64,000 nucleotides of DNA from Spiroplasma culicicola AES-1 (GTDB lineage Bacteria > Bacillota_I > Bacilli_A > Mycoplasmatales > Mycoplasmataceae): the NCBI RefSeq assembly GCF_000565175.1, contig NZ_CP006681.1:930001-994000 (forward strand), written 5' to 3'. The notes beneath the pieces are model-generated. The model saw only the letters and a program-made list of their open reading frames with translations. It searched no databases and was not told the DNA's origin. Both the position numbers and the translations under genes were made by a program. Shown here piece by piece: positions 1-64,000 of this stretch (within the stretch, counting starts at the first letter, position 1; the number at the start of each line of letters is the position of its first letter).

Positions 1-1134
1 TAATTTAAAAGTTGCTACAAGTCCTTCATCTTTAAAGTCTTGTTGAATTGCTTGATAAAAATTATTTGATGGATTTTTTGGATCAAATGCCATTATCATT
101 TCTGCAAAGAAGTCTACTAATGAATTAAAATGTTTACTATGAGTATTGTAAATTGATACAAATGGTCTTTTAAATTCATAACCATCTTCATCTTTTATAA
201 ATTCTTCATTTGTTTTACTCATATCAAATTCAAATTGATCACCATTTAGTTTCATAGCAAATTCTCATTCACCATTTTCCTCTGCATCAGCTGGATTACC
301 TAATTTTTTATCATTGATCCCAGCAACTCTAACTCCAGATTCTTTTGTTATTTGTTTTATAAAAGCATATGAAACATATCCAATAGCATTTCCACTACTT
401 GAAATATTTTCAAGCATAGCACCATTTGAATTTACTACGTTTGATGTGTCCATAGTCTTAATACCAGTTAAATCACTAAAAGCACTTCGTGTTCCTGAAC
501 CATCTTCTCTTGTAAAAGTTGTAATTCTTTCATTTGAATTTGGAGGAACATTTGCTCCACCATCAATGTCTCTTGCAAGTTGTGCTCAAGTATAACCACC
601 ATTATAAATTTCTTTAAGTGCATTTTCAGTTTTATTCTCTAATTTAAAATTAAATTTATCTTCATATTGTTCTGTAAATCAAGTTGGTGCTTTATAAATA
701 ATTACAATAGCATCTAAAGCAAATTCAAAGCCAACATATGAATTATGTTTTCCTTGTTCAGAACCTAAAATTTCTAATTTATTCATAGTTTCTTTAAAAT
801 TTTGTGCTTCTGAAAATTCTGTTTCAATACCTGTTGCATCTAAAAATGTGTATCCATCAGTTAATGTTGCATCAGTTACATCTTTTGAAATGAAACCAGC
901 TCCATACATTTCTTTTTCAACACCACTGACTCCAGCTTGACTACCTGTTGAATTATAAATAAAGTCTTGACCAGTCTCTTCGTAATAAGTTTTTGTATAA
1001 TGCTGCATAAATGGATTGACACTTGTACTTCCACCTAAAATTACATAATTTTTAGGTGCAACAAAAGATCAAATCCATAAACCCACCATTACAGAAAAGA
1101 TTGAAATTAAAATGATACTTAATTTCTTGCTCAT
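1..1134 (-). CDS. pstS: PstS-like phosphate-binding protein (3' end beyond window)
   Basis: Extracytoplasmic phosphate-binding component of a Pst-type ABC importer. 378 codons are visible and the C-terminus lies beyond the left edge. After a hydrophobic N-terminal anchor (about residues 5-26) come the family motifs GGSTSVNPF, STGSQAGV and REDGSGTRSAF, which line the phosphate site in PstS proteins. There is no lipobox cysteine, so it is probably held by an uncleaved signal anchor rather than lipid-modified. Two adjacent ATGs exist (1137 and 1134); AAGGAG is better spaced for the second. It lies 25 bp downstream of smc. Several tryptophans are encoded by TGA. PstC/A/B and PhoU would be expected to the left but cannot be seen. 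Confidence 0.88.
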
Positions 1135-1161
1135 CATTGTCTCCTTATTAGTACATTTAAA

Positions 1162-4113
1162 CTAATTTGAATTACTCATTTGTTTTGCTTCTACTAATTT
1201 AATTTGTACAAGCTTTGTAATTCCTTTTTGTTGCATTGTTGCTCCAAATAGGATGTCACAATTTTCCATTGTTCCAATTCTATGAGTTACGATCATAAAT
1301 TGAGTTCCTGTTGTAAATGTTTTAATATATTTTGCAAAACGTTCAACGTTGGCAATATCTAATGGGGCTTCTACCTCATCTAAAATTACTAACGGTATTG
1401 GTTTTACTTTTAAGATTGAAAATAGAACAGAAAGTGCTACCATTGATTTTTCTCCCCCAGATAATAAATTTAAATTACTAATTTTTTTACCAGGTGGTGA
1501 GATTTTAATATCAATTCCAGAATTTAAAATATCATCTGGATTTGTATAAATTAAGTTTGCACTTCCTCCCCCAAATAATGTTGCAAATGTATTTGGAAGA
1601 GCATTATTAACATCTTTAATAATTTTTTTGAATTGAACAATCATTTGTTCATCCATATCATTAATTGCTTCTTTTAAATTATTAATTGATTCAAGAACAT
1701 CATTTGTTTGTGAAACATATGTTTCATATCTTTGATTTTCTTCTTCATATTCTTCGATTGAATCAAGATTAACATTTCCAAGAGACTTAATTTCATTTCT
1801 TAATTTATTAATACGATCTCTTGTTGTTTGTTCATCTTCAATACTTGTTGATTCTAATTCAAGAGCTGCCTCATAAGTTAAATTATAATTTTGAGCCAAT
1901 CTCTCTTGAGCTGATGATTGTTTTTCAAACATTAATAAACCATCAGTTGTAATTTTTGAATATTGGTCTTTTAAAGCAGAAAGCATTATTCTATCTTCAT
2001 CGATCACAGAGTTTAATGTATTTTGTCTATCATTTGATTTATCTTTAATAGAACGTAGAACATTAATTTGTTGTTGAATTTCTTCTTTTAAGCTTTCTTG
2101 TTTTGAAATTTGTTCAATGATTTCAATAATTTGTTCATCAACTGATTGGAAACCTTGTTCAGAACCATTTAATTCTTTTCCAGTTAAAATACGATATTCT
2201 TCTCTAACTTCTGCAGTTTCACGTTCAATAATTTCAGTTGATTGTTTTGAAGCACCAATTGCAATTTGAATTTCTTGAATTTCTTCACGATGAATTTCAA
2301 TTTTGTCACTTAACTGCGCAACTTTTTCAATTAATTCTTTTTCTAATAAATCTAAATTTTGTTTTTGAATTTCTAATTCAGAAATTTTTACAGATTCATT
2401 TAATAAATTATTTTTAACTTTACGACTTCCCCCAACAATTGCTCCATGTGGTAAAACTCTTTCACCATCTAAAGTCACAATGTGGAATTTGTAATTTGTC
2501 AATTTTGCAATTTCAATTGCATTATCATATTTTTTTACAACAATATGATTTGCCAGTAAATAATCTAAAACTATTTGATATTTTTTTTCTGTTTTGATCA
2601 ATTCATTTGCAAAACCAATAAAACCATCTGCTTTTTGAATTGCAAAACGCATATCACTTGAAATAAAATTTGCTTTTAATGTATCAAGTGGTAAGAATGT
2701 TGCATAACCTGCTTTATTTGATTTTAAAAATTCAATTGCTTGTTTTACATCAGAAGAATTGTTGGCAACAATATTTTGTAATGAGTTTTGTAAAATACTT
2801 GAAGCTGCAATTTCATATTCTTTATCAACATTAATTACATCTTGAACTGTTCCAATAATTCCAGAAAGCACTTTTTTATTTTCTAAAATATTTTTAACAC
2901 CTTCAAATAAACCTTCATGAGAATTTTTTCTCATATTTAATGTTTCTAAACTTGTTTCAATTTTTGCTGCATCTTTTCTTATGTAGTCTAATTTTGAATT
3001 GATATCAAATCTTTCTTTACTTAAACTATCAAGATTAGTTCTTTTTTCTACTTTATCTGCAAGTAATTTTGATAATTTTTGCTCTTCTGAATTAAGTTTA
3101 ATTTCAAGCTCTTTTGCTTTATTTTTTAAATCACTAATTCTAAATTCTTTATCATCAATATCAACTTTTGATTTTTTTGATTCTAAACTAATTCTTGAAA
3201 CTTTAAGTTTTCCAATTTCATCAACAATTTTTGTATATTCACGGTTTAATTTTGAAAGTTCTTTTTCTTTTTCAAAACTTGATCTATTGATATTATTAAA
3301 TTCATCTGACTTTGTTTGAATTTCTTTTTCTAATGAAGAAATTTTTGTTTTCATTTCAATTTTTTCATCATTTAATTCATTAATTCTTTGTTTATATAAT
3401 TGAATATCTTTAACTAAAACTGCAACTTCAATTTGCTTTAGTTCATCAAACTTTGTTTGATATTCTAAAGCCTTTTTAGATTGTCTCTTTAAACTTGGTA
3501 ATTTTCTTTCAATTTCATTAATAATGTCATTTAAGCGATCCAAGTTTTCTTGACTTCTAATTAATTTACGAATTGCTTCTTCTTTTCTTTTTTTGTATCT
3601 TGCAACTCCAGCAGCTTCGTCAAATAGTCTTCTTCTTTGTTCTGGACTTGATTCAACAAATGTTGAAATTGAACCTTGTGAAATAATTGCCAAACTTGAC
3701 TTAGTTAAACCAGTTTCAAGAGCAACATCTTGAATATCTTTTAATCTAACTTTGGCACCATTAATATAATATTCAGATTCTTTTGTTATTTTAAAATACT
3801 TACGTGTAATTGATACTTCATTATAATCTAAAGAGCTAAATGCTCGTTTACTATTGTCAAAAACAAGAGTGACTTCTGCCATATTTAAGCCTTTGCGATC
3901 ACTACTTCCAGAAAAAACAATGTCTTCCATTGAATCTCCACGAAGTGATTTAGAAGATTGTTCTCCTAAAGCTCACATAATTGCATCAGTAATATTTGAT
4001 TTACCCGAACCATTAGGACCAACAATCCCTGTCATAGCAAAATCATAGTTTAAAGTGGTTGGTTCAGCAAAAGACTTAAAACCAAACGCTTCAATACGTT
4101 TTAAAAATATCAT
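1162..4113 (-). CDS. smc: Chromosome segregation protein SMC
   Basis: Structural maintenance of chromosomes ATPase; with ScpA/ScpB it organises and segregates the nucleoid. 983 residues. The N-terminal head carries Walker A GPNGSGKSN (about residues 32-40). Two long coiled-coil arms flank a hinge near residues 420-560. The C-terminal head has the ABC signature LSGGEKSM and Walker B LVILDEVEAPLD. It is shorter than the roughly 1180 residues of Bacillus SMC, as in other mollicutes. An in-frame TGA near residue 46 (ATG at 4113) explains why a standard-code reading would start later. It follows rnc, but a terminator hairpin and a possible promoter lie between them. Confidence 0.97.
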
Positions 4114-4167
4114 AATTTTTTACCTCTTGTTTTTGTATATAGCCGTCCTATATAACTTACATTTGTT

Positions 4168-4194
4168 ATTATATAGATTTTTGAAAATAATCAA
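4168..4194 (-). promoter_or_regulatory. Possible smc promoter
   Basis: A minus-strand TATAAT (4168-4173) with TTGATT 15 bp upstream (4189-4194) lies between the rnc terminator and the smc start. The -10 is perfect, but the spacing is short, so the -35 is uncertain. It fits the need for a separate smc start site after the hairpin. Confidence 0.4.
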
Positions 4195-4206
4195 ACTTTT
4201 AACATA

Positions 4207-4233
4207 TAAAAAAACCCTTTATACAAAGGGTTT
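4207..4233 (-). terminator. rho-independent terminator of rnc
   Basis: Nine-base stem AAACCCTTT/AAAGGGTTT with a 4-nt loop, followed on the minus strand by a T run. It lies just past the rnc stop codon and separates rnc from smc. Confidence 0.75.
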
Positions 4234-4249
4234 AACAATTAATTTTATT

Positions 4250-4933
4250 TTATTGAACTTTCTTAATTTTTGACAATGCATTCTTGGCAGACATTTGTTC
4301 TGCTTGTTTTTTGTTATAACCTGTTCCAATTCCATAAACCATTCCATCAAGTGTACAATGAACAGTAAATAAGGTTTTATTGTCCTCAATTTTTTCTTGA
4401 CTAACAGTAATATATGAAAGTTCATTGCGCATTTCAATTTGAATTAGTTCTTGTAACTCAGATTTGTAATCAATAATTGATTCTAAAAATATTTCAGTAT
4501 TTTCATCTTTAAAGATTGTGCCATTAAGTCAGTTTTCTAAAGCTTGTGCTCCAGCATCTAAATAGATGGCAGCTGTAATTGATTCATAAACATCTGATAG
4601 GATAGAATCTTTTTCATATCCTTTAGATTCAAGTTCTCCTACACCAAGACGAATAAATTGTCCCAAACCAATTTTTTGAGCAAATTTAGCCAAAGTTTCT
4701 TTTCTAACTATTGAACTGCGATATTTTGTCAATATTCCTTCATTAGATTTTGGATACTTTTTAAACAAAACTTCACTAACACGCATTTGTAAAATAGCAT
4801 CACCTAAAAATTCTAATCTTTGATAGTTTTTTGTTAATCGATGCTCATTTGAATATGAGTTATGAGTTAAAGCTTCATTATAATAATCTAAACTATTAAC
4901 TTCAATATTAAATTGTTTTAAAAAGTTTTTCAC
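4250..4933 (-). CDS. rnc: Ribonuclease III
   Basis: Double-strand-specific endoribonuclease that processes rRNA precursors and other structured RNAs. 227 residues, normal family length. The nuclease domain shows the signature [10 protein letters not shown] and the second acidic motif [16 protein letters not shown] dsRNA-binding domain fills the C-terminus, ending with [19 protein letters not shown]. The start is GTG at 4933, two bases after the plsX stop, so translation is probably coupled. One TGA tryptophan follows the nuclease domain. The plsX-rnc-smc order is the same as in Bacillus. Confidence 0.96.
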
Positions 4934-4935
4934 AA

Positions 4936-5943
4936 TTATTTAACCTTTAATGCTGTTTTAACTCTATTTAAAACATCATTTTTAATTGCATTATATGTCA
5001 TTTTTAATGTTGCATAAAATGATTTAACATCACTTGATCCATGAGATTTAAAAGCAATTTTATTTACTCCAAGTAAAATTGCTCCAGCATGATTTTTATA
5101 ATCAAATTTAGCAGCAACTTCTTTAAATGCACCTTTTAAACGTAAAGCTGCCAATTTTCTACCAAAAGTTTTTGTAATAGCACTTTTAATTTCTGTTAAT
5201 AAGTTTTTGGCCATTCCTTCTATTGCTTTTAAAGCAATATTTCCTGTTAAACCATCAGCTACTATAATATCTGCTATTCCTGAAGTAATATATCTTGATT
5301 CAATATTACCAATAAAATCAAGTTCACTATTTGCTTCTAATAATTTATAAGCTTCTTTATGAACTTCTAAACCTTTTGATTTTTCTTCTCCAATATTTAA
5401 TAATGCAATTTTTGGTGTTTCAATTCCTCTTACAGCTTTTGAATAGGCATTTGCCATAATAGCAAATTTCTCAATATCTTGGGGATCACATTCTAAGTTA
5501 GCACCAACATCTAATAATAAAGTAATTTTATCTTTTATTAATGTGGGAATTACAGGCATAAATGCTGGTCTTTCCACACCTTCCATTTGTTTTAAAATGA
5601 AAAAACTTCCAGCAATAAATGGAGCAGTTGCTCCTCCTGTTGTAATAGCATCTGCTTTTCCTTCATTTACAAGTTCAAGTGCTCTAACCATTGAAGAATC
5701 TTTCTTTCTTCTAATTTCCATAATTCCATCAGTCATTTCAATAACTTGACTAGTATTTAGAAAATCTACTTGTTCTGGGTTATATTTCTTTTTCAATAAA
5801 GCCTCTTTAATTGTAGCTTCATCTCCAACAAATATGATTTTTAAGTCTTTTTGCTCACCTAAAAGTTTAATAGCAGCATCAACTGCTGGAATTAAACCAT
5901 TATCTGAACCCATCACGTCAAACGCAATTGTTTTTAATTCCAT
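4936..5943 (-). CDS. plsX: Phosphate acyltransferase PlsX
   Basis: Converts acyl-ACP and phosphate to acyl-phosphate (reversibly), feeding the PlsY step of phosphatidic acid synthesis at the membrane. 335 residues, typical length. The N-terminus [15 protein letters not shown] is the family hallmark; [13 protein letters not shown] and [12 protein letters not shown] are further PlsX signatures. No tryptophan codons occur. It is the first gene of the plsX-rnc pair. In this window fakA and two DegV/FakB-like genes supply the other route to acyl-phosphate, so PlsX may work in the reverse direction, making acyl-ACP (inference). Confidence 0.96.
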
Positions 5944-6010
5944 ATTTATTTATCTCCAATCTATTCTAAATTATATAGTATTTTATTTTTTAGAAAAATA
6001 ATTTGTAAAT

Positions 6011-6041
6011 AAAAAATACATTACTAAGTAATGTATTTTTT
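6011..6041. terminator. Perfect inverted repeat overlapping a stop codon
   Basis: Fifteen-base arms AAAAAATACATTACT (6011-6025) and its exact complement (6027-6041) act as a terminator in the minus direction. The right arm covers the stop codon of the cysteine-rich gene that ends at 6040. Confidence 0.8.
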
Positions 6042-6255
6042 ATTTATTGTATTTTGCTTTATTTTCTTGTTGTTTTGAACTTCCTTTAGAACAACAAGGA
6101 CATTGTTTTGTCAAACAAACTTGACAACTAATACACTTTAAACAACTTTGACATCCATGAAATGAACCACTGCAAACTCTACAAGTATAACAGTTATGTG
6201 CTCCTCCAGGACAACATGCATCATTTTGTGCATTATTATTTTTTGGTAATGGCAT
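6040..6255 (-). CDS. Small cysteine-rich protein, possible metal-binding
   Basis: I do not recognise a family. The 71-residue protein has 13 cysteines (positions 14, 15, 22, 25, 28, 35, 38, 41, 44, 47, 52, 54, 55), most spaced exactly three apart, giving CxxCxxC ladders. Two histidines (20, 33) add possible ligands; the tail is basic and lysine-rich. There is no signal peptide or membrane segment, so it should be cytosolic. A GGAGG-type site precedes the ATG. Its own terminator overlaps the stop. Such spacing suggests Zn, Cu or Fe-S binding; a structural role through disulfides is less likely in the cytosol. It lies between plsX and the giant permease. Confidence 0.75.
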   Translation of the reverse strand: MPLPKNNNAQNDACCPGGAHNCYTCRVCSGSFHGCQSCLKCISCQVCLTKQCPCCSKGSSKQQENKAKYNK

Positions 6256-6306
6256 AATTTGGGCCCTCCTATTAATAATAATAGGTTTATTATATCAAAT
6301 TTTATT

Positions 6307-9300
6307 TTAACTTACCAAGTATGTTAATGGTTGCTTTTTGATTTGATACATGGCAGCAATTCAACCAGCAAACATTATTCCCCCAATAGCAATAAATGAT
6401 ACTACTGGCAATCAAAGTACTGTTGGAATAGTTACAAGAACTGTAAATTTATTTCATACAATCATTTGAATAATATTTCAAGTCACAACTGATCCAATAT
6501 ATGCAGTTATAAATGCTATTAGTGAACCTGTAATATATCGTCCCATAACCATTCAATTGATTTTGCGATCATTATATCCAAGTGACCTCATAATTGTAAT
6601 AATATTGATTGAATCACGCACAATAATATTCATAATAACTATCAATAGAACTGTTAATAATAGAATATCAATTAAAATATACATTACCATTGAGTTTGTC
6701 ATTGCAGACATTAATGAATCAATTGCAGCTTTTATTAGTGGAAATACCATTATATTTCCCCCTAATACATTTCCATCCATAAAATAATTAATTTTTTCAT
6801 CTTCGACAAATGATTCTGCTTTTAATTCTTTAAATCATTTTAAAAACTTTTCAATTGGATCACGAATAGGCTCAGCTCAGTCAGGTAAAGGTAAATTTTC
6901 AATATCCATGTCATCAATAATTGGTGAATATAAATCTAAAATTGTTCCCATTCACGATGTATCAATTCCAGTTCAAATTGAAGTTGATTCTAATTTACCT
7001 TTAAATGAACTTGCTAGATTTTGAATATTTTTTAAATCAAATTTACCTTCAAGACTTGCTCTTGTGCTATACATTGAAGTAAATTGTGGCTCTAAATTCA
7101 TAGTTTTTAATTCATCAGAACCAATGTGATTTATTAAAGTTTTATAATCAAATCAAATTGATTGAGTCATATTTGCAGCTTCATTAATAGCTGCAACTCT
7201 AACTTTTAAAACTTGAGATCCTTTATTACCTAAATTAATTTGAAATATATCTCCAACATGTAAATTTAATAATTTTGCTAATCGATAAGCTATGACACCA
7301 TTAATAAATTGATCATTTTCATCTGTTAACTCTTCTAATTGACTTGAACTTACAGAAGTAAGATTAAAAATAACACTTGGATCACCATATTTTTTACTTG
7401 CAAAATCCATTGCGGTAAAAGTTGAAGAATCTCCTATTTCTGAATTTCCTTCTATAAAGTAAGGCATATCAAATGCAAAACTATCAGTTTTTGAATTAAA
7501 GAATACAGTATTTGCAGCAACAAATTGATCTCTTGAAAAATCTTTAAAGTAAACTTCTTGTAAAAGAGAAGAAAAAATTGGACTTGCTCCTGCTTCAGCT
7601 GCTCTTGAATTTTCATTATTATTGCTATAGTTATTATTATTATTATTATTATTTGATTCTAATAAATATTTTTGATATCCTTCAATATCACTACATGAAT
7701 TATAATTTAGGTCAGTTGAAAAACAACTGTATTTAGCAATATCACTTAATCATATTCCTGAAATTTGATCTTCATTTTCTCCAGTTGGGGCTCGTAATGT
7801 AAATACATTATTTAAATTATCACTTTTTTCTCAGTTATTCATAGTTTGAACAAATGAATCATAGTTATAATATCAACCTTTAACTTGATTTACACTTAGT
7901 TGTCCAACCAAGTCTAAAGGAGCTAATAATGCAGTAAGATTTGAAACAATTGGAATTACTGCTTTGATTTTCTCTGCATTTGCAGGTGCAATGTTTTTTA
8001 TTTCTTTAATTGCTAGGTCTCTTGCTTCTGCAATAGTGGCAAATAAAATATGAATATTGTCATAATGTATAAATGAATCTGAATTATTTTTAATATAATT
8101 TTCTACACTACCTTCTTGTGCAAAATCTATATATTTAATATCTGGTTGTTTAACTTCATCTCTATATACTAATTCATCATCTTTATTAAACTTTAACTTT
8201 GAAGTTGAAGACATATCATACTTGTGATTTACATCACTTGTAAAGAAATTAAAACCACCGTTAATCATGTCATTTATTACTGGTAGTGCTCTTAATTGAA
8301 GTGAAAATAGAAATGAACTAAATCCAATTAAAGTCATAATTAAAACATATTTACCTTTTGAAAACTGCACAAAAGATTCTTGCATTTTATAGGTAAATCC
8401 AATGTTTTTTTTCTTCATAATATGCAAAATTAATTTATTAATACCCATAAAAATAAATGATGGGAAAAATAAAATGTAGGCAACATAAACCATTCACGGT
8501 TTTTTCTGTTTTGGTCCAAAACTTAATAATTGTAATGCACCCTCATTTAAATATTTAAAGATTGTTATATAAGCTACTAATGCAAATAAAGCAGGAATAA
8601 TAATAAAAACAGTTAATAAAAATATTGGATTTAAATAAATTGATTGATAATTAAAAATTACCATGCCTCTAAAAGTATTTTCAGCAGCATCTATTTGGAA
8701 AGGAATTGATGCTAAATATCCAAGAATTATACCTATGGCCATTGTAATAAATGTTTTAAGAGAAAAAATTCATGTTAATTCACTAGTTTTATAACCCATA
8801 GCTTTAAAAACTCCAAGTTGTTTTCTAGTTGAATTAATTTCTTTTTTCAAGACAAATATAATAAAGAAAAATGAAAGAAATAATAAGATTCCCCCAATTA
8901 CGGCAAAAATTCAAGTCATAATTGTTAAATTAGTTAAAGTTGTAATTTGCAAATGATATTTCATTGCAGTGAAAGTTGAAGTACCTGGTTTAAAAATACT
9001 TTGTATGCCATCATTATCTGAAGATGAGAAATATTTATTTAAGTCAGCATTAAAATTTTTAATCATTCTATCTTGATTAAAATATAAACTTGATGAAGAA
9101 ACAAATTTTTCTCCCAAAATTTTTCCAAATAAAATTTCATCATTAAAGAAAGATTTTTCAACAAATATTTGACCATAGTTTGTAATTGAATCAAAGATTG
9201 AAGTATCTATAGGTGCAATTGTTGAATATTTATTTGCAATTCCCACAATTTTAAACTTTACAGTTTTTGAAGTTGTGCTTGATAAGGGCATATCAATTTC

Positions 9301-10206
9301 AAAAACGTCACCAATATCTAAATTGTGACTCTCTGCATAGAGATCATTTATATAAGCTTCATATTCATTAGTATCTTTTGTATATTCTGCAATTTCTTTT
9401 TGACCTTTATCAATAATTAAGTTATTAAGTTTTGCACCTTTTTCATTTGAAAATGATGGATTATACGATTCAATTTTATAAGTATAACCATCTGATCCTT
9501 TTGTAGTTTTTAATTCTAACTTATCAAAAACTGCAAACTCTGCTGTTGAATTTTGTTCTGTCATTTTCATAAGTGCATTATTAACAATATATGATTGAAG
9601 ATTATTTAAACTATGAGTATTATCGGCTGTATTTAAAAATTCACCTTTAAATACGTCTTTTACTAAAATAGTTTGTTCTTCATTACCAATGTTAATAGTC
9701 AGTTCAACTTCTGGACCATTTCTTCTATATGATTGTAGAAAAAAACTTGTAATCCTTTGAACTGCTTCTTTATAGTTTTCAGATTCTTCTTCAGTAGCTA
9801 AAATTGATTTTTGACTTTGATTAGTAATATCAGAAATTTTGGCCATTTCTTCTTCCTTATTTTCTGCATAAGCTTTAATAATTTCTTTAGCTGGATCTGT
9901 AAATCAACCATTTTCTTTTTCTTCTAATAATAATAGTTTCTCACCTTTATATTCAATTGAAAATTCGCCACCTAAATAAATATTGTTATATAAAAAATCA
10001 TCATCGTATGATTTATTATATTGCATTTGTTGATCTCATGTATTTGTCTTAGATTTTAAACTAGATGCTTTAAAAGAAAGTTGCAAAGGAGTTGCCAACA
10101 TTCCCAAAACAACCATAGTGAAAATAAGTAAAAAAACAATAGTTCCTATAGTTTCTACTCATGACTTAATAAATAATTTAATATAAGACTTAAAAATATT
10201 TTTCAT
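6307..10206 (-). CDS. Giant FtsX-family ABC transporter permease
   Basis: 1299-residue membrane protein with two FtsX permease units. Layout: N-terminal membrane helix (about 15-42); large extracytoplasmic domain to about 425; helices to about 560 containing the typical juxtamembrane element KKEINSTRKQLGVFKAMGY; second external domain (about 620-1140); and a C-terminal helix set with RDSINIITIMRSLGYNDRKI. It is a MacB/LolE-like permease likely to move lipids or lipoproteins or to act mechanically on the envelope; the substrate is unknown. No ATPase gene adjoins it. An AAT microsatellite near 7633 encodes an Asn run. Many TGA tryptophans interrupt it under the standard code, but the frame is open throughout. 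Confidence 0.9.
7630..7653 (-). repeat. AAT microsatellite coding for poly-Asn
   Basis: Seven consecutive AAT codons plus one AAC give eight asparagines in the second external domain of the giant permease. Gain or loss of a unit keeps the frame, so it could vary in length between strains. Confidence 0.85.
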
Positions 10207-10295
10207 TTGTTAGTTTCACTCTTTTTCTCTTGAATATTTAATATTATTTTAAAAAATCCCCCTTATAACTATACATGGGGCACCAATAATTAAAT

Positions 10296-10323
10296 AATGT
10301 TTCTTCTTTTATTAAGAAACATT
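10296..10323 (-). promoter_or_regulatory. Inverted repeat in the permease 5' leader
   Basis: Perfect 10-bp arms AATGTTTCTT and AAGAAACATT around an 8-nt spacer, lying between the predicted transcription start and the ATG at 10206. No T run follows on either strand, so it is more like an operator or an mRNA stem than a terminator. Confidence 0.5.
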
Positions 10324-10343
10324 AAAACACATATCTATACTTG

Positions 10344-10369
10344 ATTTTAGCATTTTTTTTTTTTTTTTT
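10344..10369 (-). promoter_or_regulatory. Extended -10 promoter with A17 tract in the spacer
   Basis: On the minus strand, 17 consecutive A (10353-10369) run directly into TGCTAAAAT, an extended -10 (TAAAAT at 10344-10349). The A tract occupies the place of the -35/-10 spacer. This resembles the phase-variable vlp promoters of Mycoplasma hyorhinis (established for that genus); variation here is inference. Confidence 0.55.
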
Positions 10370-10438
10370 AGAAAATTTAATTTTTTCCACATTATCAGTT
10401 AACTTTTAAAAACATTTTAAAACTATTCACTTTTTTTC

Positions 10439-10467
10439 TTGTTTTTAGTTAAATAATGTTGTAATAT
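10439..10467 (+). promoter_or_regulatory. rpmB promoter
   Basis: TTGTTT (10439-10444), a 17-bp spacer and TAATAT (10462-10467), followed 25 bp later by the rpmB ATG with an AGGTG ribosome site. Confidence 0.55.
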
Positions 10468-10491
10468 ATTTTAGTCCGAGGTGAAATTAAT

Positions 10492-10692
10492 ATGGCAAGA
10501 AAAGACGGTTTAACAGGAAAAGGTCCATTATCAGGTAATTCTAGATCACATGCTATGAATGCTAACAAAAGAAAATGAAACCTTAACCTACAGAAAGTTC
10601 AAGTAATGGATGAAAACGGAAAAGTTATGACTTTAAAAGTTTCTGCTAGAACACTTAGAACTTTGAAAAAAAACAATCAATTAGCTAAATAA
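10492..10692 (+). CDS. rpmB: 50S ribosomal protein L28
   Basis: 66-residue structural protein of the large ribosomal subunit. The start [20 protein letters not shown] and the basic tail [12 protein letters not shown] match L28. One tryptophan is encoded by TGA (NKRKWN). It stands alone on the plus strand inside an otherwise minus-strand cluster, as Bacillus rpmB lies divergent from the yloU-yloV genes. It has its own promoter and terminator. Confidence 0.96.
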
Positions 10693-10700
10693 AACAATCG

Positions 10701-10726
10701 AAAGAAGCAAATGCTTCTTTTTTTTA
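10701..10726 (+). terminator. rpmB terminator
   Basis: Stem AAAGAAGCA/TGCTTCTTT with a 2-nt spacer followed by a T run, 8 bp after the rpmB stop. Confidence 0.85.
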
Positions 10727-10743
10727 TTATTAAATTTCACTAA

Positions 10744-10778
10744 TAAAAAAAGAAAAAGAACCAATAAATTGGTTCTTT
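10744..10778 (-). terminator. fakA terminator
   Basis: Stem AAAGAACCAAT/ATTGGTTCTTT followed on the minus strand by T-rich sequence, immediately after the fakA stop; convergent with the rpmB terminator. Confidence 0.8.
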
Positions 10779-10783
10779 GTAAA

Positions 10784-12433
10784 TTATTCAATACCCATAA
10801 TGAATGAGTAAACTTCTTGTCCACCATCAACAACTTCATATTCAACGTCATGATTTTCATCTAAATATTTACGTAAGTCATTGATATCTTTAAATGAAGC
10901 ATCAGCTCCAGTAAATACTGTGATAATTTCTGTTTTTGATGTAATGAATTTTGCTAAAGATCTTGAAAAGATTTCTGTTAAAGAATTTGTAGCAATTGTC
11001 ACTTTTTTATCAACAATCATCATGTATTGTCCTTCAACAATTTTTACTCCATCAATTGTTGCATCACGTGCAGCTTTATTAATTGATACTGAAGTAACTG
11101 ATTTAATTGCTTTTGCAATATTTGATTCGTTTTTCTTAGTTGATTCTTCTGGATCAAGGTTTAAATAACCTGTAATTCCTTGAGGAATTGTTTTAGTTTC
11201 TAAAACAATAACTTTTGACATTTTTTCTAAATCTTTTGCTTGTTTTGCAGCTAATAATACATTTCCATCATTTGGAAATACATATACAGTTTTTGCATTA
11301 ACAGCTTCGATTGCTTGTAAAAAGTCATTTGTTGATGGGTTCATTTTTGGACCCCCATCAATTACATAATCAACATTTAATTCGTCTTTAAAGTAATTTA
11401 CCATACCTCTTGATCTTACAACAGCAATTGTTGCAACATCATTTGATAATGTTCTTTGTTTTTGTGCAGCTTCTTTTGCTCCACTTCCTGTTTCACCAGT
11501 TGTATCGCTAACATGTCTTTCTGCTTGTAAAGTCATGTTCTCAACTTTAATTGTTTTAAATTCACCAAATTGTTGTAAATAAGTTAGGATTTGCCCTGGC
11601 ATTAATGCATGTGTATGCACTTTTAAAATGTCATTATCCATTACAGCTACGATTGATGTATTTCCATATTGTTCAAAAGTTGTTCTAACTGTTTCAACTT
11701 TTAATTTCCCTATCAAATCATCATTTAGGAGAACAATAGCTTCTGTACAATATCCAAATTCATCTTCAATTGCCATTTCTATGTTTCCACCAGTGTTTTC
11801 CTCTAATTTTTTAAGTTTTTCAATTGGTTTTAAATTTATTGCAAAATGTTGGATTCCTTCAAGGAATTTAACAAGACCAAATCCACCACTATCAACAACT
11901 CCAACCTCTTTTAATGGGGGTAAAAGTTCAGGTGTATTATCTAAAGAAACATTAGCAGCTTCAATTACTGAATTTCAAAATGCTTCAGTATCCATTTCTG
12001 ATTCAATTGAATTTACATATTCGCTAGTTTGGCGAATAACTGTTAAGATTGTTCCTTCAACTGGTTTCATAACAGCTGCATAAGCAACTTCTTTTGCTTG
12101 TGCAAAAGCAGCCTTTCAAGTTGCTAAATTCAATGTTTCTTGGTCTTTCATTCCATTTGCAAAACCTTTTATAATTTGAGAAAAAATAACTCCTGAATTT
12201 CCACGAGCACCCATTACAAGTCCTCTTGCAAACTTAGTCATTAATGATCCGATACTATCAAAGTCTTCATTTTCAATTTCTGAATAACCGTTTGTGCATG
12301 TCAAATTCATGTTTGTTCCTGTATCTCCATCAGGTACAGGGAAAACATTTAATTTATCTATATGTGGGTAATTATTATATAAATTGTTAACCCCACTAGT
12401 AATCATGCCTTTTAAAATTTGCACTTCTTTCAT
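10784..12433 (-). CDS. fakA: Fatty acid kinase ATP-binding subunit FakA (DAK2 domain)
   Basis: ATP-binding subunit of the fatty acid kinase that phosphorylates fatty acids held by FakB, giving acyl-phosphate for phospholipid synthesis. 549 residues, full length. The N-terminal DAK2 domain has the nucleotide/Mg site PVPDGDTGTNM (about residues 32-42) and ARGNSGVIFSQ; the middle and C-terminal DegV-like regions follow (VDSGGFGL; YVIDGGPKMNPSTNDFLQAI). It is downstream of the Asp23-like gene exactly as Bacillus yloV follows yloU. AGAAGG gives the ribosome site. Its FakB partners are probably the DegV genes at the right end of the window. Confidence 0.94.
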
Positions 12434-12484
12434 AGTATAGTCACCTTCTAATAATTCTATTGTTTTTTTATTTTAATGAATAAT

Positions 12485-12511
12485 AAAAAATTGCAAAAAT
12501 ATTCTTTTTGC
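12485..12511 (-). terminator. Hairpin between the Asp23-like gene and fakA
   Basis: Minus-strand GCAAAAA/TTTTTGC stem with a 5-nt loop followed by an A/T-rich run. It is a weak terminator or attenuator that could lower fakA expression relative to the upstream gene. Confidence 0.45.
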
Positions 12512-12557
12512 CAGATATATAACAGATCTGTTTTATTTTAAAAAACGGACTCAGAAA

Positions 12558-12869
12558 TTAAATAATTTCTAAATCGTCTACAGCAATATCTACTATATAA
12601 TTTCGCACGAATTGTTCTATTTTTTCCAATTCATACTTTACACGTATTTGAACCTCATTAACAACGTCTCTAATATTAACACCATTGATTAAAATTATAT
12701 GGACTTTAACCCTTGAAGTAACATCAGTTGACAACACTTCAACAGCTCTTGTTATATCACTTGTTTTAATCTCTGCTTCTGACTTAGCAGAACAGTTAGC
12801 AAATGAAATAACCCCTGGAACTGTAACAACAGCATTATTAATTGCATCATATGCAGCTTGATCTAACAT
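12558..12869 (-). CDS. Asp23/Gls24 family envelope stress protein (YloU-like)
   Basis: 103-residue protein of the Asp23 (alkaline shock) family. AYDAINNAVVTVPGVISFAN at the start and VKVHIILINGVNIRDVVNEVQIRVKYELE in the middle follow the family's alternating strand-helix plan. No membrane segment is present. The Staphylococcus member is membrane-associated through a partner; the Bacillus YloU role is unclear. It sits directly upstream of fakA, the conserved YloU-YloV arrangement, so a link with lipid metabolism or envelope state is plausible. The ribosome site is a strong AAAGGGGG. Confidence 0.88.
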   Translation of the reverse strand: MLDQAAYDAINNAVVTVPGVISFANCSAKSEAEIKTSDITRAVEVLSTDVTSRVKVHIILINGVNIRDVVNEVQIRVKYELEKIEQFVRNYIVDIAVDDLEII

Positions 12870-13072
12870 TGTGATCCCCCTTTAATTTAATTCAGGTAAT
12901 AGTAGAAATCATGAAGTTACGATTTCAAATTAGTACAAAATTATTTTAGCACTTTATTGCTTTTTTAAAAAGCATATTTATAATATTTTTTCATTTTTTT
13001 ATCCATATTTTGCCTTGGATTATAAACAATTTCCTATATTTTTAAAAATGTTGTATATAATAAATATGTATT

Positions 13073-13157
13073 GCCCTCTTGGCGGAATTGGTAGACGCAG
13101 CAGACTCAAAATCTGCCGAGGAGACTCATGTCGGTTCGACTCCGACAGAGGGCACCA
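13073..13157 (+). tRNA. tRNA-Leu (anticodon CAA)
   Basis: Acceptor arms GCCCTCT and AGAGGGC pair fully; the CCA end is encoded (13155-13157). The anticodon stem GCAGA/TCTGC encloses the loop CTCAAAA, giving anticodon CAA, which reads UUG. The long variable arm is typical of class II tRNA-Leu, and GGTTCGA forms the T loop. A TATAAT (13056-13061) sits just upstream. Confidence 0.96.
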
Positions 13158-13170
13158 TTTAAGAAATTAA

Positions 13171-13202
13171 AAAATGGTTTGGAACTTATCCAAACCATTT
13201 TT
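13171..13202. terminator. Bidirectional terminator between tRNA-Leu and thiN
   Basis: AAAATGGTTTGGA pairs with TCCAAACCATTTT, with T runs on both strands, so it can end both the tRNA transcript and the convergent thiN operon. Confidence 0.85.
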
Positions 13203-13817
13203 TTATTTATTAAATATTAAAATTATTGGTTTATCAGTTTTAATAAAACCATTTTTTTGATTATCAAAGCAATTTGAAAATGCTCTTGTAGAATGAGGCA
13301 ATAAAGAAAGATTTTCAACTTCATATTTTAAACCCTTGATATCAATAACAGTTTGATGAACTGGAAATAATGAAATATATGTGTAATCTTGATAACGATT
13401 AAAATCAATTTCAAATTCACCTTTTGAAATTAAAAACATAATTGAATCATCATTTAATATTGTCACTTTATCTTTTGTACAAATTTCAATTAAACTTAAA
13501 TTCATATCCACTCTTTTTGTAGGTTTTGCTATAAAAAGAATTTCTTGTGCTCCTCTTTGATATGCAATGTTAATTGCTTCTTTGCCATCAAGAAAGTCTT
13601 TTTCTGGATTTAAAACAATTGTTTCTTTTGCTTTTGATTTAATTAACTCTAATTCTTCTGCAATTACATGATCAAAATCTGCAAGAGCAAGATCAATTGT
13701 TATATTTTTATCAATTAAATCTAAACATCCTCTTTCAACACCAATAATAAAATAATCTTTATAATAATCAAAATTTAAATTATTTTGGCAAGCAACAATC
13801 AAGAATTTTGTTTTCAA
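13203..13817 (-). CDS. thiN: Thiamine pyrophosphokinase
   Basis: Transfers pyrophosphate from ATP to thiamine, making the cofactor TPP. 204 residues from the chosen start. The family features GVERGCLDLIDKNITIDLALADFDH, NPEKDFLDGKEAINIA and a C-terminal beta domain are visible; Bacillus ThiN is about 214 residues. I chose TTG at 13817 because AGGAAAGGGTG lies upstream at good distance; this overlaps rpe by 38 bp. An ATG at 13856 without a matching ribosome site is the alternative. It is the last gene of the rlmN-prpC-pknB-rsgA-rpe-thiN operon, the same order as in Bacillus. Confidence 0.85.
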   Translation of the reverse strand: MKTKFLIVACQNNLNFDYYKDYFIIGVERGCLDLIDKNITIDLALADFDHVIAEELELIKSKAKETIVLNPEKDFLDGKEAINIAYQRGAQEILFIAKPTKRVDMNLSLIEICTKDKVTILNDDSIMFLISKGEFEIDFNRYQDYTYISLFPVHQTVIDIKGLKYEVENLSLLPHSTRAFSNCFDNQKNGFIKTDKPIILIFNK

Positions 13818-14481
13818 GTTTAAACACCCTTTCCTTGACCAATTCTGCATCAACACCCACTAGATAACTTCCAGCAACAATCATATCAACACCATGATTT
13901 TGAACTAAACGATATGTAGCATCATTTATGCCCCCATCAACTTCAATTGAATAATCTAAGTTTTTTGCTTCTCTAATTTCAACTAATTGTTTAATTTTTT
14001 CTCCAGCTTCAGGAATATAACTTTGACCCCCAAATCCAGGATACACTGTCATTACAAGAACATTTTGAAGATCTTTTAATTTATCTTGAATTGCTTCAAT
14101 TGAAGTATCAGGATTAATTGCTAAAGAACAAATTATATTATTTTTTTGACAAACTTCTTTAAATTGCACAAATTGTTCTTCATCGATTGCTTCAAAATGT
14201 AAAGTTATTTGAGCAACTTTTGCTTCAATAAAAGGTTTTAAATATTCTTCAACAGACAAATTATTAATTTTAACCATTAAATGAGCATCAATTTTAAAAT
14301 CATAATTATCTGTAATATCTTTTAAAATTTTTGGACCAAAACTAAGATTTGGTACAAAATTATAATCCATAACATCATAATGAATTCACTTAATATTGGC
14401 ATCTTTTAAAATATCTAAATCATTTTTTAAATTAACAAAATTTGCAGTTAATATACTTGGAGCAACAATAAACTTTTCCAT
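13780..14481 (-). CDS. rpe: Ribulose-phosphate 3-epimerase
   Basis: Interconverts ribulose 5-phosphate and xylulose 5-phosphate in the pentose phosphate pathway. 233 residues; a TIM-barrel with APSILTANF at the start, DAHLMV, TVYPGFGGQ and SIEVDGGIND, which hold the metal and phosphate ligands. One TGA tryptophan (IKWIHYDVMD). The ATG shares its A with the TAA stop of rsgA (TAATG coupling). Confidence 0.96.
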
Positions 14482-15377
14482 TAGTATTTTTTCCTTCTTT
14501 CTTGATCTTCTAATTCATGCAACATTTTTAAATAGTCATCATAAATAAATTGAGGAAATTCTTTAGTTTCAACAGCAAGAAGAATTGCACAGCCTTTACT
14601 TTCTGGTGTATGAACACAATTGTTAAATTTACATTCATTTATTTTTGATTCAAAGAATTTAAAACTATGTGCTAATTGATTTTTATCAATATCTTTTAAT
14701 TCAAATGAAGAAAATCCAGGAGTATCTCCAATTAATCCATTTTCATATCTAAATAATTCATTTTTAGTTGTTGTGTGTTTTCCACGATTTAAAGCCTTTG
14801 AAATTTCTTGAGTTCTTTCAAAAGCTGTTGGAATAATATGATTTAAAGTTGTTGATTTTCCAGCTCCAGTTTGACCTGTAAAAACAGAAACTCCAGTTTG
14901 AAGTTTCTTAATAAACTTCATTCATTCTTTATCTGTTTCAATCATGTTATTGATTAAAAAAATTTCATACCCAACTTTTTCATATTGTTTTACAATTTCA
15001 ATAGTTTTATCTTTTGCTGTTAATAAATCCACTTTTGTAAAAGCTAGTAAAGGCTTTAATTTTAAATATTCAACAAAAGCTAGATATTTATTTAATGTAA
15101 AAGTATTTAAATCAGGTTCTTTAACAGAAGTGATAATAACTACTTGATCAATATTGACAATTCTTGGGCGATACAATTCATTTTGACGTTCTTCGATTGA
15201 AACAATACTTCCTTTAAAATTCTTTTCATCAATAATTTCAAAATTTACATAATCTCCAGTTGCAGGTGCTTGATTTTTGTGCCTAATTTTTCCTTGTGCT
15301 TTGCATTCATAAATTTGTTCTTGAAACAAAACATATGAATATTCACTAACAATTTTTAAAATAATACCTTTTTTCAT
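14481..15377 (-). CDS. rsgA: Ribosome small subunit GTPase RsgA
   Basis: Circularly permuted GTPase that helps late maturation of the 30S subunit. 298 residues. The N-terminal OB fold is followed by G4 (FTKVDLL), then G1 GQTGAGKST, G2 (KHTTT) and G3 DTPGFSSF, the permuted order typical of RsgA. The C-terminal zinc site CKFNNCVHTPESKGC is intact. A TGA tryptophan lies just before the G1 loop. It starts 2 bp after the pknB stop and overlaps rpe by one base, so the operon is tightly coupled. In Bacillus the homologue CpgA is a PrkC substrate and lies in the same cluster. Confidence 0.96.
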
Positions 15378-15378
15378 C

Positions 15379-16392
15379 TTAAATAAATATTAAGGCAGCA
15401 AAGAAAGTAATAACTAACAATAAAAGCAAAATTGAAAATGTGATTACATATTTACTTCTTGCAATTGCAGGAAGTTTTTCATAAGTTGATCCAATTTTAA
15501 ATACCTGTTTTTCATGTTCTGCACCATAATTTACTTTTAAATGGTAATTATATGGTTTTGGTGAATCTGTAATTTTGACATTCATTAAATCTCTTCTGAT
15601 TTCATTCATCGAAGCATAACGATTTTCTGGGTTTTTTTCAATCATTTTTAGAATTATATTTTCTAAACTTTGAGGAATCATTGGGTTGATTAATCTTGGT
15701 GAAGTTGGCTTTTCTTTAACCTGTTTTGCAGCCACTTTTTTACCATCACTTGCAATAAACGGCGCTGTTCCAGTTGCAAATTCATACATCATGATTCCCA
15801 ATGAATAAATATCACTTCTTGGAGTTGCTAGCTTTGATTCAATTATTTCTGGGGGCATATAACGTGGTGTTCCAATTGCTTTTTTTGCTTCAGAATCATA
15901 ACCTTCCATAACAGAGATACCAAAATCTCCTAATTTTACTTCTCCACTTAAAGTTAATAAAACATTTTCTGGTTTAACATCCCTGTGAACAATTTTTAAA
16001 TCATGTGCTGCTTGTAAAGCATCACATAAATTTGAAAAGTAATATTTAATTTCTTTTAAAGTCATTGCACCAAATTCTTGGAACCTATCTTTTAAAGTTC
16101 CTCCTTCAACACACTCTAAAATAATTAATCATTCTGACCCTTGTTGAATAACATCATGTAGCTTAATAACATGGGGATTTTCTCCTAATTTTGCAAAAGC
16201 TTCATTTTCAATTTCAAATCTTTCTTGACCAGTTTGTTTAAGTAAAATTTCAGGGGAAGCCACTTTAATAGCCACAATTTGGTCTGTAATAATATCGTGC
16301 GCCTTAAAAACCGAAGCCATTCCACCTTTTCCGATAGCAGAAATAATTTCGTAACGTTCTTGAATTATTGCACCTGGTTCATATTTATTCAT
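15379..16392 (-). CDS. pknB: Hanks-type serine/threonine protein kinase without PASTA domains
   Basis: Membrane-anchored Ser/Thr kinase, 337 residues. The kinase domain covers about residues 12-265 with the glycine loop IGKGGMASVF, Lys in VAIKVAS, catalytic HRDVKPEN, DFG and the activation segment GTPRYMPPE. One transmembrane helix ends the protein (about 314-335). Unlike Bacillus PrkC (about 650 residues) it has no external PASTA repeats; this fits a cell without peptidoglycan. It is paired with the prpC phosphatase upstream and rsgA downstream, both typical partners. TGA tryptophans occur in the N-lobe region. Confidence 0.95.
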
Positions 16393-16446
16393 TTGTCTTG
16401 CCCCTTTTTACAACATTATAATAACAAAAAAAGCAAAGTAAATATA

Positions 16447-17205
16447 TTACTCTGCTTCAATAATTAAAATTGATAAATTATCTGTTGAGACATTATCTTT
16501 TGCATCTTCAACAATCATATGTGCTTTTTCTTTTAATTTCATTTTTGGATTAACTAGAGTTGCAGCTGTTACATCTTCATCAATATAATCGTGAACTCCA
16601 TCTGTTGTTAAAATATAAATTCCAGCTGGACTTTCAATGTAATAAGTATCAATTCTTAAGGTTTTTTGAGGCCCAAGTGCACTTGTTAAAACCTTTCAAA
16701 AAGTAACTTCATTAGCACGTTCATACATTCCAGACATTTGAATATCTTTTCTTTCAGCCTCTGGAGTTGAATTTCACAAGTTTTGATCTTGAGAAATTTG
16801 AAATAATTTATTGTTAACAACTTTATAAGTTCTTGAATCTCCAATATTAATTACAAAAGCAGCTCCTTGTGTAAATAAGATTGCAGTTAAAGTTGTTCCC
16901 ATATCTAAAGTTTCTAAATGTTCATGTGAATGATCCACCATTTCATTTAAAACTTCACTAACACAATTGCGCAATCATCTATTAATTGCTTTTTGATTTA
17001 AACCTTCAAAAGTAGTTGCTTTAAATAGTTCCATAAATTTTTCAACAGCTATTTTTGATGCCACTTCTCCATGAGCATGACCACCCATTCCATCACAAAC
17101 AATTCCAAAAGCGTCTCCTGCTTTGTTAGTTGCAAAGTCTAAATAATCTTGATTGGCCTTACGATAATTTCCAATATCTGTTAGTAATGTGTGTTTAAAT
17201 TTCAT
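16447..17205 (-). CDS. prpC: PP2C-type serine/threonine phosphatase
   Basis: Mn/Mg-dependent phosphatase that reverses PknB phosphorylation. 252 residues from ATG 17205. Family motifs in order: ANQDYL, CDGMGGHAHGE (metal ligand Asp), FVINIGDSRTYK, then a TDG motif and the C-terminal STDNLSILII. The start is ambiguous: GTG 17217 and TTG 17211 are in frame, and AAGG lies best for the TTG; all overlap rlmN by 10-25 bp. Two TGA tryptophans fall in the middle. Confidence 0.93.
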
Positions 17206-18268
17206 TTCCAATGACACCTTCTCTTTTTGCTCTTAATTGTCCACATGCAGCATCAATATCTGCACCAAATTCTTTTCTTACTATAGCATTAATACCTTGT
17301 TTTTTTAAAATTTTAAAAAACTGTTCAATCTTAGTTGATTGTTTATAAGGATTTTCTTCAACTTCATTGTATGGAATCAAGTTGACATATCCATTAATTC
17401 CCCTAATTAATTTAGAAAGTTCTAAAGCATGCTCTGGCAAATCATTAACATTATCAATCAAAATATATTCAAAAGTAATACGACGATTTGTTACTTCAAT
17501 ATAGTATTTAACTGAATCAATTAATTTTTCAATTGGAAATGCTCTATTGATTGGCATCATTTGATTTCTAACTTCATTATTTGGAGCATGTAGTGAAATC
17601 GCAAGGTTAACTTGTGTTTTTAAATCTGCAAATTGTTTAATTTTTGGTACAACACCACAAGTTGAGATTGTAATGTGACGTGCTCCAATTTGAAATCCTT
17701 TTTGATCATTTACAATATTCACAAACTTCATTACATTATCAAAGTTATCCATTGGTTCACCAATTCCCATAACAACAATGTGGCTTACTCTTGCTCTTGG
17801 ATTTTCTGGATCATAGCTATATTTATCTTTTAATAATTTATTCATTGTAAAAATTTGTCTTACAATTTCATCTGTTTCTAAATTTCTTTCAGTTTTAATT
17901 AAACCTGAAGCACAAAACTTACATGCCATTTTACATCCAACTTGTGTTGTTACACATACAGATTGTCCATATTTTTGAGGCATTAAAACTGTTTCAATTG
18001 TTCTTTTATCATCTAACATGAATAAAATTTTAATTGTTCCATCAGTTGACTCTTTGACAACTAAATCTTTTAATGGCTGTGCTGTGTAGTTTTCAATTAA
18101 AAATTCTCTTAATCCTTTACTCAAATTTGTCATATTATTAAAATCATTTTCAAGTTTTACATAAATTCAATCATAAATTTGTTTTGCAGCAAATTTATTA
18201 AATCCATTTTCACTTAAAATATTTTCAAGGTCTTCAATTGTGTATTTAAATATACTGTTTTTTTCCAT
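17195..18268 (-). CDS. rlmN: 23S rRNA (A2503-C2) / tRNA (A37-C2) methyltransferase
   Basis: Radical-SAM enzyme that methylates C2 of A2503 in 23S rRNA and A37 in some tRNAs. 357 residues. CKMACKFCASG supplies the three cluster cysteines (CxxxCxxC); VVMGIGEPMDN and ISTCGVVP are RlmN signatures, and AACGQLRAKR carries the second catalytic cysteine near the C-terminus. An in-frame TGA (residue about 39) explains why the standard code would give a shorter protein from 18133. Confidence 0.96.
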
Positions 18269-18310
18269 ACAAAAAATCTCCAATGTTTATTTTATCATAT
18301 ATTAGGTTTA

Positions 18311-18339
18311 AAAAAATAATACCCTTGGTATTATTTTTT
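18311..18339 (-). terminator. Terminator overlapping the stop of the 799-residue gene
   Basis: Thirteen-base arms AAAAAATAATACC / GGTATTATTTTTT with a 3-nt loop. The right arm includes the stop codon at 18331-18333. Confidence 0.75.
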
Positions 18340-20730
18340 TCTTTTTAAGTAGACAAATATAAATCCACAAATACTTAAAACAGTTGGAATAAGAACTATT
18401 GGAATTAATCATGATAATTTATTATCTTTAGTTTTTTGAGTTTCTGGGCTTAATGGATTTTGCTCATTACTAAACTTTAAAGTATTAAATGTTCCTTCTT
18501 TATAAAGAATGATTGTTTGTTCTAACTGATTAACTGTACCCATAATTTTATTTTCAACAATATTAAACTCTATTAATGAACTTTGATGATATATTTTTTG
18601 ATCTTCTAATAAGTATTCAAATTGATTTTGTTCATCTAAATAGATTGTTGTTTCTTTGTAATTTAAATTATTAGTTAAAATAATTTCATGAGAAAATTCA
18701 TAATTAAAATATTTAAACTTAACAATATAACTCCCAGGTTTTGAATTATAAAAATTAAATGTCTCATTTACTAAATCAATATCTAATTCATCACTTTGAA
18801 TTTCAAGTTTTGAAAAATTAATTTGTGCTTTATTTTTAAATTGAAATGTATTAACCTTATTAGTTTCAAAAACTTCAAAGTTATTTTCAAATATAGGTTC
18901 AATAACTTTTAATAATGTATTTACTGTAATTTCTAATTGTTTTTTTGTTAAATTTGAAAAAAGTTTAAATTTTTGTTCTTCAAGAGAATTTGATTTTATT
19001 AATAATTTATTTCCAATTAATTCAACTTCTAAATTTTTATTTGTATTAATAACTGCAAGATTATCTTTTGGATCAATAAAATCAAATTTTATTTCTTTTG
19101 TAATCCCCTTCTCAAGTTCAATATTATTTGTAATTTCAAAATCTTTAATTGTGTCACTAACTACTTCAATCTCTAATTTAAAAATTTCATTGGCATTAAT
19201 AGCATCAATTTCAATTTCTCCTTTTCAAACTTCAAGTGCTTCAAGCATTATTTTATCTTCTGCAATTCTTGTAAGCTTAACTTCTGGGGGTGTTTGAAAA
19301 TATAAATTTAAAAAATATTTATAATTTTTAAAATAAATAATTTTCTTATCACCTTTCATAATTACAATATTTTTATCTGATAAAGAAATGCTAGTTGGTT
19401 TTATAGGTTCATAATATTTGTCATCAAAATCTGTATATTCAAATTTAATGTCATCTTTAAAGTTTGGCAAAAATTTATAATCAACATCATCTCAGGTTTT
19501 GCGTTTACCTTTATCTTCTAATCTAAAAACATTATTACAAACTACTTGGATACTATTTTTTATTCCGTCATTTGAAGTATATAAAAATTCTAAAAGACTA
19601 GTAGCATATTTTGCATTGAATTGTTTAATTCCCTCAATATTAACAGTTGAATTTTTAACAAATTTAAAACTTCCGTCTTTAATATCAAAAAGTTTTTTTG
19701 CAATCTCATAAACTTGCTGGGAAAAATGATCAATGTCATTTGTTGTTCTGTCAAAATTCAAAAATTTAATAGTATTTAATTTAGGCATTGTCAGTCTTGT
19801 TAAAAAAGTATATTCGTTCTGATTATCTCTAAGAGTTAATTTTACAACATCATTATTTTTAAAACTAGCATATATTCCTTGGGCATTAATATCAACAAAC
19901 TTATATTTTTTAGTTGAATTCAAACCTATTTCATTTAAAAATTCTTTATCATTTCTAAGGGCTCTTTCAATAATACTTTTAATATTAGGTCCGTTAATAT
20001 CACTATCTAATTTTAATATTGGCAATTGTAAATCAGATTTTTCTAATTCTTTCTCTTTTGTTTGAAAAGCAATCTCAATATTACTTAAATTTAAACCTTG
20101 ATTTTTAGAAAGAATTGCTCCTGTGTATTGATAATGTTCTTTTCAACTATTGATTGGGTCTATAATTATTTCTTGTTGAATAATTCCATTAAAGTTTAAA
20201 CCTCATTCTCCATTTTGTTTAACTCTCTCAATTCTCATAGTAATATCAACTTGAATAAAAGAATCAGCATTATTATTTTGATATGAATAAACATTATTGA
20301 ATTCAATAAATTTTTGACGTTCATTTAAAGTTACTTGAAATTCATTTTCAGTAATAAAATTGTTATTAGCAGCTTCTATTTGTCCAATTGAAGTTGATGT
20401 CCACCTTCTAAGTGAACTATCAAAGTTAAAAGTTAATTTAGAATTTTCAAAATATTTTTCATATTGTTCCATTCTTAATTTTTTAATTGAATAAAATTCA
20501 TTAAAACTTTTTTTAACATAGTTTGAATTATCTTTATATTCAAACTCATCATAATTTCTAGAATATGAATCTGGATATGCAAAACTAATATTGTTTTGCA
20601 CTTTATCTTTATATTCATGAAACTTATAATTTGATTTATTTTGTTGTATTGAGTCTTTTACAATTTTACCAGTGATAAACGTTGGTGAAAATGATGACCC
20701 TACAAATAATAATTTTAATAATATTTTCAT
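18331..20730 (-). CDS. Large surface protein with N-terminal signal and C-terminal anchor
   Basis: No family recognised. 799 residues, one continuous frame read with UGA as Trp (I checked the C-terminal 900 bases codon by codon and found no TAA or TAG). The N-terminus MKILLKLLFVGSSFSP looks like a signal sequence without a lipobox cysteine. The body is polar, Asn/Lys/Phe-rich and predicted mostly beta. The end has a single membrane helix (about 770-793) followed by LKRKK, so the bulk should face outside. It is inserted between rsmB and rlmN, which adjoin in Bacillus. Its 5' leader is nearly the same as that of the Panacea gene at 34566-35060. Confidence 0.85.
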
Positions 20731-20758
20731 TTTTTTCCTCCCAATATAGTAATCGTCA
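20731..20758 (-). promoter_or_regulatory. Shared leader motif, copy A (with ribosome site)
   Basis: Minus-strand TGACGATTACTATATTGG (20741-20758), then GAGG and an A run, 10 bp before the ATG. The same motif with one base changed stands at the same place before the Panacea gene (35070-35087). Confidence 0.6.
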
Positions 20759-20780
20759 AAAAAAATGACAAAATGACAAA

Positions 20781-20810
20781 AAAAATAAAGAAATTAAAAT
20801 TTCTTTATTT
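20781..20810 (-). terminator. rsmB terminator overlapping its stop
   Basis: AAATAAAGAAATT pairs with AATTTCTTTATTT; the arms enclose the rsmB stop codon at 20794-20796, and A/T-rich sequence follows. Confidence 0.65.
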
Positions 20811-22050
20811 TACAAATATAAAATCCATTATTGTTGCCTTCAAAACCAAAAAATTGTTTTTCAAATATAATTCTAAAAGTATTATGACGAGTTAAAAATT
20901 TTTGAATTTGATCTTGATTTTCTTTTTTATTAACTGTACAAGTTGAATATAAAATTGAGCCCTCCGCATTTAGTAAACTTGCAGCATTATCTAATAATTT
21001 TTCTTGTGTTAAAAGCAATTGTTCAACTTCTTCATTTGAATATTTTTTTAATTTAATTTCTGGTTTTCTTTTTAAAACACCATAACCTGAGCAAGGAGCA
21101 TCTAACATTATTGAATCATATTTTTTTTGTGAGTTGAATTTTATTCCATCACCAAAATATAAATTAAAATTTTTTAAATCTAAACGATTTAGATTCTCTA
21201 AAATAATTTTTTCCTTTGAATTATTAATTTCATTTGCATCAATAATTGTATTTTTGTCCACTATTGCACACATATAAGAAAGTTTTCCTCCAGGTGCACA
21301 ACATAAATCTAAAATATTTGTATTTGATTTTAAATTTAATTGTTCAACAGCTAAAATACTAGTTTCATCTTGAATATAAATTAATCCTTGAGTTATTAAA
21401 TCACTTGCAATAATATTTTTATTTGCAATTAAACAGTTAGAAGCAATCTTGGATTCTTCTAATTGATAGTCATCTTTATATTTCAAATATAATTCTTGTT
21501 TTGAAATTTTAGTTTCATTTACTCTAAATGAAATTCTTTTATCTTGATTTGATGAGAGAACAATTTGATTTGCAATTTCAATTCCATAATCATTTTTAAT
21601 TTGTTGAAATAATCAAAATGGAAAACCATTTTTTAAAGGAAAAATATTTTGCTTATTTTTAATATCAACAATTCACAATTGTTGATTTAATAATTGTTTT
21701 GAAATTGCATTTACAAAACCACTACTATTTTTATCAATTAACTTTGCAGCTTCTACACTTTCATTGACAATACTATAATCTGGTTGATTTAAAAATTTCA
21801 TTTGATATAAAACCATTCACAAAAGAATTTGAATTTTCATATTTGTTTTTGATGCATCAATTATTTTATTCACAACATATTCTAAATAAATTTTGTATTG
21901 AATTGTTCCATAAACTAATTTAAAAATAAAAGCTATGTCAGATGATGACATAGCTTTTTGTTTTGCTAAATTATTTAAAAGTTTATTTGAAAATTGATTT
22001 TCCACAATTACTTTATAAATAATTTCTCACGCCTTAAATCTTGAATTCAT
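20794..22050 (-). CDS. rsmB: 16S rRNA (cytosine-967-C5)-methyltransferase RsmB (Sun)
   Basis: SAM-dependent m5C methyltransferase of 16S rRNA. 418 residues. An N-terminal NusB-like helical domain (about 1-150) is followed by a Rossmann domain with DLCCAPGGKLSYM (SAM loop), MLDAPCSGYGVLKRKPEI (first catalytic Cys, TyrCys-type PC motif) and STCTVNKKENQDQI (second Cys). Two TGA tryptophans split it under the standard code. The ATG is one base from the TAG of gmk. As in Bacillus it lies in the gmk-def-fmt-rsmB-rlmN neighbourhood, but def has moved to the other strand and I see no fmt in the window. Confidence 0.93.
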
Positions 22051-22051
22051 T

Positions 22052-22930
22052 CTATAAAGCATGTTGTTCAATACTAAAGAAGTTAACATCAATCATGAAA
22101 TGTTCAACAATTGATTCAACAAATTCTGGATCTGTTAAGATTGAAAGTTCTTCATTTGCTAAAACATGTGAATATATTTTATCTGTTAAAATATCAATTA
22201 AGTAATTTTGGAAATCAAAGTTTTCTTCGATTTTTTGTCCACCTACTTTTTCAACATTTTCTTTTCAGTTTTCAACAAAGAATGAATATTGACCAATTAC
22301 AATTTTTTTAACTTCATTTCTTAATTTTGCATATAAACTTTTTTCAGGTCCAACTGCAAGAGTATTTTCTTTTGTTAATACATCTTTTACTTTTGCAACA
22401 GCATTTTCAATGCTATCAATTTCAATTACATATTGATATTGATGTTTCAAAGGAATTTCTAATAAAGCTTTGTCTAATCTTTGTTTGATAATGTCTTCTT
22501 GTTCTGTTCCTCTTGATCTTAATCTTTGTTCAAGAGATTTTAAACTTGGAGGCATTAAGAAGATTGAAACTAAGTTTTCTTTTTTTTCTTTTTTCAACAC
22601 TTGTGTTGCACCAATTACTTCAATTTCTAAAATAACATTTTCACCTTTTGTAATTTTATCGTGCACAGTTTTTCTTGGAGTACCATAATAGTTTCCAATG
22701 AATTCTGCATGCTCAATTAATTCGTTATGTTGAATTGCATCTTTAAATGTATCTTTATCCACAAAGAAATAATCTACTCCGTCAACTTCACCAGGTCTAG
22801 CCTGTCTTGTAGTCATAGAAACTGATTGAACTAAGTTTAAACTTTTATCTTGTCTTAAAGCTTTGTTAACAGTTCCCTTTCCTACTCCTGATGGTCCTGA
22901 AAGAATAATAATTTTACCTTTTTTATTCAT
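22052..22930 (-). CDS. gmk: Guanylate kinase with C-terminal extension
   Basis: Phosphorylates GMP to GDP with ATP. 292 residues. The kinase core (1-205) shows the P-loop LSGPSGVGKGT, SMTTRQARPGEVDGVDYFFV (GMP site) and the lid RLRSRGTEQEDII. After the usual end a TGA tryptophan leads into about 80 further residues (KENVEKVGGQKIEENFDF onward) that bacterial Gmk proteins such as the E. coli one lack; this part is acidic and helical and ends in FSIEQHAL. Start ATG 22930 follows AGAGGG and overlaps rsmD by 8 bp; an upstream start at 22963 would run deep into rsmD. Confidence 0.93.
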
Positions 22931-23498
22931 CTTGATCGCCCTCTTTTTCATTTCGTAAAACATAAAGATGTTTATTTTTATATTCTTTATATTTTAATAA
23001 TTCAAGAAAATCCAATTGGGTTAAATCCAAAGGACTCTCTGATTCTGTTATTACTATACCATAATTATTTAAAATTTTGGAATCATTAATATAGTTGAAA
23101 AAATCATAATAGTATTGTACCTGTGCAAATGGGGGATCTAAATAAATTAAGTCAATATAAATATTATTTGATTTTAAATATTTTAAAACTTGTCCATAAT
23201 CTAAATTTAATAATTGATATTCATTGCTATCAATATTGTATAAATTTTCTTTAATAATTTCTAACGCTGGTTTATAATGATCGTTAATGTAGGCAAATTT
23301 AATTCCTCTTGATAAACCTTCAATTGATAAAGCACCACTTCCACCAAATAAATCTAAACTAGTTTTATTTTCAAAAATAAAATAATTATTTAAAATATTA
23401 AACATGTCTTCTTTAACTCTTGCAGTTGTTGGTCTTGTGTTTTGACCTTCAAGAGTTTTTAAATGTCTTCCACGATACTTACCACTAATTACTTTCAT
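22923..23498 (-). CDS. rsmD: 16S rRNA (guanine-966-N2)-methyltransferase RsmD
   Basis: SAM-dependent N2 methylation of G966 in 16S rRNA. 191 residues, standard length. MKVISGKYRGRHL, RPTTARVKEDMFNIL, DLFGGSGALSIEGLSRG (SAM loop) and IYLDPPFAQ (NPPF/DPPF catalytic motif) identify it. It lies at the head of the gmk-rsmB operon and overlaps gmk by 8 bp. Confidence 0.95.
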   Translation of the reverse strand: MKVISGKYRGRHLKTLEGQNTRPTTARVKEDMFNILNNYFIFENKTSLDLFGGSGALSIEGLSRGIKFAYINDHYKPALEIIKENLYNIDSNEYQLLNLDYGQVLKYLKSNNIYIDLIYLDPPFAQVQYYYDFFNYINDSKILNNYGIVITESESPLDLTQLDFLELLKYKEYKNKHLYVLRNEKEGDQDE

Positions 23499-23587
23499 AA
23501 ATTAAACCAACCTTTCAATTATTTCTATAATTAATATAAACTAAATAAAATAATTTTTGAGATATAATCAAAATTGAGGTAAAAAAA

Positions 23588-24196
23588 ATGAAATTAGATA
23601 TTACAAAAGACTTATTACAAACTGAAATTCCAACTAACAAGTGATTATGAAAAGATAGTCAACCAGAAGTGATTCGCAATCAAAGTGTTGATGTAGCTTT
23701 ACCACTAAATGAAGAACATACTCTTGTAATGCAAAAATTAATTGATTTTGTACGTTATTCACAAGATGGTGAACTAAATCAAAAAACTAATTCAGATTAT
23801 TTACGCCCTGCTGTTGGACTTGCAGCTCCCCAAATCGGAAGCAATACAAATATGTTCTTTGTTCGTTTTGAATGAGATGAAGAAAATGGAGATGTTGAAG
23901 AGTTTGCAATGATTAATCCAAAAATAATTGCACAAAGTGAACAAATCACCTATTTGAATGGTGGTGAAGGTTGTTTGAGTGTTGATGTTGATCAACATGG
24001 AATTGTACCAAGAAGTTATAAAATCCAAGTAACAGGTTATGAATGACTAACTGAACAAGAAGTGACATTAACTTTACGTGGTTATCAAGCAATTGTTTTT
24101 CAACATGAAATTGAACACAATCATGGAAAACTATATTATGATCGAATTAATCAAAAAGATCCCCAGCTTACAGAAGAAAATTGAATCATGATTTAA
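23588..24196 (+). CDS. def: Peptide deformylase
   Basis: Removes the formyl group from new proteins. 202 residues. The three family motifs are present: [15 protein letters not shown] (metal Cys) and QHEIEH (HExxH metal site; the commoner form is HEIDH). TGA codons fill four tryptophan positions. A ribosome site GAGG precedes the ATG. It is divergent from rsmD. Confidence 0.95.
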
Positions 24197-24222
24197 AAAG
24201 GCAAAACTATCGCCTTTTTTAT
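24195..24222 (+). terminator. def terminator
   Basis: AAAAAGGC / GCCTTTTTT stem directly after the def stop, with T-rich tail. The following 150 bp to rnjA contain only AT-rich promoter-like sequence (for example TTGATAAAATATAAC near 24251). Confidence 0.7.
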
Positions 24223-24378
24223 TTATTTTTTTTATATTTTTAAATCTTTATTTGATAAAATATAACTAACGAAAATTCTGTTCTAAAATTAGTGATTGAA
24301 TAATATTTAAAACAATTTAATAATTAAAAAAATTATTTTTTTTAGAGCAAATTTTTTGTACCAAATAGGAGAAATATA

Positions 24379-26166
24379 ATGGAAAAGAAAGATTCAAAGG
24401 TTGTAAGCATTGTTGCTGATCTTGAAGCAAAAATCGAGATTAAAAAAATGCCTAGCAATTCTGATCCAATAAAGAAAAAGTTAGAATCTGCACCTCATCC
24501 AACTAAAGTATTTGCTTTAGGAGGTCTTGAAGAGGTCGGAAAAAATACTTATTGTATTGAATACGATGATGAAATTATTATGATTGATGCTGGGGTCAAA
24601 TTCCCTGATGCAACTCAACTTGGAGTTAGCGCTGTAGTGCCTGATTTTAGTTATTTAGTTGAAAATAATTCAAAACTAAAAGGACTATTTATCACTCACG
24701 GTCATGAAGATCATATTGGTGGAATCCCCTATTTATTACAACAAGTTGATGTACCTGTAATCTATGCCCCAGAATTAGCTGCTGCATTGATTCGTGATAG
24801 ATTAAAAGAATATAAATTACAAAATAAAACAGTTGTAAAAGAATATGTTGAAAATGATGTTTATGGAACAAAAAATTTCACAGTTCAATTTGCAGCAGTT
24901 AACCACTCAATTCCTGATGCATTTGGAATTCATGTTTCAACTCCAAATGGAGCAATCTTCTCAACAGGAGATTATAAATTTGACTGAACTCCACTTGGAC
25001 ATAGCGCCAATATTTCAAGATTAAGTCAATGAGGAAATGAAGGAATTGAATTATTAATGGCAGATTCAACAAATGCTGAAGTTGAAGGTTATACTTTAGG
25101 AGAAAGAAAAGTTATTCAAAATATTGATACACATTTCTTAAAAGCAAAAGGAAGAATTATTATTGCTTCATTTGCTTCTAATGTTCACCGTATTCAACAT
25201 ATTATTGAATTGGCAAACAAATATGGTAGAAGAATTCTTGTTATTGGAAGAAGTTTAGAAAGAATTATTAAAATAATTCGTCAAATGGGTCATTTAAATA
25301 TTAATGACAAAATGTTCATTAAAGCAAATGACATTGAAAACTATCCAAAAAATCAAATTATGATTTTATGTACAGGAAGTCAAGGTGAACCAATGGCTGC
25401 TCTTTCAAGAATTGCACGAATTGAACACCCAACAATTAAATTAATTCCAGGAGATACAGTTATTATGTCTTCTTCTCCAATTCCAGGAAACAGAGCTGAT
25501 GTTGAAAATGTTGTCAACAAGCTAACAAAAATTGGAGCAATTGTAATTGAAAATAATACAGAACAAAAAATTCATACTTCTGGACATGCAAGTCAAGAAG
25601 AACAAAAATTATTATTTACATTATTAAAACCAAGATGTTTTATGCCAATGCATGGTGAGTATCGTATGTTAAAAGTTCACGGAGATACAGCAACAAAAGT
25701 AAATGTTAAACCACATAATGTCTTTGTTGTTGCAAACGGTGATCAAATCTTATTACATAATGGTCAATCAGAAGTTGGTAAAAGAATACCTGCTGAAGCT
25801 GTCTTTATTGATGGAAAAGACATGACAGGAAAAGCAAGTAACGTTATTCGTGAAAGAAACATTCTAAGTCGTGATGGGCTAATGGCTGTAATCATCTCAA
25901 TTGATTCACAAGCTAATAAATTGTCTGCACCTCCAAGAATTGTTTCAAGAGGAAGTTTCTATGTAAGAGACAGTGGAAACGTTATTGCTGAATCAATTAA
26001 TATCGTAACACAAGCTGTTTTGGGAGTTTTAAATTCATCAAAACCAACTTTTGGAGCAATCAAAGCAGCAGTTAAGGAAAATCTTTCTCCTTTTATCTTT
26101 AGATATAAGAGAAGAAATCCTTTAATTATTCCAGTTATCTTAAATAAAAAAATTGAAGGGAAATAG
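24379..26166 (+). CDS. rnjA: Ribonuclease J
   Basis: Metallo-beta-lactamase/beta-CASP exo- and endoribonuclease that drives mRNA decay and rRNA maturation in Gram-positive lineages and mollicutes. 595 residues. The N-terminal extension is short and charged; ALGGLEEVGKNTY starts the catalytic core, THGHEDHIGG gives the metal ligands (about residues 105-114), and GDTVIMSSSPIPGN and HTSGHASQEE are beta-CASP motifs. Two TGA tryptophans (near residues 204 and 220). The ribosome site is AGGAG. The downstream permease ATG is only 3 bp after the stop, so the two are cotranscribed. Confidence 0.96.
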
Positions 26167-26169
26167 AAA

Positions 26170-27687
26170 ATGAAAACAAAAAGTGAACAACTAAGTTTAT
26201 TTAATATCATTTGAATTGGATTTTGTTTTATTGCAGGAATTACATTTACTGCTAGTTTTGCAGCCATTCTTGGAAATGATGGTGTAGGACTACATATATA
26301 CTGAATATTTGCTGTAATTGGTGTTATTGCTTTTATGTGTGCTTGATCTTTTGGAAAATTAGTTCAAGTTCACCCTGAAGCTAATGGTGGAGGAAGCCAA
26401 TATACAAGAGTTGCCTTTGGTAAATTCTGAGGTCTTGTAATGGGATTATTAAATTATGCAGTAATTCCAGTTATTGGTATGGCCTTATTAGTTTCAATGA
26501 TAAGAGCAAACTTTGATGGTGGAGAATTTAACCTTGTAGGTTATAAAGATGGTGAATGAGGTCAATGAGGATCATGAGGTAGCTTATACTTAGATTTAAT
26601 TTCATATGCTTTATACATATTTGCTATCACAATCATTTTTTTAGGATTAAAAAAATATAAAATATTTTCAACAATTATTGGATATTCAACTTGAGGTTTA
26701 ACTATCATTTTAATGATTTTTGGATTAGTTGGAGGTTCAATGAACCTTATTGATGGAAACAATGGTTTCGAACACCAACAAGGTGCACAATTAGGTTTTG
26801 ACAACTTTGCATCAACATTTACAACTTGTTTCTTTGCATTCTGTGGAATTGAAACTTTTATTACTACAGGAAAAAATATAAAAGATAGAAACAAAAATAT
26901 GCCCATTGCAATTATTGTAATCTTAATCTTAACAACATTGTTCTACATTATCTTTACTGCAATTATAATGATGGCAGTAACAGTCGATTTTGAAGGAAAT
27001 CCAAATATGCAAATATTTGATGCCTTTAATAATGATTTCTTAAAAACATTTGGACCAATTTTAGTAGTTGTATGTACAATTTTAATGAGATTTAACTCTT
27101 CACTACAAATTACATTATTTGGTGGAGCAACACTTGAACCACTTGCAAGTCAAAAAATGTTGCCAGGTGCTTTAAATAGAGAAAATAAAGATAATATTCC
27201 TGTAGCTGGAGTTTTAGCAACTGGATCATTATTTACATTTACATTTATTTTATTTATCTTAATCCCTGATTTAATTCAAGGATTTAGAGGTGAACCAACA
27301 CCATTTAACTATGGTACACTTGCAAGTTGTGCTTCAATTATCTTGATTTCAATCTACTTATTAATAATTGCAGTAGTTATGGTACAAGGAATGCGTAAAA
27401 ACATTAAAGTTCGTGTTTGAGAATACATTGCTTGAACATTAACAACTATCTTCTTAATCTTCATTTTAGCTTTATGAGCAAAAGGTGTTGTTGAAGGATT
27501 TATAAGTAAAGAACTTACAAGTATTATTGCTGGAGCTTTCCAATTATTTTACTTAGTATTAATTGCTTGTGCTGCAATTGGAATCTACTTTGGATACCAT
27601 AAAAAACAAATGGTAAAAATTCAAGAAAATAAAGAAGAATTAAATAAATTACAAGAATACGAAAAAGTATTTACAATTATTAAATAG
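26170..27687 (+). CDS. APC-superfamily amino acid permease
   Basis: 505-residue integral membrane protein with about 12 hydrophobic segments, beginning LFNIIWIGFCFIAGITFTAS. The helix-1 break motif and the GGGSQYTRVAFG segment (re-entrant/helix 2-3 region) fit amino acid-polyamine-organocation transporters; substrate unknown. More than ten tryptophans are TGA. A cytosolic charged tail (QENKEELNKLQEYEKV) ends it. It forms a two-gene unit with rnjA. Confidence 0.88.
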
Positions 27688-27691
27688 TTAT

Positions 27692-27719
27692 AAAAACATT
27701 CACATAGTGAATGTTTTTT
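27692..27719 (+). terminator. Terminator of the rnjA-permease operon
   Basis: AAAAACATTCAC / GTGAATGTTTTT with a 3-nt loop and T tail. Confidence 0.85.
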
Positions 27720-27773
27720 CTTTATTTTAAAGATATAATTATACAAATAAGTGTTAAGGGGGATATGATTTTT

Positions 27774-28787
27774 ATGAAAAAATTACTTTATGTATTATCA
27801 AGTGTTGCACTAACAACTAGTGTTGCTGCTCCAATCGTCATTTTTTCATTACGCGATGACGAAAATGTTCCTGAAACCATAATTGCTAAAGAATTTTCAT
27901 ACTCAAATGATCTTTCAAAAATAAAAAATGATGGTAAACCCTTAATAGGTTCACATGATATTGAAGTTGAAGGATTGCAATCTGTAATTAATGATATTAA
28001 AAAAACAGGTGCAGATCTTAAATCAAACAAATACAAATTAACTTATGTAGAAACAAAGTTAGATACAGTTACTTTCCCTTCAATTAATCCTCACTTTGAT
28101 ATCAATCGTTTTAATGAAATTCTAAATAAAGATAATAAATATATAAAAGTTATTAATCATCGTTTTGAGATTTCACAGATTTCTGCAGGAAATGGAAATG
28201 CTCAAGAAGAATATTCAATTACTTTACTAGCTGATTTTGAAGTTAGAAATAATGAAGATGACGATCCTAAGTTCTTTAGAAATGTTAGAGTAACTGAAGT
28301 GCCTTCTTATAGACCATATACAGATATCGAAAAAACTTTAAAAGTACACAAAAATACTTTAACAGTTGAATACACTATTATCATTGATATTAGTCATGTT
28401 GATAATGGTCCATATATTGGAATAAAAATGCCTGAAGAAGGAGTAGTATACTATGTAAGTCAGGTCTTACAACGTTTTAATGGTAATGCACAAAATCCTC
28501 CAAACCCAGAAGATCAACAAATAGCAAAAGAACTACAAGCTAAAATCTTGAAATATATCAATGAAGTTCATGATATTAAACTAGCTACAATTGATACACC
28601 AATTGTAGAAGTTTGAAGTGCTATTGAAAATGAAAAAGGCAAATATGAACTGGGTCGTAAATTAGAAAACAATTACGAATTAGACTATGATATAAACCCC
28701 TACTTCTACCTTGCAATTACAAGCAAAAATGAAGCAATTGGAACTCATTATGTATTAATTGGTAACTCTAAATCAGCCGTTGACTAA
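27774..28787 (+). CDS. Secreted or surface protein of unknown function
   Basis: No family recognised. 337 residues with a signal sequence MKKLLYVLSSVALTTSVAAP lacking a lipobox cysteine. The mature part is acidic and beta-rich with no further membrane segment. Starts at 27765 and 27774 both lie near a strong AAGGGGG; the second gives the more typical signal peptide. One TGA tryptophan near the end (VEVWSA). It has its own promoter-like region and terminator. Confidence 0.8.
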
Positions 28788-28817
28788 AAATTACACACTA
28801 AGGTGTAATTTTTTTTA
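28786..28817 (+). terminator. Terminator of the 27774-28787 gene
   Basis: AAAAATTACAC / GTGTAATTTTT, overlapping the stop codon, followed by T-rich sequence. Confidence 0.8.
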
Positions 28818-28872
28818 TAAAAATATTTTATAGAAATAATATATATAATATCTTTGAAGGGGGGTCGAAAAT

Positions 28873-29769
28873 ATGTCAAACCCGATCGGTAGAGTCAAAA
28901 CAATGGCATCTTTATTTAACTGATTTGGATTAATTGCCTCAGTATTCTTAGCAGCATTCTTAATCTTTGCATTTTCAAGTCCAGATTGATTAAATCTTAA
29001 AGATCAAAAATTTGAATTTGCATTATGATCTAGTGTAACTATGTTTTTTGCAACTATGAGTATTGCTTTCCAAGCTTACATTATTCACTTCATCAAAACT
29101 AGCGATGATGTAACATTTATAAACAATAGATACATCTTAGTATTGTTCTCATTATCAGTTGGAGGATTATTTACACCATTCATTTTAATGAGTTTGCCAA
29201 ATATTAATGTTAAATCAAGTGTTACTCCAAAAATTTCTATATCTAGAGGTTATGGAATCTCAGCTGCATCATCAGCTGGAGTTGCTATGCTTACATTCGC
29301 TTCTGTTTTAACAGATGGAAATGGTTGAGATACTCTAGCTGCTAATTCAACTGCAAATATTATTTTATGATCTGTTCTTGGAACAATTTTATTCTGAGGT
29401 TTAATCAATATTATTTTATTTGTTGGTAAAAATGCTCTAGTAAGATACGAAAACTCAAACGGTTCAAGAGCAATTATGAACTTTATAGCATTCTTCAATT
29501 TAATTTTTGCAACTATTGTATTAATATGAATCTTAATTTGATCTGTATTAACAATCTTAAATGCAATTGCGTCATTATTTGATAGACAACGTGGTTTCTT
29601 TAGTTCATTATTTAACTTTATGTATGTTTCAATGATTATTACAAGACAATTATTTATCATGTATACAGCTTGACATTGTATTAAAGGAATTTGAGCAAAA
29701 CAAGGCGAATTTGAATACAATGCTTACTCAAAATTGAGTGAAAAAGAAAATAGCTTCAATAAAGCTTAA
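28873..29769 (+). CDS. Polytopic membrane protein of unknown function
   Basis: 298 residues with about seven hydrophobic segments (first at about 15-38) and a charged C-terminus. No family recognised. Tryptophans are mostly TGA. The ribosome site is an unusually strong AAGGGGGG-type run before the ATG. It stands between two terminators, so it is a single-gene unit. Confidence 0.8.
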
Positions 29770-29792
29770 AAAATAAATTAAAAAATTTTCAT

Positions 29793-29826
29793 AAAAACTC
29801 TTCTATAAAACTAGAAGAGTTTTTAT
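29793..29826 (+). terminator. Terminator of the 28873-29769 gene
   Basis: AAAAACTCTTCTA / TAGAAGAGTTTTT with a 6-nt loop. Confidence 0.85.
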
Positions 29827-29875
29827 TTTAAATTAATTTTTTTAAGATAAAATCTTTATCAAGGAGAGAAATAAT

Positions 29876-31117
29876 ATGAATAAAAATATTGATAATAGAA
29901 TACTTGATTCATTAAAAAATGAATTGAATAGACAAAAAAACCACATTGAATTAATTGCCTCTGAAAATTATGTTTCTCCAGCAATTTTACAATTAAATGG
30001 TTCTGTTTTAACAAATAAATATGCTGAGGGTTATCCTGGAAAACGCTACTATGGGGGTTGTCAATTTATTGATGAAATTGAAAGTTATGGAATTGAACTG
30101 GCCAAGAAATTATTTAATGCAGACCATGCAAACTTACAACCTCATTCAGGTAGTCAAGCAAATGAAGCAGCCTATAAAACTCTTCTAAATCCAGGGGATA
30201 AAGTTTTATCAATGAGTTTAGATGCTGGAGGCCATTTAACACATGGATATAATATTAATTTTTCAGGTCAACTATATGATTTTGTATTTTACAAAGTCAA
30301 TCGTGAAACTGAAGAAATTGACTATAATGAAGTTGAAAAATTAGCTTTAGAACATCGACCAAAATTAATATTGGCTGGAGCAAGTAGTTATACAAAAATT
30401 ATTGATTTTAAACGTTTTAAAGAAATTGCCGATAAAATTGATGCTTACTTTATGGTTGATATGGCCCATATTGCTGGTTTGGTTGCTGGAGGAGTTCATC
30501 CTAACCCCTTCCCCTATGCAGATATTGTAACTTCAACAACTCATAAAACTCTTAGAGGTTCACGTGGAGGAATTGTTTTATGTAAAGAACAATTTAGCAA
30601 AAAATTAGATAGTGCAGTTTTTCCTGGAATTCAAGGTGGTCCTTTAGAAAACCAAATAGCAGGTAAAGTACAAGCTTTAAGTGAAGCATCAAGTGAAGAA
30701 TTTAAACAATATGCTCAACAAGTTATTAAAAATGCAAAAGCACTTGCAGATACTTTAATGGAAAATAACATTCGTTTAATTGCAAATGGAACGCAAAACC
30801 ACACAGTTATTGTTGAAGTGAAAAACTCATTGGGAGTTACTGGAAAACAAGCTGAATCTATTTTAGAATCAATTGGAATTGTTGTAAATAAAAACATGAT
30901 TCCCTTTGATAGTGAAAAACCAGTCAACACTTCTGGAATTAGACTTGGAAGTGCAGCAATGACAACTAGAGGTTTTAAAGAAAAAGAATTTAAAGCTGTT
31001 GCACAAATCATTGCAAAAGCTCTAAAAGATCACAATGACCAAAATTTAGATCAATTAGCTCAAGAAGTTAAACAATTATGTGATAACTTTCCAATTTATA
31101 CTGATATTAAATACTAA
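29876..31117 (+). CDS. glyA: Serine hydroxymethyltransferase
   Basis: PLP enzyme that converts serine and tetrahydrofolate to glycine and methylene-tetrahydrofolate. 413 residues. [26 protein letters not shown] and the PLP-lysine motif [15 protein letters not shown] are all intact. It has no tryptophan codon. The ribosome site is AAGGAGAG. It is flanked by terminators on both sides, so it is monocistronic. Confidence 0.97.
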
Positions 31118-31135
31118 TAATAAAATAAAAAGTTT

Positions 31136-31165
31136 AATACTCATACAAATTTGTATGAGTATTTT
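31136..31165 (+). terminator. glyA terminator
   Basis: ATACTCATACAAATTTGTATGAGTAT palindrome region, arms of about 13 bases, followed by TTTTT. Confidence 0.85.
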
Positions 31166-31174
31166 TATCTTTTA

Positions 31175-31206
31175 ACAAAAAAATGATTTTCGTGTGAAAA
31201 TCATTT
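31175..31206 (-). terminator. Terminator of the 31221-31997 gene
   Basis: AAATGATTTTC / GAAAATCATTT with GTGT loop and a T run on the minus strand; convergent with the glyA terminator. Confidence 0.8.
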
Positions 31207-31220
31207 AAATTTTATATTAA

Positions 31221-31997
31221 TTATTGAGCAGCAGTTTGTGCTTCAGTATAACCATCATATTTTGTTGCTTCTTTATTTACAACTTTTCTATGAGTTCTAA
31301 TACTTGTGTTAATTGTAAATGGAACTACTGCTTGATTTTTAAATTGTTTAATAATATATTTGTATTCTGCTGGTTCTAAATTTGGTTCAGCTAATTCTTC
31401 AATTTTCTTAATCATTTTTTTAAAGATTTTTGATCATCAAAGTCATCCTAAAGCCATTAATAATAAACCTAAGCCACATAATGATGAATAAATATATGCC
31501 AAGTTGTAAATATCTGTATATCCAACAGAAACAACTGTTGCTGCAATGAAAGCTCCTCAGTTTAATAAAACTCCAAATGCAGCTAAAATATGACAATAAA
31601 TTGATCTACTTCAAAAGTTTGTTGCTTGTTGACGAATATCTAAAATATTTGTAAAGTTGTACAACATTAACATTGTACCTTTTTGACTATTTGTATCTTC
31701 ATATCACTTTGGTAAGTGTAATTCTTGATATGCAGATCTATAGTTAAAGTGATTGTTAAATCTTTTTCTTTGTCCATAATATAATTTAATATCGTTGTAC
31801 CCTGTTTGTCTTGAAAGTTTTTCAAATAACTCTTTTTGGTTAATTGATGATTCCCTTTTTTTTGAACTTAGATATACTGAAATGTTGATAGCTGTTGCCA
31901 AAATTACAATAATTGTAATAAAAGTACAACTTGCCAATATGATGTATCTTGCTCAATCTGGAAACATACCATTTTGATCGTTTCAAATTCCGTTCAT
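31221..31997 (-). CDS. Membrane protein of unknown function
   Basis: 258 residues. One membrane helix at about 17-42, a cytosolic or external charged loop (SSKKRESSINQKELFEKLSRQTGY), then two to three helices (about 130-190) and a soluble charged tail ending EAQTAAQ. Several TGA tryptophans, clustered as LGWLWWSK after the last helix. No family recognised. AGGAGAT precedes the ATG. Confidence 0.8.
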
Positions 31998-32025
31998 AAA
32001 AATATCTCCTATTTATTTGTTTATG

Positions 32026-32817
32026 CTAGCTTATCACGTTAAGTAGTATAGTCTCTAATATAATATCATTTTTTTGAATAAATGTTTTAGTTAATAATGT
32101 ATTTTGTTCTACTAAAACAGCAATATTAATGTAGAAATCAACAAAATCAACTTCTTTAAAGGTATTAATATTAAATAAAGTTGACTTATATTGGTTTCGA
32201 TAACTTATTAAAACGTTATTTTGATTTAAATAAAATATATGTTTTGGTTCTTGTGAATCAACTAGGGTTTCTACTAATTGCCAATTTAGATCATATTTTA
32301 ATATTTGAAAATCACTATTCAAAACTATATATAAATCATTAAAACCAATAATTTCAAGGGCTTTAAAATTTAAAGTTTTTACTATTTGAAAATCACTATT
32401 CAAAACTATTACTTGTTCATTCTGATTTAATGCAATTATTTGATCATTAATAACATTCAAAATTTTTGCTTCAACTTTTAAAGTTTGAGATTCATTAATT
32501 AATAAATATTGTTTATTTTCATAGATTGTATAAATTAATTGATTATTATATTTAAAAACATTAATAATTTCACTTTCTAATTTGGTTACAAATTCACATT
32601 CTGTTAAGTTGATGTTATTTTGGTCTCTATTTGTAAAGTCAAAAGGATAAGCTAAAAAATATCGACTTAAATCAGCTTTATTTTTTAAATTTTCAATTAC
32701 TTGTTCAATAGCTATTTTAAAAATTTCCTTATTTACAACTAAATAAAGATCTTGGTCAATTATAAATAAGTTTTTTATTCATCCAGTATTGTCAATTGTT
32801 CTTATATTTCTTTTCAT
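32026..32817 (-). CDS. Unknown protein with short internal repeats (possible beta-propeller-like)
   Basis: 263 residues without signal or membrane segment. The sequence alternates short hydrophobic strands with turns; VLNSDFQIVK and VLNSDFQILK recur 26 residues apart, each encoded by an almost identical 25-bp stretch. This looks like a repeat-type beta protein, but only two repeats are clear. One TGA tryptophan near the start (NTGWIKN). It is divergent from the VOC gene. Confidence 0.7.
32308..32409 (-). repeat. 25-bp direct repeat inside the 32026-32817 gene
   Basis: The string TTGAAAATCACTATTCAAAA recurs about 78 bp apart (near 32311 and 32387), in frame, coding for LNSDFQI twice. It suggests recent duplication within the gene. 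Confidence 0.75.
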
Positions 32818-32909
32818 ATTGTAAGTATAAAATAAAATACTGATATTTTTAATGTATTTACTAAATAAGGTATGATAAGAATGATTAAAAGGAGTCTTAT
32901 TAAAAAGAA

Positions 32910-33269
32910 ATGATAAATCACATTGAAATCTATATATTAGATTATAAAAAAGAACTAAATTTTTGACAAAAGTTGGCCCCAATTTTGCAATTGCCAATAA
33001 TTGATACTTGAATTACAGGTTTTAGAGTTGGTAATCTTTTAACTGGATATATTGCCTTTAATGAAACTAAAATTAACACAATTAATTTTAAGAGAACTAA
33101 TGTTGGTATTAATCATTTAGCCTTTAAAGTTAATAGTTCAAAAGAAGAAATTTATCAAAAATTAAAGAATCAAAATTTTAAAATTCTATATTTAGATAAA
33201 AACTATCCAAATGTTTATGTTGAAAATGAATGAGGTTTAAAAATTGAAATAATTACTGTTGATAAATAA
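32910..33269 (+). CDS. VOC (glyoxalase-like) superfamily protein
   Basis: 119 residues. The layout of a vicinal-oxygen-chelate fold is visible: HIEIYILDYKKELNFWQKLAPIL at the start, GINHLAFKVNSSKEEIYQKLK in the middle, and a last strand GLKIEIITV. The possible metal ligands are His4, His in GINHLAF and Glu near the end. Small metal-dependent lyases, dioxygenases and resistance proteins share this fold, so the reaction cannot be named. The start ATG 32910 is fixed by an in-frame stop 7 bp upstream, although its GGAG is 15 bp away. Confidence 0.78.
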
Positions 33270-33297
33270 AAAAATCACTCATAATGAGTGATTTTTA
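33268..33297. terminator. Bidirectional terminator between VOC gene and pgk
   Basis: AAAATCACTCAT / ATGAGTGATTTT with T runs on both strands, between convergent genes. Confidence 0.85.
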
Positions 33298-33309
33298 AAT
33301 AAATTTAAA

Positions 33310-34506
33310 TTAAGCGTTTTGGATTGCTTCAACACCAGGAAGAACTTTTCCTTCCATGTATTCTAATGAAGCTCCCCCACCTGTTGAAATGTGAGTAAAT
33401 TTATCTGCATATCCTAATTGAATTGCTGCAGCAGCACTATCTCCTCCACCAATTAAAGTAAAGGCATCACTCAAGTTAGCGATTGCTTCACAAACACCAA
33501 CTGTTCCTTTTTTGAAGTTTTCAAATTCAAAAACTCCCATTGGTCCATTTCAAGCAACTGTTTTTGCTCCTTTTAATGTTTCTTGGAATAATTCAATTGA
33601 TTTTGGTCCAATATCTAATCCCATAACATCATCTGGTAAATCAACACCTGAAATTGTTCCTTCAACATCTTTAAATTCAGCACAGTTAGCAGAATCAATT
33701 GGTAAAATGATTTTTCCATTTGATTTTTCTAAGTATTCTTTTGCAAGAGCCACTTTATCTTCTTCACATAATGATTTTCCAATATTGTGTCCTTGTGCTT
33801 TGAAGAAAGTATATGCCATACCTCCTCCAATAATAATTTTGTCAGCTTTTGTTAATAAGTTATCAATAACTCCAATTTTGTCAGAAACTTTTGCTCCTCC
33901 AATAATTGCTACAAATGGATGTTCTGGTGAATCAATCCCTTTTGATAACATTTCTAATTCTTTTTGAACTAAGAAACCAACACAACTTTCTGAAATGTTT
34001 GATGCAATTCCAACGTTTGAAGCATGAGCACGGTGTGCAGTTCCAAATGCGTCATTTACAAATACATCTCCTAAGCTTGCTCAGTATTTTCCTAAGTCAG
34101 CATTATTTTTTGATTCAAATTTAACAACTTCACCATTTTGAACATCTTCAAATCTAGTGTTTTCAAATAATAAAATTTGACCTGCTTCTAAAGATTTAAT
34201 TGCATTTTCTAACTCTTCTCCTCTTGTTTGAGCAACAAAAGTAACTGGTTTACCAGCAATTTCTTCTAATCTTTTTGCAACTGGTGCTAAAGATTTTTTT
34301 GCTTTATCTGCTTCTTCTTTAATTCTGCTTAAGTGTGAAAATAATACAATTTTTGCACCATTTTCTAATAAATAATTAATTGTTGGCATAGCAGCTTTAA
34401 TACGGTTGTCATCACTAATAACTCCATCTTTAATTGGTACGTTAAAATCAACTCTAACTAAAACTGTTTTGTCAGCAACTTGAACGTCTTTTAATGTTTT
34501 TTTCAT
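33310..34506 (-). CDS. pgk: Phosphoglycerate kinase
   Basis: Glycolytic ATP-forming step between 1,3-bisphosphoglycerate and 3-phosphoglycerate. 398 residues. [55 protein letters not shown] and [14 protein letters not shown] are all present. TGA encodes the Trp in WNGPMG and one other. The ribosome site is AAGGAG. The Panacea gene and gap lie upstream. Confidence 0.97.
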
Positions 34507-34565
34507 TGTTTGTGTCTCCTTATACTTTAATATTTTAAAACATTTTTACTATTTTTGTTGTTATT

Positions 34566-35060
34566 TTACTTATTTATTACAAAATCTAGATATTCAAAAA
34601 AACCATTTGGATTATTTGCATAAAATTTTAGTATATCTTGATCAGTAATCAAAATATTTTTATTAGGTTTATATAAATATCTTCATGGAGTCTGTTTATG
34701 ACAAATATCTACAATATTTCATGAATCTAAACTCATCATAAAACTTACAATCTTTTCAACAATAATTGATTCTTTGTATGTATCATATTTTAAATCAATA
34801 TTTTCTTGAAATAATAGTGGAATATTATTAGCTTTGAAAATTGTTTGTTGTTTTCAAAGATCATAAATAACAGGTCCTCACTTTCAAGTTTCAAAATCAA
34901 TTTTTGTGATCGGCTTTTTATAAATCAAAAAATACGCATATATAATATAAATTATTTTTTGAATTTGGATTTGAGTAACTTTCTTTTTGACTTTTAAATT
35001 AACTTTTGCCATTTTGTTAATTACAAAATCAATGTACTCTTCGATTGAATAAAAAAACAT
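34566..35060 (-). CDS. Panacea (DUF4065/SocA-like) domain protein
   Basis: 164 residues, hidden under the standard code by TGA tryptophans. The Panacea signatures are seen: KITKIDFETWKWGPVIYDLWK-like segment (family form 'FEAW.yGPV') at about 50-70, and LDSWNIVDICHKQTPWRY at about 118-135 (family form 'L..lTH...PW'). Panacea domains neutralise many different toxins in toxin-antitoxin operons (established). No toxin-like gene adjoins it: gap is upstream and pgk downstream, so it is an orphan here. No signal or membrane segment. Its leader shares an 18-base motif with the 799-residue gene at 18331-20730. Confidence 0.75.
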
Positions 35061-35087
35061 ATTTTCCCTCCAATATAGTTATCGTCA
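35061..35087 (-). promoter_or_regulatory. Shared leader motif, copy B (with ribosome site)
   Basis: Minus-strand TGACGATAACTATATTGG (35070-35087) followed by AGGG and A/T bases, 9 bp before the Panacea ATG. It differs at one base from the copy at 20741-20758. Confidence 0.6.
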
Positions 35088-35119
35088 GAAAAATATGTAA
35101 TTTGTCATTTATTTTAAAA

Positions 35120-36133
35120 TTATAAACCTAACATGTAGTTAATTGTACGGATAAATTGTGAAGTAAATGAGTTTTCGTTATCATATCATGAGAACACTTT
35201 AACCATTTGTTTTCCTTCAACTTCCATAACTCTTGTTAATGTTGCATCAAAAATTGACCCATATGTTGATGAAATTACATCTTGTGAAACAATTTGTTGT
35301 GTGTTATATTCTAATGCTTTTCCTAAGTCAGCATCAGCTTTAACAGCTTTTTCAATTGCTCCATTGATTTCTTCAACTGTTACATTTTTTGATAATTCAA
35401 CTGTTAAGTCTACGATTGATCCAGTAATTGTTGGAACACGTAATGCTAAACCATCTAATTTACCGTTTAAACTTGGTAACACTTTTCCAACTGCTGCTGC
35501 TGCACCAGTTTTTGAAGGCACGATGTTTCATGCAGCTGCACGTCCACGACGTACGTCAACATGTGGTAAGTCTAATAAAGTTTGGTCGTTTGTTACAGCA
35601 TGAATTGTATTCATTAATCCTTTAACAATTCCAAAGTTTTCGTCTAAAATTTTAGCAACTGGTGCTAAACAGTTTGTAGTACATGATGCTGCAGAAACAA
35701 TTACGTCATCTGCTGATAATGTTTTGTGGTTAACTCCAAATACGATTGTTTTTAAGTCACCTGTTGCTGGAGCTGAAATAATTGTTTTTTTAGCTCCTGC
35801 ATTAATATGAGCTTGCGCTTTATCTTTGTCAGCATAGAAACCTGTACATTCAACAACAAGATCAATTCCCATTTCACCTCAAGGTAAATTGTTTGCATCT
35901 CTTTCTGCTAAAATTTTAATTTCTTTACCATCAACAACGATAGCTCCATCTTTAGCTTTGATTTTTCCTCCCATGAATCTTCCATGTGCTGAATCAAATT
36001 CTAATAAGTATGCTAATGTATTAGCATTTGTTAAATCGTTAATTGCAACGATTTCTACATCTTTTGATAAGAATAATTGTCTAAAAGCAAGACGACCAAT
36101 TCTACCAAATCCGTTAATTGCGATTTTTTTCAT
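35120..36133 (-). CDS. gap: Glyceraldehyde-3-phosphate dehydrogenase
   Basis: NAD-dependent glycolytic dehydrogenase, 337 residues. [14 protein letters not shown] (NAD site), [12 protein letters not shown] (catalytic Cys) and the C-terminal SWYDNENSF motif are intact. TGA codes for tryptophan in the latter and at two other sites. An AAAGGAAACGG ribosome region precedes the ATG. In Bacillus gapB lies beside dnaB/dnaI, polA and mutM, the same neighbourhood as here. Confidence 0.97.
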
Positions 36134-36224
36134 TTTTACCGTTTCCTTTCACATTTTTATTTTATACCTAATAAAGACTTTTTAAATTATGTAATTCAAT
36201 GTTTTTTTCTACTTTTTTTCTAAA

Positions 36225-36264
36225 AAAAGATATTAATTGGAAAATTTTCCAATTAATATCTTTT
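36225..36264 (-). terminator. 40-bp perfect palindrome ending dnaI
   Basis: AAAAGATATTAATTGGAAAA and its exact complement adjoin, giving a 20-bp stem. It covers the dnaI stop codon (36253-36255) and last three codons, with a T run after it on the minus strand. Confidence 0.75.
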
Positions 36265-37146
36265 GTTGTCGCCTTCTAATTTAAGTGCAATTGCTAAGCC
36301 TTTTATTCTTTCAGTAAAACGTATTGTCTTATTTTTATCAAAATTACGTTCAGCTTGTTTTGTTAATTTCTTATTTAAATAATACTCTTCTAATTCAGCA
36401 ATTGAGAAATTTGAAGTAAAAAATGTTATTTTTTTATTTTCTAATCTTGTGTTTAATACTCCAAATAATAATTCATCTCGACTTCAATCACTTACAATTT
36501 CTGCACCAATATCATCTAAGATTAATACATCAATATTTGTACATAAATCTAAAAATTTATTATAATCATTTTCAAATGTTTTATTAAATGTTTCTTTTAC
36601 AGTTTGAATTAATTTATTAACTGTAACAACAACAACTTTTTTATCATTTTTAGCAAAAGTATTTGCAACTGTCTTCATTAAATATGTTTTTCCAATTCCA
36701 GGAGCTCCATATAAATAAATACCTTTTCATTTTGAAGGATCTAATTGCATTTTTTTAACATGGTTTAAAAATTCAGGAAATCCCACACTTAACTTTGGAT
36801 TTTCTTTTTTATAATCATCAATTGTATTTGTATATTCCTTAACATCATACTGTGCAAAAACAATATTTTTTTGAATTTTATAATCTTGATGTTCAAATTT
36901 TCAATGATTACAATTTTCACTCTTAATATAAAACTCATTATTAACAAATGAAAGTTTTTGTTGTACGCCTTTAATAATTTGATGACACTCACTCATTGGT
37001 TCATTTTCTTTGCAAATTATAATTTGCTCAATAACTCGAGTTAATAGTAAATTATTTTTTTCTAAAATTTCATCACTAATATTGTATTTTTGAATAAAAG
37101 GTTTAATAATTTGATTGTTTTTTATCTCATTTAAGGTTTTTTGCAT
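36253..37146 (-). CDS. dnaI: Primosomal protein DnaI (helicase loader)
   Basis: AAA+ ATPase that loads the replicative helicase DnaC. 297 residues. The N-terminal half has the helicase-interaction region with a Cys/His pair (MSECH... NCNH), and the AAA+ domain has Walker A LYGAPGIGKTY and Walker B VLILDDIG, then ERIK at the sensor/Arg finger region. TGA tryptophans occur at four sites. Its ATG overlaps the stop of dnaB by one base (TAATG). Confidence 0.92.
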
Positions 37147-38408
37147 TAGTTATCACCTCATAAAGACTCATCTAATTTAGCATCAGCTTTTGTTTCAACT
37201 TCGTAAGTTTTTTTCTTAACTGTTTTTGATCAAGAATCATCATTAATAAAGTCAAATGAATTTACTGTATTTTTTGGTTTTTTAGATTTTTGATTTGCAG
37301 CTTTTAAATATTCCATTGCTTCTTTAGCTGTTTTAATTGATTTATCTTGAAATGTTTTGGCAATTTTATATAAATAATTGGCCACAATTTTTTCATCATT
37401 TTTAAAATATGAAAAATCCATTAAACAGTTAATAACTCCATGACGTAATTTATATTCAGAAGATAATTTTTTAATTAACAAAATCATATCATCATTTAGT
37501 TTATTTATTCTTAACAATCCTTGTAAATAATCAACTGGTTCAATTGTTTCAAGCTCTTTTAATTTAATATTTGTTTGTTCAATCATATTTTGTTTTGGAT
37601 CAAATACATCAACTGTTGTTTGAAATGCTTCATCACCAAAGTAAACCTCACTAATATAGTTATAAAATTTATTTTTACTAATTTTATAAGTTTGACCATC
37701 ATATGCAGCTTTTAAAGCTTTCAAAATCTCATCTTGAGATACACTATATGCACAATAAACATTTTGTAATTCTTCTTTTAAAGAATCAATATTATTTGTA
37801 ATAATAATTTGTTCTCTTTCAAGTTGAACCATTAAATTTTCAAAGTTAAATCCTTTTAATAATGGTGAAGATCTTTTTGGTTTTGGTTTTAACCCCTTAG
37901 TAAATTTAATCTCTGAATTTTCACTTAACTCTGCAAATACTTCAAAGAATTTTGAACTAGTGTTGTTATAACCACTGGTTTGTGAAAAATCACCTTCATC
38001 ACGGAAAATAAATCTAGCAATTTCATAGTTTTTTTCATCAATCTTTTTCATCAAAGCATTATTAAATAATTCATTTTCAAAAAATGCTTTTGGTTCCAAA
38101 GGTGCATATATATTATAAATAACTGAGTTTTTTTCTTGATTATAAAGTGTTTCAATAAGTCCCATTGCTTCTAATCTTTTAATTCATTTTGACATTTTAT
38201 CATGTTTTAAATCACATAAAGTTAATATCCTTTCTTCTTTAAATTCAGCTGTTTTTAAATCTTTTAAAATTTCTGCTTCATGAATTAACAATTTATATAG
38301 GTTAACGCTTCTCATTCCAATAATTGGTTGATAAAGATAAGCAAGGATCTTATCATCAAATGAACTTATACTGTTTTTTATTATTACTTTATAAACAAAA
38401 TTTTTCAT
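37146..38408 (-). CDS. dnaB: Replication initiation protein DnaB/DnaD family
   Basis: Bacillus-type DnaB, which works with DnaD and DnaI to load the helicase; not the E. coli helicase. 420 residues. Winged-helix-like N-terminus (ILAYLYQPIIGMRSVNLYKLL, MSKWIKRLEAMGLIETL) and a C-terminal DnaB-2 region (SSEYKLRHGVINCLMDFSYFKN, IAKTFQDKSIKTAKEAMEYLK). ATG 38408 is chosen; TTG 38411 is one codon upstream and better spaced from GGAG. Coupled to dnaI. Bacillus has the same dnaB-dnaI pair. Confidence 0.9.
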
Positions 38409-38523
38409 CAAAAATAGTTCTCCTTGTTAAATGGTATGTGTTATTAATAATATTGCAAATTATAAAAATTAAAATAGATTTGAAAATTTTTAATAAATCT
38501 ATTTTAATTTGTTAATTATTTTT

Positions 38524-38550
38524 ATTAAAAAACACCAATAAATTGGTGTC
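38524..38550 (-). terminator. mutM terminator
   Basis: ACACCAAT / ATTGGTGT with a T run on the minus strand, 20 bp past the mutM stop. A second stem (AAAATAGATTT / AAATCTATTTT, 38474-38510) lies in the rest of the gap, upstream of dnaB; its role is unclear. Confidence 0.7.
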
Positions 38551-38570
38551 ATTTTTGATTTATCCACATA

Positions 38571-39404
38571 TTAATTTCTTTCTTGGCACTTAAAACACAG
38601 ATAAGTTCCACGACCATTTACCTTAATTTTGATAATGACATTATTACAAGCATAGCATTTTTGGTTTTTTCTAGTATGTACTTGCAACTCATTTTGAAAT
38701 TTACCATCAATTCCTTGTTCAGGTTGATAAGTATCAATTGTTGAACCTCCTAAACTTATGGCTCAGTTTAAAATTTTAATTGATGAGTCTAAAATCCTTT
38801 GATAATCATTAATATTTAAGTCTTTTGCAAGTGTTAAAGGATGAATTTTAGCATCATACAAAATTTCATCAGCGTAAATATTGCCAATTCCTGAAATCTT
38901 AGTTTGATCTAACAAAACTGTTTTAATATGCTTACTTGATTTAGCCATTTTGTCATATAAATATTGAGCTGTCACAATTGGATTAAATGGTTCTGGTCCC
39001 ACTTTTGAAATTGGCAATTGCTCTTTATAATCTTTTGCTTTTTGATAATGAAAAGTTCCAAATCTTCTTGTATCGTGATATGCCAAGATTTTATTATCAC
39101 TTAAAATAAATTCAGCTAAAATGTGTTTTTTATCATAAATATCTTTAGAATCATAAACAAATCATTTTCCTTCCATGCGTAAATGGCTAATTAAAACCAT
39201 ATCGCCAAGTTCAAAAATAATGTGTTTTGCAATTCTTGAGATGTGCTCAATTTTGCGATTTTTAATTGATTTTTTAAATTCTTCAATTGTTCCTTCACCT
39301 TTAAAAAGCTTTAAATAATACATTTTAACTTCTAAAATTGTATAACCAACCACTCTTTTTCTAAGCGAATTGACAACCGTTTCAACTTCTGGTAATTCAG
39401 GCAT
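38571..39404 (-). CDS. mutM: Formamidopyrimidine-DNA glycosylase
   Basis: Excises oxidised purines such as 8-oxoguanine and cuts the abasic site. 277 residues. The N-terminal catalytic Pro is in PELPEVETVV; HLRMEGK, KISGIGNIYADE and the C-terminal zinc finger (CYAC...CFKC) are intact. Two or more TGA tryptophans. It is downstream of polA with 16 bp between them, as in Bacillus polA-mutM. Confidence 0.96.
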
Positions 39405-39420
39405 TTTATATCATTTCTTT

Positions 39421-42123
39421 CTATTTTAATTCATATCAGTTTTTAGCACATGACACATTTACATCTAATTTCACTTTTGAAATACGATTCTTATTTGATA
39501 TTGTCAATAATTGATTATAAGCATTATTCATAATATCAACAATTGTTTGTTTATATGTTTCAACTTTGTCTTCTTGAACCAATAAAATAATTTCATCGTG
39601 AATTTGAGCCACTATTTTAATCTCACTATTATTTAGCAAGATTTTTTTATAAATTTCAACCATAGCAACTTTTAAAATATCTGCAGCAGTTCCCTGAATT
39701 GGTGCATTAATAGCTGCTCTTTTACCAAATTCTTGGACCATTTTATTGCTATTTTGTAATTCATAAATATATCTTCGTCTATTGGCCATTGTTTCAACAT
39801 AGCCTTGTTTTTTACAAAATTCTAAGATATCTGCCTTGTAATTAATAATTTTTGGAAATGTTTTGTTGTAAGCTTCAATGTAATCTGTGGCTTCTTTATG
39901 ACTAATTTTTAAGTCTTTTGCAAGTCCAAACTTGGTTAGACCATATAAAATTCCAAAGTTAAAAACTTTTGCCACTCTACGTTGCTCTGCACCAACTGGT
40001 TTTGAAGCATCTAAATTAAAGATATTTCTTGCAGCAAGCTCGTGAATATCGATGTTATTTTCATAGGCATCAATTAATACTTCTTCATTGGCAATATCTG
40101 CTAGAACTCTCAATTCAATTTGTGAATAGTCAATACTCATAAATGAATATCCTTTTGGAGTAATAAAGATTTTTCTAACCTCTTTTTGTAATTCATCTCT
40201 AACAGATATATTTTGTAAATTAGGTTCAACTGAACTTAATCGTCCAGTATTTGTTAAAGTTTGATGATAAATAGTGTGCACTTTATTATCACTGTAAATG
40301 TATTTTTCAAATCCACTTAAATAAGTACTATATAATTTTGAATATTTTCTAAATAATAAGATTTTTTCAATGATTGGGTGATCATTAATCAATTCATCTA
40401 AAACTTCTTTATCTGTACTTCCTTTTTTTCAATTGCGTAAATTTAAATTATCAAATAAAAGCTCTTTTAATTGTTTTGGACTTGCTAAGTTAATCGCTTC
40501 AAATCCTGCTTCTTTGATTATATCTTGAGCTTCGCTTTCAACTTTTTCTAATGCTGTTAAAACATTAGCAGTTTGAATTTTTAATTCATCGCGATCAATC
40601 AAAACCCCTTCTTGTTCTGCTTTTAATAATACAAAACTTAAAGGTAATTCAATTTGTTGATATAGTTCATATTGATTAGTCTCTTTTAACTGAGTAATAA
40701 TATCTTCATAAATCTGTGAAATTATCATGGCTTTTGAAATTACATATTCAACTTTAATTTTTTGATCAATATTTTTACTTCGTTTAACCCCTTTACCAAA
40801 AATTTCTTCACTGGTTGCAATTAGTAATTCGGAATTCACTAAATTTAAATGTGATTCAAAATTTGATTTAACATTTGAATTTAAAACATAACATGCAATC
40901 ATCATATCAAATACAAAATTATCATAATTTAGTTTATATCCTAAATCTTCTAAAACATAAATAGTTTTTTTAACATCATATGTATAAAATTTTGAGTTTA
41001 ATAAGAATTTTGCCAATGCTTCATCCACATTTGATTCTTGTCAATTAAAAATATTGACCTCTTCTGCATTATTAAATGTGTAAAAGAAGTTTCCTTTCGA
41101 ATTGACAATTGCAAATCCTACAATATCATAATTGTGATAATTATCATTTAAAATCTCTAAATTAATAAAATTAATTTCAGCACTAAAATTTGACTCTCAT
41201 TTATCAATAATTTGATATTGAATTTGGCTTTTAACGTCAACTTCACTTTGAGCTACATCATTACAATATTTTCGAATCATTGAATTCATTTCATATTTTG
41301 TAAAGAAATCTTTTAAAGAGTCAAAATTTACTTGAGTTTCTCTAAACTCAAAGTTATCAATTTCAACTCCAGTATAAATTGTGGCAATTTCTTTTGATAA
41401 AAAAGCATCTTCTTTACCATCAATTAATTTTTGTTGTTTGGCACCTTTAATTTTGTCAACATTTAAATATAAATTATCCAGGTCCCCAAATTCTTGCAAT
41501 AATTCTTTTGCACTTTTTTCACCAATTCCAGCAACACCTTTGATATTATCTGAGCTATCTCCTCTTAGACCTTTATAATCAATTACTTGTTCAGGGCTAA
41601 TTCCTCATTTTTCAAATAATTTTTGTTTATCATAAACTAAAATATCGCTTGTTCCAGTTTGAGGTGAAAGTACAAAAGTATTTTGTGAAATTAATTGATA
41701 CATATCTTGATCACTTGTTAAAATGTCCACTTGATAATCAAGATTATCTTTTAACATATAAGAAATAGTTCCAATAATATCATCAGCTTCATATCCTTCA
41801 TATTCATATCAGTCAATATTTGCTTGAGTTAAAAATTCTCTTACAATTGGAAATTGTTTAATTAATTCAGGAGGAGTTTTTTTTCGACCATCCTTATAGC
41901 TTTCTAATTTATCATGTCTAAAAGTTTTTTTGCCTTTATCAAAAGCAACTTTAATATCAAAATAATTATTTTTATTCATAATGTTAAAAAGCATATTGAT
42001 AAATGAAAAAACAGCATTTGTGGGAGTTCCATCACGAGTAGTTAAAGTTGCTCTTCCAAAGGAACTATAAAATGCTCTAAATATTAAAGCATTTCCATCT
42101 ACTAATAAAATTTTTTTTGTCAT
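39421..42123 (-). CDS. polA: DNA polymerase I
   Basis: Gap-filling and Okazaki-fragment polymerase, 900 residues. N-terminal 5'-3' exonuclease (LLVDGNALIFRAFYSSFG start; GDSSDNIKGVAGIGEK-type motif near 190). The middle 3'-5' exonuclease domain lacks a clear DxE motif, so proofreading is probably lost as in many Gram-positive relatives (inference). The polymerase domain is intact: motif A SIDYSQIELRVLAD, motif B RRVAKVFNFGILYGLT and motif C QIHDEIILLV. TGA codons occur at five tryptophans. The ORF ends WYELK. Confidence 0.95.
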
Positions 42124-42152
42124 AAATTTTTACCGCCATTCAATAAAATGAT

Positions 42153-42180
42153 AACAAAAAAAGTATCGGTGATACTTTTT
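42153..42180 (-). terminator. dnaE terminator
   Basis: AAAAAGTATC / GATACTTTTT with a 3-nt loop, between the dnaE stop and the polA start. Confidence 0.8.
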
Positions 42181-42183
42181 ATA

Positions 42184-45171
42184 TTATTTAATATTTTTCT
42201 TAAATTCTATTAAGATTGCCGATATTTTGTTATTAAACAATTGGGTTTTAATTTTTAAAATTAAATATTTTCCAATAGCAATCTCATTTTTAATTTTTTC
42301 ATAAGTTGAAGCAAAAATAGTCATTACCATACTTGCGCTTTCATCACTGATATCAACAAAACACATTTGTCCCCCATTTTTATCAGTTTTTGTAACAATA
42401 TTTTCAACCATTACTAAAACATCACTTGTCATATTATCCTTATTTAAATTTGATAAATAAATTAACTTATCATTATTAACAATTTTTTTGCGAAAAATAC
42501 TTAATGGATGAGAACTGACATAAAATCCGAGATATTCTTTTTCAAAAGCTACAATTTCTTCTAAATTATCTTTTGATTGACGAATATCTAAGCTTAATTC
42601 ACTTGCATGTAACGTATGTTTAATATTGGCAAGATTTAAAATGGCTTCACGGTTTTCAATTAATTCTTTTCTAGAATAGCCATAAATATCAAATGCACCT
42701 GAATAAACTAAAGCATTATACTTTTGTTCTCCTAATCCAAATTGAGACAATTGTGAAAGTAAAATTAAAATATTGTCAAAAACAGCTTTATCTGTTTTAA
42801 AGATTGTTTGAATATTTTTAATAAATTCAGGTCCAATTGTTTTAATAGTATTTAAAGGCATATTAATTGTATTATTTGTAAAATAATAGCGTTTATTTGG
42901 ATTTTTTATACTTGGTCCATTAATTTTATAACCATAGTTTTTTAATTCATTTAAATATTGTGATGTCCTAACTTCATTTCTTAAAACTCCGTTTAGTAAT
43001 GAACAATAAAATTCAACTTTATAATGAGTTTTTAAATAAGCCATTCAGTAACTGATAATTGAATAAGAGATAGCATGTGACTTATTAAATCCATACTCTG
43101 CAAATTTTTCAACATAATGTCATAATTCCTCTGCTTTGTTTTTTTCATACCCAGAATTAAGTGCACCATTCATAAATTCACTTTTAAACTGATTCATTAA
43201 TTTTTGATCTTTTTTCCCCATAGCTCGTCTAACAATATCAGATTTACTTAAACTAAAACCAGCAACTCTTTGTAATAATTGCATTACTTGTTCTTGATAA
43301 ACAATAATTCCATAAGTGTAACCTAAAATATCTTCCAAATTATTATCAATTATATAATCGGCTTGTTTTTGATTTTTTCTTTCAATATATAGAGGGATAT
43401 TTTCTTGAGGGCCTGGTCTATAAAGTGATGAAGTAATTGCTATATCATCAATTGATGTAGGATTCATTTTTCTTAAAACTTCTGTCATTCCACTAGATTC
43501 AAGTTGAAAAATTCCACTAGTTTGACCAGTCTTTAATAATTCAAATGTCTCTTGATCTCTATCTAAAATATGTTCTAAAGCAAGAGTTTCATTTCTTTGC
43601 GTTTGAATTATTTTTAACACTTCTTGAATAGTTGTTAAGTTTCTTAAACCTAAGATATCAGTTTTAATTAAACCAATATCTTCTAAATAGTTCATTGAAA
43701 ATTGAGTTTGAGATATTCCATTAATTCCCATTTTAGTTGGTACTACTTGATGCATTGGTATATCACAAAATACAACTCCAGCAGCGTGGGTTCCAGTTTG
43801 ACGTGGCAATCCTATAATATTTTTAATAACCCCAAAAATTCTTGGATACTTTTCTTGATATTTTGTCAAAATTTTTGATTCAGAAAGTGCTTTATCTAAA
43901 TCTTTAATATTTCCATCATAAATTTGCTTTGTCATTTGATTAATTTCATCATTTGGAATATCAAAAACACGTCCACAATCTCTTAAAGCATTTTTAATTC
44001 CAATTGTTTGAAAAGTTGTAATTGTTGCAAAATGATCTTTGCCATATTTTTCAAATAAATATTCCAAGACTTCTTCTCTTCGGTCATCTTGAAAATCAAT
44101 ATCAATATCGGGCATAGTAACTCTTTCAATATTTAAAAATCTTTCAAATAATAAACCTCATTTAATTGGATCTGGTTGTGTTATGCCTAATAAATAGGCT
44201 ACCAAACTTCCAGCAGCACTACCTCTTCCTGGACCAACTAAAATATTTTTTTCTTTAGCAGCGTTTACCATATCTGCAACTATTAAAAAATAATCAGCAA
44301 ATCCCATTTTCTTAATAACATCTAATTCATAATTTAAGCGCTCTAAATATTGATTTTTATCAATTTCATAATTTAACTCACTCAATTTTTCATAACATAT
44401 TTTTTCCAAATAACTATCTGAAGGCATTTTTTGAGCATTTGGATAAGTTAAAAAGTGTTTTGCTTGATAATCAATTACTTGATTTTCAATTTGACTAGCT
44501 ATTAAATCAATATTTTGATTATGTAAGTTCATGTCCATATATTGATTTACTTGATTTGATGTAAAATAAAAATTTTTTGAAACAGTATCAACTTCATTTA
44601 ACAGTTTAGCTTCACCAATTGCTCTTAAAACTTTAAAATCAAAGTAATCATCTTCATATAAAAAATTTATTTCATTAGCAAAAACTATATTTTGATCTTT
44701 TTTTAAATATTCATAATTTACTTTTGTAACTCCATAAAATAAATTGGCTTTAAATAAAGAATTAATTTTTGATTTAAAATTATCAAAATTTTCAATTGTT
44801 GGAATAAAAATAACAATATTATTGTCATAGTTTAAGTTAAAAATTTCTTTTTCAATTTTATTAATATCATAGCGATCTAAATTAGAAATATAAGAAGAAA
44901 TATAAGATACATTTTGATATCCCAAATTATTTTTAGCAAATAGCAAAATTCTTCCATAGGAAATATCAACGTTTACTCCAATTACTGGTTTTATATCATT
45001 CTCTTTTGCTAATTGTAAAAATTCAGCAACTCCATACATAGTATTATTTTCTGCATAAAAACCCAATTTAAAATCATTTCTTTTTAAGAAATTGATATAG
45101 TCTTGAGGTCTAATTGTGGAATTTAAAAAATTATAACTTGTTTGTAAATTTAATAAATTTAAATATTCCAT
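42184..45171 (-). CDS. dnaE: DNA polymerase III alpha subunit DnaE
   Basis: C-family replicative polymerase, 995 residues. The catalytic motif [19 protein letters not shown] (about residues 352-370) and the fingers ([19 protein letters not shown]) are intact. The N-terminal PHP domain begins [14 protein letters not shown] where active PHP domains have HxH, so metal binding there seems lost. It is shorter than E. coli DnaE (1160). TGA tryptophans at two or more places. ATG 45171 follows AGAGGTGG; a GTG at 45180 would overlap that site. Confidence 0.95.
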
Positions 45172-45205
45172 ATAAACCACCTCTTTAACAAATATATTTT
45201 ACACA

Positions 45206-45211
45206 ATTATA
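45206..45211 (-). promoter_or_regulatory. -10 of a dnaE promoter
   Basis: A perfect minus-strand TATAAT 35 bp upstream of the dnaE ATG, just beyond the small-RNA terminator, so dnaE can start independently. No clear -35. Confidence 0.4.
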
Positions 45212-45315
45212 TTAAAAAAGGTTGTTCTTGGAGGACAACCTTTAAGAAAGCATATCTTTAATAATCAACAATATAATCATCTATCGTTTGAGTGGGTTAA
45301 TGAAATATCATTAAC
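45212..45315 (-). ncRNA. Candidate small RNA with CCUCC terminator loop
   Basis: No ORF fits this gap. On the minus strand a promoter (45322-45349) would start an RNA near 45315. The RNA opens with GGTGTTAATG, which folds with CATTAACCC around ATATTT, and ends in a strong terminator AAAGGTTGT / ACAACCTTT (45217-45243) followed by T6. The 9-nt terminator loop reads CCTCCAAGA, which contains an anti-Shine-Dalgarno string. I do not recognise a known family (not tmRNA, SRP RNA or RNase P RNA). It could also be an attenuator leader of dnaE, but dnaE has its own -10 after the terminator. Confidence 0.55.
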
Positions 45316-45321
45316 ACCTTT

Positions 45322-45349
45322 ATGATAACACTAAAAGTATAAAAAACAA
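45322..45349 (-). promoter_or_regulatory. Promoter of the candidate small RNA
   Basis: TTGTTT (45344-45349), 16-bp spacer, TATCAT (45322-45327) on the minus strand. Confidence 0.5.
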
Positions 45350-45391
45350 TATTTTTTTTATTTTTTTAAAAAATATTAGAAAATTTTCTAA

Positions 45392-45814
45392 TTAATGTTT
45401 TCGACTTTCCATAATAGTTTCATAAGCATTATTTATCTTTGTCATTTCTGCTTGTGCTTCAATGCTTGGGTTTCTATCTGGGTGATATTTCTTTGCAAGT
45501 ATGCGATATTTCTTTTTAATTTCTGTATCTGTTGCAGATTTTGTTAAACCAAAAACAGAATATGCTTCATCTACAATTGAAGTTGAATTTCTATATGATG
45601 AATAATCTTCGCTATTTCTTTCATAAGAACCTTGGCTATTTTGATTTCCCCCAAAAGTATCATCATTAAAAGTTTGATGACCTTGTTGTTGATCATAGCT
45701 ATTATAGTTTCTTTTTCTTTTTCTATTAAAAATTGAATCAAATATTAAATCCATAATTATTCAAATAAACATATAGTAAAATATACGTCCAATTATTCTT
45801 AATAAATCATCCAT
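45392..45814 (-). CDS. Membrane-anchored J-domain protein
   Basis: 140 residues. A hydrophobic N-terminal segment (about 5-22, with a TGA tryptophan) anchors it. A polar Asn/Gln/Ser-rich linker (about 30-75) leads to a C-terminal J domain (about 83-137) with KKYRILAKKYHPDRNPSIEA; the HPD motif needed to stimulate DnaK is intact. No zinc or substrate domain is present, so it is a DnaJ-like (type III) co-chaperone, perhaps bringing DnaK to the membrane. Confidence 0.88.
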
Positions 45815-45837
45815 TATCTCACCGATTTCTACTTAAA

Positions 45838-46131
45838 TTATATAGAAATAAATACAATAATTCCTACAATAATTAACAGAACAATTACATATGCAATTAT
45901 TTTAAAAATTAATGTATTAAATTTTCTTTTAGATTTTACTTTAACATCATTTTTAAGTTCTCTTTTAGATGCTAAACTTGCTTTATCAATTTCTGAAATT
46001 GTTAAAGAATCATCGCTATATTCTTCAACAACAAATTCTTGGTCATATGCTAAAGTATCTGAATTTATAACAGAGCCATTAAATACACCAAATTTGTTTT
46101 CACCCTTAATTTTTTTCTTCTTGTTTTTCAA
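45838..46131 (-). CDS. Small tail-anchored protein of unknown function
   Basis: 97 residues, very basic at the N-terminus (MKNKKKKIKGENK), acidic in the middle, with one C-terminal membrane helix (about 74-96, LIFKIIAYVIVLLIIVGIIVFI). No family recognised. It overlaps the end of thiI by 26 bp, so it is cotranscribed with it. Confidence 0.75.
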   Translation of the reverse strand: MKNKKKKIKGENKFGVFNGSVINSDTLAYDQEFVVEEYSDDSLTISEIDKASLASKRELKNDVKVKSKRKFNTLIFKIIAYVIVLLIIVGIIVFISI

Positions 46132-47305
46132 TTAACTCACCATCTCTATAAATAAATTTTTGAATGTTATTTTTCAAACAATAATCTATCATTTCATCTA
46201 ACATTAAATCTTTTTCTTGTTCTTGTGCTACAAACGATTTTGGTTTTGTAACAGGTTTTTTTGGTACATACAATGAACATACATCATCAAAAGGCAAAAT
46301 TGAAGTTTCAAAAGTATCAATTTTTTTAGCAATTTCAATAATTTCTTCTTTATCATAAGTTAAAACTGGTCTTAAAATTGGCAACTTTGAAGTTTCATTA
46401 ATAACATTAATTGATTCAATTGTTTGAGAAGCAACTTGGCCCAAACTTTCTCCAGTAATAATTGCTTTAGCATTAATTTCTTGTGCCAAAGCATTTGCAA
46501 TTCTCATAAAAATTCTTCTCATTAAAGTAATACGATATGACTCTTCTTTAATATGCATTAATTCTCTTAGAATCATTGAAAAATCGCAAACATATAAACT
46601 AAAGTTAGACATGTTAAACCTTTCAAGTTTTTTTGCTAAAGTAAATACTTTATCTAAAGCTTCAGGCGTTGTATGTGGAGGTGTCATAAAATGTAAAAAA
46701 TCCACTTGCATTCCACGTTTTAAAGTTAAATAACTAGCAACTGGAGAATCAATTCCTCCACTTAGAAGTGAAATCCCTTTACCACTAACTCCAACTGGTA
46801 GCCCTTTAGCAGCATTAATTCTTGCAGTAAAAATATAGGCACCATCGCTTTTAATAACAACAGTAATTTTATTATCAGGTTTATGGACATCAACTTTTAA
46901 ATGATCTGTATTTCTTAAAATATTGCCAGCAATACTTGTTTTTAAATCAACAGAACTCATTGCAAAACCTTTATCTTTTCTTTCAACTTCAACTTTAAAA
47001 CTTGAAGGAGTAAAACTTTTGGCAATTTCTAAAGTTTTGGCCAAAATTCTTTTCTCATCTTTTTCAACAACATCAACTAATGATATTGAATAAATTCCAA
47101 AGATATTTTTCAAAATTTCAATTACTTCATCTAATACTGATTCATCAACTGCTAAAGTTAAACTATTATAATCTTTAATATATTCAACTTTTTCTTTATA
47201 AGGCTTTAATTTAAATTTAATATTTTGAATTAACTTAGCTATAAAAACATTTTTATTATTTCCCTTTAAAGTTAATTCTCCATATCTAACTAATATTTTT
47301 TTCAT
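46106..47305 (-). CDS. thiI: tRNA 4-thiouridine synthase ThiI
   Basis: Adenylates U8 of tRNA and transfers sulfur to make 4-thiouridine. 399 residues: ferredoxin-like and THUMP domains (about 1-165), then the PP-loop SGGIDSPVA and the C-terminal pyrophosphatase domain. There is no rhodanese domain, as in Bacillus ThiI. DDVCSLYVPKKP holds the conserved cysteine region. The Bacillus sulfur donor gene nifZ, normally adjacent, is absent here. ATG 47305 with AAAGGTG upstream is chosen; GTG 47314 is possible. No TGA tryptophan occurs. Confidence 0.94.
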   Translation of the reverse strand: MKKILVRYGELTLKGNNKNVFIAKLIQNIKFKLKPYKEKVEYIKDYNSLTLAVDESVLDEVIEILKNIFGIYSISLVDVVEKDEKRILAKTLEIAKSFTPSSFKVEVERKDKGFAMSSVDLKTSIAGNILRNTDHLKVDVHKPDNKITVVIKSDGAYIFTARINAAKGLPVGVSGKGISLLSGGIDSPVASYLTLKRGMQVDFLHFMTPPHTTPEALDKVFTLAKKLERFNMSNFSLYVCDFSMILRELMHIKEESYRITLMRRIFMRIANALAQEINAKAIITGESLGQVASQTIESINVINETSKLPILRPVLTYDKEEIIEIAKKIDTFETSILPFDDVCSLYVPKKPVTKPKSFVAQEQEKDLMLDEMIDYCLKNNIQKFIYRDGELIEKQEEKN

Positions 47306-47306
47306 C

Positions 47307-49070
47307 TTATACACCTTTCATTTTTTTAGTAGCTTTTATTCGCGCTAAAATTGGAATTGAATAACCAATTAGATTTTCAAGTTTTCTTTCTTGGAATAAA
47401 GTTTCACACGTTACGATTAAATCTTCAATTTGGCCAATGACTCCTACATATCTTTCTAAATAAATAATAATTTCTTGTGAAATATAATCTAAAAAGATTA
47501 AATCAGTTAAATCTCTTAAAATATTTCATGCTTGATCTGAATATGCACCAACTTGTTTTGCCACTTGATTTGAAGTATCAACAGAAGTAATTTTACTAAT
47601 TGATTCACGTGTAAATTTTCCAAGATTATTATGCAATTCTTGGATTGGAGTAATAAAACGGTCTAACTCGGCAATTGACTTATATTGATTAATTTTAACT
47701 TCACATTGATTTAGTAAAGTTTGTACAAAAATAACTTGGTTAATTAATGATTCTGTATTTGTAGCATTTTTATCAAAAATTCTTGAGACTTTATCTAAAG
47801 CATCAATATCATTGACAGCCTCTTTTAAAGAAACCAATAATTCTTCTTTTAAAGATGCAAGATCTAAATCTTGATTTGTAGAGATATTTAAATCTATTTT
47901 TGAAAAAATAGCATCTGATTTTGCTTTATGTCTAAAGTAATTTGCACGAGCAATTTCAAAAGAAGTTTTTTCTTGATTTGTAGAGTTATTAATAAAATCC
48001 ATATTTTTGGCAGCTCTTTCAATTGATCTAAAAGCAGCATCAATATTATCAAAGTATGTTCTAATATCATCAATATTATTTTCAAAGTAATCTTTTAATT
48101 TATCATCATGTTCAACTGAATCTCTAAAATTATTAATTAAATCAAAGGCTTGATTTAAAATTCTTTGAGCTTTTTTGTATTGTAGTTTTCTAATTTCAGT
48201 ATCAACACCTAGTCTTAATTTATCAATATTTCTTTCTAATATTGCAAATTTTTCAGCATTTCGACTAAGTTTTGTTCTATCGTTACTAAATGTAACATGT
48301 TTATTTTTAATATCAATTAATTGTTCTGGAATAAAAGTTGATATCACAGAGATAATATGGGGAATTGAATCTAATAATTCGATTAAAAAACGTAAAGCAG
48401 CATCTACTTTTGTTAATGAATTTCAACTTTCTTTATATTTTCCTTGTTCTAAATTACTAAAGAATTCAACAAAAATTTCTTCTATGTTTGAGATGATACC
48501 TTCTAGCTTAAGTTTGTCAAAATCTAAACCAAGTAATTCTAAAATAGTCACTTCTTTTTTAAGTTCTGTAAATAATTCTCTTTGATAAGTTATAAAGTCT
48601 CTTTGAATAAATTCAATTTCAATTGATGAAATAATTTGAGTTAAAATATCATGAATTGTTGAATTAATATCTGTTGCTCTTTTAAAAAGAACATTGATTT
48701 TCTTTAGATTTTTAATGGTAGGACGAGAATTTTTTTTATCTTTTAATAAAGTGGCCAATTCTTGCATTGCTCAAATTAATTGTTTTTCATATAAAATTTC
48801 AAATTTAGTTCTTCAAACACTAAATTCAGTTATTAAAGTTCCTGAATCTTCTGAGATAATTGAAACTCTTTTAATTAATTCTTTTAATGGTGATTTTTGA
48901 ATTGCATCAAATAAATCAATTGTTTTTGCAAATGTTTGAATAATATGTTTATAAATATTGATAAAAATTAAAATCAAAATAGCAATAAATAAAGCAACAC
49001 AAAAAACACTAAAACAAATTAGTGTCACTGGATTTGAAAACAATGTATTTAAATCTCAAGCATACAGCAT
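47307..49070 (-). CDS. ezrA: EzrA-like coiled-coil membrane protein
   Basis: 587 residues. One N-terminal membrane helix (about 15-38, LICFSVFCVALFIAILILIF) followed by a long helical, coiled-coil body, the same topology and length as the Bacillus division regulator EzrA (562), which curbs FtsZ ring formation. Sequence similarity is not certain by eye. The order rpsD - ezrA - thiI is the same as in Bacillus, which is the main support for the name. Several TGA tryptophans. It stops two bases before thiI starts, so the two are coupled. Confidence 0.65.
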
Positions 49071-49156
49071 CTTTATTTACCCCTATAAAACAAATTTATT
49101 ATAGCACATCATTAAAATTAAAGATTTTATATACATCTAGTTTTTGAGAAATTTTC

Positions 49157-49186
49157 TTGTACAAATTGTCAAAAAACATATATAAT
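49157..49186 (+). promoter_or_regulatory. rpsD promoter
   Basis: TTGTAC (49157-49162), 18-bp spacer, TATAAT (49181-49186). A 160-bp leader follows. Confidence 0.6.
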
Positions 49187-49199
49187 TATTCTTGGTTAA

Positions 49200-49290
49200 T
49201 CTGCAAATGAACATAATAAAATAATTAGTCTATTGTTCTTTAAATAGTAACCCTTGCAGATAAGGGCGAATTATAGACTTCCTTTATTAG
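49200..49290 (+). promoter_or_regulatory. Structured rpsD leader, likely S4 autoregulatory element
   Basis: Three complementary pairs interlock: TCTGCAA (49200-49206) with TTGCAGA (49254-49260); AGTCTAT (49227-49233) with ATAGACT (49273-49279); and CCCTT (49251-49255) with AAGGG (49262-49266). The first and second cannot nest, so the fold is a pseudoknot, the kind S4 binds in its own mRNA in other bacteria. Regulation here is inferred. Confidence 0.55.
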
Positions 49291-49351
49291 GGTTCATCCG
49301 TTTTTAGATTTTCCACATAATAATATCAATTAAAATATAGGAGAATAGATT

Positions 49352-49969
49352 ATGTCAAGATATACAGGATCTACTTTTAAGAAAGCTAGAAGATATGGTT
49401 TCTCAATTTTAGAAACAGGAAAAGAGTTTTCTAAAGGTAAAAAAAGAACAACAGCTCCAGGACAACACGGAGCTAGAAGAACTAAATTATCAGGTTATGG
49501 ACAACAAATGCAAGAAAAACAAAAAGTTAAATTCATGTATGGTCTAACTGAAAGACAATTTAGAAATACTTATGCAAAAGCTAAGAAAATTTCAGGGATT
49601 ACAGGTACAAACTTCTTACAAATGTTAGAATCAAGATTAGACAACATTGTTTACAGAATGGGATTAGCATTAACAAGACAAGGTGCAAGACAATTAGTTT
49701 CACACGGTCACATTTTAGTTAATGGTCAAAAATTAGACATTCCTTCATACATTGTGAAACCAGGTGAAATAATTGCTGTTAAAGATAAAATGCAAAAAAA
49801 CGATAAAATCGTTGAAGCATTAGCATCAAACGCAGCAACAGTTGAATTTGTAAAATTTGATAAAGCTAAATTTGAAGGTACTTTTGTAAGATTACCAGAA
49901 AGAAAAGAATTAAACCAAGAAATCAATGAAGCGTTAATCGTTGAATGATACAACCGTTTAATTAAATAA
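49352..49969 (+). CDS. rpsD: 30S ribosomal protein S4
   Basis: Primary 16S rRNA-binding assembly protein and, in several bacteria, a repressor of its own mRNA. 205 residues. [29 protein letters not shown], the S4 RNA-binding domain ([34 protein letters not shown]) and the ending VEWYNRLIK are typical; the Trp is TGA. AGGAGAA precedes the ATG. Confidence 0.98.
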
Positions 49970-49974
49970 TAAAC

Positions 49975-50012
49975 AAAAAAACTCGTATGAATAATTTCAT
50001 ACGAGTTTTTTT
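49975..50012 (+). terminator. rpsD terminator
   Basis: AAAAAACTCGTATGA / TCATACGAGTTTTTT with a 6-nt loop and T run. Confidence 0.85.
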
Positions 50013-50113
50013 AATCTATTAAGTGACTCATTTTTCCAAAAATAAACAAAAAAATAGAAATTTTTTTAAAAAATATTCTACATTTTAAATATAATTATAA
50101 AAAGGAGAATAAA

Positions 50114-50788
50114 ATGAAAAAAATACTAACAGTTTTAACAAGCATTAATCTGATTGGACCTGTAGTTTTGCCTATTCAAGCTTATGTCATTAATAAGATA
50201 GATTACAACATACTATTTCGAGATATAATCTCATCTAGTTTTGCCTATTCAGGTGCATGAGAAAATGCCGATAATGATCCAAATATTCCATATTGAGCTT
50301 ACACAAATTTGGATACAAATTATTCAAAGGTATTTTCAAAAGTTATTAAAAATAATTCATATCAACAAAAAAATCATACATTTCTTGAATTTAACATTGA
50401 TTTCACTTTGCTTGGTGGAAATTATAAGATTGCAAAAAATCAATACAATTTAAATGTACTTAATAACGTATATATAGTATTTCAAACCCAAGCTGGTCAA
50501 CCAGCTCATAATAAAGTTGCTGGTTGACCAGAAACTATTGAAAGAATATCAATTTATGATATTTTAAATAATGGCAATAATTATAATAAAGAAGGCAATA
50601 ATTATAATTGAGGTGAATGGGCAGCTTTAAAGCATAATTTTAGTACTTCATGAAATTCAGATAAAAGTAATTTGAAAATAGTTTGAAAAACTAAAGAATG
50701 CAGAGTTAAAGCCACAAAATGAAGTAATGGTTTATACTATAGAGTTACACTTGAAAACTATGATATTGAAATACCAAGAATTGCTTAA
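50114..50788 (+). CDS. Secreted protein of unknown function
   Basis: 224 residues. The signal peptide MKKILTVLTSINLIGPVVLPIQA has no lipobox cysteine; the mature part is Asn/Tyr/Trp-rich, beta-like and has no membrane helix, so it may be released or bound to the surface. Most tryptophans are TGA (at least one TGG: GEWAAL). No family recognised. AAAGGAGAA is a strong ribosome site. It is a single-gene unit between two terminators. Confidence 0.8.
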
Positions 50789-50814
50789 AAAGCAGCATTT
50801 GCTGCTTTTTTTAT
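50788..50814. terminator. Bidirectional terminator between secreted-protein gene and permease 2
   Basis: AAAAAGCAGCA / TGCTGCTTTTT with T runs both ways; it touches the stop codons of both convergent genes. Confidence 0.85.
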
Positions 50815-53690
50815 ATAATTTTTATTTTTTTATAAAAAATCTTTAGTGAATAAAAAATCAATACAGAAAATAATACAAAAATTATCAATGGAATCATAAA
50901 AGTTCATAAATCATAATAAATATTTAAATTAATTCCAATTAGGTTAGATAGCAACAAGGCGATTTGCTTTGTTATTAAGCCAATAGTAACATACATTAAG
51001 TTTAAAGCTATAAATGTCGCAAATATATAACTAAATGAAATGTAACGACAAATGTATTTTGAATTATATCCCATTTGCTTTAGATATCTAATAAGTTCAT
51101 AATTTGAGATTATTGTTAATGTAACTAAAAGAGCAATTAAAATAAATGAAATTAGAATCAAGATATAACTTGTATATATTCCAATATTGCTAAAATTTGA
51201 ACCTCTTTCAAATATAAATTCACTAATTTTTTGGTAATCTGAAATAAAAATATTCATATCAGAAATACCTAAATTTTGTAAATCAATGTAATCACTAAAT
51301 GAAGTGCCTTTATTATCTTCATCGATAGTTTGAAACACTAACATTTCTGTAATTAAAGGCTCACTTTCTTTTAAATAAAAAGTATTATCATACATTTTTC
51401 TATCATCAAAATATTTTTTAATAAAGTAATCTTTATTTGCATAAATATAATATTTATCTTGCAAATTTTGATTTACACCTTTAACTTTAAAAGTCATTTT
51501 TTTATCTTTTAATTCCAAAGTTAATGTATCATTTTGCAAATGATTTCACTTACTAAATTGAAAATGTGTTTCTGTAGTAAGAATTACTTCATTATCTATA
51601 AGGTGAATATCTTTAAAAATATCTTGATTTGTATCTAATAAAACAAAATTAAATATAATTTCATTTTTAAATTCTAAATTTAAACTTGATGCGAATTCAA
51701 GATGTGGATAATATTTAAAATAAAATTCTGGATAAATATCTTTCTTATATTGATTTTTTAAAGTTCACAAGCTAACATTTAATTTATTTTGAATATTTTT
51801 AACTATTTGCAATTGTTCTGGAATATCTACATTTGAAAGTCAAGCAATGTCTTCACTTGAAATTTTATATTCCAATGGATTTAAAGGTTGAAGATATTTA
51901 ATAAATTCAAATAATGCATTTTGATTATTTTCATCTATTGCTTGTTTTAATAAATAAAAATCTAAATAACTATATTCATCTGGAGTTTCAACTTTAAAAG
52001 AAGTATCATTTTCAATTAATTGTCCTGATGCATTTTTATATGGAGCCATATATTTTTGAGATTCTAGAGCACTATTATATAAACTAGAAGTAAACAATAT
52101 TCCAAAACTAATTGTTCAAAAAGTGATTAACATGATTATTCCAGATATAAGCGCTTTGCCTATATTTGGCCAACTGATTGATAAATTTATTCTTTTTTTT
52201 GAACTTATATGTAAACTTTTAAATAGTTTATAAAATTTAGAAATATGAATTTTGGGATTATTAATTCTTAATCTTTTAGAAATTACAAAGAAGTTTACAA
52301 TTAAATACATTGACATAATGAAAAATAAAAATGCAAAATTAATTAAAAATGCAAATAAATTAACAAACTTATTTGATAAATCAAAAATGTATTGATTTGC
52401 CCCAACAGATCAAAATATTTTATAAATGATAATGCTTAAAGGAACTGCAAAAATAAAAGCTACAAATTGAGGTACCAAATCTCCTAACATTTGTGAAAAA
52501 GCCAAAATTCAATTACTAGTTCCATTTGCTTTTAAAGTTCATAAAATTTCTTTTTGTTTGTGAATAGAATAAAGTGAGATTCATAAATATGATATTAAGA
52601 TCAAACTAAAAACTAAAATAGATATTGCATATGCTATTATTTGAAATATCATTAAAGGATTTTTATACATTGTAAAATATGGTGCCTTATTAGCATCATA
52701 AATATAATTTCCAACATATAAATCTAAATTATCATTGATGAAATAATTATTTAAAAAGTTATTAAAATAGTCACTTGCAGCTTTATAATCATCAGCTGCT
52801 TGTTGTAAATATATTCCATAAGTAATGCTTTCAATTAAATTATTTTTTAATAAAAAATCAATTGGAGCAAAAATATGATTTGTATTTTGTTCTTTGGCAA
52901 TAGTTGTTTTGGATGTGGCTGTTCCAGCAATTGTTGTTTCTATAAGTTGACCCATACTAGAAAAGAAATATTTATCTCCAATATTTAAATTAAGTTCCTT
53001 TAAATCAGAAGGAGAAATAAAAATATAATTATTTTCTAAATCTTCAATTTGTTGATCTTTAATTTTACTTAAAATATGAAAATCACTATCATTATTTTGC
53101 TGTGTGTAAAATGGATCATTTTTATTTGATGTTGGAGAAATAAAAAATTTTAACTTATTTTGATTTAAATCATTAACTTTATGTGCAACTAATCTTGCAG
53201 AAAAAATATTAGTGTTTTCAGGAAAATGTTGATTAATTTCTTCTATCATAAGAGCATCTAAAAGATTATTATTATATTTTATTAAGTTTAACTCTTGTAC
53301 ATTTAATAACTTCGCAGAAATATTTGGAAATAAATTGATTATTTTTGGAGTAATCATTCCAGAATTTGAACCAACTTCTTCTATAAATTCATAAATATCT
53401 TCATCATTAGATTCAACTAAATTATTTATATATTCAAATATAAAATTATGTTCATTACTTGTTGGTCTTAGTTGTCAATGGTTTTCTTTCTGTTCTTGTG
53501 AAAATCTAGTACCTCTTCATTCAATATTTCTGAAGTGTCCTTGTTCTCAAACACTTTTTACTTCAGAAGAAATATTGCTTACAAATGAAAATAAACCAAT
53601 TAGCAATGCAAAAGAAACAGTTATAAAAAAATAAAACGGCATTGTTAATTTTCATAACTGTTTAAATTTTGCAGTTAAATTCACTTTCAT
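50811..53690 (-). CDS. Second FtsX-family ABC transporter permease
   Basis: 959 residues, one frame under UGA=Trp. Layout: N-terminal helix (about 16-38, PFYFFITVSFALLIGLFSFV); external domain to about 345; three to four helices with a cytosolic HKQKEILWTLKANGTSNWILA element typical of FtsX cores (about 355-500); second external domain (about 530-810); and C-terminal helices with YELIRYLKQMGYNSKYI. Same architecture as the 1299-residue permease at 6307-10206. No ATPase is nearby; a shared or distant one is needed. ATG 53690 or 53693 is the start; no strong ribosome site is visible. Confidence 0.87.
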
Positions 53691-53750
53691 CATTCAAACC
53701 ATAGATATATTAAATCATAAATAATTTATGGTTTGTATCAACTATTAAAA

Positions 53751-53786
53751 TTAAAAAACATATTCTATATTTGACAGAATATGTTT
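53751..53786 (-). terminator. Terminator of the pgsA-SDR operon
   Basis: AAACATATTCT / AGAATATGTTT with a 9-nt loop and T-rich tail on the minus strand. Confidence 0.7.
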
Positions 53787-53823
53787 AATGAAATTATTCA
53801 TACAAGTTTTTTAATTTAATTAA

Positions 53824-54627
53824 TTATTTTCTTTTTCTTTGATAGTTATATACAGAATTCAAGACTATTGATTGAGGAGCCCATTTTGTTAAACTCTTGA
53901 CCATTTTATTTGAATTACCTGTAATAATATAATTCTTTTTCTTTGATTTAATACCAGCTTTTAAACTCTTTCTAGCATAAACACTAGTTTTCATTACTTT
54001 AACTGTTGATTTGTATTTTGCATCTTTTTGGTTACTACTTCTATTTCAAAATTCGGTCTTTAAAGGACCAGGACATAAAGTAATTACTCTTACTTTTGAC
54101 TTAGTTTTTTTCAATTCAGTATTTATTGCAACTCCTAAACTTCATACATATGCCTTTGAAGCATAATAAGAAGCAAAAACAGGAGCTGGAGTAAATGCAG
54201 CCATTGAACCAATATTTAAAACACGTCCATAACCTTTTTTTTGAAATTCTTGGACAAATAATTTAGTTAAAATATGCAGTGACTTTATATTTAAATCAAT
54301 CATATTCATTTCTTGATCTAAATCACTCTCTGCAAAATATCCCCAAACTCCATAACCAGCATTATTGATTATTAAATCAACATCAAAACGTTTAGCTTTT
54401 TCAAATAAATTATGATTATTTTCAATAATGCTCATATCCATATTTCAATTTTCAATTTTTTGATTTGGATATTGCTCTTTTAAAGCTTCTAAACTTGAAC
54501 AATCACGAGCAACCCCAATGACGTTATAACCCAATTTTAATAATTCAACACAGTATGCATAACCTAAACCTTTACTTGCTCCAGTTACAAGTGCATATCT
54601 ATCAGGTGCAATTTTAATTTTAGCCAT
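53824..54627 (-). CDS. Short-chain dehydrogenase/reductase
   Basis: NAD(P)-dependent oxidoreductase of the classical SDR family, 267 residues. Cofactor motif TGASKGLG (about 14-21), NNAGYG, catalytic Ser in NIGSMAAF and YYASK (Tyr/Lys pair), then CPGP. Substrate cannot be told. A basic tail (NYQRKRK) ends it. It overlaps pgsA by 8 bp, so they form an operon; a lipid-related ketone or acyl substrate is possible. Confidence 0.9.
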
Positions 54628-55297
54628 TATTTGCTTCCTTTTTTTTGTTAGTCATATCAAATAAAACTTTTCTATTTAATCAAATATAGTTAATAGCAGC
54701 TAAAATTGATAGCACTGTTGCAATGTACATTGGAATCATAATGACTTGATTAATTCATCCATATTCGTCATATGTACCAGTTCCTCCAAATAATCCCCCA
54801 TCAAACATTCTAAATCCAACAAAGAATAAAATAGTTAATCCTAACATTTCAAATGCTGCTCTAAATCTTCCTAATTGGTTTGCAGCCATGACAACAGTTG
54901 CTGTTGCCAAAATTTGGCGCACAACATCAATTAGAAAATCGCGACAAATTAAAACAACTGCCATTCAAACAGGAACAATCCCTGCTGCTGCAAAAATTAC
55001 TAAAACTCCATTTGTTAATAATTTATCTGCGATTGAATCAAAGAATTTACCAAATGTTGTAACTTGGTTATATTTTCTAGCAATATATCCATCTAACATA
55101 TCTGTTAAACTTGCAATAATAAATAAAATACCAGCTATCAAATATGTATATGGTAAATGATAATTGCCCACTTCAATTGCTGCTGTAAAAACATTAAAGA
55201 ATGGAGCTGCACCATTAAAGTTGTATAAAAGCATTAATGTAACAATAACTGGAATTAAAATTATTCTGATCATTGTAATACGATTTGCTCAGTTCAT
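54620..55297 (-). CDS. pgsA: CDP-diacylglycerol--glycerol-3-phosphate 3-phosphatidyltransferase
   Basis: Makes phosphatidylglycerol phosphate, the committed step to PG and cardiolipin, at the membrane. 225 residues with about six helices. The CDP-alcohol phosphatidyltransferase motif is complete: DMLDGYIARKYNQVTTFGKF then DSIADK (D-x2-DG-x2-AR-x8-G-x3-D-x3-D). TGA tryptophans at four sites. AAAAGGAG is the ribosome site. Confidence 0.94.
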
Positions 55298-55456
55298 AAT
55301 TAATTTTCTCCTTTTTATTATTTTGATATAAATATCAAAAATTATCTCAATATAATTATTTTACACCACTATAAAGCACTTTAAATTGTATATGAAAAAA
55401 ATCTTGATTTTATGATATTATAAATTCATTGAGTTGGGGAGCGAGCGTGAGTTAAG

Positions 55457-56197
55457 TTGGATAAGTTTATTTCAGATAAGCTTTATATGGCCCTTGATGA
55501 AAGTGGAAAATTAAATTTAAATGATGTTGGTAATTACTTTATTGTTGGTGGATTTATGTACAGTGATAAAGACCTTGTAAAATCAACAATTAGAAGAATT
55601 GAAAACGAAATCAAGCTTAAATATAATATACCAAAAGATTATGAACTTAAAGGTAACAAGTCAAATGATATGGCTTGTGTTGAATTTATTAATAATATTT
55701 TTGATGAAATTGGAGATCAAATTAGACCAATTTTTTCAGTTGTTGCACGAGACGAATTAAATAAACATTTTACTGTCAATGAAATGTTAGCTTATGATTT
55801 TTTTGTAAACAACATTATCAATTTCTACTCTAAATTATTTGATTTTAATCAATATTGTAAAGATATTTATATCTTAATGGACGAAAGAAATCTTAAAAAA
55901 ACCGATTTAAACCAGTTAGAAAATTTGTTAAAAACTAATTTTATTGAAAAACCTTTTAATATTACAACTTATTATCTATCAAGTAAGTTAACTGATGTTA
56001 TTCGTTTTGCTGATATTTTAGATCACATTGTTTATACATTCTATAATAATCCAGATAGTGAAAAAAATAATTTATACCAAACAAAAATTAATAAATCAAT
56101 TCTAGAAAAACTAAAAAAAGGGACTATATATTATCCATTTAAAAAATCATACTTTAAAACATTAAAAGAAAGTGAGCAAAAAAATAATGCACAATAG
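55457..56197 (+). CDS. DUF3800 family protein
   Basis: 246 residues. The DUF3800 pattern is visible: first strand LYMALDESGKL (DESG motif), YFIVGGFMYSDKD, ELKGNKSND, IYILMDERNLKK and VIRFADILDHIV. The conserved Asp/Glu set suggests an RNase H-like metal-dependent fold; members occur next to phage and defence genes (known), but the activity is not established. TTG 55457 is the only start that keeps the first beta strand; the upstream GTG frame hits a stop. No tryptophan. It stands alone between terminators; neighbours are housekeeping genes. Confidence 0.78.
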   Translation: MDKFISDKLYMALDESGKLNLNDVGNYFIVGGFMYSDKDLVKSTIRRIENEIKLKYNIPKDYELKGNKSNDMACVEFINNIFDEIGDQIRPIFSVVARDELNKHFTVNEMLAYDFFVNNIINFYSKLFDFNQYCKDIYILMDERNLKKTDLNQLENLLKTNFIEKPFNITTYYLSSKLTDVIRFADILDHIVYTFYNNPDSEKNNLYQTKINKSILEKLKKGTIYYPFKKSYFKTLKESEQKNNAQ

Positions 56198-56210
56198 TGC
56201 ATTATTTTTT
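56179..56210. terminator. Bidirectional terminator overlapping the DUF3800 stop
   Basis: AAAAAATAATGCAC / GTGCATTATTTTTT with an AATA loop; it contains the DUF3800 stop and abuts the stop of the convergent gene at 56210. Confidence 0.85.
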
Positions 56211-56932
56211 TATACCATTCTTTGTTTGTTTGTATAAACATTTAAGCTTAGAATATCGTTAAATACTTCAACATTTACCAATAATCCTATAACTCCTGCG
56301 TTTACTTTTGATAATTTTACAACATCATGAACTCAACCATACTCTTCTACAAGAGCGTCATAATTGACAAAATGATCTAAACTCAAAATTTTATTGTGTT
56401 CCACTAAAATTTCTCTTGATTTAATTAGGATTTCATCAATACTTTCAAGGTTTGTAATAAATTTTACTTTGTCCATAATATTTGATAATTCTTGACTTTT
56501 TTTCAAACGATTTGGAAGTTGTTCATATTTTGAAATTAGATTTAATGCAATTGATAAGACTTTTCTTAAAGCAAATTTTTCATTAATTTGCCCTTCTGCT
56601 AATAAAAAGTTAACGTTTTTGAAAGCTTCTGCCAAACTTTCAATCGCTGTATTTGCAGAAGATAAAATAACTTCATTTTTTGCAAATATTTTTACATCAA
56701 AACTTTCATTTTCCAATTGCGCTTGATTTTCTTGTCTTAAGTTATTAATAATTGTTTCGGCTTTTTCAATTAATAAACTAAATTGTTCTGTTGATTCAAT
56801 TTCTTTAATTTCTTTTACATCAATATTAATTTTTATTTGTTGATCAAAAATCTTTCTTTCTTGTAGACATTCATTGTTATAGTATTCAATAATTTCTTCA
56901 AATGTTTTTTTAAAAATTCCCAATATATTCAT
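56210..56932 (-). CDS. Cytosolic helical protein of unknown function
   Basis: 240 residues, mostly helical and acidic, no signal or membrane segment; the last 40 residues look beta-like (AGVIGLLVNVEVFNDILSLN). No family recognised. It lies 10 bp after the tyrS stop, so it is the last gene of the tyrS unit. One TGA tryptophan (EEYGWVHD). Confidence 0.75.
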
Positions 56933-56942
56933 CCTAATTCAC

Positions 56943-58187
56943 CTAACTACATTTTACACTAAAATACTTACGTTTACCCTTTTTAACAATTATTGTTTGG
57001 TCAAATGAAATAAATGATTTATCTATTAAATCTTCTTCTGTAAAATCATTTTTATTCATAATTGTAATTGCTTTATCACGAATTAATTCTCTTGCTTCAC
57101 GATTTGATGAAGCAATTGCTGATTGAACTAAAAACTCTACTATATTTGTTAATAAATGAGCTTGTGATTGAGGCAATGCATTTGCAATTGCCTTTAAATC
57201 ACTTTGCTCTAATTGATTTAAATTACCATTAAAGAATGCTTCTGTTACTTGTAATGCTTTTTGATAACCACTTTCACCATGAACTCAAGTTGTAATAACT
57301 TGGGCTAATTTTTTTTGTCCCACTCTTTTGAATGGTTCTTTTTGATGTTCTTCTAAAATTATTTTAATTTCTTCAATGGATAAAGTTGTTAAAAAATTAA
57401 ATAACTTTTCAAGCTCTTCATCTTCTTGATTTACAAAAAATTGATAGAATTCATATTCACTAGTTTTTGATGCATCTAATCAAATTGCACCAGATTCAGT
57501 TTTTCCAAATTTAACTCCATCTTTTTTTGTCAGTAAATTCATAGTAATTCCACAAGCTTTTGATTCTTCTCTTCCTAATTTAGAAGCAATGTAATCAATT
57601 CCACTTGTAATATTTCCTCATTGGTCTGAACCCCCAATTTGAACATGACAATTACTATTTGTATAAAGTTTAAAAAAGTCATAACCTTGTAACATTGTGT
57701 ATGAAAACTCAGTAATACTTAAACCTTTTTCAATTCTTGAAGCAATATTTTCTTTTGCTAATAAATATGCTAAATTAAAATCTTTTCCAATATCTCTTAA
57801 AAAATCAACTAGTGACATTGTATTTAGTCATTCACCATTATTGACAATTTCAACATCAGGTACTAATTTTTTAATTTGATGTGCAATTGCTTTAACGTTT
57901 TGATCCACTTCATCTAAACTTAATAATTTTCTTTCTTGTGCTTTAAAACTTGGATCTCCAATCATCCCAGTTCCTCCACCAATAATTGCAATTGGAGCAA
58001 AACCAAATTCTCCAAATCTTTTTAAGTTAATAATTTGAATTAAGTGTCCAATATGAAGTGAATCTGCAGTTGGGTCAAATCCACAATATACTCCAGCTCC
58101 ACTTTCTTGTGCCAAATTAATTTTATTTTCATTTGTGAATTGCTTTAAAAGACTGCGATCTTTTAATTCATCAAGAATGTGTTTCAT
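56943..58187 (-). CDS. tyrS: Tyrosyl-tRNA synthetase
   Basis: Class I synthetase that charges tRNA-Tyr. 414 residues. [14 protein letters not shown] (HIGH motif), [31 protein letters not shown] and KFGKTESG (KMSKS equivalent) are intact; a C-terminal S4-like RNA-binding domain ends it. TGA codes the Trp of SDQWGN and others. The upstream ytxH-like stop codon is one base from its ATG. Confidence 0.97.
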
Positions 58188-58188
58188 A

Positions 58189-58686
58189 TTATTTCTCCTT
58201 ATTAATTTTTACTGCTTTTTTTGAATCACCTAGAACTTGAATGTCATCACTCATATTAATTGAGACATCTTTTACTTGTGAATAAACAACATCAGCTTTA
58301 TCAATTACTCCAACAGTTATTACTGCTAAATCCTTGGCAATTGCTTTAACATTATCTGATTTTGCAACTTCTTTTCCAATTTTAACTGACATTTGACCAA
58401 TTTTTTGTAATGCTTTATATGCCATTTCCTTAGTTTTGGCTGCATCTAATTCATCACTTGCTTGTTTTACACTATCTAATTTCATTTCAATACTTGCAAT
58501 AACTTCATCACTTTCATTTCCTTGTGATTTTTCTCATACTTCATCAATTGTTGAAATAAACTTTTTAATTTGAGGACGATATTTTTTTAAATAATCCACA
58601 AAATCCGCTCTAATTTCAATACCTTTTTTTGGAGCTAGCATCATACCCAAAAGTACTCATCCAGCAAGTTTTACCATTTTAAACAT
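58189..58686 (-). CDS. YtxH-like membrane-associated protein
   Basis: 165 residues. N-terminal hydrophobic stretch with the YtxH pattern (MVKLAGWVLLGMMLAPKKGIEIR), followed by a helical, charged body. YtxH-domain proteins of Bacillus lie with YtxG (DUF948) as here; function unknown, linked to general stress in Bacillus. AAAGGAA precedes the ATG. Coupled to tyrS downstream. Confidence 0.72.
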
Positions 58687-58704
58687 AATAAAAATTCCTT
58701 TCTT

Positions 58705-59055
58705 CTAGTCTTCTGAGTTTGCAAAATCTCTTAATTTTTCAACCATTTTATAAACAATATCTTTATTTTTAGTTGCAACTTTTACTCATGATTTTACATT
58801 TCTTTTTGCAAAGGCATCAAAAATATCAATATAATTTGATACTCTTGCAACTGTATCAACTGTTGCATTTAACATTTCTGATTTATATGTTAAATCCTCA
58901 AAGAAATAATCGACTTTCTTTGCAGCTACTCCAACTTTTCTTAAAGTAATAATTGAATACAGTGTTAATAAAATTGCTAAAACTAATAGAATAATAATTA
59001 AAACTGTTTGTGTAGTTTGCAAACCATCACTTGCAAGTAAATTCATGTTATACAT
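58705..59055 (-). CDS. DUF948/YtxG-like membrane protein
   Basis: 116 residues with one N-terminal membrane helix (about 14-36, TVLIIILLVLAILLTLYSII) followed by an amphipathic helical tail. This and the YtxH-like gene downstream match the Bacillus ytxG-ytxH pair. ATG 59055 is chosen after AAGGGGAC; a start at 59100 would lie upstream of that site. One TGA tryptophan (SWVKVATK). Confidence 0.7.
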
Positions 59056-59130
59056 TGTATTTGTCCCCTTTTTTAAATCATTTTGATTATACAATAGCAT
59101 ATCTTAAAAATTAAGTATTTTAATAAATAA

Positions 59131-59153
59131 AAAATAACCAATTTTATTGGTCA
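59131..59153 (-). terminator. Terminator at the end of the 59144-59872 gene
   Basis: ACCAAT / ATTGGT stem with T-rich tail on the minus strand, overlapping the stop codon. The ytxG-like gene then starts its own unit. Confidence 0.55.
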
Positions 59154-59872
59154 TCTTCATGATCTTTAATTCTTTCTTCTCAAGAACGAGTTTTTTTTCT
59201 TTCTTGTAAACCTGCATTTTTATCTGGTTGAACAAATTCTGAATCTTCAACATGATTCTGTCAATTAAATCCCCCATCATAACCTTTTTCTCTCATAGCC
59301 ATAAGTTTTCGTGCTCTTTCAGTTTCTGCATTATAAGCATTACTATAAATTTGTTTTCTTCTATCTTTTAAAGTCATATTTATATCATAATTACTATTTA
59401 CAACTTTAATGTTTTCGTGAATTTCTTTTAATTGATCTACATAGTTATCTTTAAGTTCAATTGTTTTTTCAATATCTTCTTGATCAACATCTTTTTCAAT
59501 CATCTGGTTAATTTTCTTAGTAGTTTTTTTAACCATTTTACTAATTTTATAACCTTCTTTAATTAATTGTTTTTCCAATTTAGAATTAGCTTTTTCTTTT
59601 TCTTTTAAATCACTTTTAACTTCACTAAAAGTTTTTTGAATTTCTGTTTTTTCTTCTGAACTAAATGGTAAATTTTTATGTTTTCTTGGTTTAATTATGC
59701 TTTCATCAGTTTTTTTAACAATTTCAACTTCTTGATTATCTTTACGTTTTGGAATGAAGTATTGCTGACTTGCAGCACTATTGCCCATCAATTCTTCACT
59801 TCTTTTAATTTCATCAAGACGTTTTTTAGCAAGATCACTTAATAAATTTTGATTCTCTTTTGATTGCGACAT
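59144..59872 (-). CDS. Charged coiled-coil protein of unknown function (1)
   Basis: 242 residues, no signal or membrane helix. Very rich in Lys and Glu, with predicted coiled coil at about 75-165 and a final segment WEERIKDHEDD. No family recognised. It follows the similar protein at 59890-60897 by 17 bp and starts with a related style of basic, Gln/Ser-rich N-terminus. They may act together as scaffold proteins. Confidence 0.75.
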
Positions 59873-59889
59873 AATTTCACCTAATTTCT

Positions 59890-60897
59890 TTATTTTGTTT
59901 TTCTTCTTGAAGTTATTAATCCTGGTTCTTTACTTTTAGTATTACTTGTTTTTGTTGATCTTCTTCTTGGTATTAAAATAGAATCATCAGTTGGTGTTAC
60001 TTTATTTCTTGAACTATTAATAAATATTTCAATTTCTTTTAACTTATCTTCTAAGAAATGTTCACGCTCTGCTTCGTCTACAAATGTTTTGGTTTCTATT
60101 TCTAAAATGCTTAATTCAGTTTCTTTTTCTAATTTTTGGCTTCTTAAATCTTTTAAAACCATAATACGATCTTTAATAGTATATTCAAGTTCTTCAAGTT
60201 TTGCAGATTTTTTCTTTTTTGCAAGATAAACATTTGCTTCATCAGCTTCACGTTTTTCTTGAGCATCTTGTGCTTTTTGTCTTGCTTTTTCTAACTCAGT
60301 TTCAGGTGTTGAAAGTGAATTTGCCATACTTTCACGTCTTTCTTGGGCTTCTCTTGAAAGACGTAATTTTCTTTGAATTTCTGTTTCAAAATGTTTTTTA
60401 GTAATATTTTTACTATGAAATTCTTTTGCTCTTTGAGCATAACTCATAGTCTTGTCAGACTTTGACAAATCAGTATATAAGTTACTATCAACTCCACCAG
60501 TTCTTTTCAATTCTTCAATTTTTGCAAGTTTTGCAATAACTGGATCATTTTCCAAAATTTCATTTTGTAAAATAGTTGATTTTTGTCTAGCCCCACTTAT
60601 TATTGACCCCAAAGGACCTTTAATTTCTGGTTCTGCAGATTTGCCAATCCTAGCTCGTAATTCTTGCAATTTATTGCTAACTTCATGAGTAGTTGCTGAA
60701 TCATCAATTTCAGGTAAATATTCACGTGCAATTTGTTCAATACTTGGAGCAGGCTTATCAGGTGAATCTGAAAAAACTGGTTCAAGATTTAAAATGGGAT
60801 CATCATTATATGCTCAGTGATTGGGAACGCGATCTTCTTCTTGACGCTGAAAATCACTACGTTCTTTAGTTTTAAATTTCTTTTTAAAAACTGCCAT
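59890..60897 (-). CDS. Charged coiled-coil protein of unknown function (2)
   Basis: 335 residues, cytosolic. N-terminal 100 residues are low in structure and Pro/Asp-rich; a long coiled coil covers about 165-300 (EKARQKAQDAQEKREADEAN, then LEYTIKDRIMVLKDLRSQKL); the tail is Arg/Lys/Ser-rich (RRRSTKTSNTKSKEPGL). No family recognised. In Bacillus the gene after ytpR in this region codes for a DNA translocase (ytpS) and then murC; here these two coiled-coil genes fill the space. Confidence 0.75.
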
Positions 60898-60922
60898 AAA
60901 AAATAATCCCCCTAACTTTTAC

Positions 60923-61963
60923 TTAATAATATTTTATACTTTTTATTCTGTTTGAAGTTATATTTTGTCTACCAACTTTTGATTGTGGTTTTCCATCCAC
61001 CATTACTAAATCTCCTGTAAAACCAATTTTATTACGTGTTAATGCTTCACCAACACCATAAATATCTACAGGAGTTTCTTCAGCTTCAAAAGCTTTAATT
61101 TTCTCTTCATTAAAGCCTGAAGAAACGATAATTTTGACATGATTAAATCCATTTTCATCTAATTTACTACGTAATAATTTAATTAGTTGAGGATTTACTC
61201 CATTTAGTTGATTGTCAATATTTTCTTGATTTTGTAAAGATTTATCTACTAATGCTTTTGAAGTATCAATTCTTACTGCAAAGAGTTCATTTTTAAACTC
61301 TTGAGCTACTTTTAAAGAATCAGTTACACAATCATTATTATAATCTGTTAATACTATCAATTTATTATTTGGAAAACACTCTTTATAAGCATATGCAGCT
61401 TTAATAATATCTCCATTAAAACTTGCAATTAAAGCATGAGGCATTGTTCCTTGTAAATCTGGAGTAATTTCTAAATACTCAAAACTTGCTTCTGTAACTA
61501 AATTATCAATACCCCCAATTGTTGAAGCATAACCATCAATTGGTTGAGTTAAAAAATAATCCATTCTATCATTCATATTTAATACTAATTTTTGATTTGC
61601 TGCTTTTTTTAATTTATAAGCATTTGTCGCCACTGTTGAAGCTCTTGATAAAATTCCATCAAATAAACCTTCAAAATGAGCAAAGTCTATAAATTTTCCA
61701 GTGATTTTTAAAACTGGCTCATTTGGTTGTGCAATTTCACCATCTTCTAATGCTTCAACTGATAAAGTTTTAACCCCACTTTGTTTTAAAATTTCACAAA
61801 TAACTGCAATCCCACATACTACAGTGTCAGTATTTCTTTGAAATCATTGCATTGTCACAATTTGATCTGGGTTAAATTTATTTATTATAGTTCTTGTTTT
61901 TTTAAAATAGTCTGCAGCATAATAGTTATCAAATATTTTTTGACTAATTGAGAATTTATTCAT
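60923..61963 (-). CDS. pncB: Nicotinate phosphoribosyltransferase
   Basis: Makes nicotinate mononucleotide, the entry step of NAD salvage. 346 residues. Family features seen: DYFKKTRTIINKFNPDQIVTMQWFQR near the start (substrate site), HFEGLFDGILSRASTVATNAY, SFNGD and the FGVGEALTRN-type motif VDIYGVGEALTRN. A TGA tryptophan (MQWFQR). Its ATG overlaps the stop of the ytpR-like gene (TAATG). Confidence 0.92.
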
Positions 61964-62541
61964 TAAATTACCTCTCAAATTCTTTTTCCAATTAAAGCAT
62001 CATTTGCTTCAATTTCAATAATGCCTTGATTATCAAAAATATGACCAATATTTAGCTCTTTACCGCTGCACAGCATTCCAAATGAATCATGACCTTTTAA
62101 TTTTCCAGGATTGATTTGCATTCCATTAGGCATAAATGAACCAACAGTTGCAAGAACAGTTAACAACTCTTGTCTTACGTTTTTGGCTCCACATACTATT
62201 TGTAATTCATTTTGTCCATCAAATACTTTGCACAATGATAAGTGTGTACCTTCAATTGGACTACATTCTACTACTTTTGCAATTATAAACTGTGCTTCAT
62301 TTTCTTTTAAATCAAAATATGGTTTTAAGGTTTCTATTGCATAAGCACTTAAGTGCACATCTTCTAAGTAATAAGTTTTTGATTTATCTATATCTGGATT
62401 AACAATATTGGCACCAATTATTTGTTCATTATTATATAAAAGAGTTATGTTATCAATGGTTTTTGTTTGATTGACTATACTATTAGTTCAATTTATAACT
62501 AATGTATCAAATTGTTTTACATAATTTACAAAAAATTTCAT
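61963..62541 (-). CDS. ytpR: YtpR family tRNA-binding domain protein
   Basis: 192 residues. The OB-fold tRNA-binding (EMAP/PheT-N) domain is at about 85-180: VVECSPIEGTHLSLCKVFDG, IVCGAKNVRQ, MPNGMQINPGKLKGHDSFGMLCSGKEL. The N-terminal 60 residues are the YtpR-specific part. Stand-alone tRNA-binding protein of unknown target. In Bacillus ytpR lies near ytxG-ytxH, as here. AAGGAG precedes the ATG. Confidence 0.9.
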
Positions 62542-62757
62542 TATTGTTTTCTCCTTAAAAAAATACTTGGAATAATTTCAAAACAATTATATAATAAAAA
62601 AGTCTTTTATATAAAGATGCAATGAAATATTTTTGATTGCACGACTGTGCTTTTTTAATTTCAAATTAAAAAATGCAATTGTATTAATGAATACACTAAA
62701 AGATAAATATGCAACAAGTTATTTTTTTAATTTGTAACAAACGAAGGGAGCATAATA
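62542..62757. promoter_or_regulatory. Divergent intergenic region with two hairpins
   Basis: Between the divergent ytpR-like and degV genes. A minus-strand TATATAATT serves ytpR. On the plus strand a short hairpin GCAC-GACT-GTGC with a T run (62638-62657) and an AAATTAAAAAA palindrome (62652-62674) lie upstream of degV; these could be an attenuator. No ORF or known riboswitch is seen. Confidence 0.4.
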
Positions 62758-63591
62758 ATGAAAATAGCAGTTATTATCGATTCATCAGCAGGAATTAAAG
62801 ATACACAAAATTATAAGAATTTACATTTAGTACCTTTGATGATTACACAAGAAAGTGGAGAACAGATTAGTGATGATCAAGATTTATCATTCGATGAATT
62901 TTATCAATTAAATGATAGTCAATTATTAAAAACTTCACAATCAGTGCCAGGAGTTATGATGAATAAATGAGATGAATTACTTAAAGATTATGATCAAGTA
63001 ATTTGTTTACTACTTTCAAAGGGACTTTCAGGTCAATTTAATACTTTTAGAATGTTTTCACAAGAAGATGAATATAAAGGTAAAGTATTTGTAATTGATA
63101 CAAACGGGGTAAGTATCATTTTAAAACAACAAATTTTAGAAACTTTAGAATTAATTGAACAAGGAAAAAAGGCAGAAGAAATTCAAACAATTATTGAATC
63201 AAAAAATCAATCATTTAATTGTTTTATCATCCCAAAATCTTTAACACAATTAGTTCGTGGAGGAAGAATCTCAAAAGCAGCTGCAGGGTTAGCAAAGATT
63301 TTAAAAATTACACCAATTTTAAAATATAATGGTGAAATTGATAAAGAAGACAAAACAAGAACATTTAAAAAAGCAATAGAACAAGCAATAAATACTTTAG
63401 AACAAAAAACAAAAAGTAATAATAAACAAATGGATCTTTCATATTCAAGAGCTGATGATGAAGTTATTGAATTAGTTAAAGAATGTATCATTGCAAAAGG
63501 TTATGAAATAAGATTGATTGAAGACATGCCAAATACAATTACTTGTCATACAGGTAGAGAAACTTTTGCAATTGCTTTGTGAGAAAATTAA
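62758..63591 (+). CDS. DegV/FakB family fatty acid-binding protein (1)
   Basis: 277 residues. Binds a fatty acid and presents it to FakA for phosphorylation (role known for FakB proteins). Family motifs: VIIDSSAGI, LKTSQSVPGV (TSQPS-like), LLSKGLSGQFN, VIDTNGVS, RGGRISKAAAGLAKIL and the ending TCHTGRETFAIAL. Trp codons are TGA. GAAGGGAG is the ribosome site. It is followed by a second, divergent paralogue. Confidence 0.92.
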
Positions 63592-63633
63592 TAAAATAGA
63601 TATATAATAATAAATGAAAATGAGGCGATTAAT

Positions 63634-64000
63634 ATGAAAATAGGACTATTATTTGACAGTTCATCAGGGTTAACAACTGAACAAATTAAAGGAACAAACA
63701 TTGATGTAATACCTTTACACGTAATATTTGATGGTGAAGCAGACTTTTTAGATACACCAGAAAATCATCAAAAATATGAAACATATAAAGCAATTGATGG
63801 AGGTAAAAGAGTCACAACAAGTATGGCTTCTCCAGGAGAAGTTAGTGAAAAATATGACACATTATTAAAACAATACAATCACATTATTTGTGTTACAATT
63901 AGTCCAAACTTATCTGGAATGTATCAAACAGCTGTAATGGTTGCAAACGATGATGAATATAAAGGTAAAGTAACAGTATTGAAACATGCACTTGCGGCAA
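63634..64000 (+). CDS. DegV/FakB family fatty acid-binding protein (2), cut by window edge
   Basis: 122 codons visible, C-terminus beyond the right edge. LLFDSSSGLTTEQ, VTTSMASPGEV (TSxxS motif) and VTISPNLSGMYQ align with DegV1; sequence differs enough to suggest a different acyl-chain preference. GAGGCG is the ribosome site. Confidence 0.88.
   Translation, partial: MKIGLLFDSSSGLTTEQIKGTNIDVIPLHVIFDGEADFLDTPENHQKYETYKAIDGGKRVTTSMASPGEVSEKYDTLLKQYNHIICVTISPNLSGMYQTAVMVANDDEYKGKVTVLKHALAA

Follow-up and report, generated by a model that had tools for sequence, protein, structure and literature searches.

The window, by which we mean the whole 64,000-nt stretch of Spiroplasma culicicola DNA analysed here, carries dnaE and the gene of a J-domain membrane protein on its minus strand. 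The two are 220 bp apart, measured from the ATG of dnaE (45171) to the stop codon of the J-domain gene, or 211 bp from an alternative GTG start. No ORFs of at least 40 aa were found wholly inside this gap, which bears out the description of an ORF-free gap in an earlier note on this DNA. The same note claimed a minus-strand transcription unit with a promoter, a 5′ hairpin and a terminator. All these elements are present, and what supports the unit decisively is that four other genomes have it conserved at the orthologous position. The features are the following.

45392-45814, minus strand: J-domain membrane protein gene, upstream neighbour of the RNA
45349-45344, minus strand: −35-like hexamer TTGTTT, weak; TTGAAA or TTGATA at the same place in three relatives
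45327-45322, minus strand: −10 hexamer TATCAT with TG before it (extended −10); the other four homologues have TATAAT
45315-45214, minus strand: predicted non-coding RNA of 102 nt, from a start G at 45315 to the end of the T-tract at 45214; start and length agree in all five homologues
45315-45296, minus strand: 5′-terminal hairpin GTTAATGA-TATT-TCATTAAC (helix 1), conserved in position and rewritten in sequence with compensatory changes
45289-45248, minus strand: conserved core AAACGATAGATGATTATATTGTTGATTATTAAAGATATGCTT, predicted to be mostly unpaired; likely functional site from sequence comparison
45259-45247, minus strand: possible small hairpin of four pairs, AAAG-AUAUG-CUUU, at the core's 3′ end; weak, with one compensatory change (outer pair A-U here, U-A in the relatives)
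45243-45217, minus strand: intrinsic terminator AAAGGTTGT-CCTCCAAGA-ACAACCTTT with a 9-bp stem (helix 3), then T's to 45214
45234-45226, minus strand: terminator loop CCUCCAAGA, not conserved in sequence
45209-45196, minus strand: dnaE's own promoter element TAATTGTGTAAAAT, 3′ of the RNA terminator; of the TGTnAAAAT type found in 20/20 genomes
42184-45171, minus strand: dnaE, DNA polymerase III alpha subunit (PHP type), downstream gene of the RNA

A 117-nt stretch of the locus folded at −26.4 kcal/mol, compared with −14.1 ± 2.8 kcal/mol for shuffled sequences (z −4.4), which was better than all 200 shuffles. Just before the RNA promoter, at 45345-45385 of the window (minus strand), an AT-only hairpin AATATTTTTT..AAAAAAATATT followed by a T-tract is likely to be the terminator of the J-domain gene.

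Homologues were recognised by lining up the dnaE leaders of all 20 genomes of the GTDB genus of S. culicicola (hereafter, the genus). Four of the 19 other genomes had the RNA directly upstream of dnaE: G018 (S. taiwanense), G019, G010 and G005. A plain DNA search with the gap in the genus returned AT-rich chance matches only, and no relatives came out of a search of the named genome collection with the dnaE protein. The gene order around the RNA is shared and reads EzrA-like, thiI, J-domain, RNA, dnaE, where the names of the neighbours are what we take them to be from their translations. In G019 the J-domain gene is separated from the RNA by two inserted genes, and the RNA and dnaE are still adjacent.

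A covariance model built from the core alone (R1) scored the five dnaE loci at 57.7-75.7 bits among 60 genomes of the family, with the next best match at 29.2 bits. Those weaker matches that were inspected were coding-like sequence. The scan used strict filters and scored the top candidates of each genome, so that strongly diverged copies could be missed. Within the order, the exact core pattern was present in the same five genomes and missing from the other 315 that were searched; it was not found in viral contigs either. Three matches of the pattern in unrelated genomes were set aside as coding-like sequence that lacked the other parts of the RNA. A phage or plasmid origin was likewise rejected. 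The earlier note had suggested a covariance model drawing on Mesoplasma and Entomoplasma genomes, but neither the model scan of the family nor the pattern search of the order found relatives outside this GTDB genus.

Within the genus the full-length model found the RNA at none of the other 15 dnaE loci. The RNA is thus dispensable, being absent from 15 of the 20 genomes. The carriers fall in three places on the dnaE tree: a deep clade of three genomes, S. taiwanense, which is the first branch of its clade, and the window species. This presence and absence needs three changes, and one old gain followed by later losses fits it. Two dnaE leaders are of note here: AACTATAAAAAATATACTTACTAAGATATGTTT in G007 (L050), which is more decayed in G015 (L051), looks like the core; it may have degraded from the RNA or be similar by chance, and the full-length model gives it no score. 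Separately, a promoter and 5′ hairpin like those of the window, TATATCATAAAGGTGGTTATAG..CTATAACCAT, stand before an unrelated gene in G002 (L034:550-600; G002:C1:59350-59400).

The alignment of the five homologues bears on the structure. Over the RNA structure 86.6% of cells were paired, and 10 of 27 pairs had changed on both sides, compared with 3.9 ± 1.5 in shuffled alignments (0 of 500 shuffles as high), a count that comes from five sequences only, three of them from one clade. The covariation score was 0.33, against at most 0.12 when the structure was slid along the alignment. Helix 1 contributed four pairs changed on both sides, with 93.9% of its cells paired, and helix 3 contributed six.

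Between the two hairpins the sequence AAC[G/T]ATAGAT..ATTGTTGAT..AAGATATGCTT is nearly invariant across the five homologues. Forty core bases are identical between G010 (and G005) and G018; the longest coding stretches that are identical across this 12-kb region are of about the same length. The dnaE proteins of G010, G005 and G018 are 50-61% identical to that of the window and lie on deep branches of the dnaE tree. The S. culicicola core is the most drifted copy and has kept AAC-ATAGAT, ATTGTTGAT and AAGATATGCTT. A small core hairpin, AAG-AUAUG-CUU, has one compensatory change and is uncertain. In the relatives the stems are kept by compensatory changes, but the sequence of the terminator loop is not. 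What is conserved is the stretch of about 40 nt that separates the hairpins, on which the earlier note is silent. Since the core is what is conserved, function most likely resides there, and we regard it as the likely functional part of the RNA on this comparison. A real, previously uncatalogued RNA family is, in our opinion, very probable.

The RNA could also be functionless, either a remnant in decay or noise such as transcription in AT-rich mollicute genomes produces. Spurious small transcripts are more numerous where AT content is higher (PMC5138195), and the RNA has been lost in several lineages. However, the comparative data already contradict this reading, because covariation and 40-nt identity over deep divergence need selection, and we consider it very improbable.

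The earlier note drew attention to the terminator loop, whose CCUCC, it suggested, could bind Shine-Dalgarno sequences. Under that mechanism the C-rich loop would block such sequences, the one of the Panacea gene among them. In S. culicicola the CCUCC loop and the 7-nt match are real: UUGGAGG is present at 35067-35073 (minus strand), before the Panacea gene, and among the leaders of the window that of Panacea pairs best with the loop. However, the energy of this pairing was reached by 35% of shuffled loops, and the CCUCC loop was found only in S. culicicola; the loops of the four homologues are AAUAAAG (two), UUUAAU and UAU. A conserved C-rich loop, the mark of small RNAs that act against Shine-Dalgarno sequences in this way, was not found among the five homologues. 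TTGGAGG occurs 11 times in the window on both strands, the loop's own complement included. We regard the mechanism as hardly credible; judging from the alignment, the RNA is probably a real regulatory RNA that does not act through an anti-Shine-Dalgarno loop.

Mapped promoters of S. melliferum have a −10 of TAWAAT and an EXT element TRTG, and transcription starts at a G or A after a 6-nt spacer (PMC5138195). By these rules, the predicted start in all five homologues is the G that opens the 5′ hairpin, 6 nt after the −10, and the predicted RNAs are 98-102 nt long. The −35/−10 pairs are strong (11/12) in three relatives and weaker in the window and in G005. Taken alone, the window promoter, with a spacer of 16 nt on the minus strand, is weak (8/12 consensus matches, under the threshold of the scan). 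At sequence level the locus nonetheless has what is looked for in a bacterial intergenic small RNA, namely its own promoter and an intrinsic terminator. RNA-seq of S. taiwanense recorded only tmRNA and rnpB as highly expressed non-coding RNAs (PMC5726471). The pipeline accepted only contigs that reached 100 nt and had high coverage (PMC5726471), and with such cut-offs a 101-nt RNA could easily have escaped it.

A TGTnAAAAT-type element lies 26-45 nt before the dnaE start in 20/20 genomes, with or without the RNA, and it lies beyond the terminator where the RNA is present. Because dnaE keeps this promoter element 3′ of the terminator, the RNA appears to be transcribed as a unit of its own rather than only as the leader of dnaE, and dnaE would have no need of the RNA's promoter. 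The unannotated, independently terminated small RNA proposed for this strand is a candidate strongly supported by comparative evidence. The −35 region of the dnaE promoter overlaps or adjoins the terminator T-tract (L035-L054), so terminating polymerases could interfere with initiation at dnaE.

The linkage of RNA and dnaE in 5/5 genomes also allows a role in cis. The RNA would in that case be a riboswitch or attenuator leader of dnaE-polA, the core serving as aptamer or sensor and the terminator deciding on read-through into dnaE. Its constant position directly upstream of dnaE, even where two genes are inserted on the other side, suits such a leader, as does an anatomy of a conserved core between variable hairpins with a terminator following at once. 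Terminator-type riboswitches similarly have a conserved core beside a terminator, upstream of a gene. The present RNA differs from them in the separate promoter element of dnaE and in having no conserved antiterminator: in no species did the 5′ arm of the terminator pair with upstream sequence more than with shuffled upstream sequence. Antiterminator control was accordingly rejected, there being no conserved alternative pairing. No Rfam riboswitch matched either, and we hold a cis-acting leader to be rather unlikely. It is quite unlikely that the core does the sensing or acting in a kind of regulatory RNA not seen before, in a genome-reduced bacterium; such an RNA might, for example, sense a ligand or the state of replication and be tied to DNA polymerase III expression. 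A small leader peptide was also considered and rejected: the ATG in AAGATATGCTT opens tiny ORFs that are not kept in S. taiwanense.

Searches for a partner of the core were made in several sets. Against the leaders of the window its pairing was at chance level, with 59% of shuffles as good, and chance level was also found for the core against dnaE leaders and against rRNA. Pairing with rRNA and with the dnaE leader were accordingly rejected as modes of action. The seed AAGCATATCTT was more frequent in RNA-positive genomes, with 19 sites in five genomes, not counting the RNA itself, versus 26 in 15. Nearly all of these sites fall within genes, either mid-gene or antisense, and a near-duplicate pair accounts for two of them. 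An 18-nt complement of the core showed no clear difference between RNA-positive and other genomes. Over the genus, no set of seed sites stood clearly above background, and we treat the seed counts as only suggestive of targets. In G005 an 11-nt complement of the core falls in the first codons of a pyrG-like gene (L152, G005:C1:1130131; MSKHIFITGG), making that gene a possible target on sequence grounds.

A core conserved almost fully with no detectable RNA partner could instead be recognised by a protein, the RNA acting as a sponge or scaffold, and the possible AAG-AUAUG-CUU hairpin would suit this. No candidate protein, known binding motif or Rfam match came up, however, and we find a protein-binding RNA unlikely. 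Trans base pairing is preferred on two grounds: the end of the unit precedes the dnaE promoter element, and there is no conserved antiterminator. We therefore lean, with modest confidence, towards a new family of small non-coding RNAs of about 100 nt in Apis-clade spiroplasmas that would base-pair in trans through the core. The RNA would be transcribed from its own sigma-A promoter, and the 5′ hairpin at its very start would protect the 5′ end. The core, some 40 nt long, nearly invariant and for the most part unpaired, would be exposed ahead of the intrinsic terminator in which the RNA ends. The core might then pair with one or more target RNAs, the hairpins being stabilisers.

The spiroplasmas of the compared set are insect-associated, and to our knowledge few regulatory RNAs are supported in spiroplasmas. 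Intergenic transcription in mollicutes has largely been ascribed to noise (PMC5138195, PMC5726471). An RNA that selection has maintained at a single locus through genus-wide divergence is a concrete and easily tested case, and its conserved core indicates where the function should be sought.

Known RNA families offer partial likenesses. At the gathering score, Rfam 15 gave no match over the RNA in the window, L046 or L053; below it, the best staphylococcal families were far under their thresholds, such as RsaB with 15.0 bits versus 55. The tracrRNA of Spiroplasma type II CRISPR systems is also a small RNA that ends in a terminator and is patchy in the genus. Cas9 is absent from the window's genome and from G005, both of which carry the RNA, so it is not a tracrRNA and that identity was rejected. 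MCS4 of Mycoplasma capricolum, a U6-like RNA of a relative, is likewise small and stable, with a length of about 100-125 nt. The Rfam U6 model gave no match to the present RNA, and no homologue of the latter was found elsewhere in the family. RNAs of the RsaE/RoxS type are trans-acting small RNAs of Firmicutes with C-rich loops. Like them, the RNA described here is short and intergenic, with its own promoter, hairpins and an intrinsic terminator, all of them predicted in our case. It differs in having no conserved C-rich loop and no Rfam match, and in that the part conserved is an A/U-rich, unpaired core.
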